A stretch of DNA of 64,000 bases. Source: an uncultured Pelagibacteraceae bacterium (GTDB lineage Bacteria; Pseudomonadota; Alphaproteobacteria; Pelagibacterales; Pelagibacteraceae). Numbering within the stretch: position 1 is the first letter of the stretch; each line of letters begins with the position of its first letter. The stretch is taken from NCBI GenBank assembly GCA_902587315.1, contig CACIKW010000002.1, forward strand, positions 1 through 64,000, read 5' to 3'. The notes under the pieces are model-generated. The model made no database searches. It was given only the letters and a program-made list of their open reading frames with translations, and was not told where the DNA came from. The position numbers and the translations under genes were made by a program. Of this stretch, positions 1 through 64,000 are shown in pieces.

Positions 1-203
1 AACTTTCTTCTTGCTAATTCATTTGCTTTTTTGATTGCGTCTGGTACTTGCTTTGCTTTGGCATGAGCTATACCTATTTTTCCATTTTGATCTCCTACAA
101 CTACCAATGCAGAAAAGCCAAATCTTCTTCCCCCTTTAACTACTTTAGTTATTCGATTTATGTGTACTAGTTTTTCTAATATATCGTTATTTTTTTTTTC
201 CAT
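1..203 (-). CDS. rpsE: 30S ribosomal protein S5, N-terminal part (cut by window edge)
   Basis: The minus strand from an ATG at 201-203 encodes about 67 residues beginning [20 protein letters not shown], followed by [16 protein letters not shown], the double-stranded RNA-binding domain typical of S5. S5 is a small-subunit protein that helps decoding accuracy. The gene runs off the window at position 1, so its C-terminal domain is not seen. It follows rplR with only a few bases between them, as in the standard spc operon order L6-L18-S5. Confidence 0.95.
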
Positions 204-205
204 AC

Positions 206-563
206 TTAAAATTCCATACCATTCTTTCTTAAAGTGTCAGCAAAAATTTTAATTCTTCCATGATATTTATAAGCACCTCTATCAAAATATACTTTGGTAA
301 TCTTTTTTTCTTTTGCTTTTTTTTGCCAATCTTTCTGCAGTTACAACTGATATTTCCGTTTTATTTTTTTTACTTGTTGATTTAATTTCTTTTTCTATAG
401 ATGAGGCTGACACTAAAGTTTTGTTATTTTTATCATCAATAATTTGTGCACTTATATTTTTTAAAGATCTATTAACGCTAAGCCTCAATCTTTCAAATTT
501 AGAATTTTTTTTCATTTTATTTCTTATTCTAAAAATTTTTCTTTCCAATCTTGATAGTTTCAT
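206..563 (-). CDS. rplR: 50S ribosomal protein L18, one-base frameshift
   Basis: From the ATG at 561-563 the frame encodes an L18 N-terminus ([20 protein letters not shown]) and then stops early at 282 with an unrelated tail. In the neighbouring frame the normal L18 ending continues ([19 protein letters not shown], ending GMEF) to a TAA at 206-208. The switch fits one extra A in a run of eight A on the coding strand (plus-strand T run near 327-334). With seven A the gene gives 118 residues, the usual L18 length. L18 binds 5S rRNA and is normally essential, so a homopolymer sequencing error or slippage tolerance is more likely than true loss. The start overlaps the rplF stop (TAATG). Confidence 0.9.
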
Positions 564-1102
564 TATTTTTTCTTTCCCTCTTTTCTTAAAATATATTCGC
601 CTTTCTCTTTAACACCTTTTCCTTTATATGGTTCTGGAGGTCTTAAAGATTTAATTTTTGAAGCAATCATGCCTACTTCTTGCTTATCAGATCCATTTAT
701 TTTAATTATTGTTTGTTTTTCGACTGTGATTTTTACATTATCTGGTATTTCAAAATTTACATCATGACTAAATCCCAGTTGTAAATTTAATTGTTTTCCT
801 TTTAAAGATGCTCTGTAACCAACTCCAAATAGCTCTAGAGTTTTTGAATATCCTTCACTTGTGCCAATTATTGCGTTATTTACCAAGCTTCTGTTCATTC
901 CCCATAATCGTTTAGTATTTTCATTAATTAGCTTTGGTTTAATTGATACTTCTTTATTTTCTTTAATGTTTAGTTCAAACATGTCTATATCTATGTTTAA
1001 AGTCTTCTTTCCCAAGGGTCCTTCTATATTCAAATTTCTTCCACTTAGAGCAACTTTTACTTTCTCTGGGATAGCTATATTTATTTTTCCTATTTTCGAC
1101 AT
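563..1102 (-). CDS. rplF: 50S ribosomal protein L6
   Basis: 179 residues, full length for L6, a large-subunit protein near the GTPase-associated region. The N-terminal domain contains EGPLGKKTLNIDID and the C-terminus has the family signature PPEPYKGKGVKEKGEYILRK followed by a basic tail. It lies between rpsH and rplR in the spc operon. Its stop codon overlaps the rplR start and its start overlaps the rpsH stop by one base (TAATG), which implies translational coupling. Confidence 0.97.
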   Translation of the reverse strand: MSKIGKINIAIPEKVKVALSGRNLNIEGPLGKKTLNIDIDMFELNIKENKEVSIKPKLINENTKRLWGMNRSLVNNAIIGTSEGYSKTLELFGVGYRASLKGKQLNLQLGFSHDVNFEIPDNVKITVEKQTIIKINGSDKQEVGMIASKIKSLRPPEPYKGKGVKEKGEYILRKEGKKK

Positions 1103-1497
1103 TAAAATACCTTACAAATAATTTCCCCACCAACTTTTTGTTTTCTTGCATCAATATCACTCATAACTCCCTTTGGAGTAGATATAATAGCTATTCCTAA
1201 TCCATTATTAATTTTTGGTAAACTTTGAGCACTAGAGAAAATTCTTCTTCCTGGTTTTGATACTCTTTCTATAGTTTGTATTACTGGGTTTCCTGAATTA
1301 TATTTTAAATTTATTTCTAATATTGATTTATTTTTTTCTTCTGTAGTTTTAAAATCAATAATATACCCTTCGTTTTTTAAAACTTCAGCAATTTTAGTTT
1401 TAAATTTAGATGTGGGAAGTTGAATTTTTTTATAATTTCTCAACTGTGCGTTTTTAATTCTTGCTATCATATCACCAATTGGATCACTTAATGTCAT
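1102..1497 (-). CDS. rpsH: 30S ribosomal protein S8
   Basis: 131 residues starting MTLSDPIGDMIARIKNAQLR, the highly conserved S8 N-terminus, and ending GGEIICKVF. S8 binds the central domain of 16S rRNA and in many bacteria represses the spc operon. No regulatory RNA site was identified here. It is flanked by rpsN upstream (9-bp gap) and rplF downstream (1-bp overlap). Confidence 0.97.
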   Translation of the reverse strand: MTLSDPIGDMIARIKNAQLRNYKKIQLPTSKFKTKIAEVLKNEGYIIDFKTTEEKNKSILEINLKYNSGNPVIQTIERVSKPGRRIFSSAQSLPKINNGLGIAIISTPKGVMSDIDARKQKVGGEIICKVF

Positions 1498-1506
1498 TTT
1501 CCTCCT

Positions 1507-1812
1507 TTACCAGCTTGATTTTACCATTCCAGGTATCTTTCCTTCTAAACTTAGTTTTCTCAGTGCTATTCTCGATATTTTTAATTTTCTATATACTCCA
1601 TGGGGTCTTCCAGTTATTTGGCATCTATTTCTTACTCTGATTTTTGCCGAATTTCTTGGTAATTTAGACAGTTTTTGCTGAGCCTTGAATCTTTCTTCTA
1701 AAGGTAATTTTTTATTCATTACTATTTTTTTTAATTTTTTTCTTTTCAAATAATATTTATTAGACAATTTTATTCTTCTGTTGTTTTTATTTATAGAGCT
1801 TAACTTCGCCAT
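1507..1812 (-). CDS. rpsN: 30S ribosomal protein S14, zinc-independent form
   Basis: 101 residues from [10 protein letters not shown]. An upstream in-frame ATG would add seven residues and overlap the end of rplE, so the start at 1812 is preferred, giving exactly the usual long-form S14 length. The C-terminus ([20 protein letters not shown], ending GMVKSSW) is diagnostic. Only one cysteine is present, so this is the form without the CxxC zinc ribbon. S14 helps assemble the 30S head. Confidence 0.95.
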
Positions 1813-1813
1813 A

Positions 1814-2368
1814 TTAGTTATCCTTTTTGTCATTAAATGGAAAATTAAATTTATTTAATAATTCCATGCTATGTTCTTTGGTAATAGATTTGATTACAAT
1901 TGTAATGTCCAAACCTCTTATTTTTTCAACTTTATCAAAATTCACTTCAGGAAAAATTATATGTTCTTTAATTCCAAATGTGTAATTTCCATAATCATCA
2001 AAACCTTTGGAAGATAATCCTTTAAAATCTTTCACTCTTGGAAGTGCAATATTAATTAATCTATCTATAAATTCGTACATTCTGTTTTTTCTTAATGTTA
2101 CTTTTAAACCTGCGTTTGTATTTTTTCTTGTTTTAAAATTTGATATTGATTTTTTAAATTTTGTAACCAATGGTTTTTGTCCAGTGATGCTTGATAAGTC
2201 CAATTCACAAGATTTTAATATTTTTGAATCATTTCCGTCAATTCCTAGCCCCATATTAATTACAATTTTTTCAATTCTTGGTGCCATATTCAGATTTTTG
2301 AAATTAAATTTATTTTTTAGACCCGGTTGTATTTCTTTTATATATAATTCTTTTAATCTTGGTGTCAT
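1814..2368 (-). CDS. rplE: 50S ribosomal protein L5
   Basis: 184 residues starting [20 protein letters not shown], slightly longer than the usual 179. It contains the family segments [26 protein letters not shown] and [16 protein letters not shown]5 binds 5S rRNA and contacts the P-site tRNA. It follows rplX after 3 bp and precedes rpsN after 1 bp in the spc operon. Confidence 0.97.
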
Positions 2369-2371
2369 ATT

Positions 2372-2614
2372 TTATTTTTTTGCCTCAGTTTTTTTTTTAC
2401 TTTCTTTGATTAACGATAGGTTTGAAATATGGACAAAATTCTCTTTCTGAAATATTCCACCTTTTTTTTCTTTCGTTGTTTTAACATGCTTTTTTATTAT
2501 ATTTATCCCTTTAATTTTTGCTCTATTTAAAGATCTTTGTATTTCTATAATTTCACCTTCTTTGTTTTTGTCTTTTCCTGTTAACACTTTTACTTTGTTG
2601 CCTTTTTTTATCAT
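2372..2614 (-). CDS. rplX: 50S ribosomal protein L24, short form
   Basis: 80 residues with the KOW motif near the N-terminus ([20 protein letters not shown]) and the L24 segment [18 protein letters not shown]. Typical L24 is 100-110 residues; here the C-terminal part is replaced by a short lysine-rich tail, in keeping with SAR11 genome compaction. L24 starts 50S assembly. The ATG overlaps the rplN stop by one base. Confidence 0.95.
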
Positions 2615-2982
2615 TATAAAACCTCCGGAGCTAAAGAAATAATTTTCATTTGTCCTCTCGTTCTTAGCTCTCTAGTTACTGGTCCAAAAATTCTTGTTCC
2701 AATAGGTTCGCCTTTTTCATCAGTTAATACTGCAGCATTGTTGTCAAATTTTACTTTTGATCCATCGTTTCTATGAATTCCTTTTTTAACTCGAACTACC
2801 ACAGCTTTATGAACAGAACCTTTTTTTACTTTTCCTTTAGGTATAGCTTCCTTTACTGCAACTACTATTGTGTCTCCAATACTAGCATATCTTCTTTTTG
2901 ATCCACCTAAAACTTTTATACACTCAATTTTTTTAGCACCAGTGTTGTCAGCTACTAAAAGCTCTGTTTGTACTTGTATCAT
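2614..2982 (-). CDS. rplN: 50S ribosomal protein L14
   Basis: 122 residues, the exact family length. It opens [20 protein letters not shown] and ends [14 protein letters not shown], both strongly conserved in L14. The protein sits at the 30S-50S interface. The start overlaps the rpsQ stop by 4 bp (ATGA), which indicates translational coupling. Confidence 0.98.
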
Positions 2983-3215
2983 TTTTGCAACTCCAAGACT
3001 TCAAATTTTTTATTTTTAGAATATGGCTTACATTCAATAATTGTCACCTTGTCTCCGTTTTTGTACATATTATTTCCATCGTGTACATTGTATTTTTTTC
3101 TAGCCTTAATTACTTTTTTCAGTATTGGATGACTGTATTTTCTTTCAACTTGGACAGTTATAGTTTTATTCGGTTTGTCACTAATGACAATTCCTTTTAA
3201 TATTTTTCTAGGCAT
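2979..3215 (-). CDS. rpsQ: 30S ribosomal protein S17
   Basis: 78 residues beginning [20 protein letters not shown], with the S17 signature region [20 protein letters not shown]. It is an OB-fold primary 16S rRNA binder. It overlaps rpmC upstream by 8 bp and rplN downstream by 4 bp, in the usual L16-L29-S17-L14 order. Confidence 0.96.
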
Positions 3216-3399
3216 TTGATTTTCTTTCTAATATCGTTTTAATTCTAGCAATTGTTTTTTTTGTTTCATTAATTTTAGCAGGATTTTTTAATTGTCCATT
3301 GATTTTTTGAAATCTAAAATTAAATAGATCTTTTTTTAATTTATCGATATTTTTGTTCGCTTGGTCAAATGTTAATTTTTTAATTTCTTTTTTTTTCAT
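3208..3399 (-). CDS. rpmC: 50S ribosomal protein L29
   Basis: 63 residues, the typical L29 size, with [20 protein letters not shown] and a following [12 protein letters not shown] helix matching the two-helix L29 fold near the polypeptide exit. The ATG overlaps the rplP stop by one base and the 3' end overlaps rpsQ by 8 bp. Confidence 0.95.
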
Positions 3400-3806
3400 T
3401 ATATTCTCTTTATAAACTTTGTTTTAATTGGTAGTTTAGCCGATGCTTTATACAAAGCTTCTCTTGCTAATTCTTCTGTGATTCCATCAACTTCAAAAAG
3501 AATTCTTCCTGGTTTTACTCTGCAGACCCAAAATTCTGGAGATCCTTTGCCTTTACCCATTCTTACTTCTGTAGGTTTTTTTGATACAGGTATATTGGGA
3601 AATATTCTTGTCCATACTCTTCCTTGTCTCTTCATGTGTCTCGTTAGAGCAACTCTTGCTGCTTCAATTTGTTTTGAAATTACTCTATCTGGTGACATTG
3701 CTTTTAATCCGAATGCACCGTAATTCATAAAATTACATCTGGAAGCCTTGCCATGAATTCTTCCTTTGTGTGCTTTTCTATATTTTGTTCTAGTTGGTTG
3801 TAACAT
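3399..3806 (-). CDS. rplP: 50S ribosomal protein L16
   Basis: 135 residues starting [20 protein letters not shown]. Conserved L16 segments are seen, including [20 protein letters not shown] and the glycine-rich [21 protein letters not shown]16 helps organise the aminoacyl-tRNA site. It starts 2 bp after the rpsC stop. Confidence 0.97.
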
Positions 3807-3808
3807 AA

Positions 3809-4468
3809 TTATTTTTTGTTTGTTTCTTGGTTAAATTCTTTTACAAAAATTTCTCCTTTATATATCCAAACTTTTACTCCTATAATTCCATATGTAGTAA
3901 GAGCTTCTGATTCAGCATAGTCAATGTCAGCTCTTAAAGTGTGCGAAGGAATACTTCCTTCTCTTAACCATTCAGTTCTTGCAATTTCATTTCCACCTAA
4001 TCTTCCACTTATTGCTACTTTAATTCCCTTTGCACCTAATCTTAACGCTGATTGCATAGCACGCTTCATAGCCCGTCTGTATGAAACTCTTTTTACTAAT
4101 TGTTGTGATATGTTTTCTGCTACCAAATAACTGTTTGTTTCAGGTTTTTTTATTTCTTTAATATTCAAAACCATTTCATTGTTAGTAAGCTTTGCTAATT
4201 TATTTTTTATTTTTTCTATATCAGAACCTTTTTTACCAATTACAAAACCAGGTCTGGATGTGTAGATTGTAACAAAGCACTTTTTTGAAGTTCTTTCTAT
4301 CATTACTTTTGAAACTCCAGAATTTATAACGTTTTTTTTTATATATTCTCGGATTTTAAAGTCTTCAATTAGGTAGTTACCAAAATCTTTTTTCTTTGCA
4401 TACCAAACAGAGTCCCAGCCTCTATTAATACCAAGTCTCATACCTACTGGATTAACTTTTTGTCCCAT
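3809..4468 (-). CDS. rpsC: 30S ribosomal protein S3
   Basis: 219 residues starting [20 protein letters not shown]. The KH RNA-binding domain is visible ([16 protein letters not shown]), followed by the C-terminal S3 domain with GLGG-like [16 protein letters not shown]3 forms the mRNA entry channel with S4 and S5. The 5' end overlaps the end of rplV by 17 bp, an overlap of the kind common in compact SAR11 operons. Confidence 0.97.
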
Positions 4469-4850
4469 TTTCCTCCATTTTTTGCTTTTCTGACAATATT
4501 ATAGTTAAATTTGAATATGGCTTAATTATAGGTGCGGCCCTACCTTTGGCTCTTGCGCGAAATCTCCTCATTATAATTTGTTTTCCACAATATGCTTCTT
4601 TAACTACTAATTTATCTATATCATATTGAAAATTATTTTCGGCATTGGCAATTGCTGAGGAAATAGTTTTTTTAATATCTGCTGAAATTCTTTTTTCAGA
4701 GAATGAAAGATCTCTTAAAGCAACATCAACTTTTTTTCCAACTATTGATTTTAGTAATGGTTTTAACTTTCTCGTACTAGATCTAACATTTTTATTTATA
4801 GATTTTACAAGTTTTATTTTATCTTTTTTTATATTTTTTTCTTTAGCCAT
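4452..4850 (-). CDS. rplV: 50S ribosomal protein L22
   Basis: 132 residues. The core ([20 protein letters not shown] through [20 protein letters not shown]) is a clear L22 match, preceded by a lysine-rich extension of about 20 residues. L22 lines the nascent-peptide exit tunnel. The C-terminus past the KGRA motif is slightly longer than usual because the reading frame runs 17 bp into rpsC. Confidence 0.95.
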
Positions 4851-4853
4851 TTA

Positions 4854-5171
4854 TTATTTCTTTTCTGGAGTTGTTTTTGCTGAATCTTGTTTTTCTGCCG
4901 CAGCTTTTTTATCTGCTGGAGTATGACCTGCGAATTGTCTAGTTGGAGCAAATTCGCCTAGTTTATGTCCAACCATATCTTCTGATATCGTTATCGGAAT
5001 AAATTTTTTTCCGTTATAGATTAAAAAACTTATACCAACAAAATCTGGTATAATTGTAGATTTTCTTGACCATGTTTTAATAGGTTTTTTACTTGGATTG
5101 TTTTTTTGTTTATCAATTTTTTTCAATAAACTTTCCTCCACAAATGGTCCTTTCCAAACTGATCTAGCCAT
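4854..5171 (-). CDS. rpsS: 30S ribosomal protein S19 with C-terminal tail
   Basis: 105 residues. The first 90 or so are standard S19 ([18 protein letters not shown], then [20 protein letters not shown] and [10 protein letters not shown]). The last 15-18 residues form an unusual charged, Ala/Lys-rich extension ([13 protein letters not shown]) that is not part of the usual family length. S19 binds the 30S head near the A-site. Confidence 0.96.
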
Positions 5172-5176
5172 AATTT

Positions 5177-6007
5177 TTACCTTTTCTTTCCTCTTCTTCT
5201 AATTATAAATTTGTCAGTTCTTTTATTGTCTCTAGTTTTTAATCCTTTTGCAGATTGTCCGGTACGAGAAACAGGATGTCTTCCTCCTGCAGATTTTCCT
5301 TCTCCACCACCTAATGGATGATCTACTGGATTCATTGCTACTCCTCTTGTATGAGGTCTTCTGCCATACCATCTTGATCTACCTGCTTTGCCTATTTTAA
5401 TATTTTTTTGATCAGGATTTGATAACACTCCTATAGTTGCCATTGACCTTGAGTCAATTTTTCTTATTTCTCCTGAGGTCATTTTAACTAAAGTGTAGTT
5501 GCCATCATTACCAGTTATTATAACAGAAGTTCCTGCCGATCTTGCTATCTTTCCGCCTGCTCCTGGTTGAATTTCTACATTGTGAACATTCATTCCGACT
5601 GGAATGTCTTTTAATTCCAAGCAATTTCCAATTTTAATTTCACTATTAGGTCCATTTTGTATTTTTTCTCCAATTTTTATATTTTGAGGGGCTAAATAAT
5701 AATATTTTTTCTCATCATCAAATTTTACCAACATAATATGGCATGATCTATTAGGATCGTATTCTATTCTTTCAACAATTGCTTTCATATTAAATTTCCT
5801 TCTGTGAAAGTCTATTATTCGATATTTTTGTTTATGGCCTCCTCCAATATTTCGTGCAGTAATCCTTCCAAGATTATTTCTTCCTCTAGACGAATTATTT
5901 AAAGTAGTTAATGCTTTATGTGGCTTTCCTCTCCAAAGTGCAGATCTATCAATTAATATGGTTCCTCTTCTTGATTTTGTATATGGTTTATATTGTTTTA
6001 GCGTCAT
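5177..6007 (-). CDS. rplB: 50S ribosomal protein L2
   Basis: 276 residues, full length. It contains the N-terminal OB region and the invariant C-terminal motif [20 protein letters not shown], which includes the histidine next to the peptidyl-transferase centre. It follows rplW after 3 bp. Confidence 0.98.
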
Positions 6008-6010
6008 AAA

Positions 6011-6304
6011 TTATAATCCTGAAGTTAAATCTATATTTTGTCCTTTTTTAAGAGTAATAATTGCTTTTTTGTATCCTGGGACATTTTTTTTACCAACTCT
6101 AGTTATTTTTTTTCTAGATCTTTTTCTTATAATATTTACTTTAATTACATTTACTTTGAATAATTTTTCAATATTTTTTTTAATATTTTTTTTATTTGCA
6201 TCATTTCGTACTTTAAATACAATTTTATTTTGCTCTGATAAAGATGTAGACTTTTCAGTTACAACTGGAGATAATATCTTGTCATAAATATTTAATTTGT
6301 TCAT
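6011..6304 (-). CDS. rplW: 50S ribosomal protein L23
   Basis: 97 residues starting [20 protein letters not shown], a typical L23 opening, with a lysine-rich middle and the ending [18 protein letters not shown]23 sits at the tunnel exit, where trigger factor and SRP dock. Its ATG directly follows the rplD stop. Confidence 0.96.
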
Positions 6305-6925
6305 CTAAAATCTCTTTTCTAGTTCTTTAATTGAGGTTTCTGTAAAAATTAATTTTTTAAATTTTAAAATATCGTATGAATTAAAACTATTAGAGCTAGC
6401 AACTTTTATATTTGGAATGTTTCTTAATGATTTATAAATATTTTCTTTTGAACTTTTATCTAAAACTATAAGTGCATTTGAAATATCAAATTTATCTAAT
6501 ATTTTTTTCATTTCTTTTGTCTTTTTTATGTTTTGTTTAAAATCTGAAAATATCATTACATTATTATTATTTTTTTTTTCTGTGATTAAAGATGCTAGGC
6601 CATGTTTTTTTTCACTTTTATTTAATTTTCTTATTTTATAGCTAGATCCACCCTTCGGTCCGTGTGCTACACCTCCACCAACAAATAGTGGGGCTTTTCT
6701 ACTGCTGTGTCTTGCATTTCCTGTTCCTTTTTGAGCCCATATTTTTGCAGTAGATCCTTTTATTTCATTTCTTTGTTTCGTTTTTGCTTTTCTTCCTTTA
6801 AAATTTGCATTTAATTTATAAATGACGTTTGAAACTATTTGATTATTTATTTTCGCAGAAAAAATTTTATCCATTACTTCGATTGAGTCTTTTTTTCCAT
6901 TAATGTCTATTTTGTCTATTTTCAT
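6305..6925 (-). CDS. rplD: 50S ribosomal protein L4
   Basis: 206 residues with the L4 tunnel loop visible ([20 protein letters not shown], then [20 protein letters not shown]). L4 is the autogenous S10-operon regulator in gammaproteobacteria; no leader site was identified here. It sits directly between rplC and rplW with no spacer. Confidence 0.96.
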
Positions 6926-7636
6926 TTATTTTTTCTTTTTTTCTGGAATTTTTTTAAGTTTTTCTTCAACTTCAATTTTTTCTTGAATAGTTAATTTTTT
7001 TATATTTTTAACTGCTTTTTTTATTAGGACTTCAGTGTTTTTTGCCCCTGGAATAGATCCTTTTAAATATATAAGATTATTATTTTCATCTGTTTTTATT
7101 ATTTCAATATTTTGTACTGTTCTTATTTTGTCACCCATGTGGCCAGCCATTTTTTTTCCTTTAAAAACTTTACCTGGATCTTGCCTTTGGCCTGTTGATC
7201 CATGGGACCTATGCGAAACAGAAACTCCATGTGAGGCTCTAAGACCACTAAAATTATGTCTTTTCATAACTCCTGCAAAACCCTTACCTATTGTTTTTGC
7301 TTTCACGTCTACAAATTTTACATCTTTAAATATTTCAAGTCCAAATTCATTTCCTTCTTTATAATTTTCTAAACTGTTAACTCTAAACTCTTTCAACATT
7401 TTTTTTGCTTCAGTTCCTTTTTTTGAATAATATCCTTTCATGGGTTTTGATAATTTTGAAGTTTTAATTTTACCAAAACCTATTTGAACTGCCTGGTAGC
7501 CCCTTTTTTCCTTTTTAATTAATTGTATAACTCTACCTTTTTCAGTTTTTACCACAGTGACAGGAACTGCTTGACCAGATTTATAAAACTCTTTTGTCAT
7601 ACCGATTTTTTTTCCTATTAAAGCTATTTCAGTCAT
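6926..7636 (-). CDS. rplC: 50S ribosomal protein L3
   Basis: 236 residues starting [20 protein letters not shown]. The conserved core [20 protein letters not shown] is present, including the glutamine region that PrmB methylates in other bacteria. The C-terminus carries an extra lysine/glutamate-rich tail of about 30 residues ([15 protein letters not shown]). L3 nucleates 50S assembly. Confidence 0.97.
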
Positions 7637-7639
7637 AAA

Positions 7640-7948
7640 TTATATTTTAATTTCCACATCTACTCCTGAGGCTAGATCAAGTTTCATCAATGCTTCTACA
7701 GTTTGTGGTGTTGGTTCAATTATATCTATTAATCTTTTATGAGTCCTTGTCTCAAATTGTTCTCTACTTTTTTTGTCTATATGCGGAGATCTTAAAACAG
7801 TAAATTTTTCTATTTTTGTTGGTAATGGTATTGGTCCTTTAATATTAGCACCGGTTCTTTTTACAGTATTAACTATTTCTTCTGTAGATTGATCTAATAC
7901 TTTATTATCGTAAGCTCTTAATTTAATTCTTATACTTTGTTTATCCAT
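7640..7948 (-). CDS. rpsJ: 30S ribosomal protein S10 (NusE)
   Basis: 102 residues, the family length, starting [20 protein letters not shown] and containing [21 protein letters not shown]10 is both a 30S head protein and the NusE antitermination factor that contacts NusG. It starts 1 bp after the fusA stop with no tuf copy between, unlike many alphaproteobacteria. Confidence 0.97.
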
Positions 7949-7949
7949 G

Positions 7950-10025
7950 TTAACCTGTTTTTTTTACTACTTCGTCTTGAACATTTTGCGGAACTTTGTC
8001 ATAATGATCAAAGAACATTGAATACTGCGCCCTTCCTTGGGACATTGATCTCAAATTGTTAATGTAGCCAAACATATTTGCCAGAGGAACCATTGCTGTA
8101 ATTACTGTGGCATTTCCTCTTTGTTCTTGTGTATTTATTTGACCTCTTCTACTGTTTAAGTCTCCAATAACATCTCCCATGTAGTCTTCAGGGGTTACTA
8201 CTTCAACTCTCATTATTGGTTCTAATAATTTTAAAGTCGCCTTTTGACAGGCATCTTTAAAGCATTGTCTGGATGCTAATTCAAAAGCCAATACACTAGA
8301 ATCAACATCGTGATGCAGTCCATCAACTATAGTTACTTTATAATCTATAATTGGAAATCCAGCTAAAATTCCTGAATCAGATACTGATTCAATTCCTTTT
8401 TCAACTCCAGGAATGAATTCTTTTGGTATTGCTCCACCTTTAATTTTATTTTCTACCTCTCTACCTTTTCCAGGGTCAAGTGGTTCAATTTGAAGTTTTA
8501 CTCTTGCAAATTGCCCTGCTCCACCGCTTTGCTTTTTGTGAATATAGTCAGCTGTAGCGTTTCCCAATATAGTTTCTCTGTATGCAACTTGTGGAGCTCC
8601 TACGTTAGCTTCGACTTTAAATTCTCTCTTCATTCTATCCACAATTATATCAAGATGTAATTCTCCCATTCCTTTTATGATAGTTTGGCCAGATTCTTCA
8701 TCTGAAGTTACTCTGAAAGATGGATCTTCTTTAGCTAATCTCCCTAGAGCTTCACCCATTTTTTCCTGATCACCCTTCGTTTTTGGTTCAACTGCAATTT
8801 CTATTACTGGATCTGGAAACTCCATAGGTTCTAATAAAACTGGAGATTCTTCGTTAGCGAGGGTATGGCCTGTTATTGTGTATTTTAATCCTGCTAATGC
8901 GACTATATCTCCTGTATTGGCTTCTTTAATATCTTCTCTTGAATTTGCATGCATTAACAACATTCTGCCTACTCTTTCTTCTTTATCTTTTGAGGTATTA
9001 TAAATTCCTGTCCCTGATTTTATTGTGCCAGAATATATTCTAATAAATGTTAGTGATCCCACAAAAGGGTCATTTGCAACTTTAAATGCAAGAGCTGAAA
9101 AAGGTGCTTTATCATCAAATTTCATTTCAAGTTCATCTTTTGAACCTGGTTTTGTACCTTTTATTGAGCCTATGTCTTCCGGACTGGGCAAATAATCAAC
9201 TACGGCATCTAATAACGGTTGAACTCCTTTATTTTTAAAGGCAGAACCAGTTAGAACTGGTACAAAATCAAACTTCAAACATCCTTTTCTTATGCATTTT
9301 ATTAGATCATTCTCAGATATCTCTTTACCATTTAAATAATCTTCCATTAGTTTTTCATCTTCTTCCACGGCTAATTCAACTAATTCTTGTCGATATTTAT
9401 TAGCAGATTCTTTTAAATCTTCAGGAATATCTGTTATTTCAAATTCTGCACCTAGAGTTTCATCTTTCCAAATCACAGCCTTCATCTTAACAAGATCAAC
9501 TACGCCTTTAAGAGCAGATTCAATACCTATAGGTATTTGGGTAACTAATGGTCTAGCTCCCAATCTTTCCTTAATCATATCTACGCACATGAAAAAATTA
9601 GCACCTGTTCTATCAAGTTTATTAACAAAACAAATTCTTGGAACTTTATATTTATCAGCTTGTCTCCAGACTGTTTCGGATTGTGGCTCGACACCTGCGA
9701 CTCCATCAAATACTGCAACTGCACCATCCAATACTTTCAATGATCTTTCAACTTCAATTGTAAAATCTACATGACCAGGTGTATCTATGATATTAATTCT
9801 ATGATCCCTCCAAAAGCAAGTTGTTGCTGCAGATGTTATTGTAATTCCTCTTTCTTGTTCTTGTTCCATCCAATCCATTGTTGCTGCACCATCATGAACT
9901 TCTCCAATTTTGTGACTCTTGCCAGTATAGTATAATATTCTTTCTGTGGTTGTTGTTTTGCCTGCATCAATATGTGCCATTATGCCAATGTTTCTATATT
10001 TATTTAATGAATGAGTTCTGGGCAT
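7950..10025 (-). CDS. fusA: translation elongation factor G
   Basis: 691 residues from [21 protein letters not shown] longer open frame reaches 10184, but the extra 53 residues overlap rpsG and match nothing, so the start at 10025 (5 bp past the rpsG stop region) is chosen. The GTPase motifs [10 protein letters not shown] (P-loop), DTPGHVDF and NKLDRTGA are intact, and domains II to V follow ([20 protein letters not shown] in domain III, then the C-terminal domains). EF-G drives ribosomal translocation and recycling. Confidence 0.98.
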
Positions 10026-10029
10026 AGGA

Positions 10030-10500
10030 TTACCATCTAAAATGAGCAAAAGCTTTGTTTGATTCTGCCATTTTGTGAGTGTCTTCTTTTTTTTTAATTG
10101 CCAAACCTTTGTTTTGATAAGCATCATAAATTTCATTAAATATTTTATCTGACATTTTTTTATCTTTTCTTTTTCTAGATGCATCTATCAACCATCTAAG
10201 AGCCAAGGCTTGAGATCTTTTAGCTTTCACTTCAACAGGAACTTGGTATGTAGCTCCTCCAACTCTTCGAGATCTAACTTCTAAAGATGGTCTAATATTA
10301 CTTATGGCTTGATCAAAAATTTTTATTGGTTCGTCTTTTGATTTCGATTTAATTTTTTCTAAAGCATCATAAACTATTTTTTCAGCAATAGTTTTTTTTC
10401 CATTGTACATTATAGAATTAATTAATTTTGGTATTACTGTTGAATTAAATTTGGCATCAACAACTTGAATTTTTTTTGGAGCTTTCCTTTTTCTTGACAT
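10030..10500 (-). CDS. rpsG: 30S ribosomal protein S7
   Basis: 156 residues starting [20 protein letters not shown], with the S7 signature [20 protein letters not shown] and the end FAHFRW. S7 nucleates 30S head assembly and contacts the E-site. It is located between rpsL (3-bp gap) and fusA (4-bp gap). Confidence 0.97.
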
Positions 10501-10503
10501 GAT

Positions 10504-10875
10504 TTATTTTGATTTTTTTGCGCCGTATTTTGATCTTTGTTGTTTTCTATTTTGTACTCCTTGAGTATCTAGATTTCCCCTCAAAATATGGTAACGAACT
10601 CCAGGTAAATCTTTTACTCTTCCTCCTCTAATTAAAACCACTGAGTGCTCTTGAAGATTATGACCTTCTCCTGGTATATATGAAGTAACTTCATGACCGT
10701 TGGATAATCTAACTCTGGCTACTTTTCTAAGAGCTGAATTTGGTTTTTTAGGAGTTGTTGTGTAGACCTTTAAGCAAACTCCTCTTTTTTGAGGTGATTT
10801 TTCAAGGGCTGGGACTTTATCCCTAACCTTTGGTTTAATACGTTTCTTTTTCAACAACTGGTTAATAGTCGGCAT
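10504..10875 (-). CDS. rpsL: 30S ribosomal protein S12
   Basis: 123 residues from [21 protein letters not shown] longer open frame starts at 10956 but adds 27 residues with no S12 similarity that cover the promoter region, so 10875 is preferred. The decoding-centre loop [20 protein letters not shown] keeps the wild-type lysine at the position that gives streptomycin resistance when changed in other bacteria. It is the first gene after rpoC and probably begins the str operon. Confidence 0.97.
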
Positions 10876-10970
10876 AAATTTAAAATATATATTTTTGATT
10901 AAAATAACTGACTTATAATGTATGGCAGCGTTTAGAGCATTATGCACTACATCCAACCAAAAATATCGAC

Positions 10971-10998
10971 AAAATACAGTAGAAATTTATTTTGTCAA
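10971..10998 (-). promoter_or_regulatory. candidate sigma-70 promoter for rpsL-rpsG-fusA
   Basis: In the 154-bp gap between rpoC and rpsL the minus strand shows TTGACA (10993-10998), a 16-bp spacer and TATTTT (10971-10976). The -35 is a perfect consensus, the -10 is weak. It would leave a leader of about 90 bases before rpsL. Read-through from rpoC is also likely. Confidence 0.5.
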
Positions 10999-11029
10999 AC
11001 TATTTTAAATTAAATTTAAAGTCAGAATG

Positions 11030-14000
11030 TTACTGGTTTGCCTGTGTTTCCTTGCTTTCTGAGCCTTCCAGCTTTTGTTGTTCTGATAAAAACTTATTGT
11101 CATCTTCTATAGCTTTTTTGTTCCAATTATTTTTTATTGAACCAGTTCCCGCTGGAACTAATCTTCCAACAATGACATTTTCTTTTAGACCTTTTAATTT
11201 ATCTACTTTGCCTCTTATAGCGGCATCCGTTAAAACTCTTGTGGTTTCCTGGAACGAAGCAGCAGAAATAAATGATTCAGTTTGTAAAGAAGCTTTCGTA
11301 ATTCCCATAAGAATCCTTTCTCCAATTATTTCTTTTTTATTTTCTGCTATATTCTTTTCATTTAATTCATCAAATTTGCTTTTTTCAATTATTTCACCAG
11401 GTAGTAAACTTGTATCTCCGGGATCTTTAACTTCAACTTTTTTAAGCATCTGTTTTAAAATTGTTTCTATATGCTTGTCATTAATAATTACCCCTTGCAA
11501 TCTATAGACTTCTTGTACCTGGTTAACAAAATATTCTGTAAGTTCTTCAATACCAAGTATTCTTAAAATATCATGAGGCAAAGGTTGTCCATCAAGTAAA
11601 TATTCACCTTTTTTTATACTTTCTCCTTGGTTAAAATTAATATGCTTTCCTTTAGGTATTAAATAGTTTGATTCTTCACCATCTTCAGATTTAATTGTTA
11701 CTTTTTGTTTACCTCTGACTTCTTTACCAAAAATAACCTTACCGTCATTTTCAGCAATTATCGCACTATCTTTTGCTTTTCTGGCTTCAAATAATTCAGC
11801 TACTCTTGGCAAGCCTCCTGTTATATCTTTTGTTTTGGAAGTTTCTTTTGGTAGTCTAGCGATAACATCACCTGCAGATATTTTTTGACCATCCTTTACA
11901 GATAAAATTGAATCTGGAACAAGATAATATCTTGCTTCATTATCATCAGCTTTCTTAATTACTTTTCCTTTGTCATCCCTTAGGGTAATTCTTGGTTTAA
12001 GATCTGTATTTTTTGACTGGGTTTTCCAATCAATAACAGCTTTCGTTGAAATACCAGTTGCATCATCCATAGTCTCTGCTAGTGACACACCATCAATTAA
12101 GTCAACATAATTTGCTGTACCACTTTTTTCTGCAATCACTGGTGTTGTATATGGATCCCATTCACAAATTTTATCTTTTTTATTAACTTTGTCATCATTC
12201 TGGAAAAATAATTTTGAACCGTAAGGCACTTTATAAGATGCTATTTGTAACCCATTTTCATCCTCTATAGAAAGTTGAGTATTTCTTCCCATTACAATAA
12301 AATTTTTCTTTGAATCCTCAATAAGGTTTGTGTTCGTTATTTTTAATATTCCGTTTTTATTTGCTACTATCTGTGAGTCCTGTTTTATTGATGCGGTTCC
12401 ACCTACATGGAAAGTTCTCATTGTAAGTTGGGTTCCTGGTTCGCCTATTGATTGTGCTGATATCATTCCTATTGCTTCACCAACATGAACAAGTTTACCT
12501 CTTGCTAAATCTCTTCCATAACATCTCGCACAAACACCATCTCTTAAGCTACATGTTATTACTGAATAAACTTTGATAATTTTAACTCCTGAAGAATCAA
12601 TTTTTTCACATACTGCTTCATTTATCATTTCATTTTTTTTAATAATTACTTCACCTGATATAGGGTTTTTTACATCCATTGCGGCAATTCTTCCCAAAAC
12701 TCTTTCTGATAAACTTACAATTACATTACCTCCTTCAATAATTTCTGACAAAGTAATATGACCTGGTTTATCACAATTATTTTTAACTACTGTAAGATCT
12801 TGGGCAACGTCACATAATCTTCTTGTAAGATATCCTGAGTTTGCTGTTTTTAAAGCTGTGTCAGCCAAACCTTTTCTTGCACCGTGTGTAGAATTAAAAT
12901 ATTCAAGAGCTGTCAGTCCTTCTTTAAAATTTGAAGTAATTGGCGATTCAATTATTTCACCAGAAGGTTTTGCTATTAGACCTCTCATTCCAGCAAGTTG
13001 TTTCATTTGAGCTGCTGATCCTCTTGCCCCGCTATCAGCCATCATAAAAACTGAATTTATCTTTAAACCATCTTTTGTAACTTCTGTTGCAGAAATATTT
13101 TTCATCATCTCTGCAGCAACTCTATCTGTACATTTTGACCATGCATCAACAACTTTATTATATTTTTCACCTCTTGTTATTAATCCTTCAGAATATTGAG
13201 TTTCATATTCTGAAATCAACTTTTTTGTTTCATCAATAAGCTGTTGTTTATTTGAAGGAATAATTAAATCATCTTTACCAAATGATATTCCTGCCTTAAA
13301 AGCGTGTTTAAATCCCAAATTTTTTAATTTATCACAGAATATAACTGTAGATTTCTGACCTGAAAATCTAAAAACATGATCTATTATTTCAGATACTGTT
13401 TTTTTGGGCAATAGTCTATCAACTAATGAAAATTTATTATTTATATTTTTTGGTAAAAGATTTGATAATAAAAATCTTCCAGCTGTACTTATATGTTTTT
13501 CATATTTTGGATTGCCATTTTCATCAACTGTTTCAAATCTTGAAACTATTCTTGAATGAACTTTTATTTGTTTTGTTTCTAAAGCATGTTCAATATCTGA
13601 GATATTAGTAAAATATCCTTCGACTTTTTTGGTTTGATAAGGAGGTTGAGATAAATAATAAATTCCCAATATCATATCTTGACTTGGCACAATTATTGGT
13701 TTTCCGTTTGAAGGGCTTAATATATTGTTAGTAGACATCATTAAAACTCTAGCTTCTAATTGAGCTTCTAAACTTAATGGAACGTGAACAGCCATTTGAT
13801 CGCCATCAAAATCTGCGTTAAAAGCTGCACAAGTTAGTGGATGTAATTCAATTGCATCACCTTCTATTAACTTTGGTTCAAAAGCTTGAACTCCCAGTCG
13901 ATGTAAAGTGGGTGCTCTATTTAAAATAACAGGATGTTCTCTTACAATTTCTTCTAAGGCATCCCAAACTTCGGTTCTTTCCCTTTCAACTAATTTTTTT

Positions 14001-15202
14001 GCTTGTTTAATAGTTGATGCCAAACCAAGTTTATTTAATCTAGCATATAAAAAAGGTTTGAATAATTCTAAGGCCATTTTTTTTGGCAAACCGCATTCAT
14101 GAAGTTTTAAATCTGGACCAACGACAATTACAGATCTTCCAGAATAGTCTACTCTTTTACCTAACAAGTTTTGTCTAAATCTTCCTTGTTTACCTTTTAA
14201 CATTTCTGCTAAAGATTTTAGAGGTCTTTTTCCAGTTCCAGTTATTACTCTTCCTCTTCTTCCATTGTCAAATAATGCATCAACAGATTCTTGAAGCATT
14301 CTTTTTTCATTACGAATGATTATATCTGGAGCTTTCAAGTCCATTAATCTTTTTAATCTATTGTTTCTATTTATAACTCTTCTGTACAAATCATTAAGAT
14401 CAGAAGTAGCAAATCTACCTCCGTCAAGTGGTACCAGCGGTCTTAATTCTGGTGGTATTACGGGAACTACAGTTAATATCATCCATTCAGGCTTGTTTCC
14501 TGTTTCGATAAACGATTCAATTAGTTTTAATCTTTTTATAGCTCTTTCTTCTGCAACTTTCGATTTTGTTTCTTTTATTGCTTTGATTAAATTTTGTTTT
14601 TCTTCATCTAAATTTATAGACTTTAATATTTCTAAAACTGCTTCTGCACCTATGCCAGCTGTAAATGATTCTTCTCCTTCTTCGTCCTGATATTTAATTA
14701 ATTCTTCTTCTGTTAAAAGTTGATTTTTTTTTAATTTTGTAAGTCCGGGCTCTATAACTATAAAAGTTTCAAAATACAAAACTCTTTCTACATCTTTAAG
14801 CTTCATATCAATAACTAACGAAATTCTGCTTGGTAAAGATTTTAAAAACCATATATGAGCAACAGGTGTTGCTAAATTAATGTGTCCCATTCTCTCTCTT
14901 CTTACATTTGACTTGGTAACTTCGACACCACATTTTTCACAAATAATTCCTCTAAATTTCATTCTTTTATATTTTCCACATAAGCACTCATAATCTTTTA
15001 TTGGTCCAAATATTCTTGCACAAAACAGACCGTCTTTTTCAGGTCTAAAAGTTCTATAGTTTATTGTTTCGGGTTTTTTAATTTCTCCGTATGTCCATGA
15101 TTTGATTTTTTCTGGACTAGCTAATGTTATTTTTATGCTGCTGAAATTTTGTGAATCTGATATTTCAGAACTTTTAAACAAATCTGTTAATTCTTTTTTC
15201 AT
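11030..15202 (-). CDS. rpoC: RNA polymerase beta' subunit
   Basis: 1390 residues. N-terminal zinc-binding cysteines are in [20 protein letters not shown], the catalytic aspartates are in [13 protein letters not shown], and the second zinc site is near [20 protein letters not shown]. The trigger-loop region [18 protein letters not shown] is intact. It pairs with rpoB, 2 bp upstream, as the catalytic core of RNA polymerase. No frame break or insertion was seen. Confidence 0.98.
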
Positions 15203-15204
15203 AA

Positions 15205-18200
15205 TTAGTTTAGTTCCACATTTAGTGCTAAAGATTTAATTTCTTTCACCAATACATTAAATGACTCGGGTATTCCTGATTCAAAATTTTCTTCTCCCTT
15301 TACTATAGTTTCATAAACTTTAACTCTTCCTGCAACATCGTCTGATTTCACAGTTAATATTTCTTGAAGAGAATAAGAAGCACCGTATGCCTCAAGAGCC
15401 CAAACTTCCATTTCACCAAATCTTTGTCCACCATTTTGAGCTTTACCGCCTAAAGGTTGTTGAGTTACAAGACTGTATGGGCCCGTAGATCTTGCGTGTA
15501 TTTTGTCTTCAACAAGATGGTGTAATTTTAACATATAGATTGTTCCGACAGTAACAGGTCTATCAAATCTCTCTCCTGTTCTACCATCCCATAAATAAGT
15601 TTGGCCAGAATTTGGAAGTTTTGCTAAATCTAACATTTCAGTCACATCTTTTTCTTTTGCTCCATCAAATACCGGTGTTGCAATTGGAACTCCATTCTGA
15701 AGGTTTATTGTTAAATCTTTAAACTCTCTATCAGAAAGTTGTTCAATTTTTTCCTTGTATACATCTTTTCCATAAACAGATTTTAAAAAATTAGATAATT
15801 TTTCTGATTTTTCGATTTTTTTTTGATTTTCACTTACTAATTCATTTATTTTTTCTCCCAGCTCTGTGCATGACCATCCTAAATGAGTTTCTAGTATTTG
15901 CCCAACATTCATACGGCTAGGAACTCCTAGAGGATTTAATACTATATCTACTGCTTTTCCATTTTCTCTATAAGGCATATCCTCCTGGGGAACTATTTTA
16001 CTTACAACTCCTTTGTTGCCATGTCTTCCAGACATTTTATCACCTGGTCTCAATCTTCTTTTAATTGCAACAAAAACTTTAACCATTTTCATAACACTAG
16101 GTAACAAATCATCACCTTGTCTAATTTTTATCACTTTGTCTTCAAATCTTTCTTGGATATCTTTTTTTGCAGAATTGTATTGATCTTTAAGCTGAGAAAA
16201 TGCTTCTATTTTTTTATCATCTGAAAGTGAAATTTTAAATAAATCAACTATTGAAAGTTCCTTAATGTTTTTATCATCTAATTTTTTACCTATTTCTAAA
16301 TCTTTAATTTTTTTTGATATAGTTTGACCTGATAATATTAAAGAAGCTCTTTGTTTAATGCTTCTTTCTAATATTTCTTCCTCTACAATTTTATCTTGTT
16401 GTACACTTTCAATTTCTGATCTCTCAATTGTAATAGATCTTTCATCTTTTTCTATGCCGTGTCTATTAAAGACTCTTACATCTATAACAGTGCCTCCACT
16501 TCCACTAGGCATTCTCAATGATGTATCAGAAACATCTATTGCTTTTTCGCCAAATATTGATCTTAAAAGTTTTTCTTCAGGTCCAGATGCCGAGTCTCCT
16601 TTTGGTGTGACTTTACCTACCAAAATATCTCCAGGTTTAACCTCTGCCCCAATATATACTACTCCTGACTCATCTAAGTTTCTTAGTGATTCTTCATTAA
16701 CATTTGGAATATCCCTTGTAATATCTTCCTCACCGAGTTTCGTATCTCTCGCCATTACCTCATATTCTTCTATATGTATTGAGGTAAAAACATCATCAGT
16801 AACACATCTCTCTGAAATTAATATTGAATCTTCAAAATTATAACCTTGCCAAGGCATAAATGCCACTGTAACATTTTTTCCGAGAGCTAATTCACCAATT
16901 TTTGTTGCTGGGCCGTCTGCAATAATATCTCCTTTTTTTACCTTGTCCCCTACTGTAACTAGTGGTTTTTGATTAATACATGTGTTTTGATTTGATCTTT
17001 TAAATTTTTGAAGATTATAGATATCTACACCTGATTTTGAAAAATCTTTTTCATTTGTAGCTTTTATCACTATTCTTTTTCCGTCAATTTTATCAACAAT
17101 ACCATCTCTTTTTGCAACAATTGTCACTCCAGAATCAAGTGCAACATCACTTTCAATTCCTGTGCCTACTAAAGGAGCTTCGGGTTTTAATAATGGCACT
17201 GCTTGCCTCATCATGTTTGACCCCATTAATGCTCTATTCGCATCATCATTTTCTAAAAATGGTATCAATGAAGCTGCTACTGAAACTAGCTGCTTTGGTG
17301 ATACGTCAATGTAATCTATGCTATCTGGTTTGGCTAAAATAAAATTAAGGTTTTGTCTACAAGAAACTAAATCCTCAGTAATTTTTCCGTTTTTATCAAT
17401 TATCGAATTTGCCTGTGCTATTGTGTATTTTGTCTCTTCCATAGCAGATAAATATTCGATTTTTTCCTGCACAATACCTTTGTCAACTTTTTTGTACGGA
17501 CTTTCAATAAAGCCGTACTTATCAATTTTTGAATAAGTTGATAAACTATTTATTAATCCTATATTTGGACCTTCTGGAGTTTCTATTGGACAAATTCTTC
17601 CATAATGAGTCGGATGAACATCTCTAACTTCAAATCCCGCCCTTTCTCTTGTTAATCCACCAGGTCCAAGTGCTGAAACTCTTCGTTTATGAGTTATTTC
17701 AGATAGAGGATTTGTTTGATCCATAAATTGAGATAGTTGAGATGTGGCAAAAAAATCTTTTAGAGAAACTGTTAGAGGCTTAGCATTAATTAGATCTTGT
17801 GGCATAGCTGATTCAACATCTAAAGTTGTCATTTTTTCTTTTATGGCTCTTTCCATTCTATAGACACCTATTCTCGCTTGGTTTTCGACAAGCTCACCTA
17901 CTGATCTTACTCTTCGATTACCTAAATGATCTATATCATCAACTTCATCCTTACCATCTCGTAAATCTAGCATTTTTTTTATTATTGAAATGATATCATC
18001 ATTCCTTAATATTCTTATTTTGTCTGAACATTCTAACCCTAATCTAGAATTCATCTTAACACGTCCAACATCTGATAAATCATATCTTTCAGAAGTAAAA
18101 AATAAATTATTAAAAATTTGAGCAGCAATTTCTATGGTTGGAGGTTCTCCTGGCCTTAATACTTTATAAATTTCAGTTATAGAATCATTTTTTGTTTCAT

Positions 18201-19287
18201 TTTTATCATTTAATAATGTTTGAAGTAAATAGGGTCCTTTGTTAATGGAATTTGTGTTTGAAACTTCTATATCAATTATTTTTTCTTTTATTATTTTATC
18301 TAAAATTGTTTCATTTAATTCAGTTCCTATTTTATGTACTTCTTCGTTAACTTTTGTATCTTTATGCAAATATTTTCCATATAAAGCTTGATTTGAAACA
18401 TAAATTTCTTTTAAACCATCATTTGATAATTTTTTTGCAGTTATAAAATTAATTTTCTCTCCGGCTTTAATAATTGTTTTGTTTGTTTTTACATCTACAA
18501 TTTCTTCGTAAAAGCTTTTAGTTTTATAATTTTCTGGGTTAAATTTAGTTTTCCATTTATTAACTTTTTCATTATATGTGTAAATTTCCTTTTCATAAAA
18601 CTCATTAACTATATCTTGTTTTGTGAAACCTAGGGCTTGTAGTAAAGTAGTAACAAAAATTTTTTTCTTTCTGTCTATTCTAAAATATAATAAATCTTTT
18701 ACATCAAATTCAAAATCTAGCCATGATCCTCTATTTGGTATTACTCTGCAATTAAATAAAAATTTTCCACTTGCATGGCCTTTTCCTTTGTCATGATCAA
18801 AAAAAACTCCTGGACTTCTGTGCATTTGATTAACAACTACTCTTTGAACGCCGTTTGTTATAAATGTTCCACTATTTGTCATCATTGGAACTTCTCCCAT
18901 ATAAACTTCTTGTTCCTTTGCTGAAAGTATTTCTTTTGTATTATTTTCTTGATTTATTTCATAAACAACTAGTCTTAATGTGCATTTTAATGCTGCTGAA
19001 TAAGTTAAGTCCCTTGATATACATTCCTCAACATCAAATTTAGGCTTGTCCAACTTGTATGATATATATTCTAAAGTTGCTTTTTCATTCACATCTTCAA
19101 TTGGAAAAATACTTTTAAAAACTCTATCAAATCCTTTTACTAAATGATTATCAATATCTTTCTTATATTCTGTTAATTCTTTATATGAGTTTTTTTGTAC
19201 TTCGATAAGGTTTGGAATTGATAAACCTTCTTTTAGTTTACCAAAATTTTTTCTAATATTTTTCTTTTCAGTAAAAGATAATTGCAT
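15205..19287 (-). CDS. rpoB: RNA polymerase beta subunit
   Basis: 1360 residues. The rifampicin pocket reads [20 protein letters not shown] followed by [10 protein letters not shown], with the Asp, His and Ser positions that mutate to resistance all in the sensitive state. The C-terminal block includes [19 protein letters not shown] and [17 protein letters not shown]. It is transcribed after rplL, with a short hairpin in the 39-bp gap. Confidence 0.98.
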
Positions 19288-19293
19288 CTATAG

Positions 19294-19312
19294 TACTGAT
19301 TTTTAATCAGTA
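19294..19312 (-). promoter_or_regulatory. hairpin between rplL and rpoB
   Basis: A perfect 7-bp stem (TACTGAT / ATCAGTA) with a 5-base loop lies in the rplL-rpoB gap, 6 bp before the rpoB start. There is no T run after it, so it is not a standard terminator. By position it resembles the rplL-rpoB attenuation/processing region known from enterobacteria; that role is inferred. Confidence 0.4.
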
Positions 19313-19326
19313 TTTAAATTTTTTAT

Positions 19327-19701
19327 TTACTTAAGTTCTACTTTTGCGCCAGCTGCTTCAAGCTTCTTTTTAATTTCTTCTGCTTCTTTCTTTTTAACAC
19401 CAGTCTTTAATTCTTTAGGTGCTCCTTCAACTAAATCTTTAGCTTCTTTTAATCCAAGTGAAGTAATTGCTCTAACTTCTTTTATTACATTGATTTTTTT
19501 ATCTCCTGAAGATGCTAAGATTATAGTAAATTCATCTTTTTCTTCTGCTGGTGCTGCAGCGCCAGCTGCTGGAGCTGCTGCTACCGCTGTAGCCGCTGAG
19601 ACACCCCATTTTTCTTCTAGCTGTTTCGACAATTCAGCTGCCTCAACAACAGTAAGTTTTGATAAATCTTCAATTATTTTGTTTAAATCTGTCATAGACA
19701 T
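19327..19701 (-). CDS. rplL: 50S ribosomal protein L7/L12
   Basis: 124 residues from [20 protein letters not shown]. An open frame reaches 19767 but overlaps rplJ and adds no L12 sequence. An AGGAA stands a few bases before the ATG at 19701. The alanine-rich hinge ([20 protein letters not shown]) and the C-terminal factor-binding domain ([20 protein letters not shown]) are clear. L7/L12 forms the stalk that recruits translation GTPases. Confidence 0.97.
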
Positions 19702-19711
19702 TATTCCTAGG

Positions 19712-20224
19712 TTAATTCTTTTTTGATTTTTCGAGCGATAAAATAGCGATTTTTTGAGCAGGCGCAAGTAAAATACTTGCGATTTTTTGAGCAGGAGATC
19801 TTAAAATACCTACTATTTTAGCTCTTGCTTCATCTAAAGATGGTAAAGTTGCTATATTTTTCACTCCAGCAACATCGAGGATATCATTGCCCATTATACC
19901 ACCTAATATTTTAAGGTTTGAATTGTCTTTAGAAAATTTTGTCAATATTTTTGCTGATACAATTGCATCCTTTGATAATGCAACTGCGGTAGGACCACTA
20001 AATAAATTTGTTAAATCTTTACATCTTGTTTTTTCAATTGCTAGTTTAGTTATTCTATTTTTTGTTACTTTAAATATTATTCCATGTTCTCTCATTTGCT
20101 TCCTTAAATCATCAAGCTGTTTGACTGTTAATCCTTGATAGTGAGCAACTATAACGGCTTCTGATTTGTCAAACTGAGTTGACATTTCTTTGATGTAGCT
20201 TTGCTTTTTTTCTTTATTCATCAT
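19712..20224 (-). CDS. rplJ: 50S ribosomal protein L10
   Basis: 170 residues with the L10 N-terminal domain ([20 protein letters not shown], then [12 protein letters not shown] and [10 protein letters not shown]). The C-terminal helix, where L7/L12 dimers bind, contains two imperfect APAQKIA repeats. It is the stalk base and in many bacteria the autogenous regulator of rplJL. It is followed by rplL after 10 bp. Confidence 0.96.
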
Positions 20225-20226
20225 AA

Positions 20227-20916
20227 TTAAATTACCTTGCCAATTTTTAATTTATAAGACAATCCCATAGTTGATGTCAAATATGCGCTTTTTATTAAGT
20301 CACCTTTTACATTGCTGTTTAATTTTTCTTTTTCTAAAGTTTCTATTACTGCATTAAAATTTTTTATCAATTTTTCATCTGAAAAAGATTTTTTTCCTAT
20401 AGTCAATCCAATATTTCCATCTTTATCATTTTTTAATTCAATTTGTCCGGATTTTGCATCACTTACTGCTTTTTTTACATCTTCTGAAACAGTTCCAAGT
20501 TTAGGATTTGGCATTAAACCTTTGGGGCCTAAAATTTTACCTAATTTAGAAAGTTTTAGCATCATTGTTGGTGTGCTTATTAATTTTTCAAAATTTAAAT
20601 CACCAGATTTAATTTTATCAATAAATTCATCTCCGCCAACTACATCTGCACCAGCTTCTTTAGCTTCTTTTTGTTTTGATTCTTCACAAACAACAGCTAC
20701 TTTAACTTTTTTTCCTGTGCCTTCTGGTAAATTTATTACTGTTCTCAAATTAACGTCACCTTTTTTTTGCTTTACGTTGATAAATAAACTCAAGTCTATT
20801 GACTCGTTAAATTTTGTTGTGCAATTTTTTTTAACTTCTGGAAGTATTTTTTCAAAAATTTCAGCTTTTGAATCAATTTTATTTTCTTTTAATTTTTTAT
20901 ATCTTTTTGATTTCAT
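20227..20916 (-). CDS. rplA: 50S ribosomal protein L1
   Basis: 229 residues, family length, with GKKVKVAVVCEESKQKEAKE, DVVGGDEFIDKI and the signature LGKILGPKGLMPNPKLGTVS. L1 forms the mobile stalk near the E-site. Its ATG overlaps the rplK stop by one base. Confidence 0.97.
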   Translation of the reverse strand: MKSKRYKKLKENKIDSKAEIFEKILPEVKKNCTTKFNESIDLSLFINVKQKKGDVNLRTVINLPEGTGKKVKVAVVCEESKQKEAKEAGADVVGGDEFIDKIKSGDLNFEKLISTPTMMLKLSKLGKILGPKGLMPNPKLGTVSEDVKKAVSDAKSGQIELKNDKDGNIGLTIGKKSFSDEKLIKNFNAVIETLEKEKLNSNVKGDLIKSAYLTSTMGLSYKLKIGKVI

Positions 20917-21344
20917 TAATCTTTTACCTCTATACCCATAGATCTTGCTGATCCAGAAATTATTTTAGAAGCCTGTTCTATATCATTGGCATTTAAATCT
21001 TTCATTTTTTGTTTTGCAATTTCTTCAACTTGTTTTTTTGAAATTGAACCAACTATATTTCTTCCTGGCTCTTGTGAACCTGCTTTTAATTTAGCAGCTT
21101 CTTTAATAAAATGTGATGCAGGCGGAGATTTAATTATAAAATCGAATTTTTTATCTTTATACACTGTTATTACTACAGGCACAGGTTTTCCCATAAAACT
21201 CTTAGTTTTTTCATTAAAGGCTTTACAAAATTCCATAATGTTTATCCCTCTTTGTCCTAAAGCAGGTCCAACTGGTGGAGCTGGATTTGCCTGTCCACCT
21301 TTAATCTGCAATTTTACATAACCTGTTATTTCTTTTTTTGCCAT
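20916..21344 (-). CDS. rplK: 50S ribosomal protein L11
   Basis: 142 residues, family length. The N-terminal proline segment [20 protein letters not shown] and the C-terminal rRNA-binding domain ([10 protein letters not shown]) are intact. L11 is part of the GTPase centre and is needed for RelA activation. Overlaps nusG by one base (TAATG). Confidence 0.98.
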
Positions 21345-21874
21345 TAGCTACTTTTCTCCACTTGGTTAAAATCTAGTTCTACTGGTGTTGGACGACCAAA
21401 AATTAAGACAGATACTTTAAGTTTAGATTTGTCTTCATCTATATCTTCTACTAAACCAGTAAATGATGCAAAAGGTCCATCAATGACTTGGACTTTCTCA
21501 CCAACGCTATAATCTATAGTAGATTTTGGTTGAGCTACTCCGTCTTTAATTTCTCCTAAAATTTTCTCGATTTCTTTATTCGACACAGGAACTGGAATTC
21601 CTTTTGATCCAAGAAAACCACTAACTTTTTTTATTCCTTTTATCATATGATAGATATTATTATCCATTTCACTTTTAATCAAAACATACCCTGGAAAATA
21701 TTTCTTTTGTCTTTGTACTCTTTTTCCTCTCTTGACTTCAGTAACACCATGCGTTGGTACAACAATTTCCTCGATTTTATCAGCAATTTTTGCTTTCTCA
21801 GCTTCTTCTTTAATTTGATGAGCAACTTTATTCTCAAAGCTTGAATGGGATTGAACTATATACCAATTTTTCAT
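21344..21874 (-). CDS. nusG: transcription antitermination factor NusG
   Basis: 176 residues. The NGN domain starts [20 protein letters not shown] and contains [20 protein letters not shown]. The KOW domain follows ([20 protein letters not shown]). NusG binds the RNA polymerase clamp and links it to S10 or Rho. It starts 1 bp after secE stops. Confidence 0.98.
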
Positions 21875-21875
21875 T

Positions 21876-22067
21876 TTATATACTCAAGTTAAGAATTAGT
21901 TCTAAAAAAAATTTTAATATCTGGTCTAATAAAAGAAAAAATAAAGAAGCAACTATAGCCATTGCAATAACCATTAAAGTTCCTTGTAAAGTTTCTTTTT
22001 GTGTTGGCCAAGTTACCTTGAATGCTTCTTGTTTTACTTCTTGAAAAAATTGCAAAGGGTTTTTCAT
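21876..22067 (-). CDS. secE: preprotein translocase subunit SecE
   Basis: 63 residues, the short one-helix type of SecE. The amphipathic start FFQEVKQEAFKVTWPTQKET contains the conserved K-x-T-W-P motif, then one transmembrane segment (LMVIAMAIVASLFFLLLDQI). SecE clamps SecY in the inner-membrane Sec channel. It lies between tRNA-Trp and nusG in the usual order. Confidence 0.96.
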   Translation of the reverse strand: MKNPLQFFQEVKQEAFKVTWPTQKETLQGTLMVIAMAIVASLFFLLLDQILKFFLELILNLSI

Positions 22068-22080
22068 ATTTTTTTTTATT

Positions 22081-22156
22081 TGGCAGGAGCGGAGGGAATC
22101 GAACCCCCAACCTCCGGTTTTGGAGACCGGCGCTCTACCAATTGAGCTACACTCCT
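22081..22156 (-). tRNA. tRNA-Trp (CCA anticodon)
   Basis: 76 bases on the minus strand, with acceptor AGGAGTG / CGCTCCT and encoded CCA. The anticodon stem is CCGGT/ACCGG with loop CTCCAAA, giving anticodon CCA. The T-loop GTTCGAT is canonical. It sits between tuf and secE as in many proteobacteria and is likely cut out of the tuf transcript. Confidence 0.97.
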
Positions 22157-22173
22157 AATCTCCTAATAAGTTT

Positions 22174-23364
22174 TTACTCCAATATTTTTGTTACTACTCC
22201 AGCTCCCACTGTTTTTCCGCCTTCACGAATAGCAAAATTTAATTTTTCACTCATTGCAATTGGTGTAATTAATTTAACTGTGAATTTAGCATCATCTCCT
22301 GGCATTACCATTTCAGTGCCAGATGGTAATTCTACTTCACCAGTTACATCGGTAGTTCTAAAATAAAATTGAGGTCTGTATTTTGTGAAGAAAGGAGTAT
22401 GTCTACCACCTTCTTCTTTTTTTAAAACATATGCTTGTGCCTCAAATTTTGTATGTGGTTTTACAGAACCTGGTTTTGCTAGCACTTGTCCTCTTTCCAC
22501 ATCAGTACGTTCTACTCCTCTCAATAAAGCACCTATGTTATCTCCAGCCTCGCCTGTGTCTAAAAGTTTTCTAAACATTTCAACACCAGTACAAACAGTT
22601 TTTTTGGTATCTCTTATTCCAACTATTTCCAGCTCTTCTCCAGTTTTAACAACTCCTTGTTCTACTCTCCCAGTTACTACCGTACCTCTTCCTGAAATAG
22701 AAAAAACATCTTCAACTGGCATTAAGAACGGCTTATCTTTAGGTCTATCTGGTTGTGGAATATGTTCGTCGATAGCTTTTACTAGTTCAAGGATCGCTTT
22801 TTTACCAATTTCTTCGTCTTTTCCTTCAACGGCTGCTAATGCAGATCCTTTTATAATTGGAGTTTTGTCACCAGGAAATTTATATGAAGTTAATAGTTCT
22901 TTAATTTCTTCTTCAACAAGATCTACTAATTCTTTATCTTTAACTTGGTCAATTTTGTTTAAAAAAACAACTATTGCAGGAACTCCCACTTGTCTCGCAA
23001 GAAGTATATGTTCTCTAGTTTGAGGCATAGGTCCATCGGCTGCGTTAACAACTAGTATAGCCCCATCCATCTGAGCGGCACCAGTTATCATATTTTTTAC
23101 ATAGTCAGCATGACCAGGACAATCCACGTGCGCATAATGTCTTTTTTCACTTTCATATTCTACGTGAGCAGTTGCTATAGTAATACCTCTTTCTTTTTCT
23201 TCTGGGGCTTTATCAATTTGATCGTACGCTACAAATTTTGCACCTCCGGTTTCAGCTAATACTTTTGTAATTGCTGCTGTTAGAGTTGTTTTTCCATGAT
23301 CCACATGGCCAATTGTTCCCACGTTAGCATGTGGCTTATTTCTATTAAATTTTTCCTTCGACAT
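22174..23364 (-). CDS. tuf: translation elongation factor Tu
   Basis: 396 residues with the GTPase motifs [32 protein letters not shown] and NKID, then domains 2 and 3 ending with [12 protein letters not shown]-Tu delivers aminoacyl-tRNA to the ribosome. This is the tufB-type location next to tRNA genes. No second copy is found after fusA in this window. Confidence 0.98.
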
Positions 23365-23406
23365 TACTTTTTTTACCTCTTTATATATATTCGTTTACTT
23401 TTATTT

Positions 23407-23480
23407 TGGAGCGGGTGATGAGAATCGAACTCACGCAACCAGCTTGGAAGGCTAGTGTTCTACCACTGAACTACACCCGC
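23407..23480 (-). tRNA. tRNA-Gly (TCC anticodon)
   Basis: 74 bases on the minus strand with acceptor GCGGGTG / CACCCGC, discriminator T and encoded CCA. The anticodon stem is CTAGC/GCTGG with loop CTTCCAA, giving TCC. It lies between tRNA-Tyr and tuf. Confidence 0.96.
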
Positions 23481-23523
23481 ATACCCAAGTGCACACTCCA
23501 TTGTTGAATAATATTTTATTGAA

Positions 23524-23609
<86 letters not shown>

Positions 23610-23664
23610 CTTTTCTTAGTAGGGGAAGCGTCCCTTGTTCAATAAAGCCTTAAACAACACCCGG

Positions 23665-23692
23665 TTTATATATTTTTATTGTATAAATGCAA
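23665..23692 (-). promoter_or_regulatory. candidate promoter of the tRNA-Tyr/Gly/tuf cluster
   Basis: On the minus strand TTGCAT (23687-23692), a 16-bp spacer and TATAAA (23665-23670) are followed at once by the GC-rich stretch CCGGGTG. In an AT-rich genome a GC-rich discriminator next to the -10 fits stringent-controlled stable RNA promoters. Transcription would begin about 50 bases before tRNA-Tyr. Confidence 0.6.
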
Positions 23693-23745
23693 TATTAGAA
23701 TTATCGATAAAATGCAAAAAAATACGTTAAAATAAGCAAAAACTT

Positions 23746-24486
23746 ATGTCACAATCATCATTTTTAATAATTGGCAAGCATGCTGTAATTGAAGCTTTAA
23801 AAAACCCAAAACGCAAAATATTAAAAATTTTTCTTACTGAAGAAAGCAAAAAAATCATTCATAGAGAAAGTCCAAATAAAAACTTACTTAAAGATATTAA
23901 GATTTTTTACAAAACTAAAAAAGAGCTGGATAATTTTTGTAGGAATGAAGATATACAACATCAAGGATTTGTTGCTGAAATAGAACAATTGGCACAAAAA
24001 GAACTAAAAGAATTTATAAAAAATAATAAAAATCTAACAATAGCATGTTTGGACAATGTAAATGATCCTAGAAACATTGGGTCAATTATAAGAAGCGCTG
24101 CATCCTTTGATATTGATGGAATTATTGTAAAAGATAGACATTTTCCTGAAAAAAGCAAATTAATGTACAAATCAGCGAGTGGGTGTATGGAACATATTAA
24201 TATTTTTAAAGTTTCAAATATAAATTCAACATTAAAATATTTAAGAGATAATAATTTCTGGGTTTATGGTTTTGATGGAAAGGGTAAAGAGGACTTCTCA
24301 AAAATTAACTGGAAAGGAAATAATATAATATTATTTGGATCTGAAGGTTTTGGAATAAAAAAACATACAGAAAAATATGCAGATTTTATTGTAAAAATAG
24401 TTATAAATAAAAAAGTTGAAAGCTTAAATATTTCAAATACAGCTTCTATAGTTTTTCACCATATAAAGAGTAAAAAAACATCTTGA
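23746..24486 (+). CDS. rlmB: 23S rRNA 2'-O-methyltransferase, TrmH/RlmB family
   Basis: 246 residues. An N-terminal substrate-binding domain (LIIGKHAVIEALKNPKRKIL) is followed by a SPOUT methyltransferase domain with the three SpoU motifs: NVNDPRNIGSIIRSAASFDI, NIILFGSEGFGI and LNISNTASIVFHHI. RlmB methylates G2251 of 23S rRNA in E. coli; assignment to the same base is by family. It is divergent from the tRNA-Tyr cluster and lies just left of the tRNA-Thr fragment. Confidence 0.92.
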   Translation: MSQSSFLIIGKHAVIEALKNPKRKILKIFLTEESKKIIHRESPNKNLLKDIKIFYKTKKELDNFCRNEDIQHQGFVAEIEQLAQKELKEFIKNNKNLTIACLDNVNDPRNIGSIIRSAASFDIDGIIVKDRHFPEKSKLMYKSASGCMEHINIFKVSNINSTLKYLRDNNFWVYGFDGKGKEDFSKINWKGNNIILFGSEGFGIKKHTEKYADFIVKIVINKKVESLNISNTASIVFHHIKSKKTS

Positions 24487-24518
24487 TTAGTTTAATAATT
24501 ATTTATAAACAACATGTG

Positions 24519-24564
24519 TGCCCTTGTAGCTCAGCTGGTAGAGCAATTGATTTGTAATCAATAG
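24519..24564 (+). pseudogene. 5'-half tRNA-Thr fragment (duplicated att site)
   Basis: 46 bases identical to 28664-28709, covering the acceptor 5' strand, D-arm and whole anticodon arm of tRNA-Thr. The sequence diverges right after the anticodon stem, so variable loop, T-arm and acceptor 3' strand are missing. It is a left-behind half of the tRNA, the signature expected when an element recombines near the anticodon loop and re-supplies the 5' half. Confidence 0.9.
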
Positions 24565-24587
24565 ACTAATAAATATTAAAATCAAAA

Positions 24588-24609
24588 CCGTAACTCAGCT
24601 AGTAAATAC
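24588..24609 (+). pseudogene. possible second, decayed tRNA 5' fragment
   Basis: GTAACTCAGCTAGTAAA matches the D-arm region GTAGCTCAGCTGGTAGA with three differences, all G to A, just after the first fragment. It may be an older attachment remnant decaying toward A/T. The match is short and could be chance. Confidence 0.35.
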
Positions 24610-24657
24610 TAGTATCATTTAAGTAAAAAAAACTTAATTAATTTTAATATTGCTCAT

Positions 24658-24675
24658 ACCGACAAGAAACCGACA
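24658..24675 (+). repeat. tandem ACCGACA repeats, left arm of tRNA-Thr island
   Basis: ACCGACA occurs at 24658-24664 and 24669-24675 (11-bp period). The 13-base string AACCGACAGATTA at 24668-24680 recurs exactly at 28533-28545 in the same orientation at the other end of the island. Interpreted as recombinase arm-binding sites. Confidence 0.6.
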
Positions 24676-24693
24676 GATTAAAAATTTATTCAT

Positions 24694-25305
24694 TTAATTT
24701 AAAATATTAATAATACTTTTTTTAATAGTTTCACTTACTTTGATGGTCCCTTCTTTATTTGGATGAATTCCGTCTTTTTGATTTAAGCTTGGATTAAGTG
24801 CTACTCCTTCAAGAAGAAATGGGATTAAGGGTAAATTATATTTTTTTGATAAATTCGGATAAATATCATCAAACTCTTTTTTATATTTTTTTCCATGAGT
24901 GTTTGGTGCAACCATCCCAGCTAAAATAATTTTAATTTTTTTATTGTTAGTAATATTTATTATTTGTTCTAAATTTTTTTTTGTTTCGTCTGGCTGAATT
25001 CCCCTGAGCATATCATTAGCTCCTAATCCTAAAATGATTAAATCTATTCCTGGTTCTGATAAACTCCAATCAACTCTATTCAATCCACCTGATGACGTGC
25101 TTCCAGAAACACTTCCATTAATAATTTTAATATTTAAACCAGCTTCCTTAAGATTGTTTTCTAAAACTATTGATAAATGGTGTTCTTTAGGTAATCCATA
25201 TCCAGCCATCAAACTATCACCGAATAAAACTACCTTTTCTATTGCACTTGCGTTTATGTGCACTAGAAAGATTATCAAAATTTTTATAAATATAGTTTTA
25301 TTCAT
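24694..25305 (-). CDS. tesA: GDSL lysophospholipase/arylesterase TesA, secreted
   Basis: 203 residues from MNKTIFIKILIIFLVHINAS, a signal peptide with likely cleavage after Ala21. SGNH-hydrolase blocks are present: FGDSLMAGYG with nucleophile Ser31, GLGANDMLRG with the oxyanion Asn, and DGIHPNKEG with the catalytic Asp/His. TesA is a periplasmic thioesterase/lysophospholipase. A longer open frame to 25458 would bury the signal peptide and overlap ybbA, so 25305 is chosen. Its ATG overlaps the ybbA ATG on the other strand (shared CATG). Confidence 0.9.
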   Translation of the reverse strand: MNKTIFIKILIIFLVHINASAIEKVVLFGDSLMAGYGLPKEHHLSIVLENNLKEAGLNIKIINGSVSGSTSSGGLNRVDWSLSEPGIDLIILGLGANDMLRGIQPDETKKNLEQIINITNNKKIKIILAGMVAPNTHGKKYKKEFDDIYPNLSKKYNLPLIPFLLEGVALNPSLNQKDGIHPNKEGTIKVSETIKKSIINILN

Positions 25306-25969
25306 GAATACTATTCTTAAATTAAAAAAAATAAATCTCAAATACCAAACTGGTATAGATAGTATAAATGTTTTAAAGAATATTGATTTAAATATAAAGA
25401 AAAAAGAAACCGTTTCTGTTGTTGGGGAAAGTGGCTCAGGGAAAACAAGTTTAATCATGTTAATTGGGGGGTTGGAAAAACCTAACTCTGGTAAAATAAT
25501 TTTCCAAGATCAAGAAATTACAGGCCTTAGTGAAGATGAGGTATCTGAGATAAGAAAGAAAAATATTGGAATAATTTTTCAGTCGTTTTATTTAATTCCT
25601 AATTACACAGCGGTTGAAAATGTTGCGCTTACACTTGAGCTCAATAATTTTAAAAATCCAGAAAAAGAGGCAAAAATTTTATTAGATCGTTTTGGTTTGA
25701 AGAATCGTTTTAATAATTTACCAAGTCAATTATCAGGTGGTGAACAACAAAGGGTTTCTATCGCTAGAGCAATTGCAATGAAACCAGAATTAATTTTAGC
25801 TGATGAGCCAACCGGAAATTTGGATACTGAAAATTCTATCATGATTGCAAATATTCTATTTAAGTATGTAAGAGAAGAAGGCTCTTCTTTAATCATGGTA
25901 ACTCATGACACTAAACTTGCTGACAAAGCTAAAAGAAAAATAAAAATTAAAGATGGAAAAATTAAATAA
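25304..25969 (+). CDS. ybbA: ABC transporter ATP-binding protein, YbbA/LolD family
   Basis: 221 residues from MNTILKLKKINLKYQTGIDS. Walker A VVGESGSGKTSL, ABC signature LSGGEQQRVSIARA and Walker B LILADEPTGNLD are intact. It is the MacB/LolD-type ATPase that works with FtsX-fold permeases. The tesA-ybbA-ybbP neighbourhood is conserved in proteobacteria and is linked to lipid or small-molecule export across the envelope; the substrate is not known. It overlaps ybbP by 17 bp. Confidence 0.9.
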   Translation: MNTILKLKKINLKYQTGIDSINVLKNIDLNIKKKETVSVVGESGSGKTSLIMLIGGLEKPNSGKIIFQDQEITGLSEDEVSEIRKKNIGIIFQSFYLIPNYTAVENVALTLELNNFKNPEKEAKILLDRFGLKNRFNNLPSQLSGGEQQRVSIARAIAMKPELILADEPTGNLDTENSIMIANILFKYVREEGSSLIMVTHDTKLADKAKRKIKIKDGKIK

Positions 25970-28487
25970 TCCTTCAGAATTTAGTTTGATTTTAAAATAT
26001 GCTTTAAAAGACTTAAGCAGAAATTATCATAAAATATCTAGTATCATTCTTACGCTATTTATAAGTCTTTTTATCTTAAGTGCTATTTTCACAATTGAAG
26101 ACAGTCTTAAAAAAGAACTAAATGATAATGCCAAAGCACTTTTAGGTGGAGATTTAGAGATTGATTACAATCGTAATCCAGGAAATTTAGATTTAGTTAA
26201 TAAAGTAAAAGAATTTGCAACTGTTTCTCAAATGATTGAGTTCAGTACTATGCTTTCAACAACAGGAAGAGAAAAAAATAAATCATTATTTACTAGAATT
26301 AAAACTGTGGATGAAAAATATCCTTTATATGGAAATGTTGTTTATGAGCCAATTGGTGCTTATGAAAGAATGCAAAAAGAACCTTACTCTATCCTTATCA
26401 ATGAAAGTTTATCAAAAACCCTTAATATAAAAATTAATGAAAAGGTAAAAGTTCAAGATCAAAACTTTACAGTAATTGGAATTATTAAATCAGTACCAGA
26501 TGTTAGTGGATTTGTTGCATTTGGAGATTGGGCTTTAGCAGGAAAACAAACTTTAGAAATTTTAAAACTAAATGGAATCGGAAGCTTTTTAAACTATGAA
26601 TATAAAGTAAAATTTAACGAAAAAGATAAACCAGAAGAAATCGAACAACAAATTGAAGAAATTTTTAAAGACGATCAAAAAGTAAAGCTTAGATATCCTG
26701 AAAATTCTGCTAGTGGAATAAAGAGAATTATTAATAATTTTTCTCAATTTTTATCTCTTGTATCAATCAGTGCAATGTTAATTGCAGGCATTGGAATCGC
26801 AAATACTCTGCTTTCTTTTATCAATCAAAACAACATGTCTATTGCTGTAAGAAAGGCGGTTGGCTTTTATTCAGGCAATATTAAAACATTATATTACCTT
26901 CAGTTATTTATACTTTTATTCATAATCACTGTTGTTGCTTATGGATCGAGTTTTTTAATTGTACCAATAGTAGATAAATATCTATCTGATGGATTGGGAT
27001 TGAATGTTTATCCAGTGTTTTCATTACTTAATTTTTTAAAAATATTTTTAGTGGGTTTGTTAGTTCTTGTAATTTTTTCTATTCCAACAATCAGTTCTAT
27101 AGATCAAGTAAGAGCCTCTAATTTATTTAGAAACGTATTTCAAAACCTTGAATTTTACTATTCTAGGAGATCAGTTGTTTTAAGCTTTGTTTTATTATCT
27201 ATCTTAATTTTATTATTCACGATTGGATCTGAACAACCTTCTTATAGCTTGGGTTACTTTGCTGCTTTTTTTGTTTGTTTAATTGTATTTTTCTTACTTT
27301 CAAAATTAATCATTTTTTTTCTTAAAAAATTCAAATCAAGTCCAATAATTTCTTTAAAAGTTTCAATTAAAAATATTACTCAGACAAAAAGTATAACTCC
27401 TATTACAGTTATGTCTCTAGGCTTAGGGGTTACTTTGTTATTAACTTTAGCTTTAGTTGGTACAAATTTTCAAAGAGAAATTGCTAAATCTATTCCTAAT
27501 ATTGCACCTGATTATTTCTTTGTCGGTATTCAAAAAGGTGAAAGAGAGAAATTTGAACAAGGTATTTTAAATATGGATCCAAATGCATCTATTGAAATTG
27601 TACCAATGGTTTCATCTGGTATAGTAAAAATTAATGGTATTGATCCTAATACTTATATTAAACCAGATAATGACAGTTACTGGGTTATTGGTAGTGAACG
27701 AAGATCCTCGTGGGTAGAAAATGTGCCTGAAGATAACTCAATTTTAGAAGGTGAATGGTGGGATTTATCAAAACCAGATCAACTTCAAATATCTTTAGAT
27801 GCAAAAGTTGCTAAGGATTTTAACATTCTGTTAGGTGATATCTTTACTTTAAATGTTTATGGACGTGAAATTGAAGGGAAAGTAGTAAATTTTAGAGAAG
27901 TTAATTATCGAGATTTAAACATCAACTTTGCAATGTTATTTAACCCTCAATTTGCAAAAAATATTCCACATGAGTATTTGGCTACTGCAAAATTTAATTC
28001 AAATAAATTTGATGAAACTGAAATGCTTGAAATCATGCCAAGTTTATCAATGATTAAAATTGCAGATTATTTATCAAAAGTTACAGCTGTTTTAAATAAG
28101 GTATTTATTGCGGTTACATTAATTTCAGCGATTACCATTGTTATAGGCTTAATCGTAATTTCAAGTGCAATTATGGTTCAAGGAAAAGTAAAAGAATATC
28201 AAAATTTGGTTTTTAAAATTTTAGGTTTTTCAAAAAAACAAATTATTTTTTCGTCTTTAATTGAATTCGTCATTATCTTTAAATCTGTAATTTTAATTGC
28301 AGTATTCTTTGCTGTGATTGGTTCAAATTTTATTATGGAAAATATTTTTGAATTAGTGTGGATGTTTGACTTTAAGATTTTAATTTATTTAGGACTTTCA
28401 ATTGGTTTTGTTACATTAGTTTTGATATTATTAACTAACTTAAAATATCTAAATCCTAAGGTTTATCCTCTAATAAGAAATCAATAA
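25953..28487 (+). CDS. ybbP: ABC transporter permease with two FtsX domains, YbbP family
   Basis: 844 residues. One N-terminal membrane segment (IILTLFISLFILSAIF), a periplasmic MacB-like domain, a first FtsX-type membrane block around residues 260-390, two further segments near 410-460, a second periplasmic domain, and a C-terminal FtsX block (TAVLNKVFIAVTLISAITIV, ending with two more helices). This is the usual YbbP layout. It is translationally coupled to ybbA and is the last gene before the right boundary of the tRNA-Thr island. Confidence 0.9.
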   Translation: MEKLNNPSEFSLILKYALKDLSRNYHKISSIILTLFISLFILSAIFTIEDSLKKELNDNAKALLGGDLEIDYNRNPGNLDLVNKVKEFATVSQMIEFSTMLSTTGREKNKSLFTRIKTVDEKYPLYGNVVYEPIGAYERMQKEPYSILINESLSKTLNIKINEKVKVQDQNFTVIGIIKSVPDVSGFVAFGDWALAGKQTLEILKLNGIGSFLNYEYKVKFNEKDKPEEIEQQIEEIFKDDQKVKLRYPENSASGIKRIINNFSQFLSLVSISAMLIAGIGIANTLLSFINQNNMSIAVRKAVGFYSGNIKTLYYLQLFILLFIITVVAYGSSFLIVPIVDKYLSDGLGLNVYPVFSLLNFLKIFLVGLLVLVIFSIPTISSIDQVRASNLFRNVFQNLEFYYSRRSVVLSFVLLSILILLFTIGSEQPSYSLGYFAAFFVCLIVFFLLSKLIIFFLKKFKSSPIISLKVSIKNITQTKSITPITVMSLGLGVTLLLTLALVGTNFQREIAKSIPNIAPDYFFVGIQKGEREKFEQGILNMDPNASIEIVPMVSSGIVKINGIDPNTYIKPDNDSYWVIGSERRSSWVENVPEDNSILEGEWWDLSKPDQLQISLDAKVAKDFNILLGDIFTLNVYGREIEGKVVNFREVNYRDLNINFAMLFNPQFAKNIPHEYLATAKFNSNKFDETEMLEIMPSLSMIKIADYLSKVTAVLNKVFIAVTLISAITIVIGLIVISSAIMVQGKVKEYQNLVFKILGFSKKQIIFSSLIEFVIIFKSVILIAVFFAVIGSNFIMENIFELVWMFDFKILIYLGLSIGFVTLVLILLTNLKYLNPKVYPLIRNQ

Positions 28488-28521
28488 TTAAAATTTTTGA
28501 ATTTATAGATCAAACTCTCGA

Positions 28522-28540
28522 ACCGACAGCCGAACCGACA
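28522..28540 (+). repeat. tandem ACCGACA repeats, right arm of tRNA-Thr island
   Basis: ACCGACA at 28522-28528 and 28534-28540 (12-bp period), between ybbP and the intact tRNA-Thr. Same heptamer and same orientation as the left-end pair at 24658-24675. Confidence 0.6.
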
Positions 28541-28664
28541 GATTAGTCACAAATGGTCTACAACAAGCTACAAAGTTACAAATAAAGAATTAAATTTTAA
28601 TAACCAAATCTTTTAATTGTTGATTTATTTGACTTTTAACATTAAAAACTTCGTTGATACGAAT

Positions 28665-28740
28665 GCCCTTGTAGCTCAGCTGGTAGAGCAATTGATTTGT
28701 AATCAATAGGTCCGCGGTTCGAATCCGTGCGGGGGCACCA
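28665..28740 (+). tRNA. tRNA-Thr (TGT anticodon), intact
   Basis: 76 bases with encoded CCA. The anticodon stem is ATTGA/TCAAT with loop TTTGTAA, giving TGT. T-loop GTTCGAA is canonical. The first 45 bases duplicate the fragment at 24520-24564, so the 5' half here is probably the one brought by the island. No promoter with good spacing was seen directly upstream. Confidence 0.97.
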
Positions 28741-28880
28741 TCACTCAACAAAATCAATACTATATATTTTTGCTAAACTAAAAATTTAATTACAATTGTA
28801 CCACTGGTGTGACCAGATTAAAAATAATTTTCAATTATGGAATTAAATTATATATAATTTTTTTTATGCCTTGCATAAAT

Positions 28881-28928
28881 TTATTTAGTTTCTTTTCTTA
28901 TTTGTTCTAGTTTTATTTTTTTTTGTAA
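28881..28928 (-). pseudogene. possible third copy of the nadK 3' end
   Basis: Read in a frame different from grxD, the minus strand encodes LQKKIKLEQIRKETK then stop, close to the true NAD kinase ending LQKKIKIEQLRREYK. Base identity to the real nadK tail is about 37/48 and to the copy at 37365 about 38/48. It overlaps the last codons of grxD. Low complexity weakens the case. Confidence 0.4.
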
Positions 28929-29248
28929 CTTATTTTTTTTGAATCCAATAGATTAGTTAACTCACCATTCTCATACATTTCTTTTACAATGTCACAACCA
29001 CCAACAAATTCTTTTTTAACATAAAGCTGAGGAATAGTTGGCCAATCACTGTGCTCTTTTATTCCTTGTCTAACTTCTTGATTTTCAAGAACATTAATTC
29101 CTTTAAAATTTACTTCTAGAATTTTTAATAAATTTGATACCGCCATTGAAAAACCACATTGAGGTGCATCTGGAGTTCCTTTCATAAACAAGCAAACATC
29201 ATTGTTATCAATTTCATTTAATATTAAATCTTTAATTTTCTGGTCCAT
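28913..29248 (-). CDS. grxD: monothiol glutaredoxin, Grx4 type
   Basis: 111 residues with the monothiol active site CGFS (PDAPQCGFSMAVSNLL) and the glutathione/FeS-binding elements WPTIPQLYVKKEFVGGCDIV. Grx4 carries [2Fe-2S] clusters and partners with BolA, whose gene is 3 bp upstream in the same operon. The final residues (SKKISYKKK) lie on the nadK-like tail, so the natural C-terminus may have been altered. Confidence 0.95.
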   Translation of the reverse strand: MDQKIKDLILNEIDNNDVCLFMKGTPDAPQCGFSMAVSNLLKILEVNFKGINVLENQEVRQGIKEHSDWPTIPQLYVKKEFVGGCDIVKEMYENGELTNLLDSKKISYKKK

Positions 29249-29251
29249 TAT

Positions 29252-29479
29252 TTACTCCTTTGTTTTAATTGCTAGTGCGTGAAGTTCATTTCCCATTTTA
29301 CCTTTAAGAGAATTATATACCATTTTGTGCTGTTCTATTTTACTTTTTCCAGAAAACTTCGAAGAAGTAACTGTTACAGAATAATGGTTTCCATCACCTG
29401 CTAAATCCTGAATCTCTATAAATGCATCAGGTAAAGCTTCTTTAATTAGCTTTTCTATTTCTTTTAAATCCATTGCCAT
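29252..29479 (-). CDS. bolA: BolA family protein
   Basis: 75 residues, typical of the short BolA/IbaG type: EKLIKEALPDAFIEIQDLAG, then HYSVTVTSSKFSGKSKIEQH with the conserved histidines and HKMVY. BolA forms an FeS complex with Grx4. The start (ATG 29477-29479, or two codons later) overlaps the purL stop by one base. Confidence 0.93.
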   Translation of the reverse strand: MAMDLKEIEKLIKEALPDAFIEIQDLAGDGNHYSVTVTSSKFSGKSKIEQHKMVYNSLKGKMGNELHALAIKTKE

Positions 29480-31671
29480 TAGCTAATCATATACTTTTTA
29501 AGCCAATTTTTGTATTCTTTTTTTAAATCTTCTAATTTAAAAACTAATTCGCCGTTAACTTCTATATCTTTTTCCTTTAAAATTCCAAGTTCATCAAAAT
29601 GTACAGAATTGTTTTTTAATATTTCTTTAACTTTTGATAATTTATCCTTATTTATTTCAACAATATATCTACCTTGATCTTCACCAAACAAATATTCATA
29701 TTTATTTATTAAAGTTTTAAATTTATTAAATTTAACGCCCAAGTTTCCTTTAATACACATTTTTGAAATTGCGACAATTATTCCACCTAATGAAACATCG
29801 TGGGCAGTTTCAATAAGTTTCTCTTTAATAAGCTTTAGTACAGTTTCGCCAATATTTTTTTCATTAAACAAGTTTATTTCTGGAGGCGGTCCTTTTTTTT
29901 CACCCAATATATCTTTTGCGAATATACTTTGATCTAAATGGCCTACGGTTTTTCCTATAACAAGTATAATGTTATCTTGATTTTTAAAATCCATAGTAAT
30001 CATATTTTTATAATTTTCTATTAACCCAATGCCACCGATTGTTGGAGTAGGTTTTATTCCCTTGTCTTTTGTTTCGTTGTAAAAAGAAACATTTCCAGAA
30101 ACCACTGGAAAATCCAAATATTTACTTGCTTCTGAAATTCCTTCAACACACTCAACAAATTCACCCATATTTTTCTCTTTTTCCGGATTTCCAAAATTTA
30201 AACAGTTAGTGATGGCCACAGGATTAGCACCTACAGAAATTAAATTACGCCAAGTTTCACAAACAGTCTGTTTTCCTCCTGTGTTAGGATGTGCATAGCA
30301 GTATGTAGCGGACGAGTCGATCGTTGCAGCAATTGCTTTTTGTGTTCCATGTACTCTAACAACTCCAGAATTTCCACCTGGTTTTTGAATAGTGTCTCCC
30401 ATAACTGTATGATCATATTGTTCCCAAACCCATTCTTTGTCACAAATATTTGGATTAGATAAAACCTTCTTTAAGCAATCAGAAATTTTTAATGATTTAA
30501 ATTTTTCTTTTTTAAACTTTAATTTTTGTGGAAGTTTTGTTTTTTTCCATTTTCTTTCATACAAAGGTGCATTTTCAGATAAATAATTAATTGGAATATC
30601 TGCAACTTTTTTTTTATCAAAGAAAATTTCTATATTTTTGGTATTTGTGGTTTTTCCTATAACTGCGAAGTCTAAATTCCATTTATCAAATATTTTTTTA
30701 GCTTTTTCTTCCATTCCACTTTCTAAAACTATTAACATTCTTTCTTGACTTTCTGATAGCATGATTTCATAAGGTGTCATCTTTTCTTCTCTACAAGGTA
30801 CTTTATTAAGATTTATTTCAATACCTAATTTTCCTTTTGAAGCCATTTCGACACTTGAAGAAGTTAATCCCGCGGCTCCCATATCTTGTATTGCAATAAT
30901 AGAATTGTCAGCCATTAGTTCTAAACAAGCTTCAAGTAATAACTTTTCTGTAAACGGATCACCAATTTGAACTGTTGGTTTTTTTTCCTCAATTTTTTCA
31001 TCAAATATAGCTGAAGCCATGCTGGATCCATGTATTCCGTCTCGACCAGTTTTCGACCCAACATATATAACAGGCTTGTTTAATCCTGCTGCTTTAGAAT
31101 AAAAAATTTTTTTCTTATTTACCAATCCTACGGTCATGGCATTAACCAAAATGTTTCCATTATAAGATTCGTCAAATAATGTTTGCCCACCGATAGTAGG
31201 TACGCCAATACAGTTTCCATATCCGGCTATACCTTTAACAACTCCTCTTAATAAGTTTTTAGTTTTTTTATGTTGCGGCGAGCCAAAATGAATTGAATTT
31301 AAATTTGCTATTGGACGGGCACCCATTGTGAAAACATCTCTCATTATACCGCCAACTCCAGTAGCCGCTCCTTGATAAGGTTCTATAAAAGATGGATGAT
31401 TATGACTTTCTATTTTAAATACAATTGCATCTTCATCACCAACATCTACAATACCTGCATTTTCTCCTGGTCCTTGTATAACTTTTTTACCTTTAATGTT
31501 TAAATTTTTTAAATATTTTTTAGATGATTTATAAGAGCAATGTTCATTCCACATTGCAGAAAACAAACCCAGTTCTGTTAAATTAGGAGTTCTTTTTAAA
31601 AGATCACAAATTTTTTTATATTCGTCTTTTTTTAAACCATGCTCTATTGCAATTTTTTCGTTTACTTCCAT
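29479..31671 (-). CDS. purL: phosphoribosylformylglycinamidine synthase, PurL subunit
   Basis: 730 residues, the small PurL that needs PurS and PurQ. Motifs include NEHCSYKSSKKYLK, KIESHNHPSFIEPYQGAATG, GIMRDVFTMGARPIANLNSI and GDPFTEKLLLEA of the AIR-synthase-like ATP-binding domains. It converts FGAR to FGAM using ammonia from PurQ. Its start overlaps the purQ stop by one base. Confidence 0.97.
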   Translation of the reverse strand: MEVNEKIAIEHGLKKDEYKKICDLLKRTPNLTELGLFSAMWNEHCSYKSSKKYLKNLNIKGKKVIQGPGENAGIVDVGDEDAIVFKIESHNHPSFIEPYQGAATGVGGIMRDVFTMGARPIANLNSIHFGSPQHKKTKNLLRGVVKGIAGYGNCIGVPTIGGQTLFDESYNGNILVNAMTVGLVNKKKIFYSKAAGLNKPVIYVGSKTGRDGIHGSSMASAIFDEKIEEKKPTVQIGDPFTEKLLLEACLELMADNSIIAIQDMGAAGLTSSSVEMASKGKLGIEINLNKVPCREEKMTPYEIMLSESQERMLIVLESGMEEKAKKIFDKWNLDFAVIGKTTNTKNIEIFFDKKKVADIPINYLSENAPLYERKWKKTKLPQKLKFKKEKFKSLKISDCLKKVLSNPNICDKEWVWEQYDHTVMGDTIQKPGGNSGVVRVHGTQKAIAATIDSSATYCYAHPNTGGKQTVCETWRNLISVGANPVAITNCLNFGNPEKEKNMGEFVECVEGISEASKYLDFPVVSGNVSFYNETKDKGIKPTPTIGGIGLIENYKNMITMDFKNQDNIILVIGKTVGHLDQSIFAKDILGEKKGPPPEINLFNEKNIGETVLKLIKEKLIETAHDVSLGGIIVAISKMCIKGNLGVKFNKFKTLINKYEYLFGEDQGRYIVEINKDKLSKVKEILKNNSVHFDELGILKEKDIEVNGELVFKLEDLKKEYKNWLKKYMIS

Positions 31672-32354
31672 TACTTTAAATTTCCGATTAGATTTTGAAA
31701 AAAAATAGATCCATCATCTCCTGAAAGGTACTTATCTATCATTCTTTCAGGGTGTGGCATCATTCCTAAAATATTTTTATTAATATTAAAGATCCCGGCA
31801 ATATTTTCTAACGCACCATTAGGGTTTGACTCATCATTTTCATTACCATCTTTGTCACAATATTTAACTGCTATTTGATTGTTATCTTTAATTAATTTCA
31901 ATTCATCTTTTGAACAAAAATAATTTCCTTCATTATGTGCAATGTGAAGTTCTAAAACTCCCTTTTTAATATTTTTGAAATATTTATTTTTTTTGTCATT
32001 AATTTTTATATAAACATTTTTGCAGATGAAATTTAAATATTTGTTCTGTTGCAATACACCTGGTAACAATCCAGTTTCAGTTAAAATTTGAAATCCATTA
32101 CAAATCCCTAATACCAGGCCACCAGAATTAGCAAATTCAACTACATACTTAATAATTCTAGATTTGCTAGCGATACTTCCACATCTTAAATAATCACCAT
32201 ATGAAAAACCCCCGGGCAAAACAATTAAATCACTTTTAGGCAGCCCAGATTCATTATGCCAAACCATTTTATTTTTGAAACCAAATTTTGTTAAAGCAAC
32301 ATCCATATCTCTGTCGCAATTTGAACCAGGAAAAATAATTACAGATGATTTCAT
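31671..32354 (-). CDS. purQ: phosphoribosylformylglycinamidine synthase, PurQ glutaminase
   Basis: 227 residues from MKSSVIIFPGSNCDRDMDVA. The catalytic cysteine lies in LVLGICNGFQILTETGLLPG, and the His/Glu pair in MMPHPERM. An in-frame upstream start at 32384 is disfavoured because family members begin with the strand leading into the FPGSNCDRD motif and the extension runs into purS. PurQ supplies ammonia to PurL. Confidence 0.96.
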   Translation of the reverse strand: MKSSVIIFPGSNCDRDMDVALTKFGFKNKMVWHNESGLPKSDLIVLPGGFSYGDYLRCGSIASKSRIIKYVVEFANSGGLVLGICNGFQILTETGLLPGVLQQNKYLNFICKNVYIKINDKKNKYFKNIKKGVLELHIAHNEGNYFCSKDELKLIKDNNQIAVKYCDKDGNENDESNPNGALENIAGIFNINKNILGMMPHPERMIDKYLSGDDGSIFFQNLIGNLK

Positions 32355-32361
32355 TATTAAG

Positions 32362-32595
32362 TTAAATAATTTTAAAATCTTCAATTACTAAATTAGCCAA
32401 AAGTTTTTTACACATATCTTCTGCTATTGATTTAGCTTTAGATTCATTATTTTCATTAATCTCAATATCAAAATATTTTCCCTGTCTAACTTCTTTTAAA
32501 TTGTTAAATCCCATACCATTTAAAGTTTGTTGAATTGCTTTTCCTTGAGGATCTAGCACCCCAGTTTTAAGAGTTACTAATATTTTTACCTTCAT
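32362..32595 (-). CDS. purS: phosphoribosylformylglycinamidine synthase, PurS subunit
   Basis: 77 residues, the usual PurS size, with VTLKTGVLDPQGKAIQQTLN and VRQGKYFDIEI. PurS bridges PurL and PurQ. It is 7 bp before purQ and directly follows purC. Confidence 0.95.
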   Translation of the reverse strand: MKVKILVTLKTGVLDPQGKAIQQTLNGMGFNNLKEVRQGKYFDIEINENNESKAKSIAEDMCKKLLANLVIEDFKII

Positions 32596-33375
32596 TTATT
32601 TTTTTTTCAATTTTACTTCTCTTGGTTTTGTAAATTTTAAAGGTCTGATATTTGATTGTTCGTGAATTATCCCAAGTCTAATAGCTATCTCCTGATATGC
32701 TTCAATTATGTTTCCTAAATCTTTTCTAAACCTGTCTTTATCAAGTTTTTTTTCAGTTACAGAGTTCCATAATCTACAAGTATCAGGACTAATCTCATCA
32801 GCTAAAATTATTTTATTATCAGATTTTTTTTTTCCAAATTCTACTTTAAAGTCTACTAATTTAATACCAACGGCCCTAAACATTCCTTGTAAAAAGTCAT
32901 TTATTCTTTTGCATTCATCGTTTATTAAATCTAATTCTTTAGTATCCAACCAATTAAAGGTTAATATATGCTCTCTACTAATTAATGGATCTCCTAATTT
33001 ATCATTTTTTAAACAATACTCTAATAGAGGTTTTTCTATAACTGTGCCTTCTTCAATACCAAGTCTTTTCGTTAGTGATCCTGTTGCAATATTTCTGACA
33101 ATAAATTCTATAGGAATAATTTCGACATGATTTACCAGCTGCTCTCGCATATTTAACCTTTTTACTAAATGGTTTTTAATTCCAATTTGTGACAAATTTG
33201 AAAGAATATGCTCAGAAATTCTATTATTTAAAATACCTTTGCCTTCAATTGTTGCTTTTTTTAAATTATTAAATGCAGTTGCATCATCTTTAAAATGCTG
33301 AATAACCTGATTTTTATCTTTCGTGGCATATATTATTTTAGCTTTTCCTTCATATAACTTTTTTCCTTTTTCCAT
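32596..33375 (-). CDS. purC: SAICAR synthetase
   Basis: 259 residues. KKLYEGKAKIIYATKDKNQV, KDDATAFN, the ISEH motif and ILADEISPDTCRLWN are diagnostic of PurC, which joins CAIR and aspartate. The start overlaps the purB stop by one base. Confidence 0.97.
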   Translation of the reverse strand: MEKGKKLYEGKAKIIYATKDKNQVIQHFKDDATAFNNLKKATIEGKGILNNRISEHILSNLSQIGIKNHLVKRLNMREQLVNHVEIIPIEFIVRNIATGSLTKRLGIEEGTVIEKPLLEYCLKNDKLGDPLISREHILTFNWLDTKELDLINDECKRINDFLQGMFRAVGIKLVDFKVEFGKKKSDNKIILADEISPDTCRLWNSVTEKKLDKDRFRKDLGNIIEAYQEIAIRLGIIHEQSNIRPLKFTKPREVKLKKK

Positions 33376-34667
33376 TATTTAAAAACTCTTCTGTAAATGT
33401 AGTTTACATTCTTAAAGTGTTTGGTGTAATTAAAAATATTTTTCAATTTTTTTTCATTAATCTTACTCATTATTCTTTTATCTTTTTTAATTAATTCTAT
33501 TAAGTCAATATTTTTTGAAAAGCTTTGTTTTGTATAATATTGAATAATTTTATAGGATTTTTCTCTAGATATTCCTGATTTGGTTAGCTCAAGCATTAAT
33601 TCTTGAGAAAAAATTAATCCTTTAGTTTTGTTTAAGTTTGATAACATTGTTTTTGGGTAAACGATCATATTATCCAGAATATATGCAAGTCTATGTAGGG
33701 CAAAGTCTAAAGTGATGTTGGCATCCGGTCCAATATTTCTTTCTACACTAGAATGTGAAATATCTCTTTCATGCCATAGGGCAATATTTTCTAAAGCAGG
33801 GACCACATATCCTCTAACTATTCGCGATAATCCTGTTAGATTTTCACTAAGTATAGGATTTTTTTTATGAGGCATTGCTGAGGAACCTTTTTGGCTTTTT
33901 GAGAAAAATTCTTGTAACTCAAAAACCTCTGATCTTTGCAGATGTCTTATTTCGGTTGCTACTCTCTCAATAGATCCAGCAATAATTCCTAGTACTGAAA
34001 AGTAATATGCATGTCTATCTCTTGGAATAATTTGAGTCGAAATTGGCTCGGTTTGAAGTTTTAATTTCTTTGCAACATATTTTTCAACTTTTGGGTCTAT
34101 ATTCGCAAAAGTTCCAACAGCTCCTGAAATTGCGCAAGTTGAAACTTCTTCTATAGCCCTTATAATTCTTTTTTTATTTCTACTAAACTCACTGTAGAAA
34201 GATGCCAATTTTAATCCAAATGTAATTGGTTCAGCATGAATTCCATGACTTCTGCCAATACATGGAGTTAGTTTGTATTTTTTTGCTTTCTTTTTAAGAA
34301 TTGATAATATTTTTTCAATATCTTGTAATAAAATTTTACCCGATTGTACTAATTGAATATTAAAACTTGTGTCTAGTACATCAGATGACGTCATCCCTTG
34401 GTGGAGGTATCTTGCTTTAATTCCTGCCTGCTCGGTAATAGATGTTAAAAAAGCAATTACATCATGTTTTACTTTATTTTCAATTTTGTGAATTCTATCT
34501 ACTTTTATTCTCCCTTTTTTTTTGACTACAGACGTTACACCCTTGGGAATAAAGTTATATTTTTCCATCGCTTGGGCAGCAGCAATTTCAACATCTAGCC
34601 AAATTCTATATTTGTTTTCTTCCGACCAAATTTTTCTAATTTCTTTTCTAGAATATCTTGATATCAT
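33375..34667 (-). CDS. purB: adenylosuccinate lyase
   Basis: 430 residues with the fumarase-family signature GSSAMPHKKNPILSENLTGL, the MTSSDVLDTS motif and GRSHGIHAEP. It catalyses two steps of purine synthesis. Its start overlaps the map stop by one base, which keeps the whole purine block coupled. Confidence 0.97.
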   Translation of the reverse strand: MISRYSRKEIRKIWSEENKYRIWLDVEIAAAQAMEKYNFIPKGVTSVVKKKGRIKVDRIHKIENKVKHDVIAFLTSITEQAGIKARYLHQGMTSSDVLDTSFNIQLVQSGKILLQDIEKILSILKKKAKKYKLTPCIGRSHGIHAEPITFGLKLASFYSEFSRNKKRIIRAIEEVSTCAISGAVGTFANIDPKVEKYVAKKLKLQTEPISTQIIPRDRHAYYFSVLGIIAGSIERVATEIRHLQRSEVFELQEFFSKSQKGSSAMPHKKNPILSENLTGLSRIVRGYVVPALENIALWHERDISHSSVERNIGPDANITLDFALHRLAYILDNMIVYPKTMLSNLNKTKGLIFSQELMLELTKSGISREKSYKIIQYYTKQSFSKNIDLIELIKKDKRIMSKINEKKLKNIFNYTKHFKNVNYIYRRVFK

Positions 34668-35446
34668 TAATTATTATATGGAGGTTTATTATATCCTTTA
34701 TCAGATTCTGTAAATATTTCATACCCATTATCAGTAATACCAATAGTATGTTCAAATTGTGCTGATAGAGATTTATCCTTTGTTACAGCCGTCCAGCCAT
34801 CGTTTAAAACTTTTACATCATACTTTCCAGCGTTAACCATAGGTTCAATTGTAAACGTCATTCCAGGTTTAATTTCTAGACCATTGTTTTTTTTACCGTA
34901 ATGTAAAATGTTCGGTGGCTCATGAAATACATTGCTTACACCGTGTCCACAAAAATCTCTAACAACAGAAAAACCTTTTTTTTCAACATAACTTTGAATT
35001 TCGTATCCAATATCTCCTAGTCTTACTCCTGGTTTTAATATTTTTATAGCATTCATCATCGCTTCATAAGTAGCATTAATTAAATTTTTTGCTTTTACCG
35101 AAACATTGCCAACACAAAACATTCTACTAGTATCACCGTGGTAATCTTCTACTATTGCTGTAATATCAATATTTAATATATCTCCATCATCTAAAATTCT
35201 TTCCGAAGGAATTCCATGACAAACAACATGATTTAAAGATGTACACAAAGATTTTTTAAAACCTCTATAATAGAGTGGAGCAGAATATCCTCCATTATCT
35301 TTTATAAATTCATAACAGATTTGATCAATTTTTTCTGTTGTTATGCCGGGTTTAATATAACCGGTGATCATGTCTAAAGTTTTTGATGCTAAATTTCCAG
35401 CAAGACGCATCTTTTGAAATTTTTTTAAATCGTTATCTTTCATCAA
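34667..35446 (-). CDS. map: methionine aminopeptidase type I
   Basis: 259 residues. The metal ligands of MetAP are visible: the HGIPS motif, DIDITAIVEDYHGDTSRMF (two Asp), GHGVSNVFHEPP (His), FTIEPMV (Glu) and SAQFEHTI (Glu). It removes initiator Met. The start may be at 35446 or one codon later. The 5' end overlaps sfsA by 14 bp. Confidence 0.96.
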   Translation of the reverse strand: MMKDNDLKKFQKMRLAGNLASKTLDMITGYIKPGITTEKIDQICYEFIKDNGGYSAPLYYRGFKKSLCTSLNHVVCHGIPSERILDDGDILNIDITAIVEDYHGDTSRMFCVGNVSVKAKNLINATYEAMMNAIKILKPGVRLGDIGYEIQSYVEKKGFSVVRDFCGHGVSNVFHEPPNILHYGKKNNGLEIKPGMTFTIEPMVNAGKYDVKVLNDGWTAVTKDKSLSAQFEHTIGITDNGYEIFTESDKGYNKPPYNN

Positions 35447-36122
35447 TAATTTTTATTTTATTTTCTATCTTAATCTCTTTAGAGCTTAAATGACATCTAT
35501 AAGCTAAAAATTTAACCCCAGCTTTTTTTGAAATAATATAATTCTCATAATAATCATTATCTATATCTTTTGCTATTTTAAAATAATTTATATTCTGAAT
35601 TTGAGTTAAAAATAAGACATATGCTTTATAACCCTTTTTTATAGATTCAATTAATTTTATAAGGTGTTTTGAACCTCTTGTTGTAATGGCATCGGGAAAT
35701 TCTCCAGTTTTTTTCTCTCTACTTAAAGTTACATTCTTTATTTCTAACAATTTGTTATCACATTTGAAATCAAATCTTGTATCGTTACTAAATTTAAACT
35801 CTGGTTTTATTGATTGAATATTTTTAAATTCATCAATAAGTTTATTGTTTAGCGCATGTTCTACAATTCTATTTGCTCTGTGAGTATTAACGCCAACTAA
35901 ACCTTGTTGAGTATTTATGATTTCTAAAGTAAATTTTAATTTTCTTTTTGGATTATCATTTTTAGACACCCAGACTTCATTGCCTTCATCTAAAAGTCCC
36001 ATCATTGATCCAGTGTTGGGACAATGGGCTGTTATTAATTGATTATTTACTTTTATATCTGCAAAAAATCTTTTATATCGTTTGATTAATTTGCCTTTAA
36101 TTAAAGTACTGGTAAATTTCAT
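35433..36122 (-). CDS. sfsA: SfsA family protein
   Basis: 229 residues with the SfsA features RYKRFFADIKVNNQLITAHC, PNTGSMMGL, RANRIVEHALNN and the nuclease-like core FDFKCDNKLLEIKNVTL. In E. coli SfsA is linked to maltose gene expression; the biochemical role is unsettled. It probably starts the map-pur operon, diverging from the cinA-like gene over only 22 bp. Confidence 0.93.
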   Translation of the reverse strand: MKFTSTLIKGKLIKRYKRFFADIKVNNQLITAHCPNTGSMMGLLDEGNEVWVSKNDNPKRKLKFTLEIINTQQGLVGVNTHRANRIVEHALNNKLIDEFKNIQSIKPEFKFSNDTRFDFKCDNKLLEIKNVTLSREKKTGEFPDAITTRGSKHLIKLIESIKKGYKAYVLFLTQIQNINYFKIAKDIDNDYYENYIISKKAGVKFLAYRCHLSSKEIKIENKIKIIDER

Positions 36123-36144
36123 TATAATTTATTTATATTTGTAA

Positions 36145-36897
36145 ATGACAAATAAAAAAGAAATATTTGCTGGCATAATTGTAATAGGTAATGAAATTTT
36201 ATCAGGTAGAACTCAAGATACAAATACAAGCACACTTTCTGTTTGGCTTAATTCGCTAGGAATAAAAGTTCAAGAAGTTAGAACAATTCCCGATTTAGAA
36301 AAGATTATTGTTGATACAGTTAATGAGCTAAGAAAAAAATATAATTACATCTTTACAACCGGAGGAATTGGACCAACACATGATGATATAACTGCATCGT
36401 CAATATCCAAAGCATTTAATTTGAAATATGGACCTCATAAAGAAGCTATGATTCTATTAGAAAAATATTATAAACCTGGAGAATTTAATGAAGGTAGACA
36501 AAAGATGGCATGGATGCCAACAAATGCAAATTTAATTCTCAATCCAACAAGTGGTGCTCCAGGTTTTAATGTTGAAAATGTTTTTTGCTTACCAGGTGTA
36601 CCTTCTATTTTAAAATCTATGTTAGGAGGAATTACACACAAATTAGTTGGTGGGAAGCCTTTAATAAGTCAAACAATAAATCTAAGAACTGTTGAAAGTG
36701 AAATATCTAAATCGCTATCAAATATTCAAGAGAATAATAAAGATGTAGATATTGGAAGCTATCCTTTTTTTAGAGCCGGAAGATTAGGAGTGGCAATAGT
36801 TTTAAGAAGTACTGAAAAAAATAAAATTGATAAATGCAATTTAGAAATAATAAAATTTGTAAAAAAAAAAGATATTGTAATTGTTGAAAAAGATTAA
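36145..36897 (+). CDS. CinA-like MoCF-domain protein
   Basis: 250 residues. The molybdopterin-binding (MoCF) fold is seen in IIVIGNEILSGRTQDTNTST and IFTTGGIGPTHDDITASSIS, with APGFNVENVFCLPGVP later. This is the N-terminal part of CinA (ADP-ribose/NMN metabolism family) without the C-terminal deamidase domain. The exact substrate is unknown. Its stop overlaps the start of the next gene (TAATG). Confidence 0.88.
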   Translation: MTNKKEIFAGIIVIGNEILSGRTQDTNTSTLSVWLNSLGIKVQEVRTIPDLEKIIVDTVNELRKKYNYIFTTGGIGPTHDDITASSISKAFNLKYGPHKEAMILLEKYYKPGEFNEGRQKMAWMPTNANLILNPTSGAPGFNVENVFCLPGVPSILKSMLGGITHKLVGGKPLISQTINLRTVESEISKSLSNIQENNKDVDIGSYPFFRAGRLGVAIVLRSTEKNKIDKCNLEIIKFVKKKDIVIVEKD

Positions 36898-37340
36898 TGT
36901 TATATTTTGCTTACGGTAGTAATTTAAATCACCACCAAATGAAAAATAGATGTAGTGGAGCAAAATATATAAAAAAACATACTTTAAATGGCTATAAATT
37001 ATGCTTCAGTCACAAAACAAATCATTCGATTTACGGACATGCAAATATCATCAAAAATAAAAAATCAAAAGTTAATGGAGCACTTTGGATGATAAACAAA
37101 AAAGATGAAAATGAACTAGACTGGTATGAGGGCGTTGATTACAACTATTATCAAAAAAAATATTTTACTTTAAAAGGAAAAAAAGTCTTAGTTTATGTTC
37201 AAAAAGTTTATTATTTGAAAAAACCAAATTCTACATATTTGCATACTATTATAGAAGGTTACAAGGACTGTTTTTTAGATCTTAAAAAATTAAAAAAAAT
37301 AATTTCTAATTATAAAATAAACTATAAAATAATTTGGTAA
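36897..37340 (+). CDS. gamma-glutamylcyclotransferase-like protein
   Basis: 147 residues beginning MLYFAYGSNLNHHQMKNRCS, the YGSN substrate-binding loop of the GGCT/AIG2 fold. The likely catalytic glutamate is in ENELDWYEGVDYNYYQKKYF. Family members release 5-oxoproline from gamma-glutamyl compounds. Coupled to the CinA-like gene and just outside the nadK remnant that begins the glycan island. Confidence 0.82.
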   Translation: MLYFAYGSNLNHHQMKNRCSGAKYIKKHTLNGYKLCFSHKTNHSIYGHANIIKNKKSKVNGALWMINKKDENELDWYEGVDYNYYQKKYFTLKGKKVLVYVQKVYYLKKPNSTYLHTIIEGYKDCFLDLKKLKKIISNYKINYKIIW

Positions 37341-37364
37341 TATAAATAAAATTTTTTGTTAAAA

Positions 37365-37430
37365 TTAATTATATTCTCTTCTTATTTGTTCAATTTTAAT
37401 CTTTTTTTAAAAGCTATAATTTCGATAGTC
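37365..37430 (-). pseudogene. decayed duplicate of the nadK 3' end
   Basis: The minus strand aligns base by base with the real nadK 3' end (44256-44321), about 53/66 identical and ending at an equivalent stop codon. It encodes KKIKIEQIRREYN against KKIKIEQLRREYK, and a CAG codon has become a TAA stop. It is a displaced gene tail, as left when an element integrates into a gene 3' end and replaces it. Confidence 0.8.
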
Positions 37431-37601
37431 GCCGATTACTGCTCAATCGACTCCTGATTCGCTTCAAGTTATCTTAAACATTGTAATTTTATTTTTTGAA
37501 TCTGCATTAATAGTTGAATAAGCAATTATCTTTCTCATAAATAATTTTACTTGAAATCAATAAGAACTTGAACTCTCTCTTTTTTAAGCTATAAATTTTT
37601 C

Positions 37602-38396
37602 ATGACAAATAAAAATGGATTACCTCAAAAATTAAAACCTTTTTATACAAAAAAATTATTAAGACTTGGTACTTACAAGGATGGCGGATACATAATAAAT
37701 CAAGAGATTTTAGATAAATCAAAAACTTTATTAACTTTTGGTCTGTTTGAGGAATTTACATTTGAAGAAGACTATTTTAAAATGAAACCCAAAAACAGAA
37801 TTATTGTTTATGACCATTCCGTTAATAAAACTTTTTGGATAAAAAACGCTCTAAAATGGTTTTTTCATTTTATTCATAATCAGAAAAATTTTTCTAAAAT
37901 ATTTGGATATTTTAATTATAGAAAACTTTTTAAAAAAGAAAATGTAAATCATTATAAACTAAGAGTAAGAGAACATGCTCAAAAAAATACTAGTTCTATT
38001 TCAATAAAAGAAATTATATTAAAAAACAATATAATACCTAAAGAAACAATATTAAAAATTGATATTGATATGGATGAATATAGACTTTTAGAAGATATCC
38101 TTGAATTTGATTTTATGTCTATTGTATTTGAATTTCACCACACAGATTTACTTATGGACAAAATTTTGAAATTTTTGGAAAATAGCAAATATAAAATAAT
38201 ACATATTCATGGAAATAATTTTGATTACCCTGATAAAAATGGAAATCCCATTTATCTTGAAATTACTCTTGCGAATACTGATTATATTGAAGTAAGCAAT
38301 AATCATATTGATTATAAACTTCCTGTTGAAAAATTAGATTTTCCTAATGATACTAAAAAAGACGAAATACCTATTATTTTTTCAAGCGATTCTTAA
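37602..38396 (+). CDS. FkbM-like methyltransferase-fold protein
   Basis: 264 residues. The middle carries ETILKIDIDMDEYRLLEDIL, the pattern seen in FkbM-type SAM methyltransferases, followed by SIVFEFHH and a C-terminal strand region IHIHGNNFDYPDKNGNPIYL. No signal peptide or membrane helix. It is the only plus-strand gene of the island and is preceded by 260 bp with a nadK remnant. It likely modifies a surface sugar; this is inferred from family and neighbours. Confidence 0.6.
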   Translation: MTNKNGLPQKLKPFYTKKLLRLGTYKDGGYIINQEILDKSKTLLTFGLFEEFTFEEDYFKMKPKNRIIVYDHSVNKTFWIKNALKWFFHFIHNQKNFSKIFGYFNYRKLFKKENVNHYKLRVREHAQKNTSSISIKEIILKNNIIPKETILKIDIDMDEYRLLEDILEFDFMSIVFEFHHTDLLMDKILKFLENSKYKIIHIHGNNFDYPDKNGNPIYLEITLANTDYIEVSNNHIDYKLPVEKLDFPNDTKKDEIPIIFSSDS

Positions 38397-38539
38397 AGAA
38401 CCACGAAGCCCATCTTTTTTTATTCATCCAATCTTTTATTATAATTGTTATTTTATTTTTCAAAATATTTCTATTTTTGGTAACGAAAAAATTAAGTTAT
38501 CTCTATTATCTAGGAATTTTTTTATAAAAAATAGATTAT

Positions 38540-39442
38540 CTATATTTTAGTTTTTGAAGTAAATAGTGCTAATAAAGTTTTTGATTTAACATTATTTTTG
38601 ATAAAATTGTCTGAACAGTGAATTCTTGTTCTATCCCAGTAAATTAAATTTCCAACTTTTGTTTCTACAACTTTTTCAATTTCAAGACTTTTACAATCTT
38701 CATAAGGTTGATGAGTTAGATATTTCTCATAATGTTCTTTATTAAAATCATTGTTATTGATGATGTGTTTATTTGTTCTTAAATTATATCTTTTAATTTT
38801 AGTAAGTCTTTCAATGTAATCTTTAAATTTATTACTTATATTAAACTCTTTATTTTCAAATTTAATTATTTCGTTATTGATATTCTTGATAGTTTGATAA
38901 AAAATATCAATATTTACAATATCTACAAAATTTCCGTATTTATCTTTAATTATAAAATCTTTGTCATTATCTGTAGATTTTGTGAAAAGTGCGGATTGGT
39001 TATACCACCTATTTTTAAAAATTATTGTGTTCGGTGGAGAATGACTATTTGATGTTTCGTCATATTCTACTTCTAAAGGAATTATTACATTTTTATAAAT
39101 TAAATCATTAGGATTTTTCCCTGTGTCAACGTGTAGTCTTAAAGGGTATCTTGATGTTATTAAATGAGGCTGAAAATCATTTACATAAAATTCACCAAGA
39201 TGCACTTTTAATTTTTCATATAATTTTTGCAATTCTTTAGTTTGATTTAACTGAAAAAAAATTTTAGTACTTTCTTCTCTTTCTATATGCTCACTTTTTC
39301 CAACTGATCTATTTTTCAAGTTTTTAAAGTATTCTAAAAAATAATTGCATTCGGATGGTGATAAAAAATTATTTATCTGTACTACATCTGTCTCATTTTC
39401 TTTTATTTTTTTTAGTATCTTTTCATTGAAAAAATCTGGCAT
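38540..39442 (-). CDS. 2-oxoglutarate/Fe(II) oxygenase-like protein
   Basis: 300 residues. The HxD iron motif appears in PLRLHVDTGKN near residue 123, and the distal His and Arg/Lys in WDRTRIHCSDNF and KSKTLLALFT near the end, fitting a double-stranded beta-helix oxygenase. The N-terminus (VQINNFLSPSECNYFLEYF) resembles prolyl-hydroxylase-type proteins. Substrate unknown, perhaps a glycan or lipid made by the neighbours. It ends 143 bp from the FkbM-like gene, convergent with it. Confidence 0.6.
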   Translation of the reverse strand: MPDFFNEKILKKIKENETDVVQINNFLSPSECNYFLEYFKNLKNRSVGKSEHIEREESTKIFFQLNQTKELQKLYEKLKVHLGEFYVNDFQPHLITSRYPLRLHVDTGKNPNDLIYKNVIIPLEVEYDETSNSHSPPNTIIFKNRWYNQSALFTKSTDNDKDFIIKDKYGNFVDIVNIDIFYQTIKNINNEIIKFENKEFNISNKFKDYIERLTKIKRYNLRTNKHIINNNDFNKEHYEKYLTHQPYEDCKSLEIEKVVETKVGNLIYWDRTRIHCSDNFIKNNVKSKTLLALFTSKTKI

Positions 39443-39454
39443 TTTAATTTAGGT

Positions 39455-40663
39455 CTAATCCTTCCATCTTTCTTTGATATATTTGTATTCATTAAATATT
39501 TTAATAAATGAATCTGCTAAAATTTTTTTAGTTAAAAATTTATTAAAATAATTTTTTGCATTGTCTAATTTAATCATATTATTCTTTGGATTTTGTAAAA
39601 TATCTAAATAATTAATTCTTACTGACTCTGGATTGTTTATGTCTATTTCTGTTAAAAATTCAATTAAAATTTCATCAGCTAAATTTTTTGTAAAAAAAAT
39701 ATTTTTTTTAAAATAAAATGCTTCATACATGGGTATTACAGTATGGCCCACATAGCTTGGCATTATTACAATAAAGCATTTTAGGTATAACGATATTAGT
39801 TCAAAATCGGTTAGGTAATTAAATATTTTAAAATATTCAGCAACATTATTATTATCGATTTGTTTTTTAATATAATTTAAATTTCCTTTATCAAATCCAC
39901 AAAACACAAATACTACGTCTGTAATGTTATTTTTTTTAAAATCTAATGCAATATCTATAATGTATCTGTGATTTTTATGAGCCCAAAATTGAGCTGGGTA
40001 AAGAAATATTTTCTTATTGGGAACAGACAAATTAGTAAAAGTTTTTTCATAATCATAATTTTTATTTTTTTCAAATATATAAGGAAGAGTAAATGTGTAT
40101 GGTTGGACAACTATTTTATTCATTTCTGTGTTATAAAATTGATTTAATAAATTTTTATCCTTGTTCGCACCAACCAGAATTTTAAAAGCATAATTTGATG
40201 CTCTACTTATGATATGGTCACGTAAATCTAAATTATGGTGTGCTCCTTTATATTCAGGGAAAAAATTTAATGTTTTATGCTGCATTGATAATAAATAAAT
40301 TATGAAATTTGTTTCAGTTATTAATGTAGACATTTCATAAGGGGTATTGAAATATATTAAGTCAAATCTATTTTTTTTTAAAAATTTCTCAAAACTGTTT
40401 GTAATAGAAAGTTTATTATATAATTCTCTTATAAAATTAAATTTAAATAAAAATTTTTCTACCTTTAATAAAAAATTTTTTTTTAATTTAATAGTTTTAC
40501 AATTTTTTTTTTCTAAAATTTTGGCTACTTCCTTGTTTTGTACAATATATATTATTTCAAATTTATCTGAAAGGTATTCGTTAAAAATATCTACAATATT
40601 AATATTATGATGATGAACTCCACCGTGATTTTCCGATGTGTCAAAATAAATCCCAATTTTCAT
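39455..40663 (-). CDS. glycosyltransferase, GT4-like
   Basis: 402 residues. N-terminal Rossmann start MKIGIYFDTSENHGGVHHHN with a Gly-Gly loop. The C-terminal half has FLYPAQFWAHKNHRYIIDIA, VVFVFCGFDKGN and a donor-binding region SYVGHTVIPMYEAFYFKKNI with the glutamate expected in GT-B enzymes. It probably adds a sugar to a surface polysaccharide. It is 12 bp upstream of the oxygenase-like gene on the same strand. Confidence 0.75.
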   Translation of the reverse strand: MKIGIYFDTSENHGGVHHHNINIVDIFNEYLSDKFEIIYIVQNKEVAKILEKKNCKTIKLKKNFLLKVEKFLFKFNFIRELYNKLSITNSFEKFLKKNRFDLIYFNTPYEMSTLITETNFIIYLLSMQHKTLNFFPEYKGAHHNLDLRDHIISRASNYAFKILVGANKDKNLLNQFYNTEMNKIVVQPYTFTLPYIFEKNKNYDYEKTFTNLSVPNKKIFLYPAQFWAHKNHRYIIDIALDFKKNNITDVVFVFCGFDKGNLNYIKKQIDNNNVAEYFKIFNYLTDFELISLYLKCFIVIMPSYVGHTVIPMYEAFYFKKNIFFTKNLADEILIEFLTEIDINNPESVRINYLDILQNPKNNMIKLDNAKNYFNKFLTKKILADSFIKIFNEYKYIKERWKD

Positions 40664-40763
40664 TGTTTAAAATATATATTAATTTGTGTAATTCTTAATA
40701 TATAAAGAGTCAATCTTGATCAATTTTATTTTCCCACTCTTTTAATCTTTGTTTTTCTTCATT

Positions 40764-42485
40764 TTATACTTTTATTAATAAACCATTTTTTAAGATATAT
40801 TTCTCATCGCAATTTCTTAGTGCAGTAGCTCTATGTGATATAAATATCAAAGTGGTTTCCTTTTTTAATAGTTCAATTTCATTTAATATGTCTTCTTCTG
40901 ATTTAGGATCTAATGCGCTTGTTGCTTCATCGAATATTAGTAGCTTTGGCTCATTATACAAGGCCCTTGCAATTCCAATTCTTTGTTTTTGTCCACCTGA
41001 TATCATTGCCCCACCTTCTCCAATTTGGGTATCTACTTTATCCGATAAGTTATCAACAAAATCTTTTAATGCACTTTTTTGAATTGCTTGACTTATCTTA
41101 TTTTCATCAATTTTATCTTCAGGTATACCAAAGGCTATATTTCTCCTAATGGTGCTAGGAATTAAAAAAACATCTTGAGAAACATAGCCTATTGAGTTTT
41201 GCCAATTTTTTATAGAATCTAAAATAGAAATACCATCTACCAAAATTGATCCTTTGTCAGGTTTTGTAATCCCCATTATTATATCTATTAAAGTACTTTT
41301 CCCTACTCCACTAGCTCCACTTATGCCTAGGAATGAATTTTTTTTAATTTTAAGGTTAGCACCAATTAATACTGGATTTTTTCTGTTTGGATATTTATAA
41401 CTTAAATCACATACATTTATCTCATTGGTGAATTGAATTTTATTATTTATATCTATTTCTTCTTTAGATTCTTTAAATTCATTTAATAGACCAATTATTT
41501 TTTCAGCTGTTTTAGTAGAAAACTTTATTCTATTTGCCATAAATAAAATTTTGTTACAAGATGGAACAATTTTATAAGCTGCTGCTAAAAAAAGTCCAAG
41601 AATAGGTAAAATTTCAAGATAAGGTTTTCCCGTTAATGACAAATAAAATATAATTATAAATAAGCTTAGAACAGCAAAAAACTCAACTATTAGTCTTGGC
41701 GTTCCTGAAATCACTGACGACCTAAAAATAACATTTGCTATCTTATTTGTATCTATTTTAAACTTATCTAAAAAAAAATTTTCCCTACCAAGAATTTTAA
41801 TTTCTTTTATTCCTCCTATGCCTTGTTGTACATTTTGTAATTGACGTTCTACTAATATGTTTCTTTGATGACCAAGATTTAACAATGTATGTTTATTAAA
41901 TTTAAATAGAATTAATGTTGCACTACCAAATAGCAAAACAATCAATAATGTTGTCTGCCAGCTGAAATATAATAGAACTGCTAACAATCCTAGTGTCATT
42001 GAAATATCTAGGAAGATAAGTATACAACAACTTAAGTAAATTGAACTAAATAAAGATGTTATATTAATAATGTTAGTTATTAAATCAGAGGAATTTTTTT
42101 TCTTAAAATATAAAACCGATTTTTTAAAGTAACCATTAAATATTTTTAACTGTAATTTAGATTCATAATTTGCTAAAAAAAAAGCTTGCTTTCTTAGAAC
42201 AATCCATAAGAAAAAATTTTTAAATGCAAAGACTGTTAAGAGAAATATAGCTGTTGACATCATTAATAACTCCGGACTCAGTTCTTCTATATTAAAAAAA
42301 TGATATAATGAATTTAAAAATTCTTTATCAGTAAAAAGTTTTATACAGGGAAGAGCTAAACCCACGCTTAATAGTTCAAGTATCATTCCAAAAAACATAA
42401 AAATAATTAAAATATTTAAGTTTCTTTTATCGGTACTATCAAAAACAAGATTGTATGAATTCAGAATTGATTTAATTTTTTTCAT
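40764..42485 (-). CDS. ABC transporter, fused permease-ATPase (lipid-linked glycan flippase type)
   Basis: 573 residues. Six-helix membrane domain in the first 320 residues, then a nucleotide-binding domain: Walker A GISGASGVGKSTLIDIIMGI, signature MISGGQKQRIGIARALYN, Walker B LLIFDEATSALD and H-loop FISHRATAL. The layout matches MsbA/PglK-type exporters that flip lipid-linked oligosaccharide. Given neighbours, a role in surface glycan export is likely. Confidence 0.85.
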   Translation of the reverse strand: MKKIKSILNSYNLVFDSTDKRNLNILIIFMFFGMILELLSVGLALPCIKLFTDKEFLNSLYHFFNIEELSPELLMMSTAIFLLTVFAFKNFFLWIVLRKQAFFLANYESKLQLKIFNGYFKKSVLYFKKKNSSDLITNIINITSLFSSIYLSCCILIFLDISMTLGLLAVLLYFSWQTTLLIVLLFGSATLILFKFNKHTLLNLGHQRNILVERQLQNVQQGIGGIKEIKILGRENFFLDKFKIDTNKIANVIFRSSVISGTPRLIVEFFAVLSLFIIIFYLSLTGKPYLEILPILGLFLAAAYKIVPSCNKILFMANRIKFSTKTAEKIIGLLNEFKESKEEIDINNKIQFTNEINVCDLSYKYPNRKNPVLIGANLKIKKNSFLGISGASGVGKSTLIDIIMGITKPDKGSILVDGISILDSIKNWQNSIGYVSQDVFLIPSTIRRNIAFGIPEDKIDENKISQAIQKSALKDFVDNLSDKVDTQIGEGGAMISGGQKQRIGIARALYNEPKLLIFDEATSALDPKSEEDILNEIELLKKETTLIFISHRATALRNCDEKYILKNGLLIKV

Positions 42486-42615
42486 TGATGATTTCTTTAA
42501 AAAAAATATTTATAGTTGAGCTTGTTTTTTTTCATATTCTTCAAAGTATTGTGGTAAAAATTTGATTATTATCTATTTAATTAAGTTTTTAAAGGTTTTT
42601 TTCTAGGTATATTGT

Positions 42616-44238
42616 TTATTTAACAATATCATCTAATATATTTTTATTAAGATGTTTATATGTCAATTTATAATCTGATGAGTCTACAAATTTTTTTAAT
42701 GTATCTAGAATTTCTCGATGTTTTTGAGTAGAAAATTCATTTTCTACCCAATATTTATAAACTTCAGTGTCGTAGTGATCTTTTACATTTTTTTGCATTT
42801 TTTCATAATCACTAAATAGCCAATTTCTAGTATAAAAAATATGCATTAAAAAATAATATTTTAATATTTCTTTTTTGTTAATATTAATCTTAATAAGTTT
42901 TGGGTTTACAAGTAATTTTTTATAATGGAGTATATTTTTTGCATGTATATTAAAATTAAAAGCAATATGTGGATTTCTTGTTGATGCATTAATAACTGGT
43001 ATATTCATATAAGCGTACTCAAATCCCACACTTCCGGATACAGTTAAGACACAGTTTATTCCTTCACGAACTAATTGGTTGTGAGTAATTGTAGAGGGTA
43101 TGAATTTAATTTTAGGATATTTTTTGATTATAGCATTTATCGTGTTTTTAGTTAAATCAGATGCATGTTTTGGTGTAAGAGGATGAGTTTTTATATACCA
43201 GTCATGATCAGTTTTTAATGAAGTTTTACCTATAAAGGTTAACCATTCATACATATCGGGAAAAAGATTATTGCCATAAACATGTGGTGCGTCAACAAAT
43301 GAATGATTTGCAATTAAAAACTTAAATTTATTATTTTTATCCAATACTCGTTTTGAATTTATAGGTCCAAAAGAACTTTTTTTTTCCCACCAAAAATTAG
43401 ATCCTGATTTCCCTGCCAATCTAGATTCTATTCTGTTTCTTGCTTTTATTACACCTAGTTTGACAATATTTTTATCTATTTTTTTAAGGATTTTTTTTGC
43501 TTTAAAAAAACTGGCTTTAATAAATAAATTTGATTTATTTAATGAATATAGATACTCGTCATTACAAACATATACTTTAATATTTTTTTTAATTGCAATT
43601 CTTGCTGGCAATGCAAGTGAATACACGGGGTGACTAATTATGAAGGCTTGAATTTTATTTTTATTAATATAATTGTGCCAAAACATAAAGAGGCCAATTG
43701 TTTCTTTTAGAAACTCCTTAAAATTTAAACTTTTAATATTAACTGTTTCAACATTGAAATATTTTAAATATGAATCATATATAAGATCACCAATCCAAAT
43801 ATTATAAATTTTTAAATTTTCAAGATCTCTTTTATTTTTTATGGATTTAATTTTTTTTTTATAAATTTTTTCTAAATTTATTTGATCAATCGATTCTAGT
43901 TTTGGCCACAGAAATTCTGAAACACCAATGGATTTAAAAATACCAAAAAATCTAATAGAAAAAAAACCTCCTAAGAACCATTTTATTTTATCTATTATAG
44001 ACATCTTAACAGGTCTGGTTAAGTTAAGATTTCCGACATAAGAAATAATATTTGCTTTAAATTTATTTTGTAAAACTTGTAATAAATATGAGCTGGAAAT
44101 ATGCAATGCACCCCAATGGGAAAATTCAATCAAAATTTTTTTTTTATTTTTAAATTTTTTAAATTTTAAATATTTAATATTATGTTTTATAAAAATATTT
44201 TTATTATTAGTAAAATTTATTTTTTTTGATTTTATCAT
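42616..44238 (-). CDS. KpsS/CDP-glycerol transferase-like polysaccharide protein
   Basis: 540 residues, no signal peptide. The C-terminal half has DHDWYIKTHPLTP, ITHNQLVREGINCVLTVSGS and VGFEYAYMNIPVINAS, the GT-B pattern of capsule polysaccharide (KpsS/LipB-like) and CDP-glycerol transferases. The N-terminal lysine-rich part (first 35 residues) may be over-predicted. It starts only 17 bp from the nadK stop, so the island boundary lies at its 5' end. The exact reaction is not known. Confidence 0.6.
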   Translation of the reverse strand: MIKSKKINFTNNKNIFIKHNIKYLKFKKFKNKKKILIEFSHWGALHISSSYLLQVLQNKFKANIISYVGNLNLTRPVKMSIIDKIKWFLGGFFSIRFFGIFKSIGVSEFLWPKLESIDQINLEKIYKKKIKSIKNKRDLENLKIYNIWIGDLIYDSYLKYFNVETVNIKSLNFKEFLKETIGLFMFWHNYINKNKIQAFIISHPVYSLALPARIAIKKNIKVYVCNDEYLYSLNKSNLFIKASFFKAKKILKKIDKNIVKLGVIKARNRIESRLAGKSGSNFWWEKKSSFGPINSKRVLDKNNKFKFLIANHSFVDAPHVYGNNLFPDMYEWLTFIGKTSLKTDHDWYIKTHPLTPKHASDLTKNTINAIIKKYPKIKFIPSTITHNQLVREGINCVLTVSGSVGFEYAYMNIPVINASTRNPHIAFNFNIHAKNILHYKKLLVNPKLIKININKKEILKYYFLMHIFYTRNWLFSDYEKMQKNVKDHYDTEVYKYWVENEFSTQKHREILDTLKKFVDSSDYKLTYKHLNKNILDDIVK

Positions 44239-44255
44239 ATTTTACGAACTATTAA

Positions 44256-45026
44256 TTATTTATATTCTCTCCTTAATTGTTCAATTTTAATTTTTTTCTG
44301 GAGACTATTATTGCGATCGTAAAGTAGATTAAATCTAATTTTTTTATTTGTTTTTATAATTATATATTTTGCATTTCTCACTTCAACATTATCAGCAACT
44401 GCACTTATGGGTCTTTTTTTTATATTTAAATTTTTAATTTTTATTTTTGATTTATCGTTAACAATTTTACCCTTCCATCTTCTGGGTCTAAATGGGCTAA
44501 TCGGAGAGATAGAAAGCCTTTTTGAATTTAAGCTTAAAATGGGTCCATGAACTGACATATTGTATGCTGTACTACCCGCTGGTGTGGATACCAACACCCC
44601 GTCTGAAACTAATTTCTTAATTATTTTTTTTGATCCATTATAAATTGATATTGATGCTGTCTGCCTACTTTGTCTAAGTATAGAAACTTCATTAACTGCA
44701 ATCGATTTTTTTATATTATTAGATTTATTTTTTACTATCATTTCCAATGGTGAAATAGAAAAAACTTTAGCCTTTGTTAGGTTTTTCACAGTTTTATTTT
44801 TTAAAAATTTGTTCATTAAAAAACCATAGCTCCCTGAATTAATTCCATAAAATGATCTATTTACTTTATAAAGTTTTTTAATTGCTTGAAGCATAAATCC
44901 ATCTCCCCCTATCACGATAATCAAATTAGATTTTTTAATTGGAAAAGTTGTTATTTTTTTTTCTAAAAATTTTTTGATTTTTATAGAAAAATTATTTTTA
45001 TCAGAAAAAATATATGGTTTTATCAT
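44256..45026 (-). CDS. nadK: NAD kinase
   Basis: 256 residues. The GGDG motif (LIIVIGGDGFMLQAIKKLYK), the NE motif (AVNEVSILRQ) and the donor-site motif VSTPAGSTAYNMSVHGPIL are intact. It makes NADP from NAD and ATP. The last 66 bases are duplicated in decayed form at 37365-37430, so this 3' end may have been supplied by the adjacent island. The ATG is only 6 bases from the CCA end of tRNA-Leu, so the mRNA is probably released almost leaderless by tRNA processing. Confidence 0.94.
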   Translation of the reverse strand: MIKPYIFSDKNNFSIKIKKFLEKKITTFPIKKSNLIIVIGGDGFMLQAIKKLYKVNRSFYGINSGSYGFLMNKFLKNKTVKNLTKAKVFSISPLEMIVKNKSNNIKKSIAVNEVSILRQSRQTASISIYNGSKKIIKKLVSDGVLVSTPAGSTAYNMSVHGPILSLNSKRLSISPISPFRPRRWKGKIVNDKSKIKIKNLNIKKRPISAVADNVEVRNAKYIIIKTNKKIRFNLLYDRNNSLQKKIKIEQLRREYK

Positions 45027-45031
45027 TTTAT

Positions 45032-45117
45032 TGGTGCCCTCGGCCAGACTCGAACTGGCACTCCCAAAAGGGCAAGGATTTTAAGTCCTTTGTGTCTACC
45101 AATTTCACCACGAGGGC
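45032..45117 (-). tRNA. tRNA-Leu (TAA anticodon), intact
   Basis: 86 bases on the minus strand with acceptor GCCCTCG / CGAGGGC, encoded CCA and a class II variable arm. The anticodon stem is AAGGA/TCCTT with loop CTTAAAA, giving TAA. Its 5' half plus about 75 bp of upstream DNA (45078-45192) recurs at 52782-52896, and a shorter piece at 47560-47613. It is the target site of two tandem islands. Confidence 0.97.
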
Positions 45118-45192
45118 ATTAGTTATTTTCATGATTATTTATTCTAATATTTATAATTGAACAAGATTAATAAGTAAATTTTTTTTATTTTA
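45078..45192 (-). repeat. 115-bp repeat: tRNA-Leu 5' half plus upstream region, copy with intact tRNA
   Basis: Direct alignment with 52782-52896 shows about six mismatches over 115 bp. It runs from the anticodon loop of the tRNA through its 5' end into the region that should hold the tRNA promoter. Confidence 0.85.
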
Positions 45193-45201
45193 TCTTTTTA
45201 G

Positions 45202-45220
45202 GTACAAGTCTAGTACAAGT
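45202..45220 (+). repeat. tandem GTACAAGT repeats, proximal arm of first tRNA-Leu island
   Basis: GTACAAGT at 45202-45209 and 45213-45220, 11-bp period, just outside the duplicated tRNA-upstream segment. A 23-bp region here (45198-45220) recurs at 47411-47433 with one mismatch in the same orientation. Confidence 0.65.
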
Positions 45221-45257
45221 TATCCCATATTATCCTATAGAGTTTTAATTAAATTTA

Positions 45258-47384
45258 CTAAAATGTATTTACAACTTCTATGTTTGCACCATAGTCAGGT
45301 ATTTGACTCATCAAGCTATAGTTTGAACTCATTCTGATATCAAAACCATTTAAATCTCTCTTATAACTTAAAGATGCTTTGTCATTATCTAAAGTCATAG
45401 CATATTCAATATCGTCAGTTGGTATATAACCAAATCCTAAATATAAAGTGTCACTATGAGCATTGTCACTTTGGTTTCTTTCATAGATGGTCATTACAGA
45501 AAAACCGTTCTCAGTTATTAAATCAAATCCAATGTTTGCTCTTGCGTTCATTGCGTCTTGACCAATAGATTTTGTATATTTTTTAGTTTCAGAAAGATAA
45601 CGATATTTGGCATCTGAAGATGGGCTAAAGTCTAAACCAATCTCCAAACCTCCATTTGGCTTAAATGTCATAGTGTTTAAGCTAATAATATCACTTATAG
45701 TAAAACCATAAGATAACATTCCTGTTTCAATTGTTTGTTTATCATATACCAATGCAGTAGTTCCTTGTTCTCTATATTTGGATAGTTCTGTATAGCTAAG
45801 ATCAATTCTTATATTTGGAGCAATATTGAATTTATTTTTTTTATATCTTGTTAAATAATTAATTGATCCAAATACTTGTGCACCATCTCTTTCCCCAGTT
45901 CTAGTATATAAATCACCTTTTCTAACATGATCAGTCTTCAATGTGCTTATTCCAAGAATACCTTCAGTAAATCTTTTATCATCATGAGGAAAAGTTCCAT
46001 AAAGAGATAAGCTATAAGAATCAGTATCTAAAGATGTCCCAGAAGTACCTACATCAACATAATCATTACCAAATCGAAGAGCATAACCATACATTTTGTT
46101 TTCACTAATTTTTTTATCCATTCCAATTGTAATACCTTTACTATCAATTTTTTTTGATGATGAAGAAGATGTATCACCTACTTTACCAACGCTAACACTA
46201 CCTTCACTCCAAAATGACCAATTATCAGATAATTTATCTAAAGCATCATTCGTTTTGTTAGATACTGGAATAACTTTTGAAAGAGATGCCATCATTGAAT
46301 TTGAAAAGTTAAATTTAATATTTTGATTGCTTAATTTATCGTTAGTTCTATGACGTCTTAACCAATACATACGATTTAATACTGGAGTTGTTGAATGTAT
46401 GGCAATTTGTTTTGCTGTTGCTGTTTGAGATTCAATTGAACTTGAAATATCTTTACCTTCATCACTTGTATCCGCCGGATCATCACAAGCACCATCAATT
46501 ACACTCCAATTACAGCTTAGGTTAAATTCAAAAACTTTATTATTAGTATTACCAATTAAAAACATTTTACTTCCATCATGGCTGAATGTAACTTCTCTTG
46601 CATCTGTATCATGAGAACTTACATCAAAGGTACCTTCTAGGGAGTAAGTAGAAACATCATAAGGTGTGGTTAATTTAAACTGAGAAATAATATCATCGGT
46701 TCCACCATCAATGGTATACATTTTAGTACCATCGTGATTAAAAGTAACTCCATTGATATAACTGTGAAAAGAACTTAAGTCTTCAGTATTAAGATGTGTA
46801 ACTCCTGAGCTAAGATCAAATGCTGTATCTAGTGAATATTCATTAAGGTGATGTTGACTTTTATTTCCTACACCAGCAATAATCATTCTGGTACCATCAT
46901 TATTAAATGCAACGGAAGTTACTCTTTGTTCTTGGCCAGAAATATCATATCTACCATCAAGCGAAGCAGTTGAAACATCAAATGCAGTGGTTAGTGACCA
47001 GTAATCTATATTATTAGAAGCATGGTCAGCAATAAACATTTTTGTTCCATCGTTATTAAACACTACTTGGGTTGGTATAAGTGTATCACCATCTCCATGA
47101 GTTCCTGTTACATGTACTGTTTTAGTATTGTTTAAGGTTGCTGTTGAAATATCATAAGCAGTAGTTAACACATATTCGTAAACATTATCACTTTGTTGGC
47201 CACCACCACTCTTATCATATTGTGTAGTATACATTTTGGTACCATCATTATTAAATGTTAATCCAAATTCTCCGTCGTCTGCATTTATTGATTCACTTTG
47301 TACAAGAGTTGGCTCCGCTATAGCTTTAGAAAGAAATAAAACGAAAAAAAAAATAATGTAATGAATTTTAAAAATATTTTTCAC
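45258..47384 (-). CDS. beta-propeller passenger autotransporter-like outer-membrane protein
   Basis: 708 residues from a GTG at 47382-47384, chosen because it opens directly into a signal peptide (MKNIFKIHYIIFFFVLFLSK, cleavage likely after AIA). An open frame starting with TTG at 47441 would run through the repeat arm. The passenger holds five repeats of FNNDGTKMY type, about 45-65 residues apart, like blades of a beta-propeller. A Cys-containing linker follows, then a C-terminal barrel of about 280 residues (YGYALRFGNDYVDVG, GLEIGLDFSP) ending in Phe (IEVVNTF), the outer-membrane insertion signal. It is likely displayed on the surface for adhesion, binding or phage interaction. Confidence 0.8.
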   Translation of the reverse strand: MKNIFKIHYIIFFFVLFLSKAIAEPTLVQSESINADDGEFGLTFNNDGTKMYTTQYDKSGGGQQSDNVYEYVLTTAYDISTATLNNTKTVHVTGTHGDGDTLIPTQVVFNNDGTKMFIADHASNNIDYWSLTTAFDVSTASLDGRYDISGQEQRVTSVAFNNDGTRMIIAGVGNKSQHHLNEYSLDTAFDLSSGVTHLNTEDLSSFHSYINGVTFNHDGTKMYTIDGGTDDIISQFKLTTPYDVSTYSLEGTFDVSSHDTDAREVTFSHDGSKMFLIGNTNNKVFEFNLSCNWSVIDGACDDPADTSDEGKDISSSIESQTATAKQIAIHSTTPVLNRMYWLRRHRTNDKLSNQNIKFNFSNSMMASLSKVIPVSNKTNDALDKLSDNWSFWSEGSVSVGKVGDTSSSSSKKIDSKGITIGMDKKISENKMYGYALRFGNDYVDVGTSGTSLDTDSYSLSLYGTFPHDDKRFTEGILGISTLKTDHVRKGDLYTRTGERDGAQVFGSINYLTRYKKNKFNIAPNIRIDLSYTELSKYREQGTTALVYDKQTIETGMLSYGFTISDIISLNTMTFKPNGGLEIGLDFSPSSDAKYRYLSETKKYTKSIGQDAMNARANIGFDLITENGFSVMTIYERNQSDNAHSDTLYLGFGYIPTDDIEYAMTLDNDKASLSYKRDLNGFDIRMSSNYSLMSQIPDYGANIEVVNTF

Positions 47385-47414
47385 AGACACGATAGATACA
47401 CAAATATTATTTAG

Positions 47415-47433
47415 GTACAAGTTTAGTACAAGT
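47415..47433 (+). repeat. tandem GTACAAGT repeats, distal arm of first tRNA-Leu island
   Basis: GTACAAGT at 47415-47422 and 47426-47433 (11-bp period), upstream of the autotransporter start and matching the proximal pair at 45202-45220. Confidence 0.65.
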
Positions 47434-47510
47434 CTACTCAAAATAGTTTAGGCTTATTTTTTAAGCTTTATTTAAAGAGGATTTAAATTTATGTGATTTT
47501 ATAGGATGTT

Positions 47511-47536
47511 TAGACTGTCTTGGACTTCTATGGACT
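47511..47536 (+). repeat. three TRGACT repeats at 10-bp period
   Basis: TAGACT, TGGACT and TGGACT begin at 47511, 47521 and 47531, ending 24 bp before the first tRNA-Leu fragment. The unit differs from the GTACAAGT pairs, so a different recombinase or accessory protein may have used it. Confidence 0.5.
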
Positions 47537-47559
47537 GACTCTAATGTGAATCCCTCGGC

Positions 47560-47613
47560 TTTTAAGTCCTTTGTGTCTCCCAATTTCACCACGAGGGCAT
47601 GAGTTATTTTCAT
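47560..47613 (-). pseudogene. 5'-half tRNA-Leu fragment, copy 1
   Basis: It matches the intact tRNA-Leu from the anticodon loop to the 5' end, plus about 15 bp upstream, with one or two mismatches. The 3' half is absent. Eight bases just before it (CCCTCGGC, 47552-47559) equal part of the acceptor 3' region of the intact gene, so it may instead be a tRNA with its middle deleted. Confidence 0.85.
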
Positions 47614-47661
47614 TCTTATATCTCACCTACTTAATATCTCAACTTCATAAACGATTACTAA

Positions 47662-49783
47662 TTATTTTGAAATAGATTTTTTAACGATATTTTCTAAAAG
47701 TTTTGAAACATTATTATTAAAATTATTCCAAGGTAAACTTCCACAAAAGGTTATAGAACCGGTTGAAAAAACTGATCCACCTCCAGGAACTTCAAAATAA
47801 ACCATATCTGCTTGTAATATATCTTCTTCTGGAAGATGTTTTATATTTGACAGATGGGTTAAACGTGATTCTGGAACAAGTATAAAATTTTCCTTAGGAT
47901 CTTTCGATGCTTTAGATTGTGCTAATAAAGTTATATCTTTAATTGACGCTAGATGAGAATCTATATGATCTAATTCAAAACCTGCTGCTCCATTCCCGCT
48001 AAAACCAAAGTCACCGATAAAATTATCTTTTATGTCTTTAAAAATCCAATCAAATTTAGAGTCATAACATTTACGTTCATAAGGATGTCCATAAAAATTT
48101 CCTTGTGCTGTAAATCCAATTCCGACAAGTTCTTGTGGTGGTCTTCCATTTCTTCTCCATAAACCTCCATATGTTCCATCAAATGCATTGTAAGCTTCAC
48201 CAGGTTCAGATGCCCATGCACGAATACCTCCCTCGGGTCTTCTAATTTCTAATATACTTTTATTTTCTTTATGAATTGCAATGCGCCAGTAAAAACCATT
48301 TCCTCCTAAATAATTAAGTGATCCTCCATGATCACGAAAATCTCTTAGAGCGTCTAAAGTTTCTTTTGTATGATATTCTGGGTGTGATCCTGTGATAACT
48401 GTTTTATATTTTTTTATAGCTTTAAATCCATCTTTGTGAAGCTGTTCATCGGTAATAATTTCATAATCAAAACCTTTACTATGTAACCAACTAATTAAAT
48501 GACTATCAGCTTGAAAATGTCTTAATCCTGAACATGGATAATGCGATCCACCAAACGTTATATATCCTGGTCTTAAATTAAATAAAGGTCTTCTATGTGA
48601 TGCATGACAAATTCCAGCTCCATCAGAGTGATAATTATATGTAGAAAGACCATACTCTTTATGATTCGCAGCATTATATGGATAAGCTTTCCATTCTTTA
48701 ATTCTATTTAACCAACTATCTTTGTAATCAACGCGTGAATGGTTTCCGTAAATTGTATAAGTGAAAGTAGAAATTAAAATACAAATTTTAGATTTTGTTT
48801 TTCCAATAGTTGGTGCAACAAAAAAAGGCATTGAGTCATAATGATCTCCACAACTAATTTTCATTACATAAATACCTGATGGCATATTTTTTGGAATAGT
48901 AAATTTAAAATCTGTTTCCCATTCAAAATCATAAATATCATCTTCGTGAAAATGAATTGCCGCATAATGCTTAGGTTTATGTTGCCAGTTCATTTCTGAA
49001 TTGTCCCATTTAGAACTCGTAACAGCACGCGTTGGAAAGTTTTTTAATATCAATTTAGGACCAATAATTGATTCTACAAATGTAGAACTTGTATTTTTAG
49101 ACAAATCCCACTCTGCAATTGTTCTGCCATCTACAATTATTTTTGGTGACTCAATTTTTCCATTAAAGTGTTTATAACCCACTCCTTTAGTGACAATTGC
49201 TGCTAAGGAAATTTTACCAGAAATATGCTTGTTTATACTTAGTTTTCCTTTGTTAACGATGCTTTTTTCAGATTTGTTTTTTAGATTTTTTTGTAAGATA
49301 GTTACATTTCCATTTAATGAGATTTTAACTTTAATTTGATACCATGATCTTAATGACAAAGGTTCTTTAATAGAAATTGACTTGTCACCTATTTTGATAG
49401 CAGATGCTCCATCAGGATTTAAATAAATTTCAACATTATCAAATATTAAGATTGTTTGTTTTTTAGAAGATAAAAGAGTAGGAAAAATTATCACAGACAA
49501 AGTTAAATTTTTTTTAATAGTTTTATTTATTGGATTTTTTACTTATTGCGTAAGATCCTGGATTAAAATTTTGTTTTCTGGACTTGTATGTAGTTTTTTT
49601 AAAATATTTTGATGCATCTTTTTCAATTATACCTACTCCTTTTGGATTTGGATCTGCACTAATTGATCTTTTTAAACTTGCACCAAATGGTTTGTTTAAA
49701 GTTGAAGATACTTTAAATGATATTATTTCTCCTTGGCGTACTGATAATTTATCAGAGTATCCTATTAATGGAACGCTGCTCAT
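47662..49783 (-). CDS. N,N-dimethylformamidase large-subunit-like protein, frameshifted
   Basis: Two adjacent frames together make about 706 residues. The first (start 49783, MSSVPLIGYSDKLSVRQGEI) stops at 49523; the second continues to 47662. Removing one A from a six-A run (plus-strand T at 49535-49540) joins them without a stop. The C-terminal half has the family blocks CHASHRRPLFNLRPGYITFG, VITGSHPEYHTKETLDAL, NYLGGNGFYWRI and EIRRPEGGIRAWASEPG. DMFase splits dimethylformamide to dimethylamine and formate using iron in the large subunit; no small-subunit gene is seen, so a related amide may be the substrate. The start overlaps the dctM stop (ATGA). Either a sequencing error or a recent pseudogene. 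Confidence 0.75.
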
Positions 49784-51072
49784 CGGGTTGGTCCATAAAC
49801 TAAGTCAGGTAAATAAGTTACCCATTCTGAAAAGAATACTAAAATTAAAACCATTAAAACATATGGAATTAAAAGAGGTAAAACCCCAATAGATATTTCT
49901 TCAATTGAAATTTTACTAATTCTGGCGGCTACAAATAAGTTAATTCCAATTGGTGGTGTAAGAAATCCAATCTCACAAGTCATCACTGTGAATATTCCAA
50001 AAACAACAGGGTCAATACCAATTTTTGTTATTAATGGGAAAAATACAGCGGTGAAAATGATAATTTGAGGAATGCTTTCTAACCACATTCCAACTATTAT
50101 ATAAAGTATACCTATTAACAACATTACTAACCAAGGTTGACTTACTATACCTTGAAACAAACTTAGTATTGACTCAGGAATATCATAGATTGTTACTAAT
50201 TGACCAAAAGCTTTTGTTGAACCTAGTATAAATAATACTGTACCAATAACGATTGCTGTGAACTTAAATGCTTGAAATAATTTGCTCAAAGTTAGTCCTT
50301 TGTAAATAAAAAAACCTACAAACAAACCATAAGCAACCGCTACAGCAGCTGCTTCTGATGGAGTAAAAATTCCAGCATATATTCCACCTAAAATAAGAAT
50401 TGGAGCAAACACTGCCCATTTTCCATCCCATAATGCACAAAGTAGTGGCCTAAATACAAATTTTTCTCCATCTCCACCATAATTATTTTTTAATGAAATA
50501 ATAAAAACAACAACCATAAGCATTAAACCAAGAACTATTCCTGGTAGTATCCCTGCTAAAAAAAGTCTTGGAATAGAAATATCTGTTACAAGAGCAAATA
50601 TAATTAATAAGTTTGAAGGTGGAATCATGCTTCCTAAAGCTCCTGCAGCTGCTGCAATACCTCCAGCAAATCTAGAATCATAACCTTCTTTTTGCATCGC
50701 TGGAATTGTAATAGAACCAATAGCAGCAGTAGTAGCTGGACCAGAACCGGAAAGTGCAGCGAAAAACATACAAGCAACAACTGTAACTAAACCTAGACCC
50801 CCTTTATAAGCGCCAACTAATTTTTTTGCAATTGTAACTAATTTTTCAGACATTCCCCCATGCTCCATTAACTGTCCGGCTAAAATGAACAAAGGTATTG
50901 TAACTAATGGGAAAGGCTCAAATGCAGTCCAAGCACTTAGTGCCATAAGTGATAAAGGTATATCGGCAATTATTAAGCCCGCAACTGTTGCTATACCAGC
51001 AGAAAATGGAATTGGCACACCAATGGCCATAGTAAAAACAAAAATTAATGCCATGGCTAAAGGTCCACTCAT
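49780..51072 (-). CDS. dctM: TRAP transporter large permease, DctM family
   Basis: 430 residues from MSGPLAMALIFVFTMAIGVP; an extended frame to 51111 overlaps dctQ. About twelve membrane helices with the DctM pattern, for example AALSGSGPATTAAIGSITIP, GFLTPPIGINLFVAARISKI and GIFTPSEAAAVAVAYGLFVG. It forms the ion-coupled channel of the uptake system. Both ends overlap their neighbours by 4 bp (ATGA), so the operon is tightly coupled. Confidence 0.92.
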   Translation of the reverse strand: MSGPLAMALIFVFTMAIGVPIPFSAGIATVAGLIIADIPLSLMALSAWTAFEPFPLVTIPLFILAGQLMEHGGMSEKLVTIAKKLVGAYKGGLGLVTVVACMFFAALSGSGPATTAAIGSITIPAMQKEGYDSRFAGGIAAAAGALGSMIPPSNLLIIFALVTDISIPRLFLAGILPGIVLGLMLMVVVFIISLKNNYGGDGEKFVFRPLLCALWDGKWAVFAPILILGGIYAGIFTPSEAAAVAVAYGLFVGFFIYKGLTLSKLFQAFKFTAIVIGTVLFILGSTKAFGQLVTIYDIPESILSLFQGIVSQPWLVMLLIGILYIIVGMWLESIPQIIIFTAVFFPLITKIGIDPVVFGIFTVMTCEIGFLTPPIGINLFVAARISKISIEEISIGVLPLLIPYVLMVLILVFFSEWVTYLPDLVYGPTR

Positions 51073-51551
51073 AATGGTAAACCTTTCCATCCTGTGTTTT
51101 TCCACTGCCAATAAACTTGTAAAATTCTAAATAACATTAGGGCAAATATCATTGGAATAAACATTTGAAGCCACTTCAATTCTATATTCAAACCAGGAAG
51201 AACATAACTTACGTCAAATAAAAGTTGTGTATAAATTACAGTTTGATAAATCATAAAACCTACAAAAGTTAGCCAAAAAATATCTGCTAAAACAATAGAA
51301 CTGACTTGTATTTTTTTTGGAAAACGAAGCACCAAAAAAGTTATTCTTACATGAGCTCTTTCTTTAATGCCTAAAGCAGCTCCAAGATACACAGCAAAAA
51401 TTAAACCATAAACGGCTGTTTCTTCTGGCCAAGCAGCGGCTGAGGAAAAGCCAAATCTTAAAATTACTTGAGTTATTACTGAAATAAATACAACGCTTAA
51501 AAAAAATGTACAAAGCACTTCCTCAAAATATTTATTCAGTTTTTTTATCAT
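51069..51551 (-). CDS. dctQ: TRAP transporter small permease, DctQ family
   Basis: 160 residues with four predicted membrane segments, including FFLSVVFISVITQVILRFGF and AVYLGAALGIKERAHVRITF, where the ERAHVR motif is typical of DctQ. It pairs with DctM. A hairpin with a T run lies between dctP and this gene. Confidence 0.9.
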   Translation of the reverse strand: MIKKLNKYFEEVLCTFFLSVVFISVITQVILRFGFSSAAAWPEETAVYGLIFAVYLGAALGIKERAHVRITFLVLRFPKKIQVSSIVLADIFWLTFVGFMIYQTVIYTQLLFDVSYVLPGLNIELKWLQMFIPMIFALMLFRILQVYWQWKNTGWKGLPL

Positions 51552-51576
51552 TAATTGAATTATATCAAAAATTAAA

Positions 51577-51610
51577 AAAGGGCGCTTGTAATTTTAATTA
51601 TGCGCCCTTT
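51577..51610 (-). terminator. hairpin terminator/attenuator between dctP and dctQ
   Basis: A perfect 9-bp stem (AAAGGGCGC / GCGCCCTTT) with a 16-base loop. On the minus strand it is followed by a run of six T, so it looks like an intrinsic terminator directly after dctP. Partial read-through would give much more binding protein than permease. Confidence 0.75.
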
Positions 51611-51630
51611 AAATTTAATTGAAAATAAGT

Positions 51631-52641
51631 TTAGTTTCCAGCAGCTCTAATTGCTTGAACAAATGCTGTAAACTCTGCACCTTTTTCAGTTGCGTAACGA
51701 TCTTGTACACGTTGACCAGCTGCTATAAAGTCAGCACGCTCAAACTCAACTGTTTTCATCCCGCCTTGTCCCTCAGTTGTAAGGAATTTACGGATTTCAG
51801 AAGTAGCAGCACCCATCACTTCTTTTTGATAATCGCTAGCTTCTTTTGCAGCTCTAAGAAGTGCTTTAGTTTGATCAGCATCTAATTTTTTCATTAATCT
51901 TGGACTTGCCATTAATGGTGAAAAATATGTGAAATGTTCTAAAACTGTAAAATATGGCATTATTTCATAAAATTTTGCAGATTTAATAAATGAAGTTCCA
52001 TTGTCAGCTCCTTGAACAGTTCCTGTTTGTAATGCTGTTGGTGTATCTGCCCATGGTAGTGGTATAGGTGCAGCTCCAAATTCTTTAAATGTATCTATCA
52101 TCACTTGATTTTTTGGAACTCTAACTTTCAAACCCTTCATGTCAGCCATTTTTGTAATAGGTTGTCTTGAGTTGTAAAAATCACGATCTCCAACAAAACC
52201 GAATGCCAAAATATGAATTCCTGTAGCATCAAGTAGTTTCTTTTTGTAACTATCTCCAACAGGTCCTTCTAATACTTTATAAGCATGTGCTTTATTTTTG
52301 AAAATGTAAGGTAAAACAAAAGCATCGGTTAATGCAAAGTGTGGAGATAAATTGTTACCTGTAATAATACTCATATCTACAGTACCTAATTGCATTGCTT
52401 TAAAAGCTTCATCTTCTTTTACTAACTGTGCGCAGCATCTAACTTTTACTTCCAAACTGCCGTTAGAATATTTTGCTGCTAGTTCAGCAAATTTAACAGC
52501 TAATGGTTGATAAGCACTTTTTTCTCCGCCTCCGTGTCCTAAATTTATTGTAACATTGCCTGCATTAGCACTTTGCACAGATAAACTCATCGTAAAAACA
52601 AATGCTAATAACGCAAGAAATAATTTCTTTAATCTACTCAT
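51631..52641 (-). CDS. dctP: TRAP transporter substrate-binding protein, DctP family
   Basis: 336 residues with a signal peptide (LFLALLAFVFTMSLSVQSAN, cut near ANA-G). The DctP fold is seen in NLGHGGGEKSAYQPLAVKFA, GTVDMSIITGNNLSPHFA, KGLKVRVPKNQVMIDTFKEF and TALQTGTVQGADNG, with the conserved Arg in the KVRVP region. A strong ribosome site (GGGAGGA) precedes the ATG. It captures a small solute for DctQM; coupling to the amidase-like gene hints at a nitrogen compound, but TRAP proteins mostly bind carboxylates. Confidence 0.93.
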   Translation of the reverse strand: MSRLKKLFLALLAFVFTMSLSVQSANAGNVTINLGHGGGEKSAYQPLAVKFAELAAKYSNGSLEVKVRCCAQLVKEDEAFKAMQLGTVDMSIITGNNLSPHFALTDAFVLPYIFKNKAHAYKVLEGPVGDSYKKKLLDATGIHILAFGFVGDRDFYNSRQPITKMADMKGLKVRVPKNQVMIDTFKEFGAAPIPLPWADTPTALQTGTVQGADNGTSFIKSAKFYEIMPYFTVLEHFTYFSPLMASPRLMKKLDADQTKALLRAAKEASDYQKEVMGAATSEIRKFLTTEGQGGMKTVEFERADFIAAGQRVQDRYATEKGAEFTAFVQAIRAAGN

Positions 52642-52677
52642 TTTATCCTCCCTCTTGTTATTTTAATTCTATAGTCT

Positions 52678-52699
52678 GACTTCAATTTGAACTTGAGTC
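52678..52699. promoter_or_regulatory. imperfect palindrome upstream of dctP, candidate operator
   Basis: The 22-bp stretch starts GACTTCAA and ends TTGAGTC, an imperfect inverted repeat 37 bp upstream of dctP. Its position fits a regulator site. No regulator gene is nearby. Confidence 0.3.
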
Positions 52700-52781
52700 A
52701 AATTAATTATTTTTAGGTTTTAAATATAATTCAAAAAAAAAAATTAAGTTCAATTTAAAATTGTATTAATTTAAAAAAATT

Positions 52782-52896
52782 ATTTTAAGTCCTTTGTGTC
52801 TACCAATTTCACCACGAGGGCATGAGTTATTTTCATGAGTATTTATGCTAATATTTATAATTCAACAAGATGAATAAGTAAATTTTTTTCATTTTA
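52782..52896 (-). pseudogene. 5'-half tRNA-Leu fragment with upstream flank, copy 2
   Basis: 115 bp with about 95 percent identity to 45078-45192: the 5' half of tRNA-Leu from the anticodon loop, then about 75 bp of upstream DNA. The long shared flank suggests this is the native chromosomal side of the site. It ends at the stop region of the DUF4346-like gene. Confidence 0.88.
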
Positions 52897-53266
52897 TTAT
52901 TAAATCCTTATCTTGTACATAATTAAGATTATATTTTAAGGCTAGTTCAGCTTTACATAATTCAATACCCATATCTGCAGCGTGCTGAAGGCTAGATATG
53001 TATTTATTTCTTATTAATGTATTTACAATTTCTATTGCCGTTTTACCTGAAACTATCGATACCATATCATTGATAGGATTGCTTCCCAATTTTGTAAACT
53101 TGCAATAACCAACTCTTAGTAGTTTATTTTTTCTATCAATTTCTATTAGAAAGTAGCCTTTAGGATCCATAACCCAATCTTTAATTTTATGATATTTTGC
53201 TACTATCTTTTTTTTTATTTTTAAATTAATTTTGTACCATCTTCCATTTATGATTTTTTTTTTCAT
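52889..53266 (-). CDS. small DUF4346-like protein
   Basis: 125 residues, basic N-terminus. The central VMDPKGYFLIEIDRKNKLLR and YCKF resemble DUF4346, a domain also found next to thymidylate synthase-like and tetrahydropterin proteins. The C-terminal half (SGKTAIEIVNTLIRNKYISS, AADMGIELCKAELALKYN) fits a helical pair. Function unknown. It directly abuts the tRNA-Leu fragment, so it is the first gene outside the islands. Confidence 0.6.
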   Translation of the reverse strand: MKKKIINGRWYKINLKIKKKIVAKYHKIKDWVMDPKGYFLIEIDRKNKLLRVGYCKFTKLGSNPINDMVSIVSGKTAIEIVNTLIRNKYISSLQHAADMGIELCKAELALKYNLNYVQDKDLIIK

Positions 53267-53312
53267 ACTTTTAGGATGATTTTAACTTTTACAAATAAAT
53301 ATAAAAATGTAT

Positions 53313-54035
53313 TCACTTTGAATGTTTGTTTAATTTTTTTTTTATAGCATATTTATACTCTGCATATTTCCAGTCATCTATTGTATCTATATCAACGGCA
53401 CTTGATTCAGATAATAAATAAATTGTTGATTTTTTAGAAAAAATTTCTTTTTTCTTTAACCAGGTGTAAGGTTTTGCCCAATAAAATTGGCCTGAATCAT
53501 GGTATGTGGTTATAAAATCCTGGGTTCGTTCATTTTTGTTTACGTTTTCTGGGGATGCCATTTTCAAACCTTTTTTTCTGTTTAAAGTAAATCCCCTTTT
53601 GGGAGGATGGCTATATTTTAAACCTCCAAAAATATAATCCCATTTTTTTTTACAAAAAAACTTAAATGAATTTCTAAGATCTTTAGGTTCTAATAGTGGT
53701 GTAGCTGGGAAAAGACAACAAATGGCAAAAACATCTTTGTATTGTGGTGTTATCATTTTTACAGCATGACTCATTACATCCAACATGGGTGTAAAATTTC
53801 CAGAAATCTTTTTAGGTCTTAGAAAGGGAACTGAGGCTCCAAATTTTTTTGCAATTTTTTTAATTTCTAAATCATCAGTGGAAACAATAATTTCTTCAAA
53901 TAATTTAGAATTTATAGCATTATTGATTGCATAGCTTATCATGGGAAGATTAAAAAAGTGTTTTATATTTTTTTTTTTTATTCTTTTGCTTCCGCCTCTC
54001 GCAGGTATTATTGCAATACATCGTTTTTTTTTCAT
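53313..54035 (-). CDS. CMP-sialic/pseudaminic acid cytidylyltransferase
   Basis: 240 residues starting MKKKRCIAIIPARGGSKRIK, the CTP-binding P-loop-like motif of NeuA/PseF enzymes, with KNIKHFFNLPMISYAINNAI, IIVSTDDLEIKKIAKKFGA and the metal Asp in AVDIDTIDDW. It activates a nonulosonic acid as CMP-sugar. The order of motifs fits PseF best. No other pse or neu genes are in the window. Confidence 0.8.
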   Translation of the reverse strand: MKKKRCIAIIPARGGSKRIKKKNIKHFFNLPMISYAINNAINSKLFEEIIVSTDDLEIKKIAKKFGASVPFLRPKKISGNFTPMLDVMSHAVKMITPQYKDVFAICCLFPATPLLEPKDLRNSFKFFCKKKWDYIFGGLKYSHPPKRGFTLNRKKGLKMASPENVNKNERTQDFITTYHDSGQFYWAKPYTWLKKKEIFSKKSTIYLLSESSAVDIDTIDDWKYAEYKYAIKKKLNKHSK

Positions 54036-54119
54036 AAATTTTCTTATATTAGTTAGCCTTGTATTACCTTAAAAATATTATGATGCAAATTTCTTATCAA
54101 AAGTTACGTTGGTGTATTA

Positions 54120-55091
54120 TTAAGCACTGGAAACAGTACTAGTAGATAGATCATCTTTAGAGATTGGTAAAGGAGACCTTTCTGGAAGTTTTTCTATAAA
54201 TCTTCTATGATTAGAGCTAACAACCTGTCTAAAATAAAACAGGTTTTTATTACGGGCGGTCCATTTTTTTCCAACTTCTTCTAACATTTGATGCTCATTG
54301 TAATTTCTCACTTTTAAAATAAACTTTTTTTCAGATTTTAGCTTATAACTAGATAGAGGCTGTGAACATTCAGCATCCAACCATTTTGCAATATCATATT
54401 GGCTTGTATGTTCTAATCTTTCTTCAGGTAATTCTTGGGGAGATATAATTGCCGCTTCAGTATAATCTTTTAAATTTTCAACTATCTTACAAAATTCATT
54501 GCCAGCAGTCCCTGCTCTTGACAAATGAATATTTATTATAACTTTTGAAAATTCATCTATATATTTTCTTCGATGTTCTGATGATATAATTTTACCCGTT
54601 GCCAACTGATAATCTCGAGAAATATCCAAATTTTCTGGAGATCCGTTAAGTTTAATTTCTTCTTCTAATTTTTTTCTCAAAGCATTTTCATCGTCAAAAT
54701 AAAATTTTTGTATTTTATTAATAATATCATCCAAGGCTTCTGAAAATAGAGGATATTTGGAAGAATTATTTTTTAATTCTATAAAAATATCCTTAAAAGT
54801 AATTTCATAATTTAGCGCATGACGATAAAGTTCTTTATAATAGCCTCCTATATCTTCAACATTACATCCAGTTGAAATTAAACCGTCAATAAAATTATTT
54901 TTAACTTCCTCACTGTAAGATCGATAATCGTGACCAACAGCGACTCTTGGATTTTGTATTTTTTTAATTATTTGTGATCCAAATCCTTTTCCTACTGATT
55001 TTATTCCTTCACCGTTTATTTTTTCTGGATACAACCATCGTGCGTCGTATTCTCTAAATCCTAAAGGGTCAATTTTTGTTGAATTATCCAT
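54120..55091 (-). CDS. chimeric protein: truncated phosphomannomutase N-terminus joined to an unknown domain
   Basis: 323 residues. The first 80 or so (DPLGFREYDARWLYPEKING, then VAVGHDYRSYSEEVKNNFID and GCNVEDIG) clearly match the N-terminus of SAR11-type phosphomannomutase/phosphoglucomutase. Just before the catalytic TASHN-type serine loop the match ends. The remaining 240 residues (YYKELYRHALNYEITFKDIF onward, with ENALRKKLEEEI, NIHLSRAGTAGNEFCKIVEN and SSNHRRFIEKLPERSPLP) belong to something I do not recognise; no membrane segment is seen. The phosphohexomutase activity must be absent. The frame is open across the junction. Confidence 0.65.
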   Translation of the reverse strand: MDNSTKIDPLGFREYDARWLYPEKINGEGIKSVGKGFGSQIIKKIQNPRVAVGHDYRSYSEEVKNNFIDGLISTGCNVEDIGGYYKELYRHALNYEITFKDIFIELKNNSSKYPLFSEALDDIINKIQKFYFDDENALRKKLEEEIKLNGSPENLDISRDYQLATGKIISSEHRRKYIDEFSKVIINIHLSRAGTAGNEFCKIVENLKDYTEAAIISPQELPEERLEHTSQYDIAKWLDAECSQPLSSYKLKSEKKFILKVRNYNEHQMLEEVGKKWTARNKNLFYFRQVVSSNHRRFIEKLPERSPLPISKDDLSTSTVSSA

Positions 55092-55244
55092 GTTAATATA
55101 TGTACAATTATTTTGATTTTTTTATTGATAATTATTTATTTTGTTCTATATATGTTCTATTGATTTCTATTTTATATAGTATATTAAGGAAATCTGCATA
55201 CAACATCTAGTTGTTTTACAAAAAACGTAGTAAAAGGGAGTTAA

Positions 55245-57182
55245 ATGAACAAAGTTTTGTCTCAGGCCATCAAGAAAGCTGTCTCTGAATTTTCACCTAA
55301 TATAGATAATAATGAAGTTCAAAAAAGGCCTGACCTATTCTCTTTAAATAATGAAACAGAACTTTTTCAGAATTCAAAAGGTATAACAATTAAAATTGAT
55401 AGATCTAAAGATGATAATCTAACTGACTTTGGCAAAGCAACTTTAAGCGACAGATACTTAGGATTTAATGAATCTTACCAAGATTTGTTTGCTAGGGTGG
55501 CGAGTCATTACGCAGATGATAATTTACACGCTCAAAGACTATATAATTATATAAGTAATTTATGGTTTATGCCAGCAACACCTGTTTTATCAAACGGAGG
55601 AACCACTAGGGGATTACCTATATCATGTTTTTTGAATGAAGCAGGAGATAGTCTAAATGGAATTTTAGACCTATGGAGCGAAAATGTTTGGCTTGCTGCT
55701 AGAGGTGGTGGCATAGGAAGTTATTGGGGCAACCTTAGATCAATAGGAGAAAAAATTGGAAGAGTTGGAAAAACTTCTGGAATAATTCCTTTTATTAAAG
55801 TTATGGACTCATTAACTATGGCAATAAGCCAAGGTTCTTTAAGAAGAGGGTCTGCAGCTTGTTATCTGCCCATTGATCACCCCGAGATTGAAGAGTTTAT
55901 TGAAATGAGAAGACCAACCGGAGGAGATCCAAACAGAAAAGCTCTAAACCTTCATCACGGAGTATTAGTTTCAGATGCTTTTATGAGAGCAGTAGAAACA
56001 GACGAACAATGGGCCTTGAAGAGTCCTAAAGATGGAGCGGTTCAAGGAACTGTATCAGCTAGAAATTTATGGATAAGATTACTTACTGCAAGAGTTGAAA
56101 CTGGTGAACCCTATATAATATTTATTGACACAGTTAATAGAATGATACCCCAGCATCACAAACTTGCTGGTTTAACAGTTAGAACCTCAAACTTGTGCAG
56201 TGAAATTACATTACCAACTGGAATTGATAAACAAGGTAGAGATAGAACTGCGGTTTGTTGTCTTTCATCTTTAAATGTAGAAAAATATGATGAATGGAAA
56301 GATGATGAGAATTTTATTGAAGATGTGATGAGATTTCTAGATAACGTGCTGTCAGATTTTATTAATAACGCTCCTGAACAATTTAGTGACGCCACATATT
56401 CAGCATTAAGAGAGAGAAGTGTTGGTCTTGGAGTTATGGGCCTACATTCTTATTTTCAAAAGAAAATGATACCACTAGAATCAGTGATGAGCAAAGTTTG
56501 GAATAAAAAGATATTTGAAAATATTCAAAAACATGTCGATAAAGCATCAAAAGACCTAGCTGAAGAAAGAGGATCATGCCCGGATGCAGCTGAATATGGA
56601 ATTAAAGAAAGATTTTCAAATAAAACCGCAGTGGCTCCAACTGCTTCTATTTCAATAATATGCGGAGGAACTTCTCCAGGAGTTGAACCTATAGCAGCTA
56701 ACAGCTACACACACAAAACACTTTCAGGATCATTCAATGTAAGAAATAAATATTTAAAAAGATTATTAGCAAAACACAATAAAGATAATGACGAAGTATG
56801 GTCAAGCATTACAACAAACCAAGGTTCTGTTTCTCATTTAAATTTTTTAACCAAAGAAGAGAAAGATGTTTTCAAAACAGCCTTTGAATTAGACCAGAGA
56901 TGGCTAGTTGATTTAAGTGCTGATAGAACACCTCATATTTCACAAGCTCAATCTATAAATATATTCCTTCCAGCAGATGTTCACAAAAAAGATCTCCATC
57001 AAATACATTTTCAAGCATGGAAAAAAGGGTTAAAGAGCCTTTATTATTGTAGGTCTAAATCAATTCAACGAGCAGAAAATGTTAATGATGCAAACTCAAC
57101 AGATATTACAACCAATGTTTATAAGTCAACAAAACAACAAAATGATGAACCCGAATATGAGGAGTGTTTATCGTGTCAGTAG
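55245..57182 (+). CDS. nrdA: ribonucleotide reductase class I alpha subunit
   Basis: 645 residues, without an N-terminal ATP-cone. Active-site motifs: the first cysteine in LPISCFLN, NLCSEITL with the central N-x-C-x-E triad, PTASISIICGGTSPGVEP, and a C-terminal redox pair in EECLSCQ. It reduces ribonucleotides with NrdB. A GGGAG ribosome site is 6-10 bp before the ATG. The missing ATP-cone suggests no dATP inhibition through the classic site. Confidence 0.95.
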   Translation: MNKVLSQAIKKAVSEFSPNIDNNEVQKRPDLFSLNNETELFQNSKGITIKIDRSKDDNLTDFGKATLSDRYLGFNESYQDLFARVASHYADDNLHAQRLYNYISNLWFMPATPVLSNGGTTRGLPISCFLNEAGDSLNGILDLWSENVWLAARGGGIGSYWGNLRSIGEKIGRVGKTSGIIPFIKVMDSLTMAISQGSLRRGSAACYLPIDHPEIEEFIEMRRPTGGDPNRKALNLHHGVLVSDAFMRAVETDEQWALKSPKDGAVQGTVSARNLWIRLLTARVETGEPYIIFIDTVNRMIPQHHKLAGLTVRTSNLCSEITLPTGIDKQGRDRTAVCCLSSLNVEKYDEWKDDENFIEDVMRFLDNVLSDFINNAPEQFSDATYSALRERSVGLGVMGLHSYFQKKMIPLESVMSKVWNKKIFENIQKHVDKASKDLAEERGSCPDAAEYGIKERFSNKTAVAPTASISIICGGTSPGVEPIAANSYTHKTLSGSFNVRNKYLKRLLAKHNKDNDEVWSSITTNQGSVSHLNFLTKEEKDVFKTAFELDQRWLVDLSADRTPHISQAQSINIFLPADVHKKDLHQIHFQAWKKGLKSLYYCRSKSIQRAENVNDANSTDITTNVYKSTKQQNDEPEYEECLSCQ

Positions 57183-58180
57183 TAAAAAAGACCAGTAAAG
57201 AAATTATTCAACCAAAAAAAATGGGTTTGCTGGTAGAAAACCCTGTATACAAACCATTTAGATACCCTTGGTGTTATGATGCTTGGTTAACTCAACAAAG
57301 AATACATTGGTTGCCCGAAGAAGTTCCTCTTGGGGATGATGTTCGCGATTGGCAAAAACATTTATCACAAGCTGAAAAAAATCTTTTAACACAAATTTTT
57401 AGATTTTTTACTCAAGCAGATGTAGAGGTTAACAACTGTTATTTGAGGCATTACACAGCAGTATTTAAACCAACCGAGGTGTTAATGATGATGACTGCTT
57501 TTGCTGCAATGGAAACAGTACACATTGCTGCATACTCTCACTTGTTAGATACTATTGGTATGCCAGAGTCAGAATATTCTGCATTTATGAAATACAAAGA
57601 GATGAAAGACAAATACGATTATATGCAAGGCTTCAATGTAAATTCAAAAGAAGATATTGCAAAAACCGTTGCAGTGTTTAGTGCTTTTACAGAAGGACTT
57701 CAACTTTTTGCAAGCTTTGCAATATTACTTAATTTTCCAAGACATAATAAAATGAAAGGTATGGGACAAATTGTAACCTGGTCAGTAAGAGACGAGACAT
57801 TGCATTGCAATTCAATGATTAGATTGTTTAAAGAATTTATAAAAGAAAATCCTGAAATTTGGACGCCTAAACTTAAAAAAGAACTTTATGAAGCATGCAG
57901 AACTATAATTGAGCATGAAGATGCTTTTATTGATTTAGCATTTGAAATGGGTCCTATGCAAGGACTTACAGCACAAGAGGTTAAAGATTATATTAGATTT
58001 ATTGGAAATAGAAGACTTACTCAATTAGGCTTAGAGCCAATTTACAAAATAGACAAGAATCCTTTAACCTGGTTAGACACCATGTTAAATGCTGTTGAGC
58101 ATATGAATTTTTTTGAGGGACGTGCAACAGAGTATTCTAAAGCGTCAACACAAGGTACTTGGACTGAAGCTTTTAGTTAA
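57173..58180 (+). CDS. nrdB: ribonucleotide reductase class I beta subunit
   Basis: 335 residues from a GTG at 57173-57175, eight bases after AGGAG; an upstream GTG at 57164 is too close to that site. Iron/metal ligands occur in TQADVEVNNCYLRHYTAVF, AFAAMETVHIAAYSH, FTEGLQLFASF and WSVRDETLHCNSM. The tyrosyl-radical position could be the Tyr in the AAYSHLLD segment. It overlaps nrdA by 10 bp. Confidence 0.93.
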   Translation: MSVVKKTSKEIIQPKKMGLLVENPVYKPFRYPWCYDAWLTQQRIHWLPEEVPLGDDVRDWQKHLSQAEKNLLTQIFRFFTQADVEVNNCYLRHYTAVFKPTEVLMMMTAFAAMETVHIAAYSHLLDTIGMPESEYSAFMKYKEMKDKYDYMQGFNVNSKEDIAKTVAVFSAFTEGLQLFASFAILLNFPRHNKMKGMGQIVTWSVRDETLHCNSMIRLFKEFIKENPEIWTPKLKKELYEACRTIIEHEDAFIDLAFEMGPMQGLTAQEVKDYIRFIGNRRLTQLGLEPIYKIDKNPLTWLDTMLNAVEHMNFFEGRATEYSKASTQGTWTEAFS

Positions 58181-58188
58181 TAATTAAA

Positions 58189-59313
58189 TTATCTTTGATT
58201 AAGAAGCATCACTTTTCGATGATCAGCTCCGCTATATTTTGAAAGAGGTCTAATTAATTTGTTAGCAGCATGTTGCTCCATGATGTGAGCAGACCATCCT
58301 GTAATTCTTGACATTACAAAAATTGGTGTAAAAAAGTCTGTATCGAAACCCATTAGATGGTAAGTAGGTCCTGTAGGATAATCAACATTAGGATGAATGC
58401 TTTTTTTATCAATCATTACATTTTTGACTATATCATAAATTTTAATAAATTTTTTATCCGCTTTAATTTTCGCAACTTTTTTAAAATATTTCTCCATGGT
58501 TGGTACCCTTGAATCTCCTTTTTTATAAACTCTATGACCAAAACCCATAACAACTTCTTTCTTATCAAGAGCTTTGTTTATCCACTTAAATGCGTTTTCT
58601 GGTTTTTTTATTTTCTTCATCATATGCATTACTTCTTCGTTTGCACCTCCGTGCAAAGGCCCTTTTAAACTTGCAATAGCTCCTGTAATTGCGCCATGAA
58701 TATCAGAAAGACTGCTAGTTATTGTTCTTGCGGTAAATGTAGAAACATTAAAACTATGTTCAGCATAAAGTATTAAGGAAACATCAAAAGCTTTAATAAT
58801 TTCTTTGCTTGGCACTTTGCCAAAACACATATAAAAAAAATTTTCTGAAAATGTTAATTTTTTTTTAGGTTTAATTATTTTTTTACCTTTTCTACTTCTG
58901 AAAAATGCAGATAAAGCTGTGGGTGCCTTTGAAAAAATTCTAATAGCTTTTTTCATATTAGCCTTAGGACTATTGTCTCTTGTGTCTTTATCTTCGAGTG
59001 CCATTAAGCTTACCGCAGTTCTAATAACATCCATTGGATGTGCTTTTTTTGGCATTCTTTGAATATCGCTTAATATATTTTTCGATAGACTTCTTTCAGA
59101 TCTTTCATTTTTAATAAATTTCTTTAATTGTTTTTTATTTGGAAGTTCTCCATTAAGAATAAGATAAGCTACTTCTTCAAAAATACACTTTTCACAAAGG
59201 TCTTGAACCGCATATCCCCTGTAAGTTAAAGAGTTAATATCTGGCATTACCTGAGAAACAGTTGTTTCATCAACAACAATTCCAAGTAATCCCTTTTTAA
59301 TTTCATCGCTCAT
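58189..59313 (-). CDS. prpC: 2-methylcitrate synthase / citrate synthase family
   Basis: 374 residues. Citrate-synthase motifs LILYAEHSFNVSTFTARTIT, LKGPLHGGANEEVM and VVMGFGHRVYKKGDSRVPTM carry the catalytic His/His/Asp. Because prpB and prpD lie directly upstream in the same operon it is read as the methylcitrate enzyme, joining propionyl-CoA and oxaloacetate. It converges on nrdB with 8 bp between stops. Confidence 0.9.
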   Translation of the reverse strand: MSDEIKKGLLGIVVDETTVSQVMPDINSLTYRGYAVQDLCEKCIFEEVAYLILNGELPNKKQLKKFIKNERSERSLSKNILSDIQRMPKKAHPMDVIRTAVSLMALEDKDTRDNSPKANMKKAIRIFSKAPTALSAFFRSRKGKKIIKPKKKLTFSENFFYMCFGKVPSKEIIKAFDVSLILYAEHSFNVSTFTARTITSSLSDIHGAITGAIASLKGPLHGGANEEVMHMMKKIKKPENAFKWINKALDKKEVVMGFGHRVYKKGDSRVPTMEKYFKKVAKIKADKKFIKIYDIVKNVMIDKKSIHPNVDYPTGPTYHLMGFDTDFFTPIFVMSRITGWSAHIMEQHAANKLIRPLSKYSGADHRKVMLLNQR

Positions 59314-59316
59314 AAT

Positions 59317-60213
59317 TTATTCATGTCCATCAGTACTAAAATTATATATTTTCTCATCTAAAGCATTATATTTTTCGTACTCAACTAAGTCGTACAATCT
59401 TTTTCTGGTTTGCATTTTATCTATAATATTATTTTGATGTCCATCCTTAAAAATAACGCGCAATCCATCTTCAACATTTTTCATAGCTAATCGTTGAGAT
59501 GTTACAGGATAAATTACTATATTATATCCTAAATTTTCGAGATCTTTATAATTTAACAATTTAGATTTTCCAAATTCTGTCATATTAGCTAATAAATAGC
59601 AGTCTAAAGACTTTCTTACTTTTTCAAAATCTTTTTCATTAGCAAGAGCTTCTGGAAAAACTATTTCAGCGCCTGCATCAATATAAGCCTTACATCTGTC
59701 TATCATTTTATTAATACCTTCCACTGCCTTTGCGTCTGATCTAGCAATTATTTTAAAATTTTTATCTTTTTTTGATTTAACACACTCTTTAATTTTTTTT
59801 ACCATTTCTTTTGTAGAAATTAGTTCTTTGTTTTCTAAATGGCCACATCGTTTTTGGCTAACTTGATCTTCAATATGTACAGCAGTTATTCCAATTTTTT
59901 CAAAAGTTTTAATTGTTTTTTTACATGATTTAAATCCTGTATCTATATCTACAATTGTTGGTAAGTTTGTAACACGTGCAATTTTTTTAGATCGATCGCT
60001 AACATCTTCTAGTGTTGTTAAACCTATATCGGGATAACCAAGATCATTAGACATGACACCACCTGATACATAAACAGCATCATAACCTATTTCTTCAATT
60101 AATTTTGCTGTTAGCGGATTGTAAGCACCAGGAACTCTTAATATTTTTCCATTTTTAATTTTGTTAACGAAATCTTTTCTTTTTTCTTTGGCTTTTTTCT
60201 TTATAAAATGCAT
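59317..60213 (-). CDS. prpB: 2-methylisocitrate lyase
   Basis: 298 residues of the isocitrate-lyase/PEP-mutase family. The active-site cysteine is in EDQVSQKRCGHLENK, with metal-binding TIVDIDTGF and start LRVPGAYNPLTAKLIEEIGY. It splits methylisocitrate to pyruvate and succinate. Its start overlaps the prpD stop by one base. Confidence 0.93.
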   Translation of the reverse strand: MHFIKKKAKEKRKDFVNKIKNGKILRVPGAYNPLTAKLIEEIGYDAVYVSGGVMSNDLGYPDIGLTTLEDVSDRSKKIARVTNLPTIVDIDTGFKSCKKTIKTFEKIGITAVHIEDQVSQKRCGHLENKELISTKEMVKKIKECVKSKKDKNFKIIARSDAKAVEGINKMIDRCKAYIDAGAEIVFPEALANEKDFEKVRKSLDCYLLANMTEFGKSKLLNYKDLENLGYNIVIYPVTSQRLAMKNVEDGLRVIFKDGHQNNIIDKMQTRKRLYDLVEYEKYNALDEKIYNFSTDGHE

Positions 60214-61715
60214 TAAAAGATTGCCTTTCTTAAATTTCTTTTTAAATGTTTTTTTTTAATTTCAATATTTAATTTATTCATTTGACCACTTTTAACTTTT
60301 TTTAAATTTTGAACAACTTTAAGAAATCTATCACTTTCTTTTTTTGAAATAATGTTTCTTGTTAGAATTAAAAATTTTTTCATATAATCTTTTCTTTTAA
60401 AAGGTCTTAAACCATAGGGGTGTGCATCTGCTTTATCTAGCTCTTCAATTATTTTCTTTCCATTTTTTAAAGTTACAACTACTTTTGCTCCAAAAGATTT
60501 ATTTTTTGGATTTGGATCGTGATATTTTTTAGTCCACCTTTTATTTTCATGAGTTTTAATTGAATGCCATATTTTAATTGTACTTTTTTTGTTTGCTCTT
60601 GCTTTTGTATATGATTTAATATGATGCCAATCAGCATCTTCTAAAGCTACAGCAAAAATATACATTATTGAATGATCTAAGGTTTCTCTACTTGCATTTG
60701 GATCCATTTTTTGAGGATCGTTTGCTCCAGTTCCAATGACGTTATGAGTGTGGTGACTTGTGTAAATATCAATTCTTTTAATTTGGTTTAAATTTGTGAT
60801 TTTTTTGTTAAGTTTTTTTGCAATATCTATTAATGCTTGTGCCTGATACTCTGCTGAATATTCTTTGGTATAAGTTTCTAATATAGCTTTTTTTTCTTCT
60901 TTCTTTTTTGGCAATGGTATTTTATACAATGCTTTTTTACCGTCCAAAATTCTAGCAACAACACTATCTTCACCTTCGTAAATTGGGCTTGGTGCACCTT
61001 CGCCTCTCATAACTCTGTCAATTGCTTCAATCGCTAACTTTCCTGCATGAGCTGGAGCAAAAGCCTTCCAGCTGGATATTTCTCCTTTTCTAGACTGTCT
61101 AGTTGAAATCGTTGTATGTAATGATTGTTGAATACCTTGGTATATAGTTTCAGTATTTAATTTTAACATTGTTCCAAGGCCCGCTGCAACGCTTGGCCCA
61201 AGATGAGCAATATGATCTATCTTATGTTTGTGAAGACATATGCCTTTAACTAAATTAACCTGCACCTCATAAGCAGTAATAATTCCTTTTATTAAGTTTA
61301 TTCCATCAATTTTTTTTTGTTGAGCTACTGCAATCAAAGGAGGAATATTGTCTCCAGGATGACTGTAATCTGCTGCTAAAAAAGTATCGTGAAAATCTAA
61401 CTCTCTAACAGCTGTGCTATTCGACCATGCCGCCCATTCGCAATCAAATTTTTGTTTTGAATTAACTCCAAATAAATTCGCACCATTTTTTCTTGGATGT
61501 TTTAAAGCCATTTCTCTTGAAGAAATAACTGACTTTCTATTTAATGATGCAATTGCAACTGATGCATTATCAATTATTCTATTGATTACCATTTCAATGG
61601 ATTCTTTGTTTAGTTTAGAATTATCACTTGCCATTTCTGCCAACTTCCAGGCTAGTTGCTTTTTTTTAGGCAAGAATTTTTTTGACGGATACACTTTTAC
61701 TTTATGAATAATCAA
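60213..61715 (-). CDS. prpD: 2-methylcitrate dehydratase, PrpD (MmgE/PrpD family)
   Basis: 500 residues. Family blocks SWKAFAPAHAGKLAIEAIDR, DTFLAADYSHPGDNIPPLIA and ANDPQKMDPNASRETLDHSI are present, with a C-terminal KKIIEELDKADAHPYGLRPF. It is the first gene of prpD-prpB-prpC, which lets the cell use propionyl-CoA, for example from DMSP, odd-chain fatty acids or Val/Ile breakdown. Confidence 0.93.
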   Translation of the reverse strand: MIIHKVKVYPSKKFLPKKKQLAWKLAEMASDNSKLNKESIEMVINRIIDNASVAIASLNRKSVISSREMALKHPRKNGANLFGVNSKQKFDCEWAAWSNSTAVRELDFHDTFLAADYSHPGDNIPPLIAVAQQKKIDGINLIKGIITAYEVQVNLVKGICLHKHKIDHIAHLGPSVAAGLGTMLKLNTETIYQGIQQSLHTTISTRQSRKGEISSWKAFAPAHAGKLAIEAIDRVMRGEGAPSPIYEGEDSVVARILDGKKALYKIPLPKKKEEKKAILETYTKEYSAEYQAQALIDIAKKLNKKITNLNQIKRIDIYTSHHTHNVIGTGANDPQKMDPNASRETLDHSIMYIFAVALEDADWHHIKSYTKARANKKSTIKIWHSIKTHENKRWTKKYHDPNPKNKSFGAKVVVTLKNGKKIIEELDKADAHPYGLRPFKRKDYMKKFLILTRNIISKKESDRFLKVVQNLKKVKSGQMNKLNIEIKKKHLKRNLRKAIF

Positions 61716-61735
61716 TTTGTCTCCTAAAAATATCT

Positions 61736-62335
61736 CTATTGTAATACAATAATAATCGCAGTTATCAAAAGTAAAACTGCCAAAAAATACTCAATTAAAG
61801 CTTTTATTTTATTATTCTTTACTAAATTTCTAATTGCAGACCCAAAAGCAGCCCAAGGAGAGATCGAAAGAGGGCATATGACTAAAGCTACTATTGCAAT
61901 GAAAAAAATTGATAAAATTAAATTCTCATCTTTAGGCAAAAAGCCAGAAGCTGCCATACTTGATATAGTCCATGCCTTAGGATTAACTATTTGAAACAGC
62001 GCAGCTTCATGAAATTTCAAAGGTCGCGCATCATCTTCTTTAATTTTACTAAAAGATCCTATAATTTTGTATCCAAGGTACAATAAATACAAGCTACAAA
62101 GAATTTTCAGAATATTTTGTAATTGTGGAAATATTTGAAATATTTTTCCTAAGCCTAAGCAAACCAAGGTTAGTTGAATAACGTGTCCTATAGTGATTCC
62201 TGACATATGAGGAATAGTTTTTAAAAAACCAAATTTTAGACCAGATGCAAGTACCATAGCATTATTAGGTCCTGGAGTTACATACATTACAAAGTAAAAA
62301 CTAATTAATGCGAAAATAATATTTAAATCAATCAT
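61736..62335 (-). CDS. LysE/RhtB-type amino-acid exporter
   Basis: 199 residues with six predicted membrane helices. The opening ALISFYFVMYVTPGPNNAMV carries the TPGPN motif of the LysE/RhtB family, and LYLLYLGYKIIGSF and QIVNPKAWTISSMAASG are typical. It exports an amino acid or related small molecule across the inner membrane; substrate unknown. It overlaps gph by 8 bp. Confidence 0.85.
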   Translation of the reverse strand: MIDLNIIFALISFYFVMYVTPGPNNAMVLASGLKFGFLKTIPHMSGITIGHVIQLTLVCLGLGKIFQIFPQLQNILKILCSLYLLYLGYKIIGSFSKIKEDDARPLKFHEAALFQIVNPKAWTISSMAASGFLPKDENLILSIFFIAIVALVICPLSISPWAAFGSAIRNLVKNNKIKALIEYFLAVLLLITAIIIVLQ

Positions 62336-63017
62336 GAATGTAAGATGATATTATTTTTTCAATACCAACAAAATCTTTTATTAAATGATCATGAGGAATC
62401 TCATTTACTTTTTTTTCAGTGTAGCCATCTTCCAATAATATAAAAGGTATGTTCGCAGCTTTTGCTGTATTCGAATCGGTTTCGCTATCTCCTATCATTA
62501 AAGTTTTACGTAGATCTCCTTGCATAATTTCAATAATGTTAGTTAAGTGTCTTGGGTCAGGTTTACAGTAATCAAAAGTATTACTTCCAGCAATGTATTC
62601 AAAATAATGATATACGTTTATTTTTTTTAACAAATCTACTGCCAGATAATCTTGTTTGTTTGTACATATTCCCATTGAAATATTATTTTCTTTACACCAT
62701 TTTAAAAAATTTAATGCTCCATTTATTAACTTACTTTCATTTGCTATATTTTTTGCATAAAAATTAATAAATTCTGTGACCATTTCTTTTTTAATCCCAT
62801 CATCATCAATTTTGCTAAACTCTTTTCTTGCCTGTCCCCATACGGATCTACCAATTAATGATTTAGCCCCTTTTCCTACTAATTTTCTGATATCTTCTGT
62901 TGATTTGGTTTCATAACCATATTTTTTCATAACATGATTATGAGCGCTCATAAGATCTGGAGCTGTATTTACCAAAGTTCCGTCAAGATCAAATATTATT
63001 GTTAATTTTTGAGTCAT
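62328..63017 (-). CDS. gph: phosphoglycolate phosphatase-like HAD hydrolase
   Basis: 229 residues. HAD motifs: IIFDLDGTLVNTAPDL with the nucleophile Asp, MGICTNKQDY, KPDPRHL with Lys, and MIGDSETDSNTAKAA with metal-binding Asp. The cap domain size fits Gph. It clears 2-phosphoglycolate. Confidence 0.85.
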   Translation of the reverse strand: MTQKLTIIFDLDGTLVNTAPDLMSAHNHVMKKYGYETKSTEDIRKLVGKGAKSLIGRSVWGQARKEFSKIDDDGIKKEMVTEFINFYAKNIANESKLINGALNFLKWCKENNISMGICTNKQDYLAVDLLKKINVYHYFEYIAGSNTFDYCKPDPRHLTNIIEIMQGDLRKTLMIGDSETDSNTAKAANIPFILLEDGYTEKKVNEIPHDHLIKDFVGIEKIISSYIHD

Positions 63018-63089
63018 TTTAAAAGTATTAATAAGAAATATTTTGTGACTTAAATAACATTATTACTTAATTATAAGAAATTTCAATAA

Positions 63090-63701
63090 ATGAAACAAAT
63101 AAATTTACAAAATAATTTAAGAAAAAAATTTTTAAAAAAAGGAGTGAAAATGATTGCTCCTGACACAGTTTTTTTTTCAATAGATACAAAAATTGGAAGA
63201 AATGTGTCAATAGAACCATATGTTGTAATTGGTAAAAAAGTAAAAATAAATAATAACGTAACTATTCATTCTTTTTCTCATTTAGAAAATACAAAAATAG
63301 AAAATAATGTATCCGTGGGCCCTTATGCTAGATTGAGACCAGGATCAATTTTAAAATCAGGTTCTAAAGTTGGAAATTTTGTAGAAGTTAAAAAAAGTAC
63401 AATTGGTAAAGAATCTAAAGTGAATCATCTTTCATATATTGGAGATACTAATCTAGGAAAGAATGTAAACATCGGTGCAGGGACAATAACTTGCAACTAC
63501 GATGGTTTCAGAAAAAATAAAACTAAAATTAAAGATAACGTTTTTATTGGTTCGAATACTTCTTTGGTGGCGCCAATTATAATTAATGAAAAAAGCACTG
63601 TTGGAGCAGGATCTGTAATAACTAAAAATGTGAATAAAAAATCTTTAGCTTTAACAAGAACCAATCAATTAGAGATCAAAAATTACAAAAGAAAAAAGTA
63701 A
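63090..63701 (+). CDS. glmU: GlmU acetyltransferase domain only (left-handed beta-helix)
   Basis: 203 residues. The start aligns with the GlmU linker at about residue 228 of the E. coli enzyme, and the N-terminal uridylyltransferase domain is absent. Hexapeptide repeats with GPYARLRPGSILKSGSKVGN, FVEVKKSTIG and NHLSYIGDTNLGKNVNIGAG (catalytic His) then TITCNYDG are present, so acetyl transfer to glucosamine-1-phosphate should work. The stop overlaps the glmS start (TAATG), so UDP-GlcNAc genes are coupled. Confidence 0.85.
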   Translation: MKQINLQNNLRKKFLKKGVKMIAPDTVFFSIDTKIGRNVSIEPYVVIGKKVKINNNVTIHSFSHLENTKIENNVSVGPYARLRPGSILKSGSKVGNFVEVKKSTIGKESKVNHLSYIGDTNLGKNVNIGAGTITCNYDGFRKNKTKIKDNVFIGSNTSLVAPIIINEKSTVGAGSVITKNVNKKSLALTRTNQLEIKNYKRKK

Positions 63702-64000
63702 TGTGTGGAATAATTGGAATTACTAGTACAAAACAAGTTTCTTCAGCAATAATTAATTCGTTAAAAAAATTAGAATATCGTGGGTATGACTCAGCAGGCA
63801 TAGCAACATTAAACGATGGATTTATTAATGAGATTAAATGTGAGGGAAGAGTAGATGGTTTAGAAAAAAATGTAACTAAAATTAATTTACTTGGCAATGT
63901 TGGAATAGGACATGTTAGATGGGCAACTCATGGTATTCCAAGTACTATAAATGCACATCCACATTCATCCGAAACAGTTTCAGTTGTTCATAATGGAATA
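63701..64000 (+). CDS. glmS: glucosamine-6-phosphate synthase, N-terminal part (cut by window edge)
   Basis: From the ATG at 63701 the frame encodes MCGIIGITSTKQ with the N-terminal cysteine nucleophile of class II glutaminases, then LEYRGYDSAGIA, VGIGHVRWATHG and NAHPHSSETVSVVHNGI. The gene runs off the window. Confidence 0.97.
   Translation, partial: MCGIIGITSTKQVSSAIINSLKKLEYRGYDSAGIATLNDGFINEIKCEGRVDGLEKNVTKINLLGNVGIGHVRWATHGIPSTINAHPHSSETVSVVHNGI

Follow-up and report, generated by a model that had tools for sequence, protein, structure and literature searches.

How a lone autotransporter gene and a TRAP operon came to lie one after the other beside a tRNA-Leu(TAA) gene, and which enzyme could have moved them, is the question raised by this locus from an uncultured Pelagibacteraceae bacterium. 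The window (the whole stretch analysed, 64,000 nucleotides of contig CACIKW010000002.1) contains a single intact tRNA-Leu(TAA) according to ARAGORN, the integration site, on the minus strand at 45032-45117. On its 3' side it adjoins a NAD kinase gene (44256-45026, minus strand; an ORF named by eye), a homologue of which adjoins the tRNA in most relatives fetched.

Displaced copies of the tRNA 5' half bound two unequal units

A 116-bp direct repeat, covering the tRNA 5' half and about 76 bp upstream, occurs at 45078-45193, 47559-47674 and 52782-52897, with both displaced copies on the same strand and the start of every copy falling in the anticodon loop (TTTTAAGTCC). Read on the plus strand, copy 1 carries its core, TTTTAAG, at 45079-45085. 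Copy 2, with its core at 47560 and 92% identity, is good over 47557-47619 only, its upstream part being decayed and without a right tag pair, and copy 3 is a displaced 5' half with its core at 52783 and 95% identity, with no arm repeats found on its left and no tag pair on its right. Searching the bacterium's own genome returned the three copies at E values of 8.7e-81, 2.1e-20 and 1.1e-47, the next match lying at 1.8e-5. Together with ARAGORN and the 116-bp repeat, these values confirm what the earlier note had read from the letters, namely one intact tRNA-Leu(TAA) and two same-strand 5'-half fragments.

Copies 1 and 2 enclose a unit (45079-47559) that forms a complete non-autonomous cassette, its sole cargo gene being the autotransporter (45258-47441, minus strand; ORF; PF03797, E 8e-31). 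AGACT-like repeats adjoin its core, and each end bears an 8-bp tag in two copies spaced 11 bp apart. The right-arm tag pair, GTACAAGT-N3-GTACAAGT, read from the sequence and recovered by pair detection, lies at 45202-45220 (45202-45209 and 45213-45220), and the left-arm pair of the same form lies at 47415-47433, about 145 bp left of the next core (both plus strand). On the same strand we noted a cassette-type left end, TTATCCCATATTATCCTATA, at 45220-45239, which is an inverted relative of the right-end motif; the cassette-type right-end motif itself, GATTTTATAGGAT, at 47495-47507; and three arm-like AGACT/GGACT repeats with 10-bp spacing at 47512-47536. The autotransporter ORF runs through the left tag pair, so its start is probably too far upstream.

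The stretch from copy 2 to copy 3 holds TRAP genes and a DMFA2_C gene (N,N-dimethylformamidase beta-like), all on the minus strand. Comparison with L058 shows the latter to be split by a frameshift into a main part at 47662-49500 (PF20254, E 5e-91) and another at 49523-49783 (an ORF), and the TRAP genes occupy 49780-52641, with DctM at 49780-51111, DctQ at 51069-51551 and DctP at 51631-52641 (DctP named by PF03480, DctM and DctQ by eye and position). We found neither arm repeats nor tags at the ends of this second unit, which may have decayed or been moved by other means. It fits the cassette model only as a decayed member. The earlier note's picture of two integrase-less islands is partly borne out: PF00589 has no match in the bacterium's own genome (73.9% complete), but the units are not equivalent. 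Its proposal of sequential insertion at one tRNA gene is supported, the complete and presumably newer unit lying beside the intact tRNA.

Cassettes with matching end tags are common in SAR11

Of 40 genus genomes with an intact tRNA, 19 had extra 5'-half copies (on another contig in two of the 19), which start at query positions 42-49, the anticodon-loop region; the scoring of two candidates per genome was left out of the copy counts. Of 34 half copies, 29 had at least two AGACT-like words in the 75 bp to the left of the core (25 had at least three), whereas none of 39 intact tRNAs did. A right tag pair with at most one mismatch followed 43 of 73 cores, compared with 95 of 7100 shuffles and 46 of 1478 offset windows. 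Tags vary among elements and agree within one: each element's own tag recurred exactly in the left arm of 23 of 28 elements, as against 19 of 726 swapped tags, and blind detection recovered the agreement in 21 of 23 elements with a right pair, a set that leaves out L061 and L064 (two mismatches) and the second unit of the window.

This matching was replicated in further SAR11 genomes, in 35 of 39 elements compared with 68 of 1258 swapped pairs, the elements having been picked by the arm/core pattern and not by their tags. The sample comprised 80 of 86 genome-contig stretches and at least 81 distinct right ends; of 81 right ends, 39 had no other end within the stretch, leaving 42 elements, from which two in genomes already used and one without a right pair were removed. 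As the stretches were at most 8 kb long, the size range is biased to short cassettes. Mismatched tags occurred in unit 1 of L052 and in four of the 39 new elements.

The cargo includes restriction-modification genes, nucleases, transporters and surface proteins, and different cargo does lie between the same fragments in other genomes, as the earlier note had predicted. An HMM of the satellite recombinase described below matched none of 131 ORFs from 64 units, and a Pfam scan of 50 proteins revealed no recombinase. We therefore rejected a recombinase acting in cis, given these 64 units and the lack of a PF00589 match in the window's own genome. That a cassette usually has one and the same tag at both ends points to borrowed mobility.

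An empty site was likewise encountered: in L073 the tRNA leads straight into four genes which, in L137, are separated from it by an inserted element and a 5'-half copy (83-96% protein identity). The flank comparison proposed in the earlier note did not turn out as predicted, since the window's distal flank gene (DUF4346) was found in none of the 120 other genus genomes searched and hence no empty site with this flank was seen. Judged against NAD kinase identity, which gauges host distance loosely, the cargo in several pairs shows either no excess identity or the opposite. The autotransporters of the window and L050 are 74% identical and their NAD kinases 75%, and autotransporter identity does not track that of NAD kinase (88% versus 71% for L038-L069; 73% versus 82% for L050-L069). 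Not every comparison points to recent transfer, since the cassette shared by L045 and L052 has cargo of 81% identity, less than the 93% of NAD kinase.

Satellite-like elements at the same site encode a candidate recombinase

Ends similar to those of the cassettes are found on satellite-like elements of 7.7-8.9 kb that carry recombinase, primase/helicase and RusA-like genes. Three viral contigs, L108, L123 and L127, terminally redundant over 99, 123 and 99 bp, encode a recombinase of 545-549 aa and a primase/helicase beside the same attP, the RusA-like protein being seen in L108. Integrated copies occur at this tRNA-Leu in three SAR11 genomes (L137, L146 and L138), and that of L138 heads an array containing two cassettes. 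L108, L123, L127, L137 and L146 have an integrase and replication genes but, like phage satellites, not the whole set of virion genes; a scan of eight L108 and two L127 proteins gave no convincing capsid match, and for the remaining elements the comparison with these was by blastp alone. The terminal redundancy is only suggestive of helper-phage packaging. A 54-base pattern found no viral contigs and a shorter one found 23, while short peptide patterns for the recombinase yielded 187 stretches of genome contigs, none of them confirmed.

In chromosomes the satellite recombinase is rare (0 of 61, 4 of 397 and 5 of 399 genomes), whereas cassettes are common. Two recombinase-bearing genomes were in both of the larger surveys, giving seven chromosomal relatives, of which three (L137, L138 and L146) lie at this tRNA; the core pattern was absent from the stretches fetched for L139, L140, L145 and L147, three of these contigs being shorter than 10 kb. 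For the recombinase missing from the window's units, to which the earlier note had drawn attention, the satellite-like elements that use this site are a candidate source.

Tag and enzyme appear to diverge together. The recombinases of L124 and L126 are 95-98% identical over residues 136-545 and 50-60% identical over residues 1-135, and their tags, on both arms, are GGGCAACT and GGGTAACT; L108 and L129 have a common tag and N-terminus, and L123 differs in both. This covariation of the tag with the N-terminal, putatively arm-binding part is based on nine recombinases. An AlphaFold2 model of the recombinase was set aside for its low confidence (mean pLDDT 34); a profile search against solved structures found nothing, and no relatives of the L108 recombinase were found among annotated phages.

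Cassettes and satellites also meet at the level of individual ends. The L146 satellite and a cassette end of L042 share an identical 37 bp, GACTACCACGGACTGACTCGTCTGTGAATCCCTCGGC, and the L146 tag, TGTGCTGG, is also the tag of other cassettes. Only three cassette tags have a same-tag satellite here, namely GTTTCTAG, GATCCTAG and TGTGCTGG.

Alternative explanations

Chance repeats were ruled out by the own-genome E values together with the counts of tag pairs relative to shuffles and offset windows, and a tandem duplication of the tRNA region was rejected on the ground that the copies have arms and tags at their flanks. The cassettes could instead be decayed satellites, immobile after losing their genes, with arms and tags as remnants, as the common arm repeats, core and tag layout and the identical L146 end would allow. 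We regard this as improbable: end tags still agree in nearly all of the new elements, cargo is varied, and a comparison of 69 cassette ORFs with satellite proteins gave one weak match (E 8e-4). Nor are the two kinds of attP identical. Their upstream regions differ, an extra end motif present at 32 of 37 left and 17 of 23 right cassette ends is absent from satellites (0 of 4 and 0 of 6), and the left tag spacing is 11 bp in cassettes versus 25 bp in L123, L137 and L146.

Exchange mainly by homologous recombination, through the roughly 115-bp repeats or flanking core genes and with little present site-specific recombination, would draw on long near-identical repeats. It would also suit the mismatched-tag elements, which look like hybrids, and the TRAP block common to the window and L058, which has 86.7% DNA identity and boundaries off the repeats. 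As the main route it is unlikely in our judgement, as it leaves the AGACT-like arms and the paired, fixed-distance, end-matched tags unexplained; homologous recombination may act additionally and account for the TRAP unit. A host Xer-like recombinase of about 325 aa is at hand, PF00589 matching in 44 of 61 genus genomes, mostly a single protein of 310-337 aa. That it moves the cassettes is very hard to credit, for the arms resemble those of satellites with their own recombinase, with which the tags covary, and Xer recombination is not known to need such tag pairs. The tags may be replication iterons, against which their covariation with the recombinase N-terminus argues.

A proposed model of mobilisation in trans

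We consider it likely, from sequence comparison, that the cassettes are mobilised in trans by satellite recombinases and that the tags are recombinase-specific arm sites. The SAR11 tRNA-Leu(TAA) gene would then serve a family of non-autonomous gene cassettes as integration site. A complete cassette attP would consist of a left arm (paired tag and AGACT-like repeats), the anticodon-loop core, a replacement tRNA 5' half with its upstream region, and a right arm with the same paired tag. A same-site satellite-like element would supply a tyrosine recombinase that recombines in the anticodon loop and joins the incoming 5' half to the chromosomal 3' half, keeping the tRNA whole and displacing the former 5' half outward. 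Repeated insertion would build an array with the youngest cassette beside the tRNA. The promoter of the tRNA may lie in the upstream 76 bp; a scan found no sigma-70 promoter upstream of the tRNA. The tag would be an arm-type binding site for the N-terminal part of the recombinase, both co-diversifying; excision of cassettes, cassette circles and transfer were not seen. We further suggest, at roughly even chances, a lock-and-key relation in which the satellites' arm-binding domain and doubled tag diversify jointly and enzyme-less cassettes acquire the tag, each being addressed to one recombinase specificity.

Relation to known elements

Tycheposons and VEIMEs are marine elements that target tRNA genes and carry genes for a tyrosine recombinase and for replication, a tycheposon being recognised by a deep-branching tyrosine recombinase and hallmark genes inside the element. 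Set beside them by description, the satellites resemble both and carry a recombinase, whereas the cassettes, for which the earlier note had offered tycheposons as a possible analogue, have no satellite recombinase in them. CIMEs are att-flanked, recombinase-free elements that accrete in tandem at one site. The cassettes similarly have att sites at both ends and no recombination genes, but CIMEs are derived from conjugative elements (ICEs) and accrete in cis, whereas the matching tags here suggest trans action. To our knowledge, matched hypervariable tags have not been described before.

The available text of PMC11389934 names tycheposons and VEIMEs as marine satellite families and presents CALIN arrays and MITEs as enzyme-less units mobilised in trans via shared recognition sites. 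The cassettes resemble both in lacking an enzyme and in their putative trans mobilisation, and CALIN in forming arrays; as far as that text goes, they differ in having an attP with arms in a tRNA gene rather than attC sites or transposon ends, and in that each restores a host gene. As in a tRNA-gene genomic island, an intact tRNA and displaced fragments mark the ends, but the window units have no integrase of their own. The layout is also like that of the additive flexible genomic islands with tRNA-fragment repeats of Actinomarinales (PMC7771536) and Methylopumilus (PMC10872708), which, in the sections available, share tRNA-gene insertion, partial-tRNA direct repeats and variable cargo. Those sections describe no recombinase, arm sites or tags, and in Methylopumilus it is the last 20 bp of tRNA-Lys that are repeated (PMC10872708), in contrast to the 5' half of tRNA-Leu here.

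Use of the 5' half, which the earlier note counted as a difference from textbook islands, is not peculiar to these islands, for satellites use the same half, and in the pelagiphage HTVC105P (Autographiviridae by its record) 46 nt of it adjoin a 297-aa integrase gene. The accessible part of PMC3861242 reports 46 bp of a tRNA-Leu in an HTVC019P-like phage. Both have half of a Pelagibacter tRNA-Leu beside or along with an integrase gene, but they are phage genomes.

Implications

Cassettes at tRNA genes have been reported in streamlined marine bacteria, with the mover unstated in the available sections (PMC7771536, PMC10872708). The present analysis proposes, on sequence evidence, both a candidate recombinase and the sites it would recognise, among them an element-specific tag from which one could predict the helper of each cassette. 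As SAR11 are among the most abundant bacteria of the ocean, this amounts to a testable route of gene exchange in the sea. If the lock-and-key relation is true, one could read from the set of tags which genes are moved by which satellite, and perhaps also trace an arms race between the satellites and the cassettes hitchhiking on them.

Tandem tRNA-Leu copies delimit two units with unequal ends

An intact tRNA-Leu(TAA) with same-strand fragments of its 5' half had been described in the earlier note, and we confirmed this arrangement: the intact gene lies on the minus strand at 45032-45117, and a direct repeat of 116 bp, which starts in the anticodon loop and spans the tRNA 5' half plus ~76 bp upstream, occurs in three copies, all on the same strand of the window (host assembly, 859 kb at 73.9% completeness). 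Copies 1 and 3 match at 95% along their full length, and copy 2 retains 63 bp at 92% identity. Unit 1 (45079-47559) carries a single gene, the autotransporter, together with every cassette part: the tag GTACAAGT twice on the right (45202-45220) and twice on the left (47415-47433), AGACT-like repeats (47512-47536) and end motifs (45220-45239 and 47495-47507). The closest relative of its autotransporter among those compared, in the stretch L053, shares 89% protein identity and an identical tag, as against 71% identity between the NAD kinases of the window and L053.

Tags and arm repeats are both missing from the far end of unit 2 (47560-52782), which we interpret as an older, decayed or recombined unit. 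Its TRAP/DMFA-like block is also found in another stretch, L058, at 86.7% DNA identity across 5.1 kb, near the same tRNA and separated by another gene, and the similarity ends before the repeats. At 49500-49530 the DMFA2_C-like gene is broken into two frames, the L058 counterpart being a single 723-aa ORF; either the gene became a pseudogene recently or the assembly is in error at an A-rich run.

Relatives show an empty site, occupied sites and different cargo

We searched the tRNA and its upstream region in 61 genomes (60 genus relatives and the window's own), which gave matches in 43 and a copy with the tRNA 3' half in 40. By hand count, 19 of these 40 hold one to three extra copies starting at query 42-49, the extra copy lying on a different contig in two of the 19 (G007 and G042). 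Across 40 stretches of relatives fetched for comparison, the half copies diverge from the tRNA at one common base, except for the degenerate L061 and L076. In L073, four genes, the first two AzlD-/AzlC-like by eye, directly follow the tRNA, and in L137 an inserted element and a 5'-half copy separate the same four genes (83-96% protein identity) from the tRNA. L073 is thus an empty site and L137 an occupied one, as the earlier note had anticipated for relatives, but the window's own distal flank gene was absent from all 120 other genomes tested.

The same note had also expected cargo to differ among relatives and had seen no recombinase in the two islands, and both points stood. In a Pfam scan of 50 proteins (45 from relatives' units and 5 from the window region), the matches included type I restriction-modification, an EcoRI-type methylase with a GmrSD/HNH nuclease, an Mrr nuclease, a pilin-like protein adjoining a reprolysin-type peptidase, a carbamoyltransferase, an MFS transporter, and HalD-like and ATP-grasp proteins; many had no Pfam match, and none was a recombinase. 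Likewise, an HMM of nine satellite recombinases matched none of 131 ORFs in 64 units of 0.7-6.4 kb, the three matches in its control all coming from its own training sequences. One cassette, in L138 (2919-6575), holds six pilin-like paralogues with a common N-terminus.

Both ends of an element usually carry the same doubled tag

Within 75 bp left of the core, at least two AGACT-like words were present in 29 of 34 half copies (at least three in 25 of 34) and in 0 of 39 intact tRNAs. To the right of the copied upstream region there is often an 8-bp word, doubled at 11-bp spacing and varying among elements; such a pair, with at most one mismatch, occurred at 43 of 73 cores compared to 95 of 7100 windows after shuffling and 46 of 1478 at offset positions, although at least two of the 43 pairs (L048; L137 at 11777) sit away from the typical position and probably arose by chance. 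The pair is missing from most copies that face the chromosomal flank. At the opposite end of an element the same word reappears as a pair, ~145 bp left of the core: an element's own tag was found exactly in the left arm of 23 of 28 elements, compared to 19 of 726 swapped comparisons, and a blind search for left pairs recovered an identical 6-mer in 21 of 23. Of the two misses, one (L049 unit 2) has the tag in a shifted register on visual inspection, and the other (L052 unit 1) truly departs from the pattern.

For replication, 84,980 species genomes were scanned by the arm-plus-core pattern only, leaving tags unused. This returned 86 stretches, of which all 80 listed bear the name Pelagibacteraceae, Pelagibacterales or Candidatus Pelagibacter. 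Exclusion of the genomes recognised from our earlier comparisons left 39 elements with a right pair, and the left-arm word equalled the right word in 35 of them versus 68 of 1258 swapped comparisons; 18 words are listed, some being one tag in different registers. The four elements with discordant tags (L159, L163, L222 and L226) may be hybrids, perhaps arising via recombination or inner-core loss.

Satellites at the same tRNA-Leu encode a candidate recombinase

The core is contained in 23 viral contigs, four of which (L108, L123, L127 and L129) have AGACT-like arms and a doubled tag and encode a tyrosine recombinase of 545-549 aa whose start lies ~100 bp from the core (for L127, once its 99-bp terminal redundancy is allowed for). 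The recombinase scored 23.6 bits in Pfam, below the curated cut-off of 27.1, and matched a PHROGs integrase at 4e-20. Besides the recombinase, these contigs carry genes for small proteins and for a large primase/helicase. The L108 version of the latter matches AEP-TOTE and DUF5906, and L108 also has a RusA-like protein of 113 aa; of ten proteins scanned from L108 and L127, none stood out as a capsid protein. L108, L123 and L127, which are probably circular or concatemeric, end in repeats of 99, 123 and 99 bp. In the satellite-bearing L129, a 966-aa ORF judged helicase-like by eye (9405-12305, oriented) may be defence cargo.

In SAR11 chromosomes relatives of the recombinase are rare (0/61, 4/397 and 5/399 genomes, in searches with different thresholds and two genomes in common). 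In L137 and L146 a satellite (7.8 and 8.8 kb, respectively) is bordered by the intact tRNA-Leu on one side and a 5'-half copy on the other, and in L138 a more distant satellite, with GGGTC replacing the AGACT repeats, heads an array with two cassettes. The L146 end is identical to the L042 cassette end across GACTACCACGGACTGACTCGTCTGTGAATCCCTCGGC, and its tag TGTGCTGG was also found on other cassettes. Satellite relatives of similar gene order in L147 (G662) and L139 (G248), stretches in which the tRNA-Leu core was not found, perhaps occupy other sites.

Cassettes are not simply small satellites: they have their own end motif, a chromosome-like upstream region and a different left tag spacing. 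In cassettes the inverted motif (ATCCTATA/TATAGGAT type) was present at 32 of 37 left ends and 17 of 23 right ends, and in satellites at none of 4 left ends and none of 6 right ends; the cassette upstream region resembles the chromosomal one, and left tags are spaced 11 bp in cassettes and 25 bp in the satellites of L123, L137 and L146. The viral contig L116 (5129 bp), which encodes a PhoH-like protein akin to cyanophage PhoH, bears at its extreme edge a cassette-type end (5' half, upstream region and doubled tag ATGTACAG), representing either a cassette end within a phage genome or a chimeric assembly.

Comparison of the recombinases yielded the pattern expected if their N-terminal part, putatively arm-binding, reads the tag, albeit from few sequences. 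Between L124 and L126, identity is 95-98% in residues 136-545 and 50-60% in residues 1-135, and the two carry different tags (GGGCAACT and GGGTAACT), each on both arms. L108 and L129 share a tag and have N-terminal blocks 90-100% identical; in L123, with a different tag, residues 79-108 drop to 57-60% while residues 136-545 remain at 93-98%. The opposite of L124 and L126 was seen between L127 and L137 (72-78% over residues 1-135, 47% over residues 136-330), identities that suggest swapping of the N-terminal part between satellites.

A proposed route of insertion and the 5'-half geometry

Most likely, a cassette attP would be bound by a satellite recombinase at its tags, and probably at its AGACT-like repeats, with strand exchange in the anticodon loop. 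The incoming cassette would supply a new 5' half with its upstream region, and therefore the tRNA would survive, each insertion step leaving a copy of the old 5' half as its mark. Growth of islands through cassettes added at tRNAs, with partial copies of the tRNA as repeats, is described in Actinomarinales (PMC7771536) and Methylopumilus (PMC10872708), and PMC11389934 discusses or mentions CALIN arrays, MITEs, tycheposons and VEIMEs among helper-dependent or satellite elements. A study of SAR11 variation (PMC2217521) records an integrase gene within one hypervariable region and tRNAs flanking another. We found no report of matched tags or of this tRNA-Leu array among the titles and abstract openings listed from an open-access library.

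The same tRNA-Leu half, with other arms, occurs in the contigs L112, L114 and L118 (also L109, L117, L120, L122, L125 and L128). In the first three, an ORF of 282-297 aa, known by position and size, ends at most ~125 bp right of the core, a placement like that of the integrase gene of the isolate phage HTVC105P. Duplication of the 5' half had been seen as a departure from textbook islands, but HTVC105P carries 46 nt of the same half adjoining its integrase gene, and in 2013 an HTVC019P-like phage was reported to contain 46 bp of a Pelagibacter tRNA-Leu, the isoacceptor going unnamed in that account (PMC3861242). Given these two phages, the 5'-half geometry is a property of this tRNA-Leu site and not of these islands alone.
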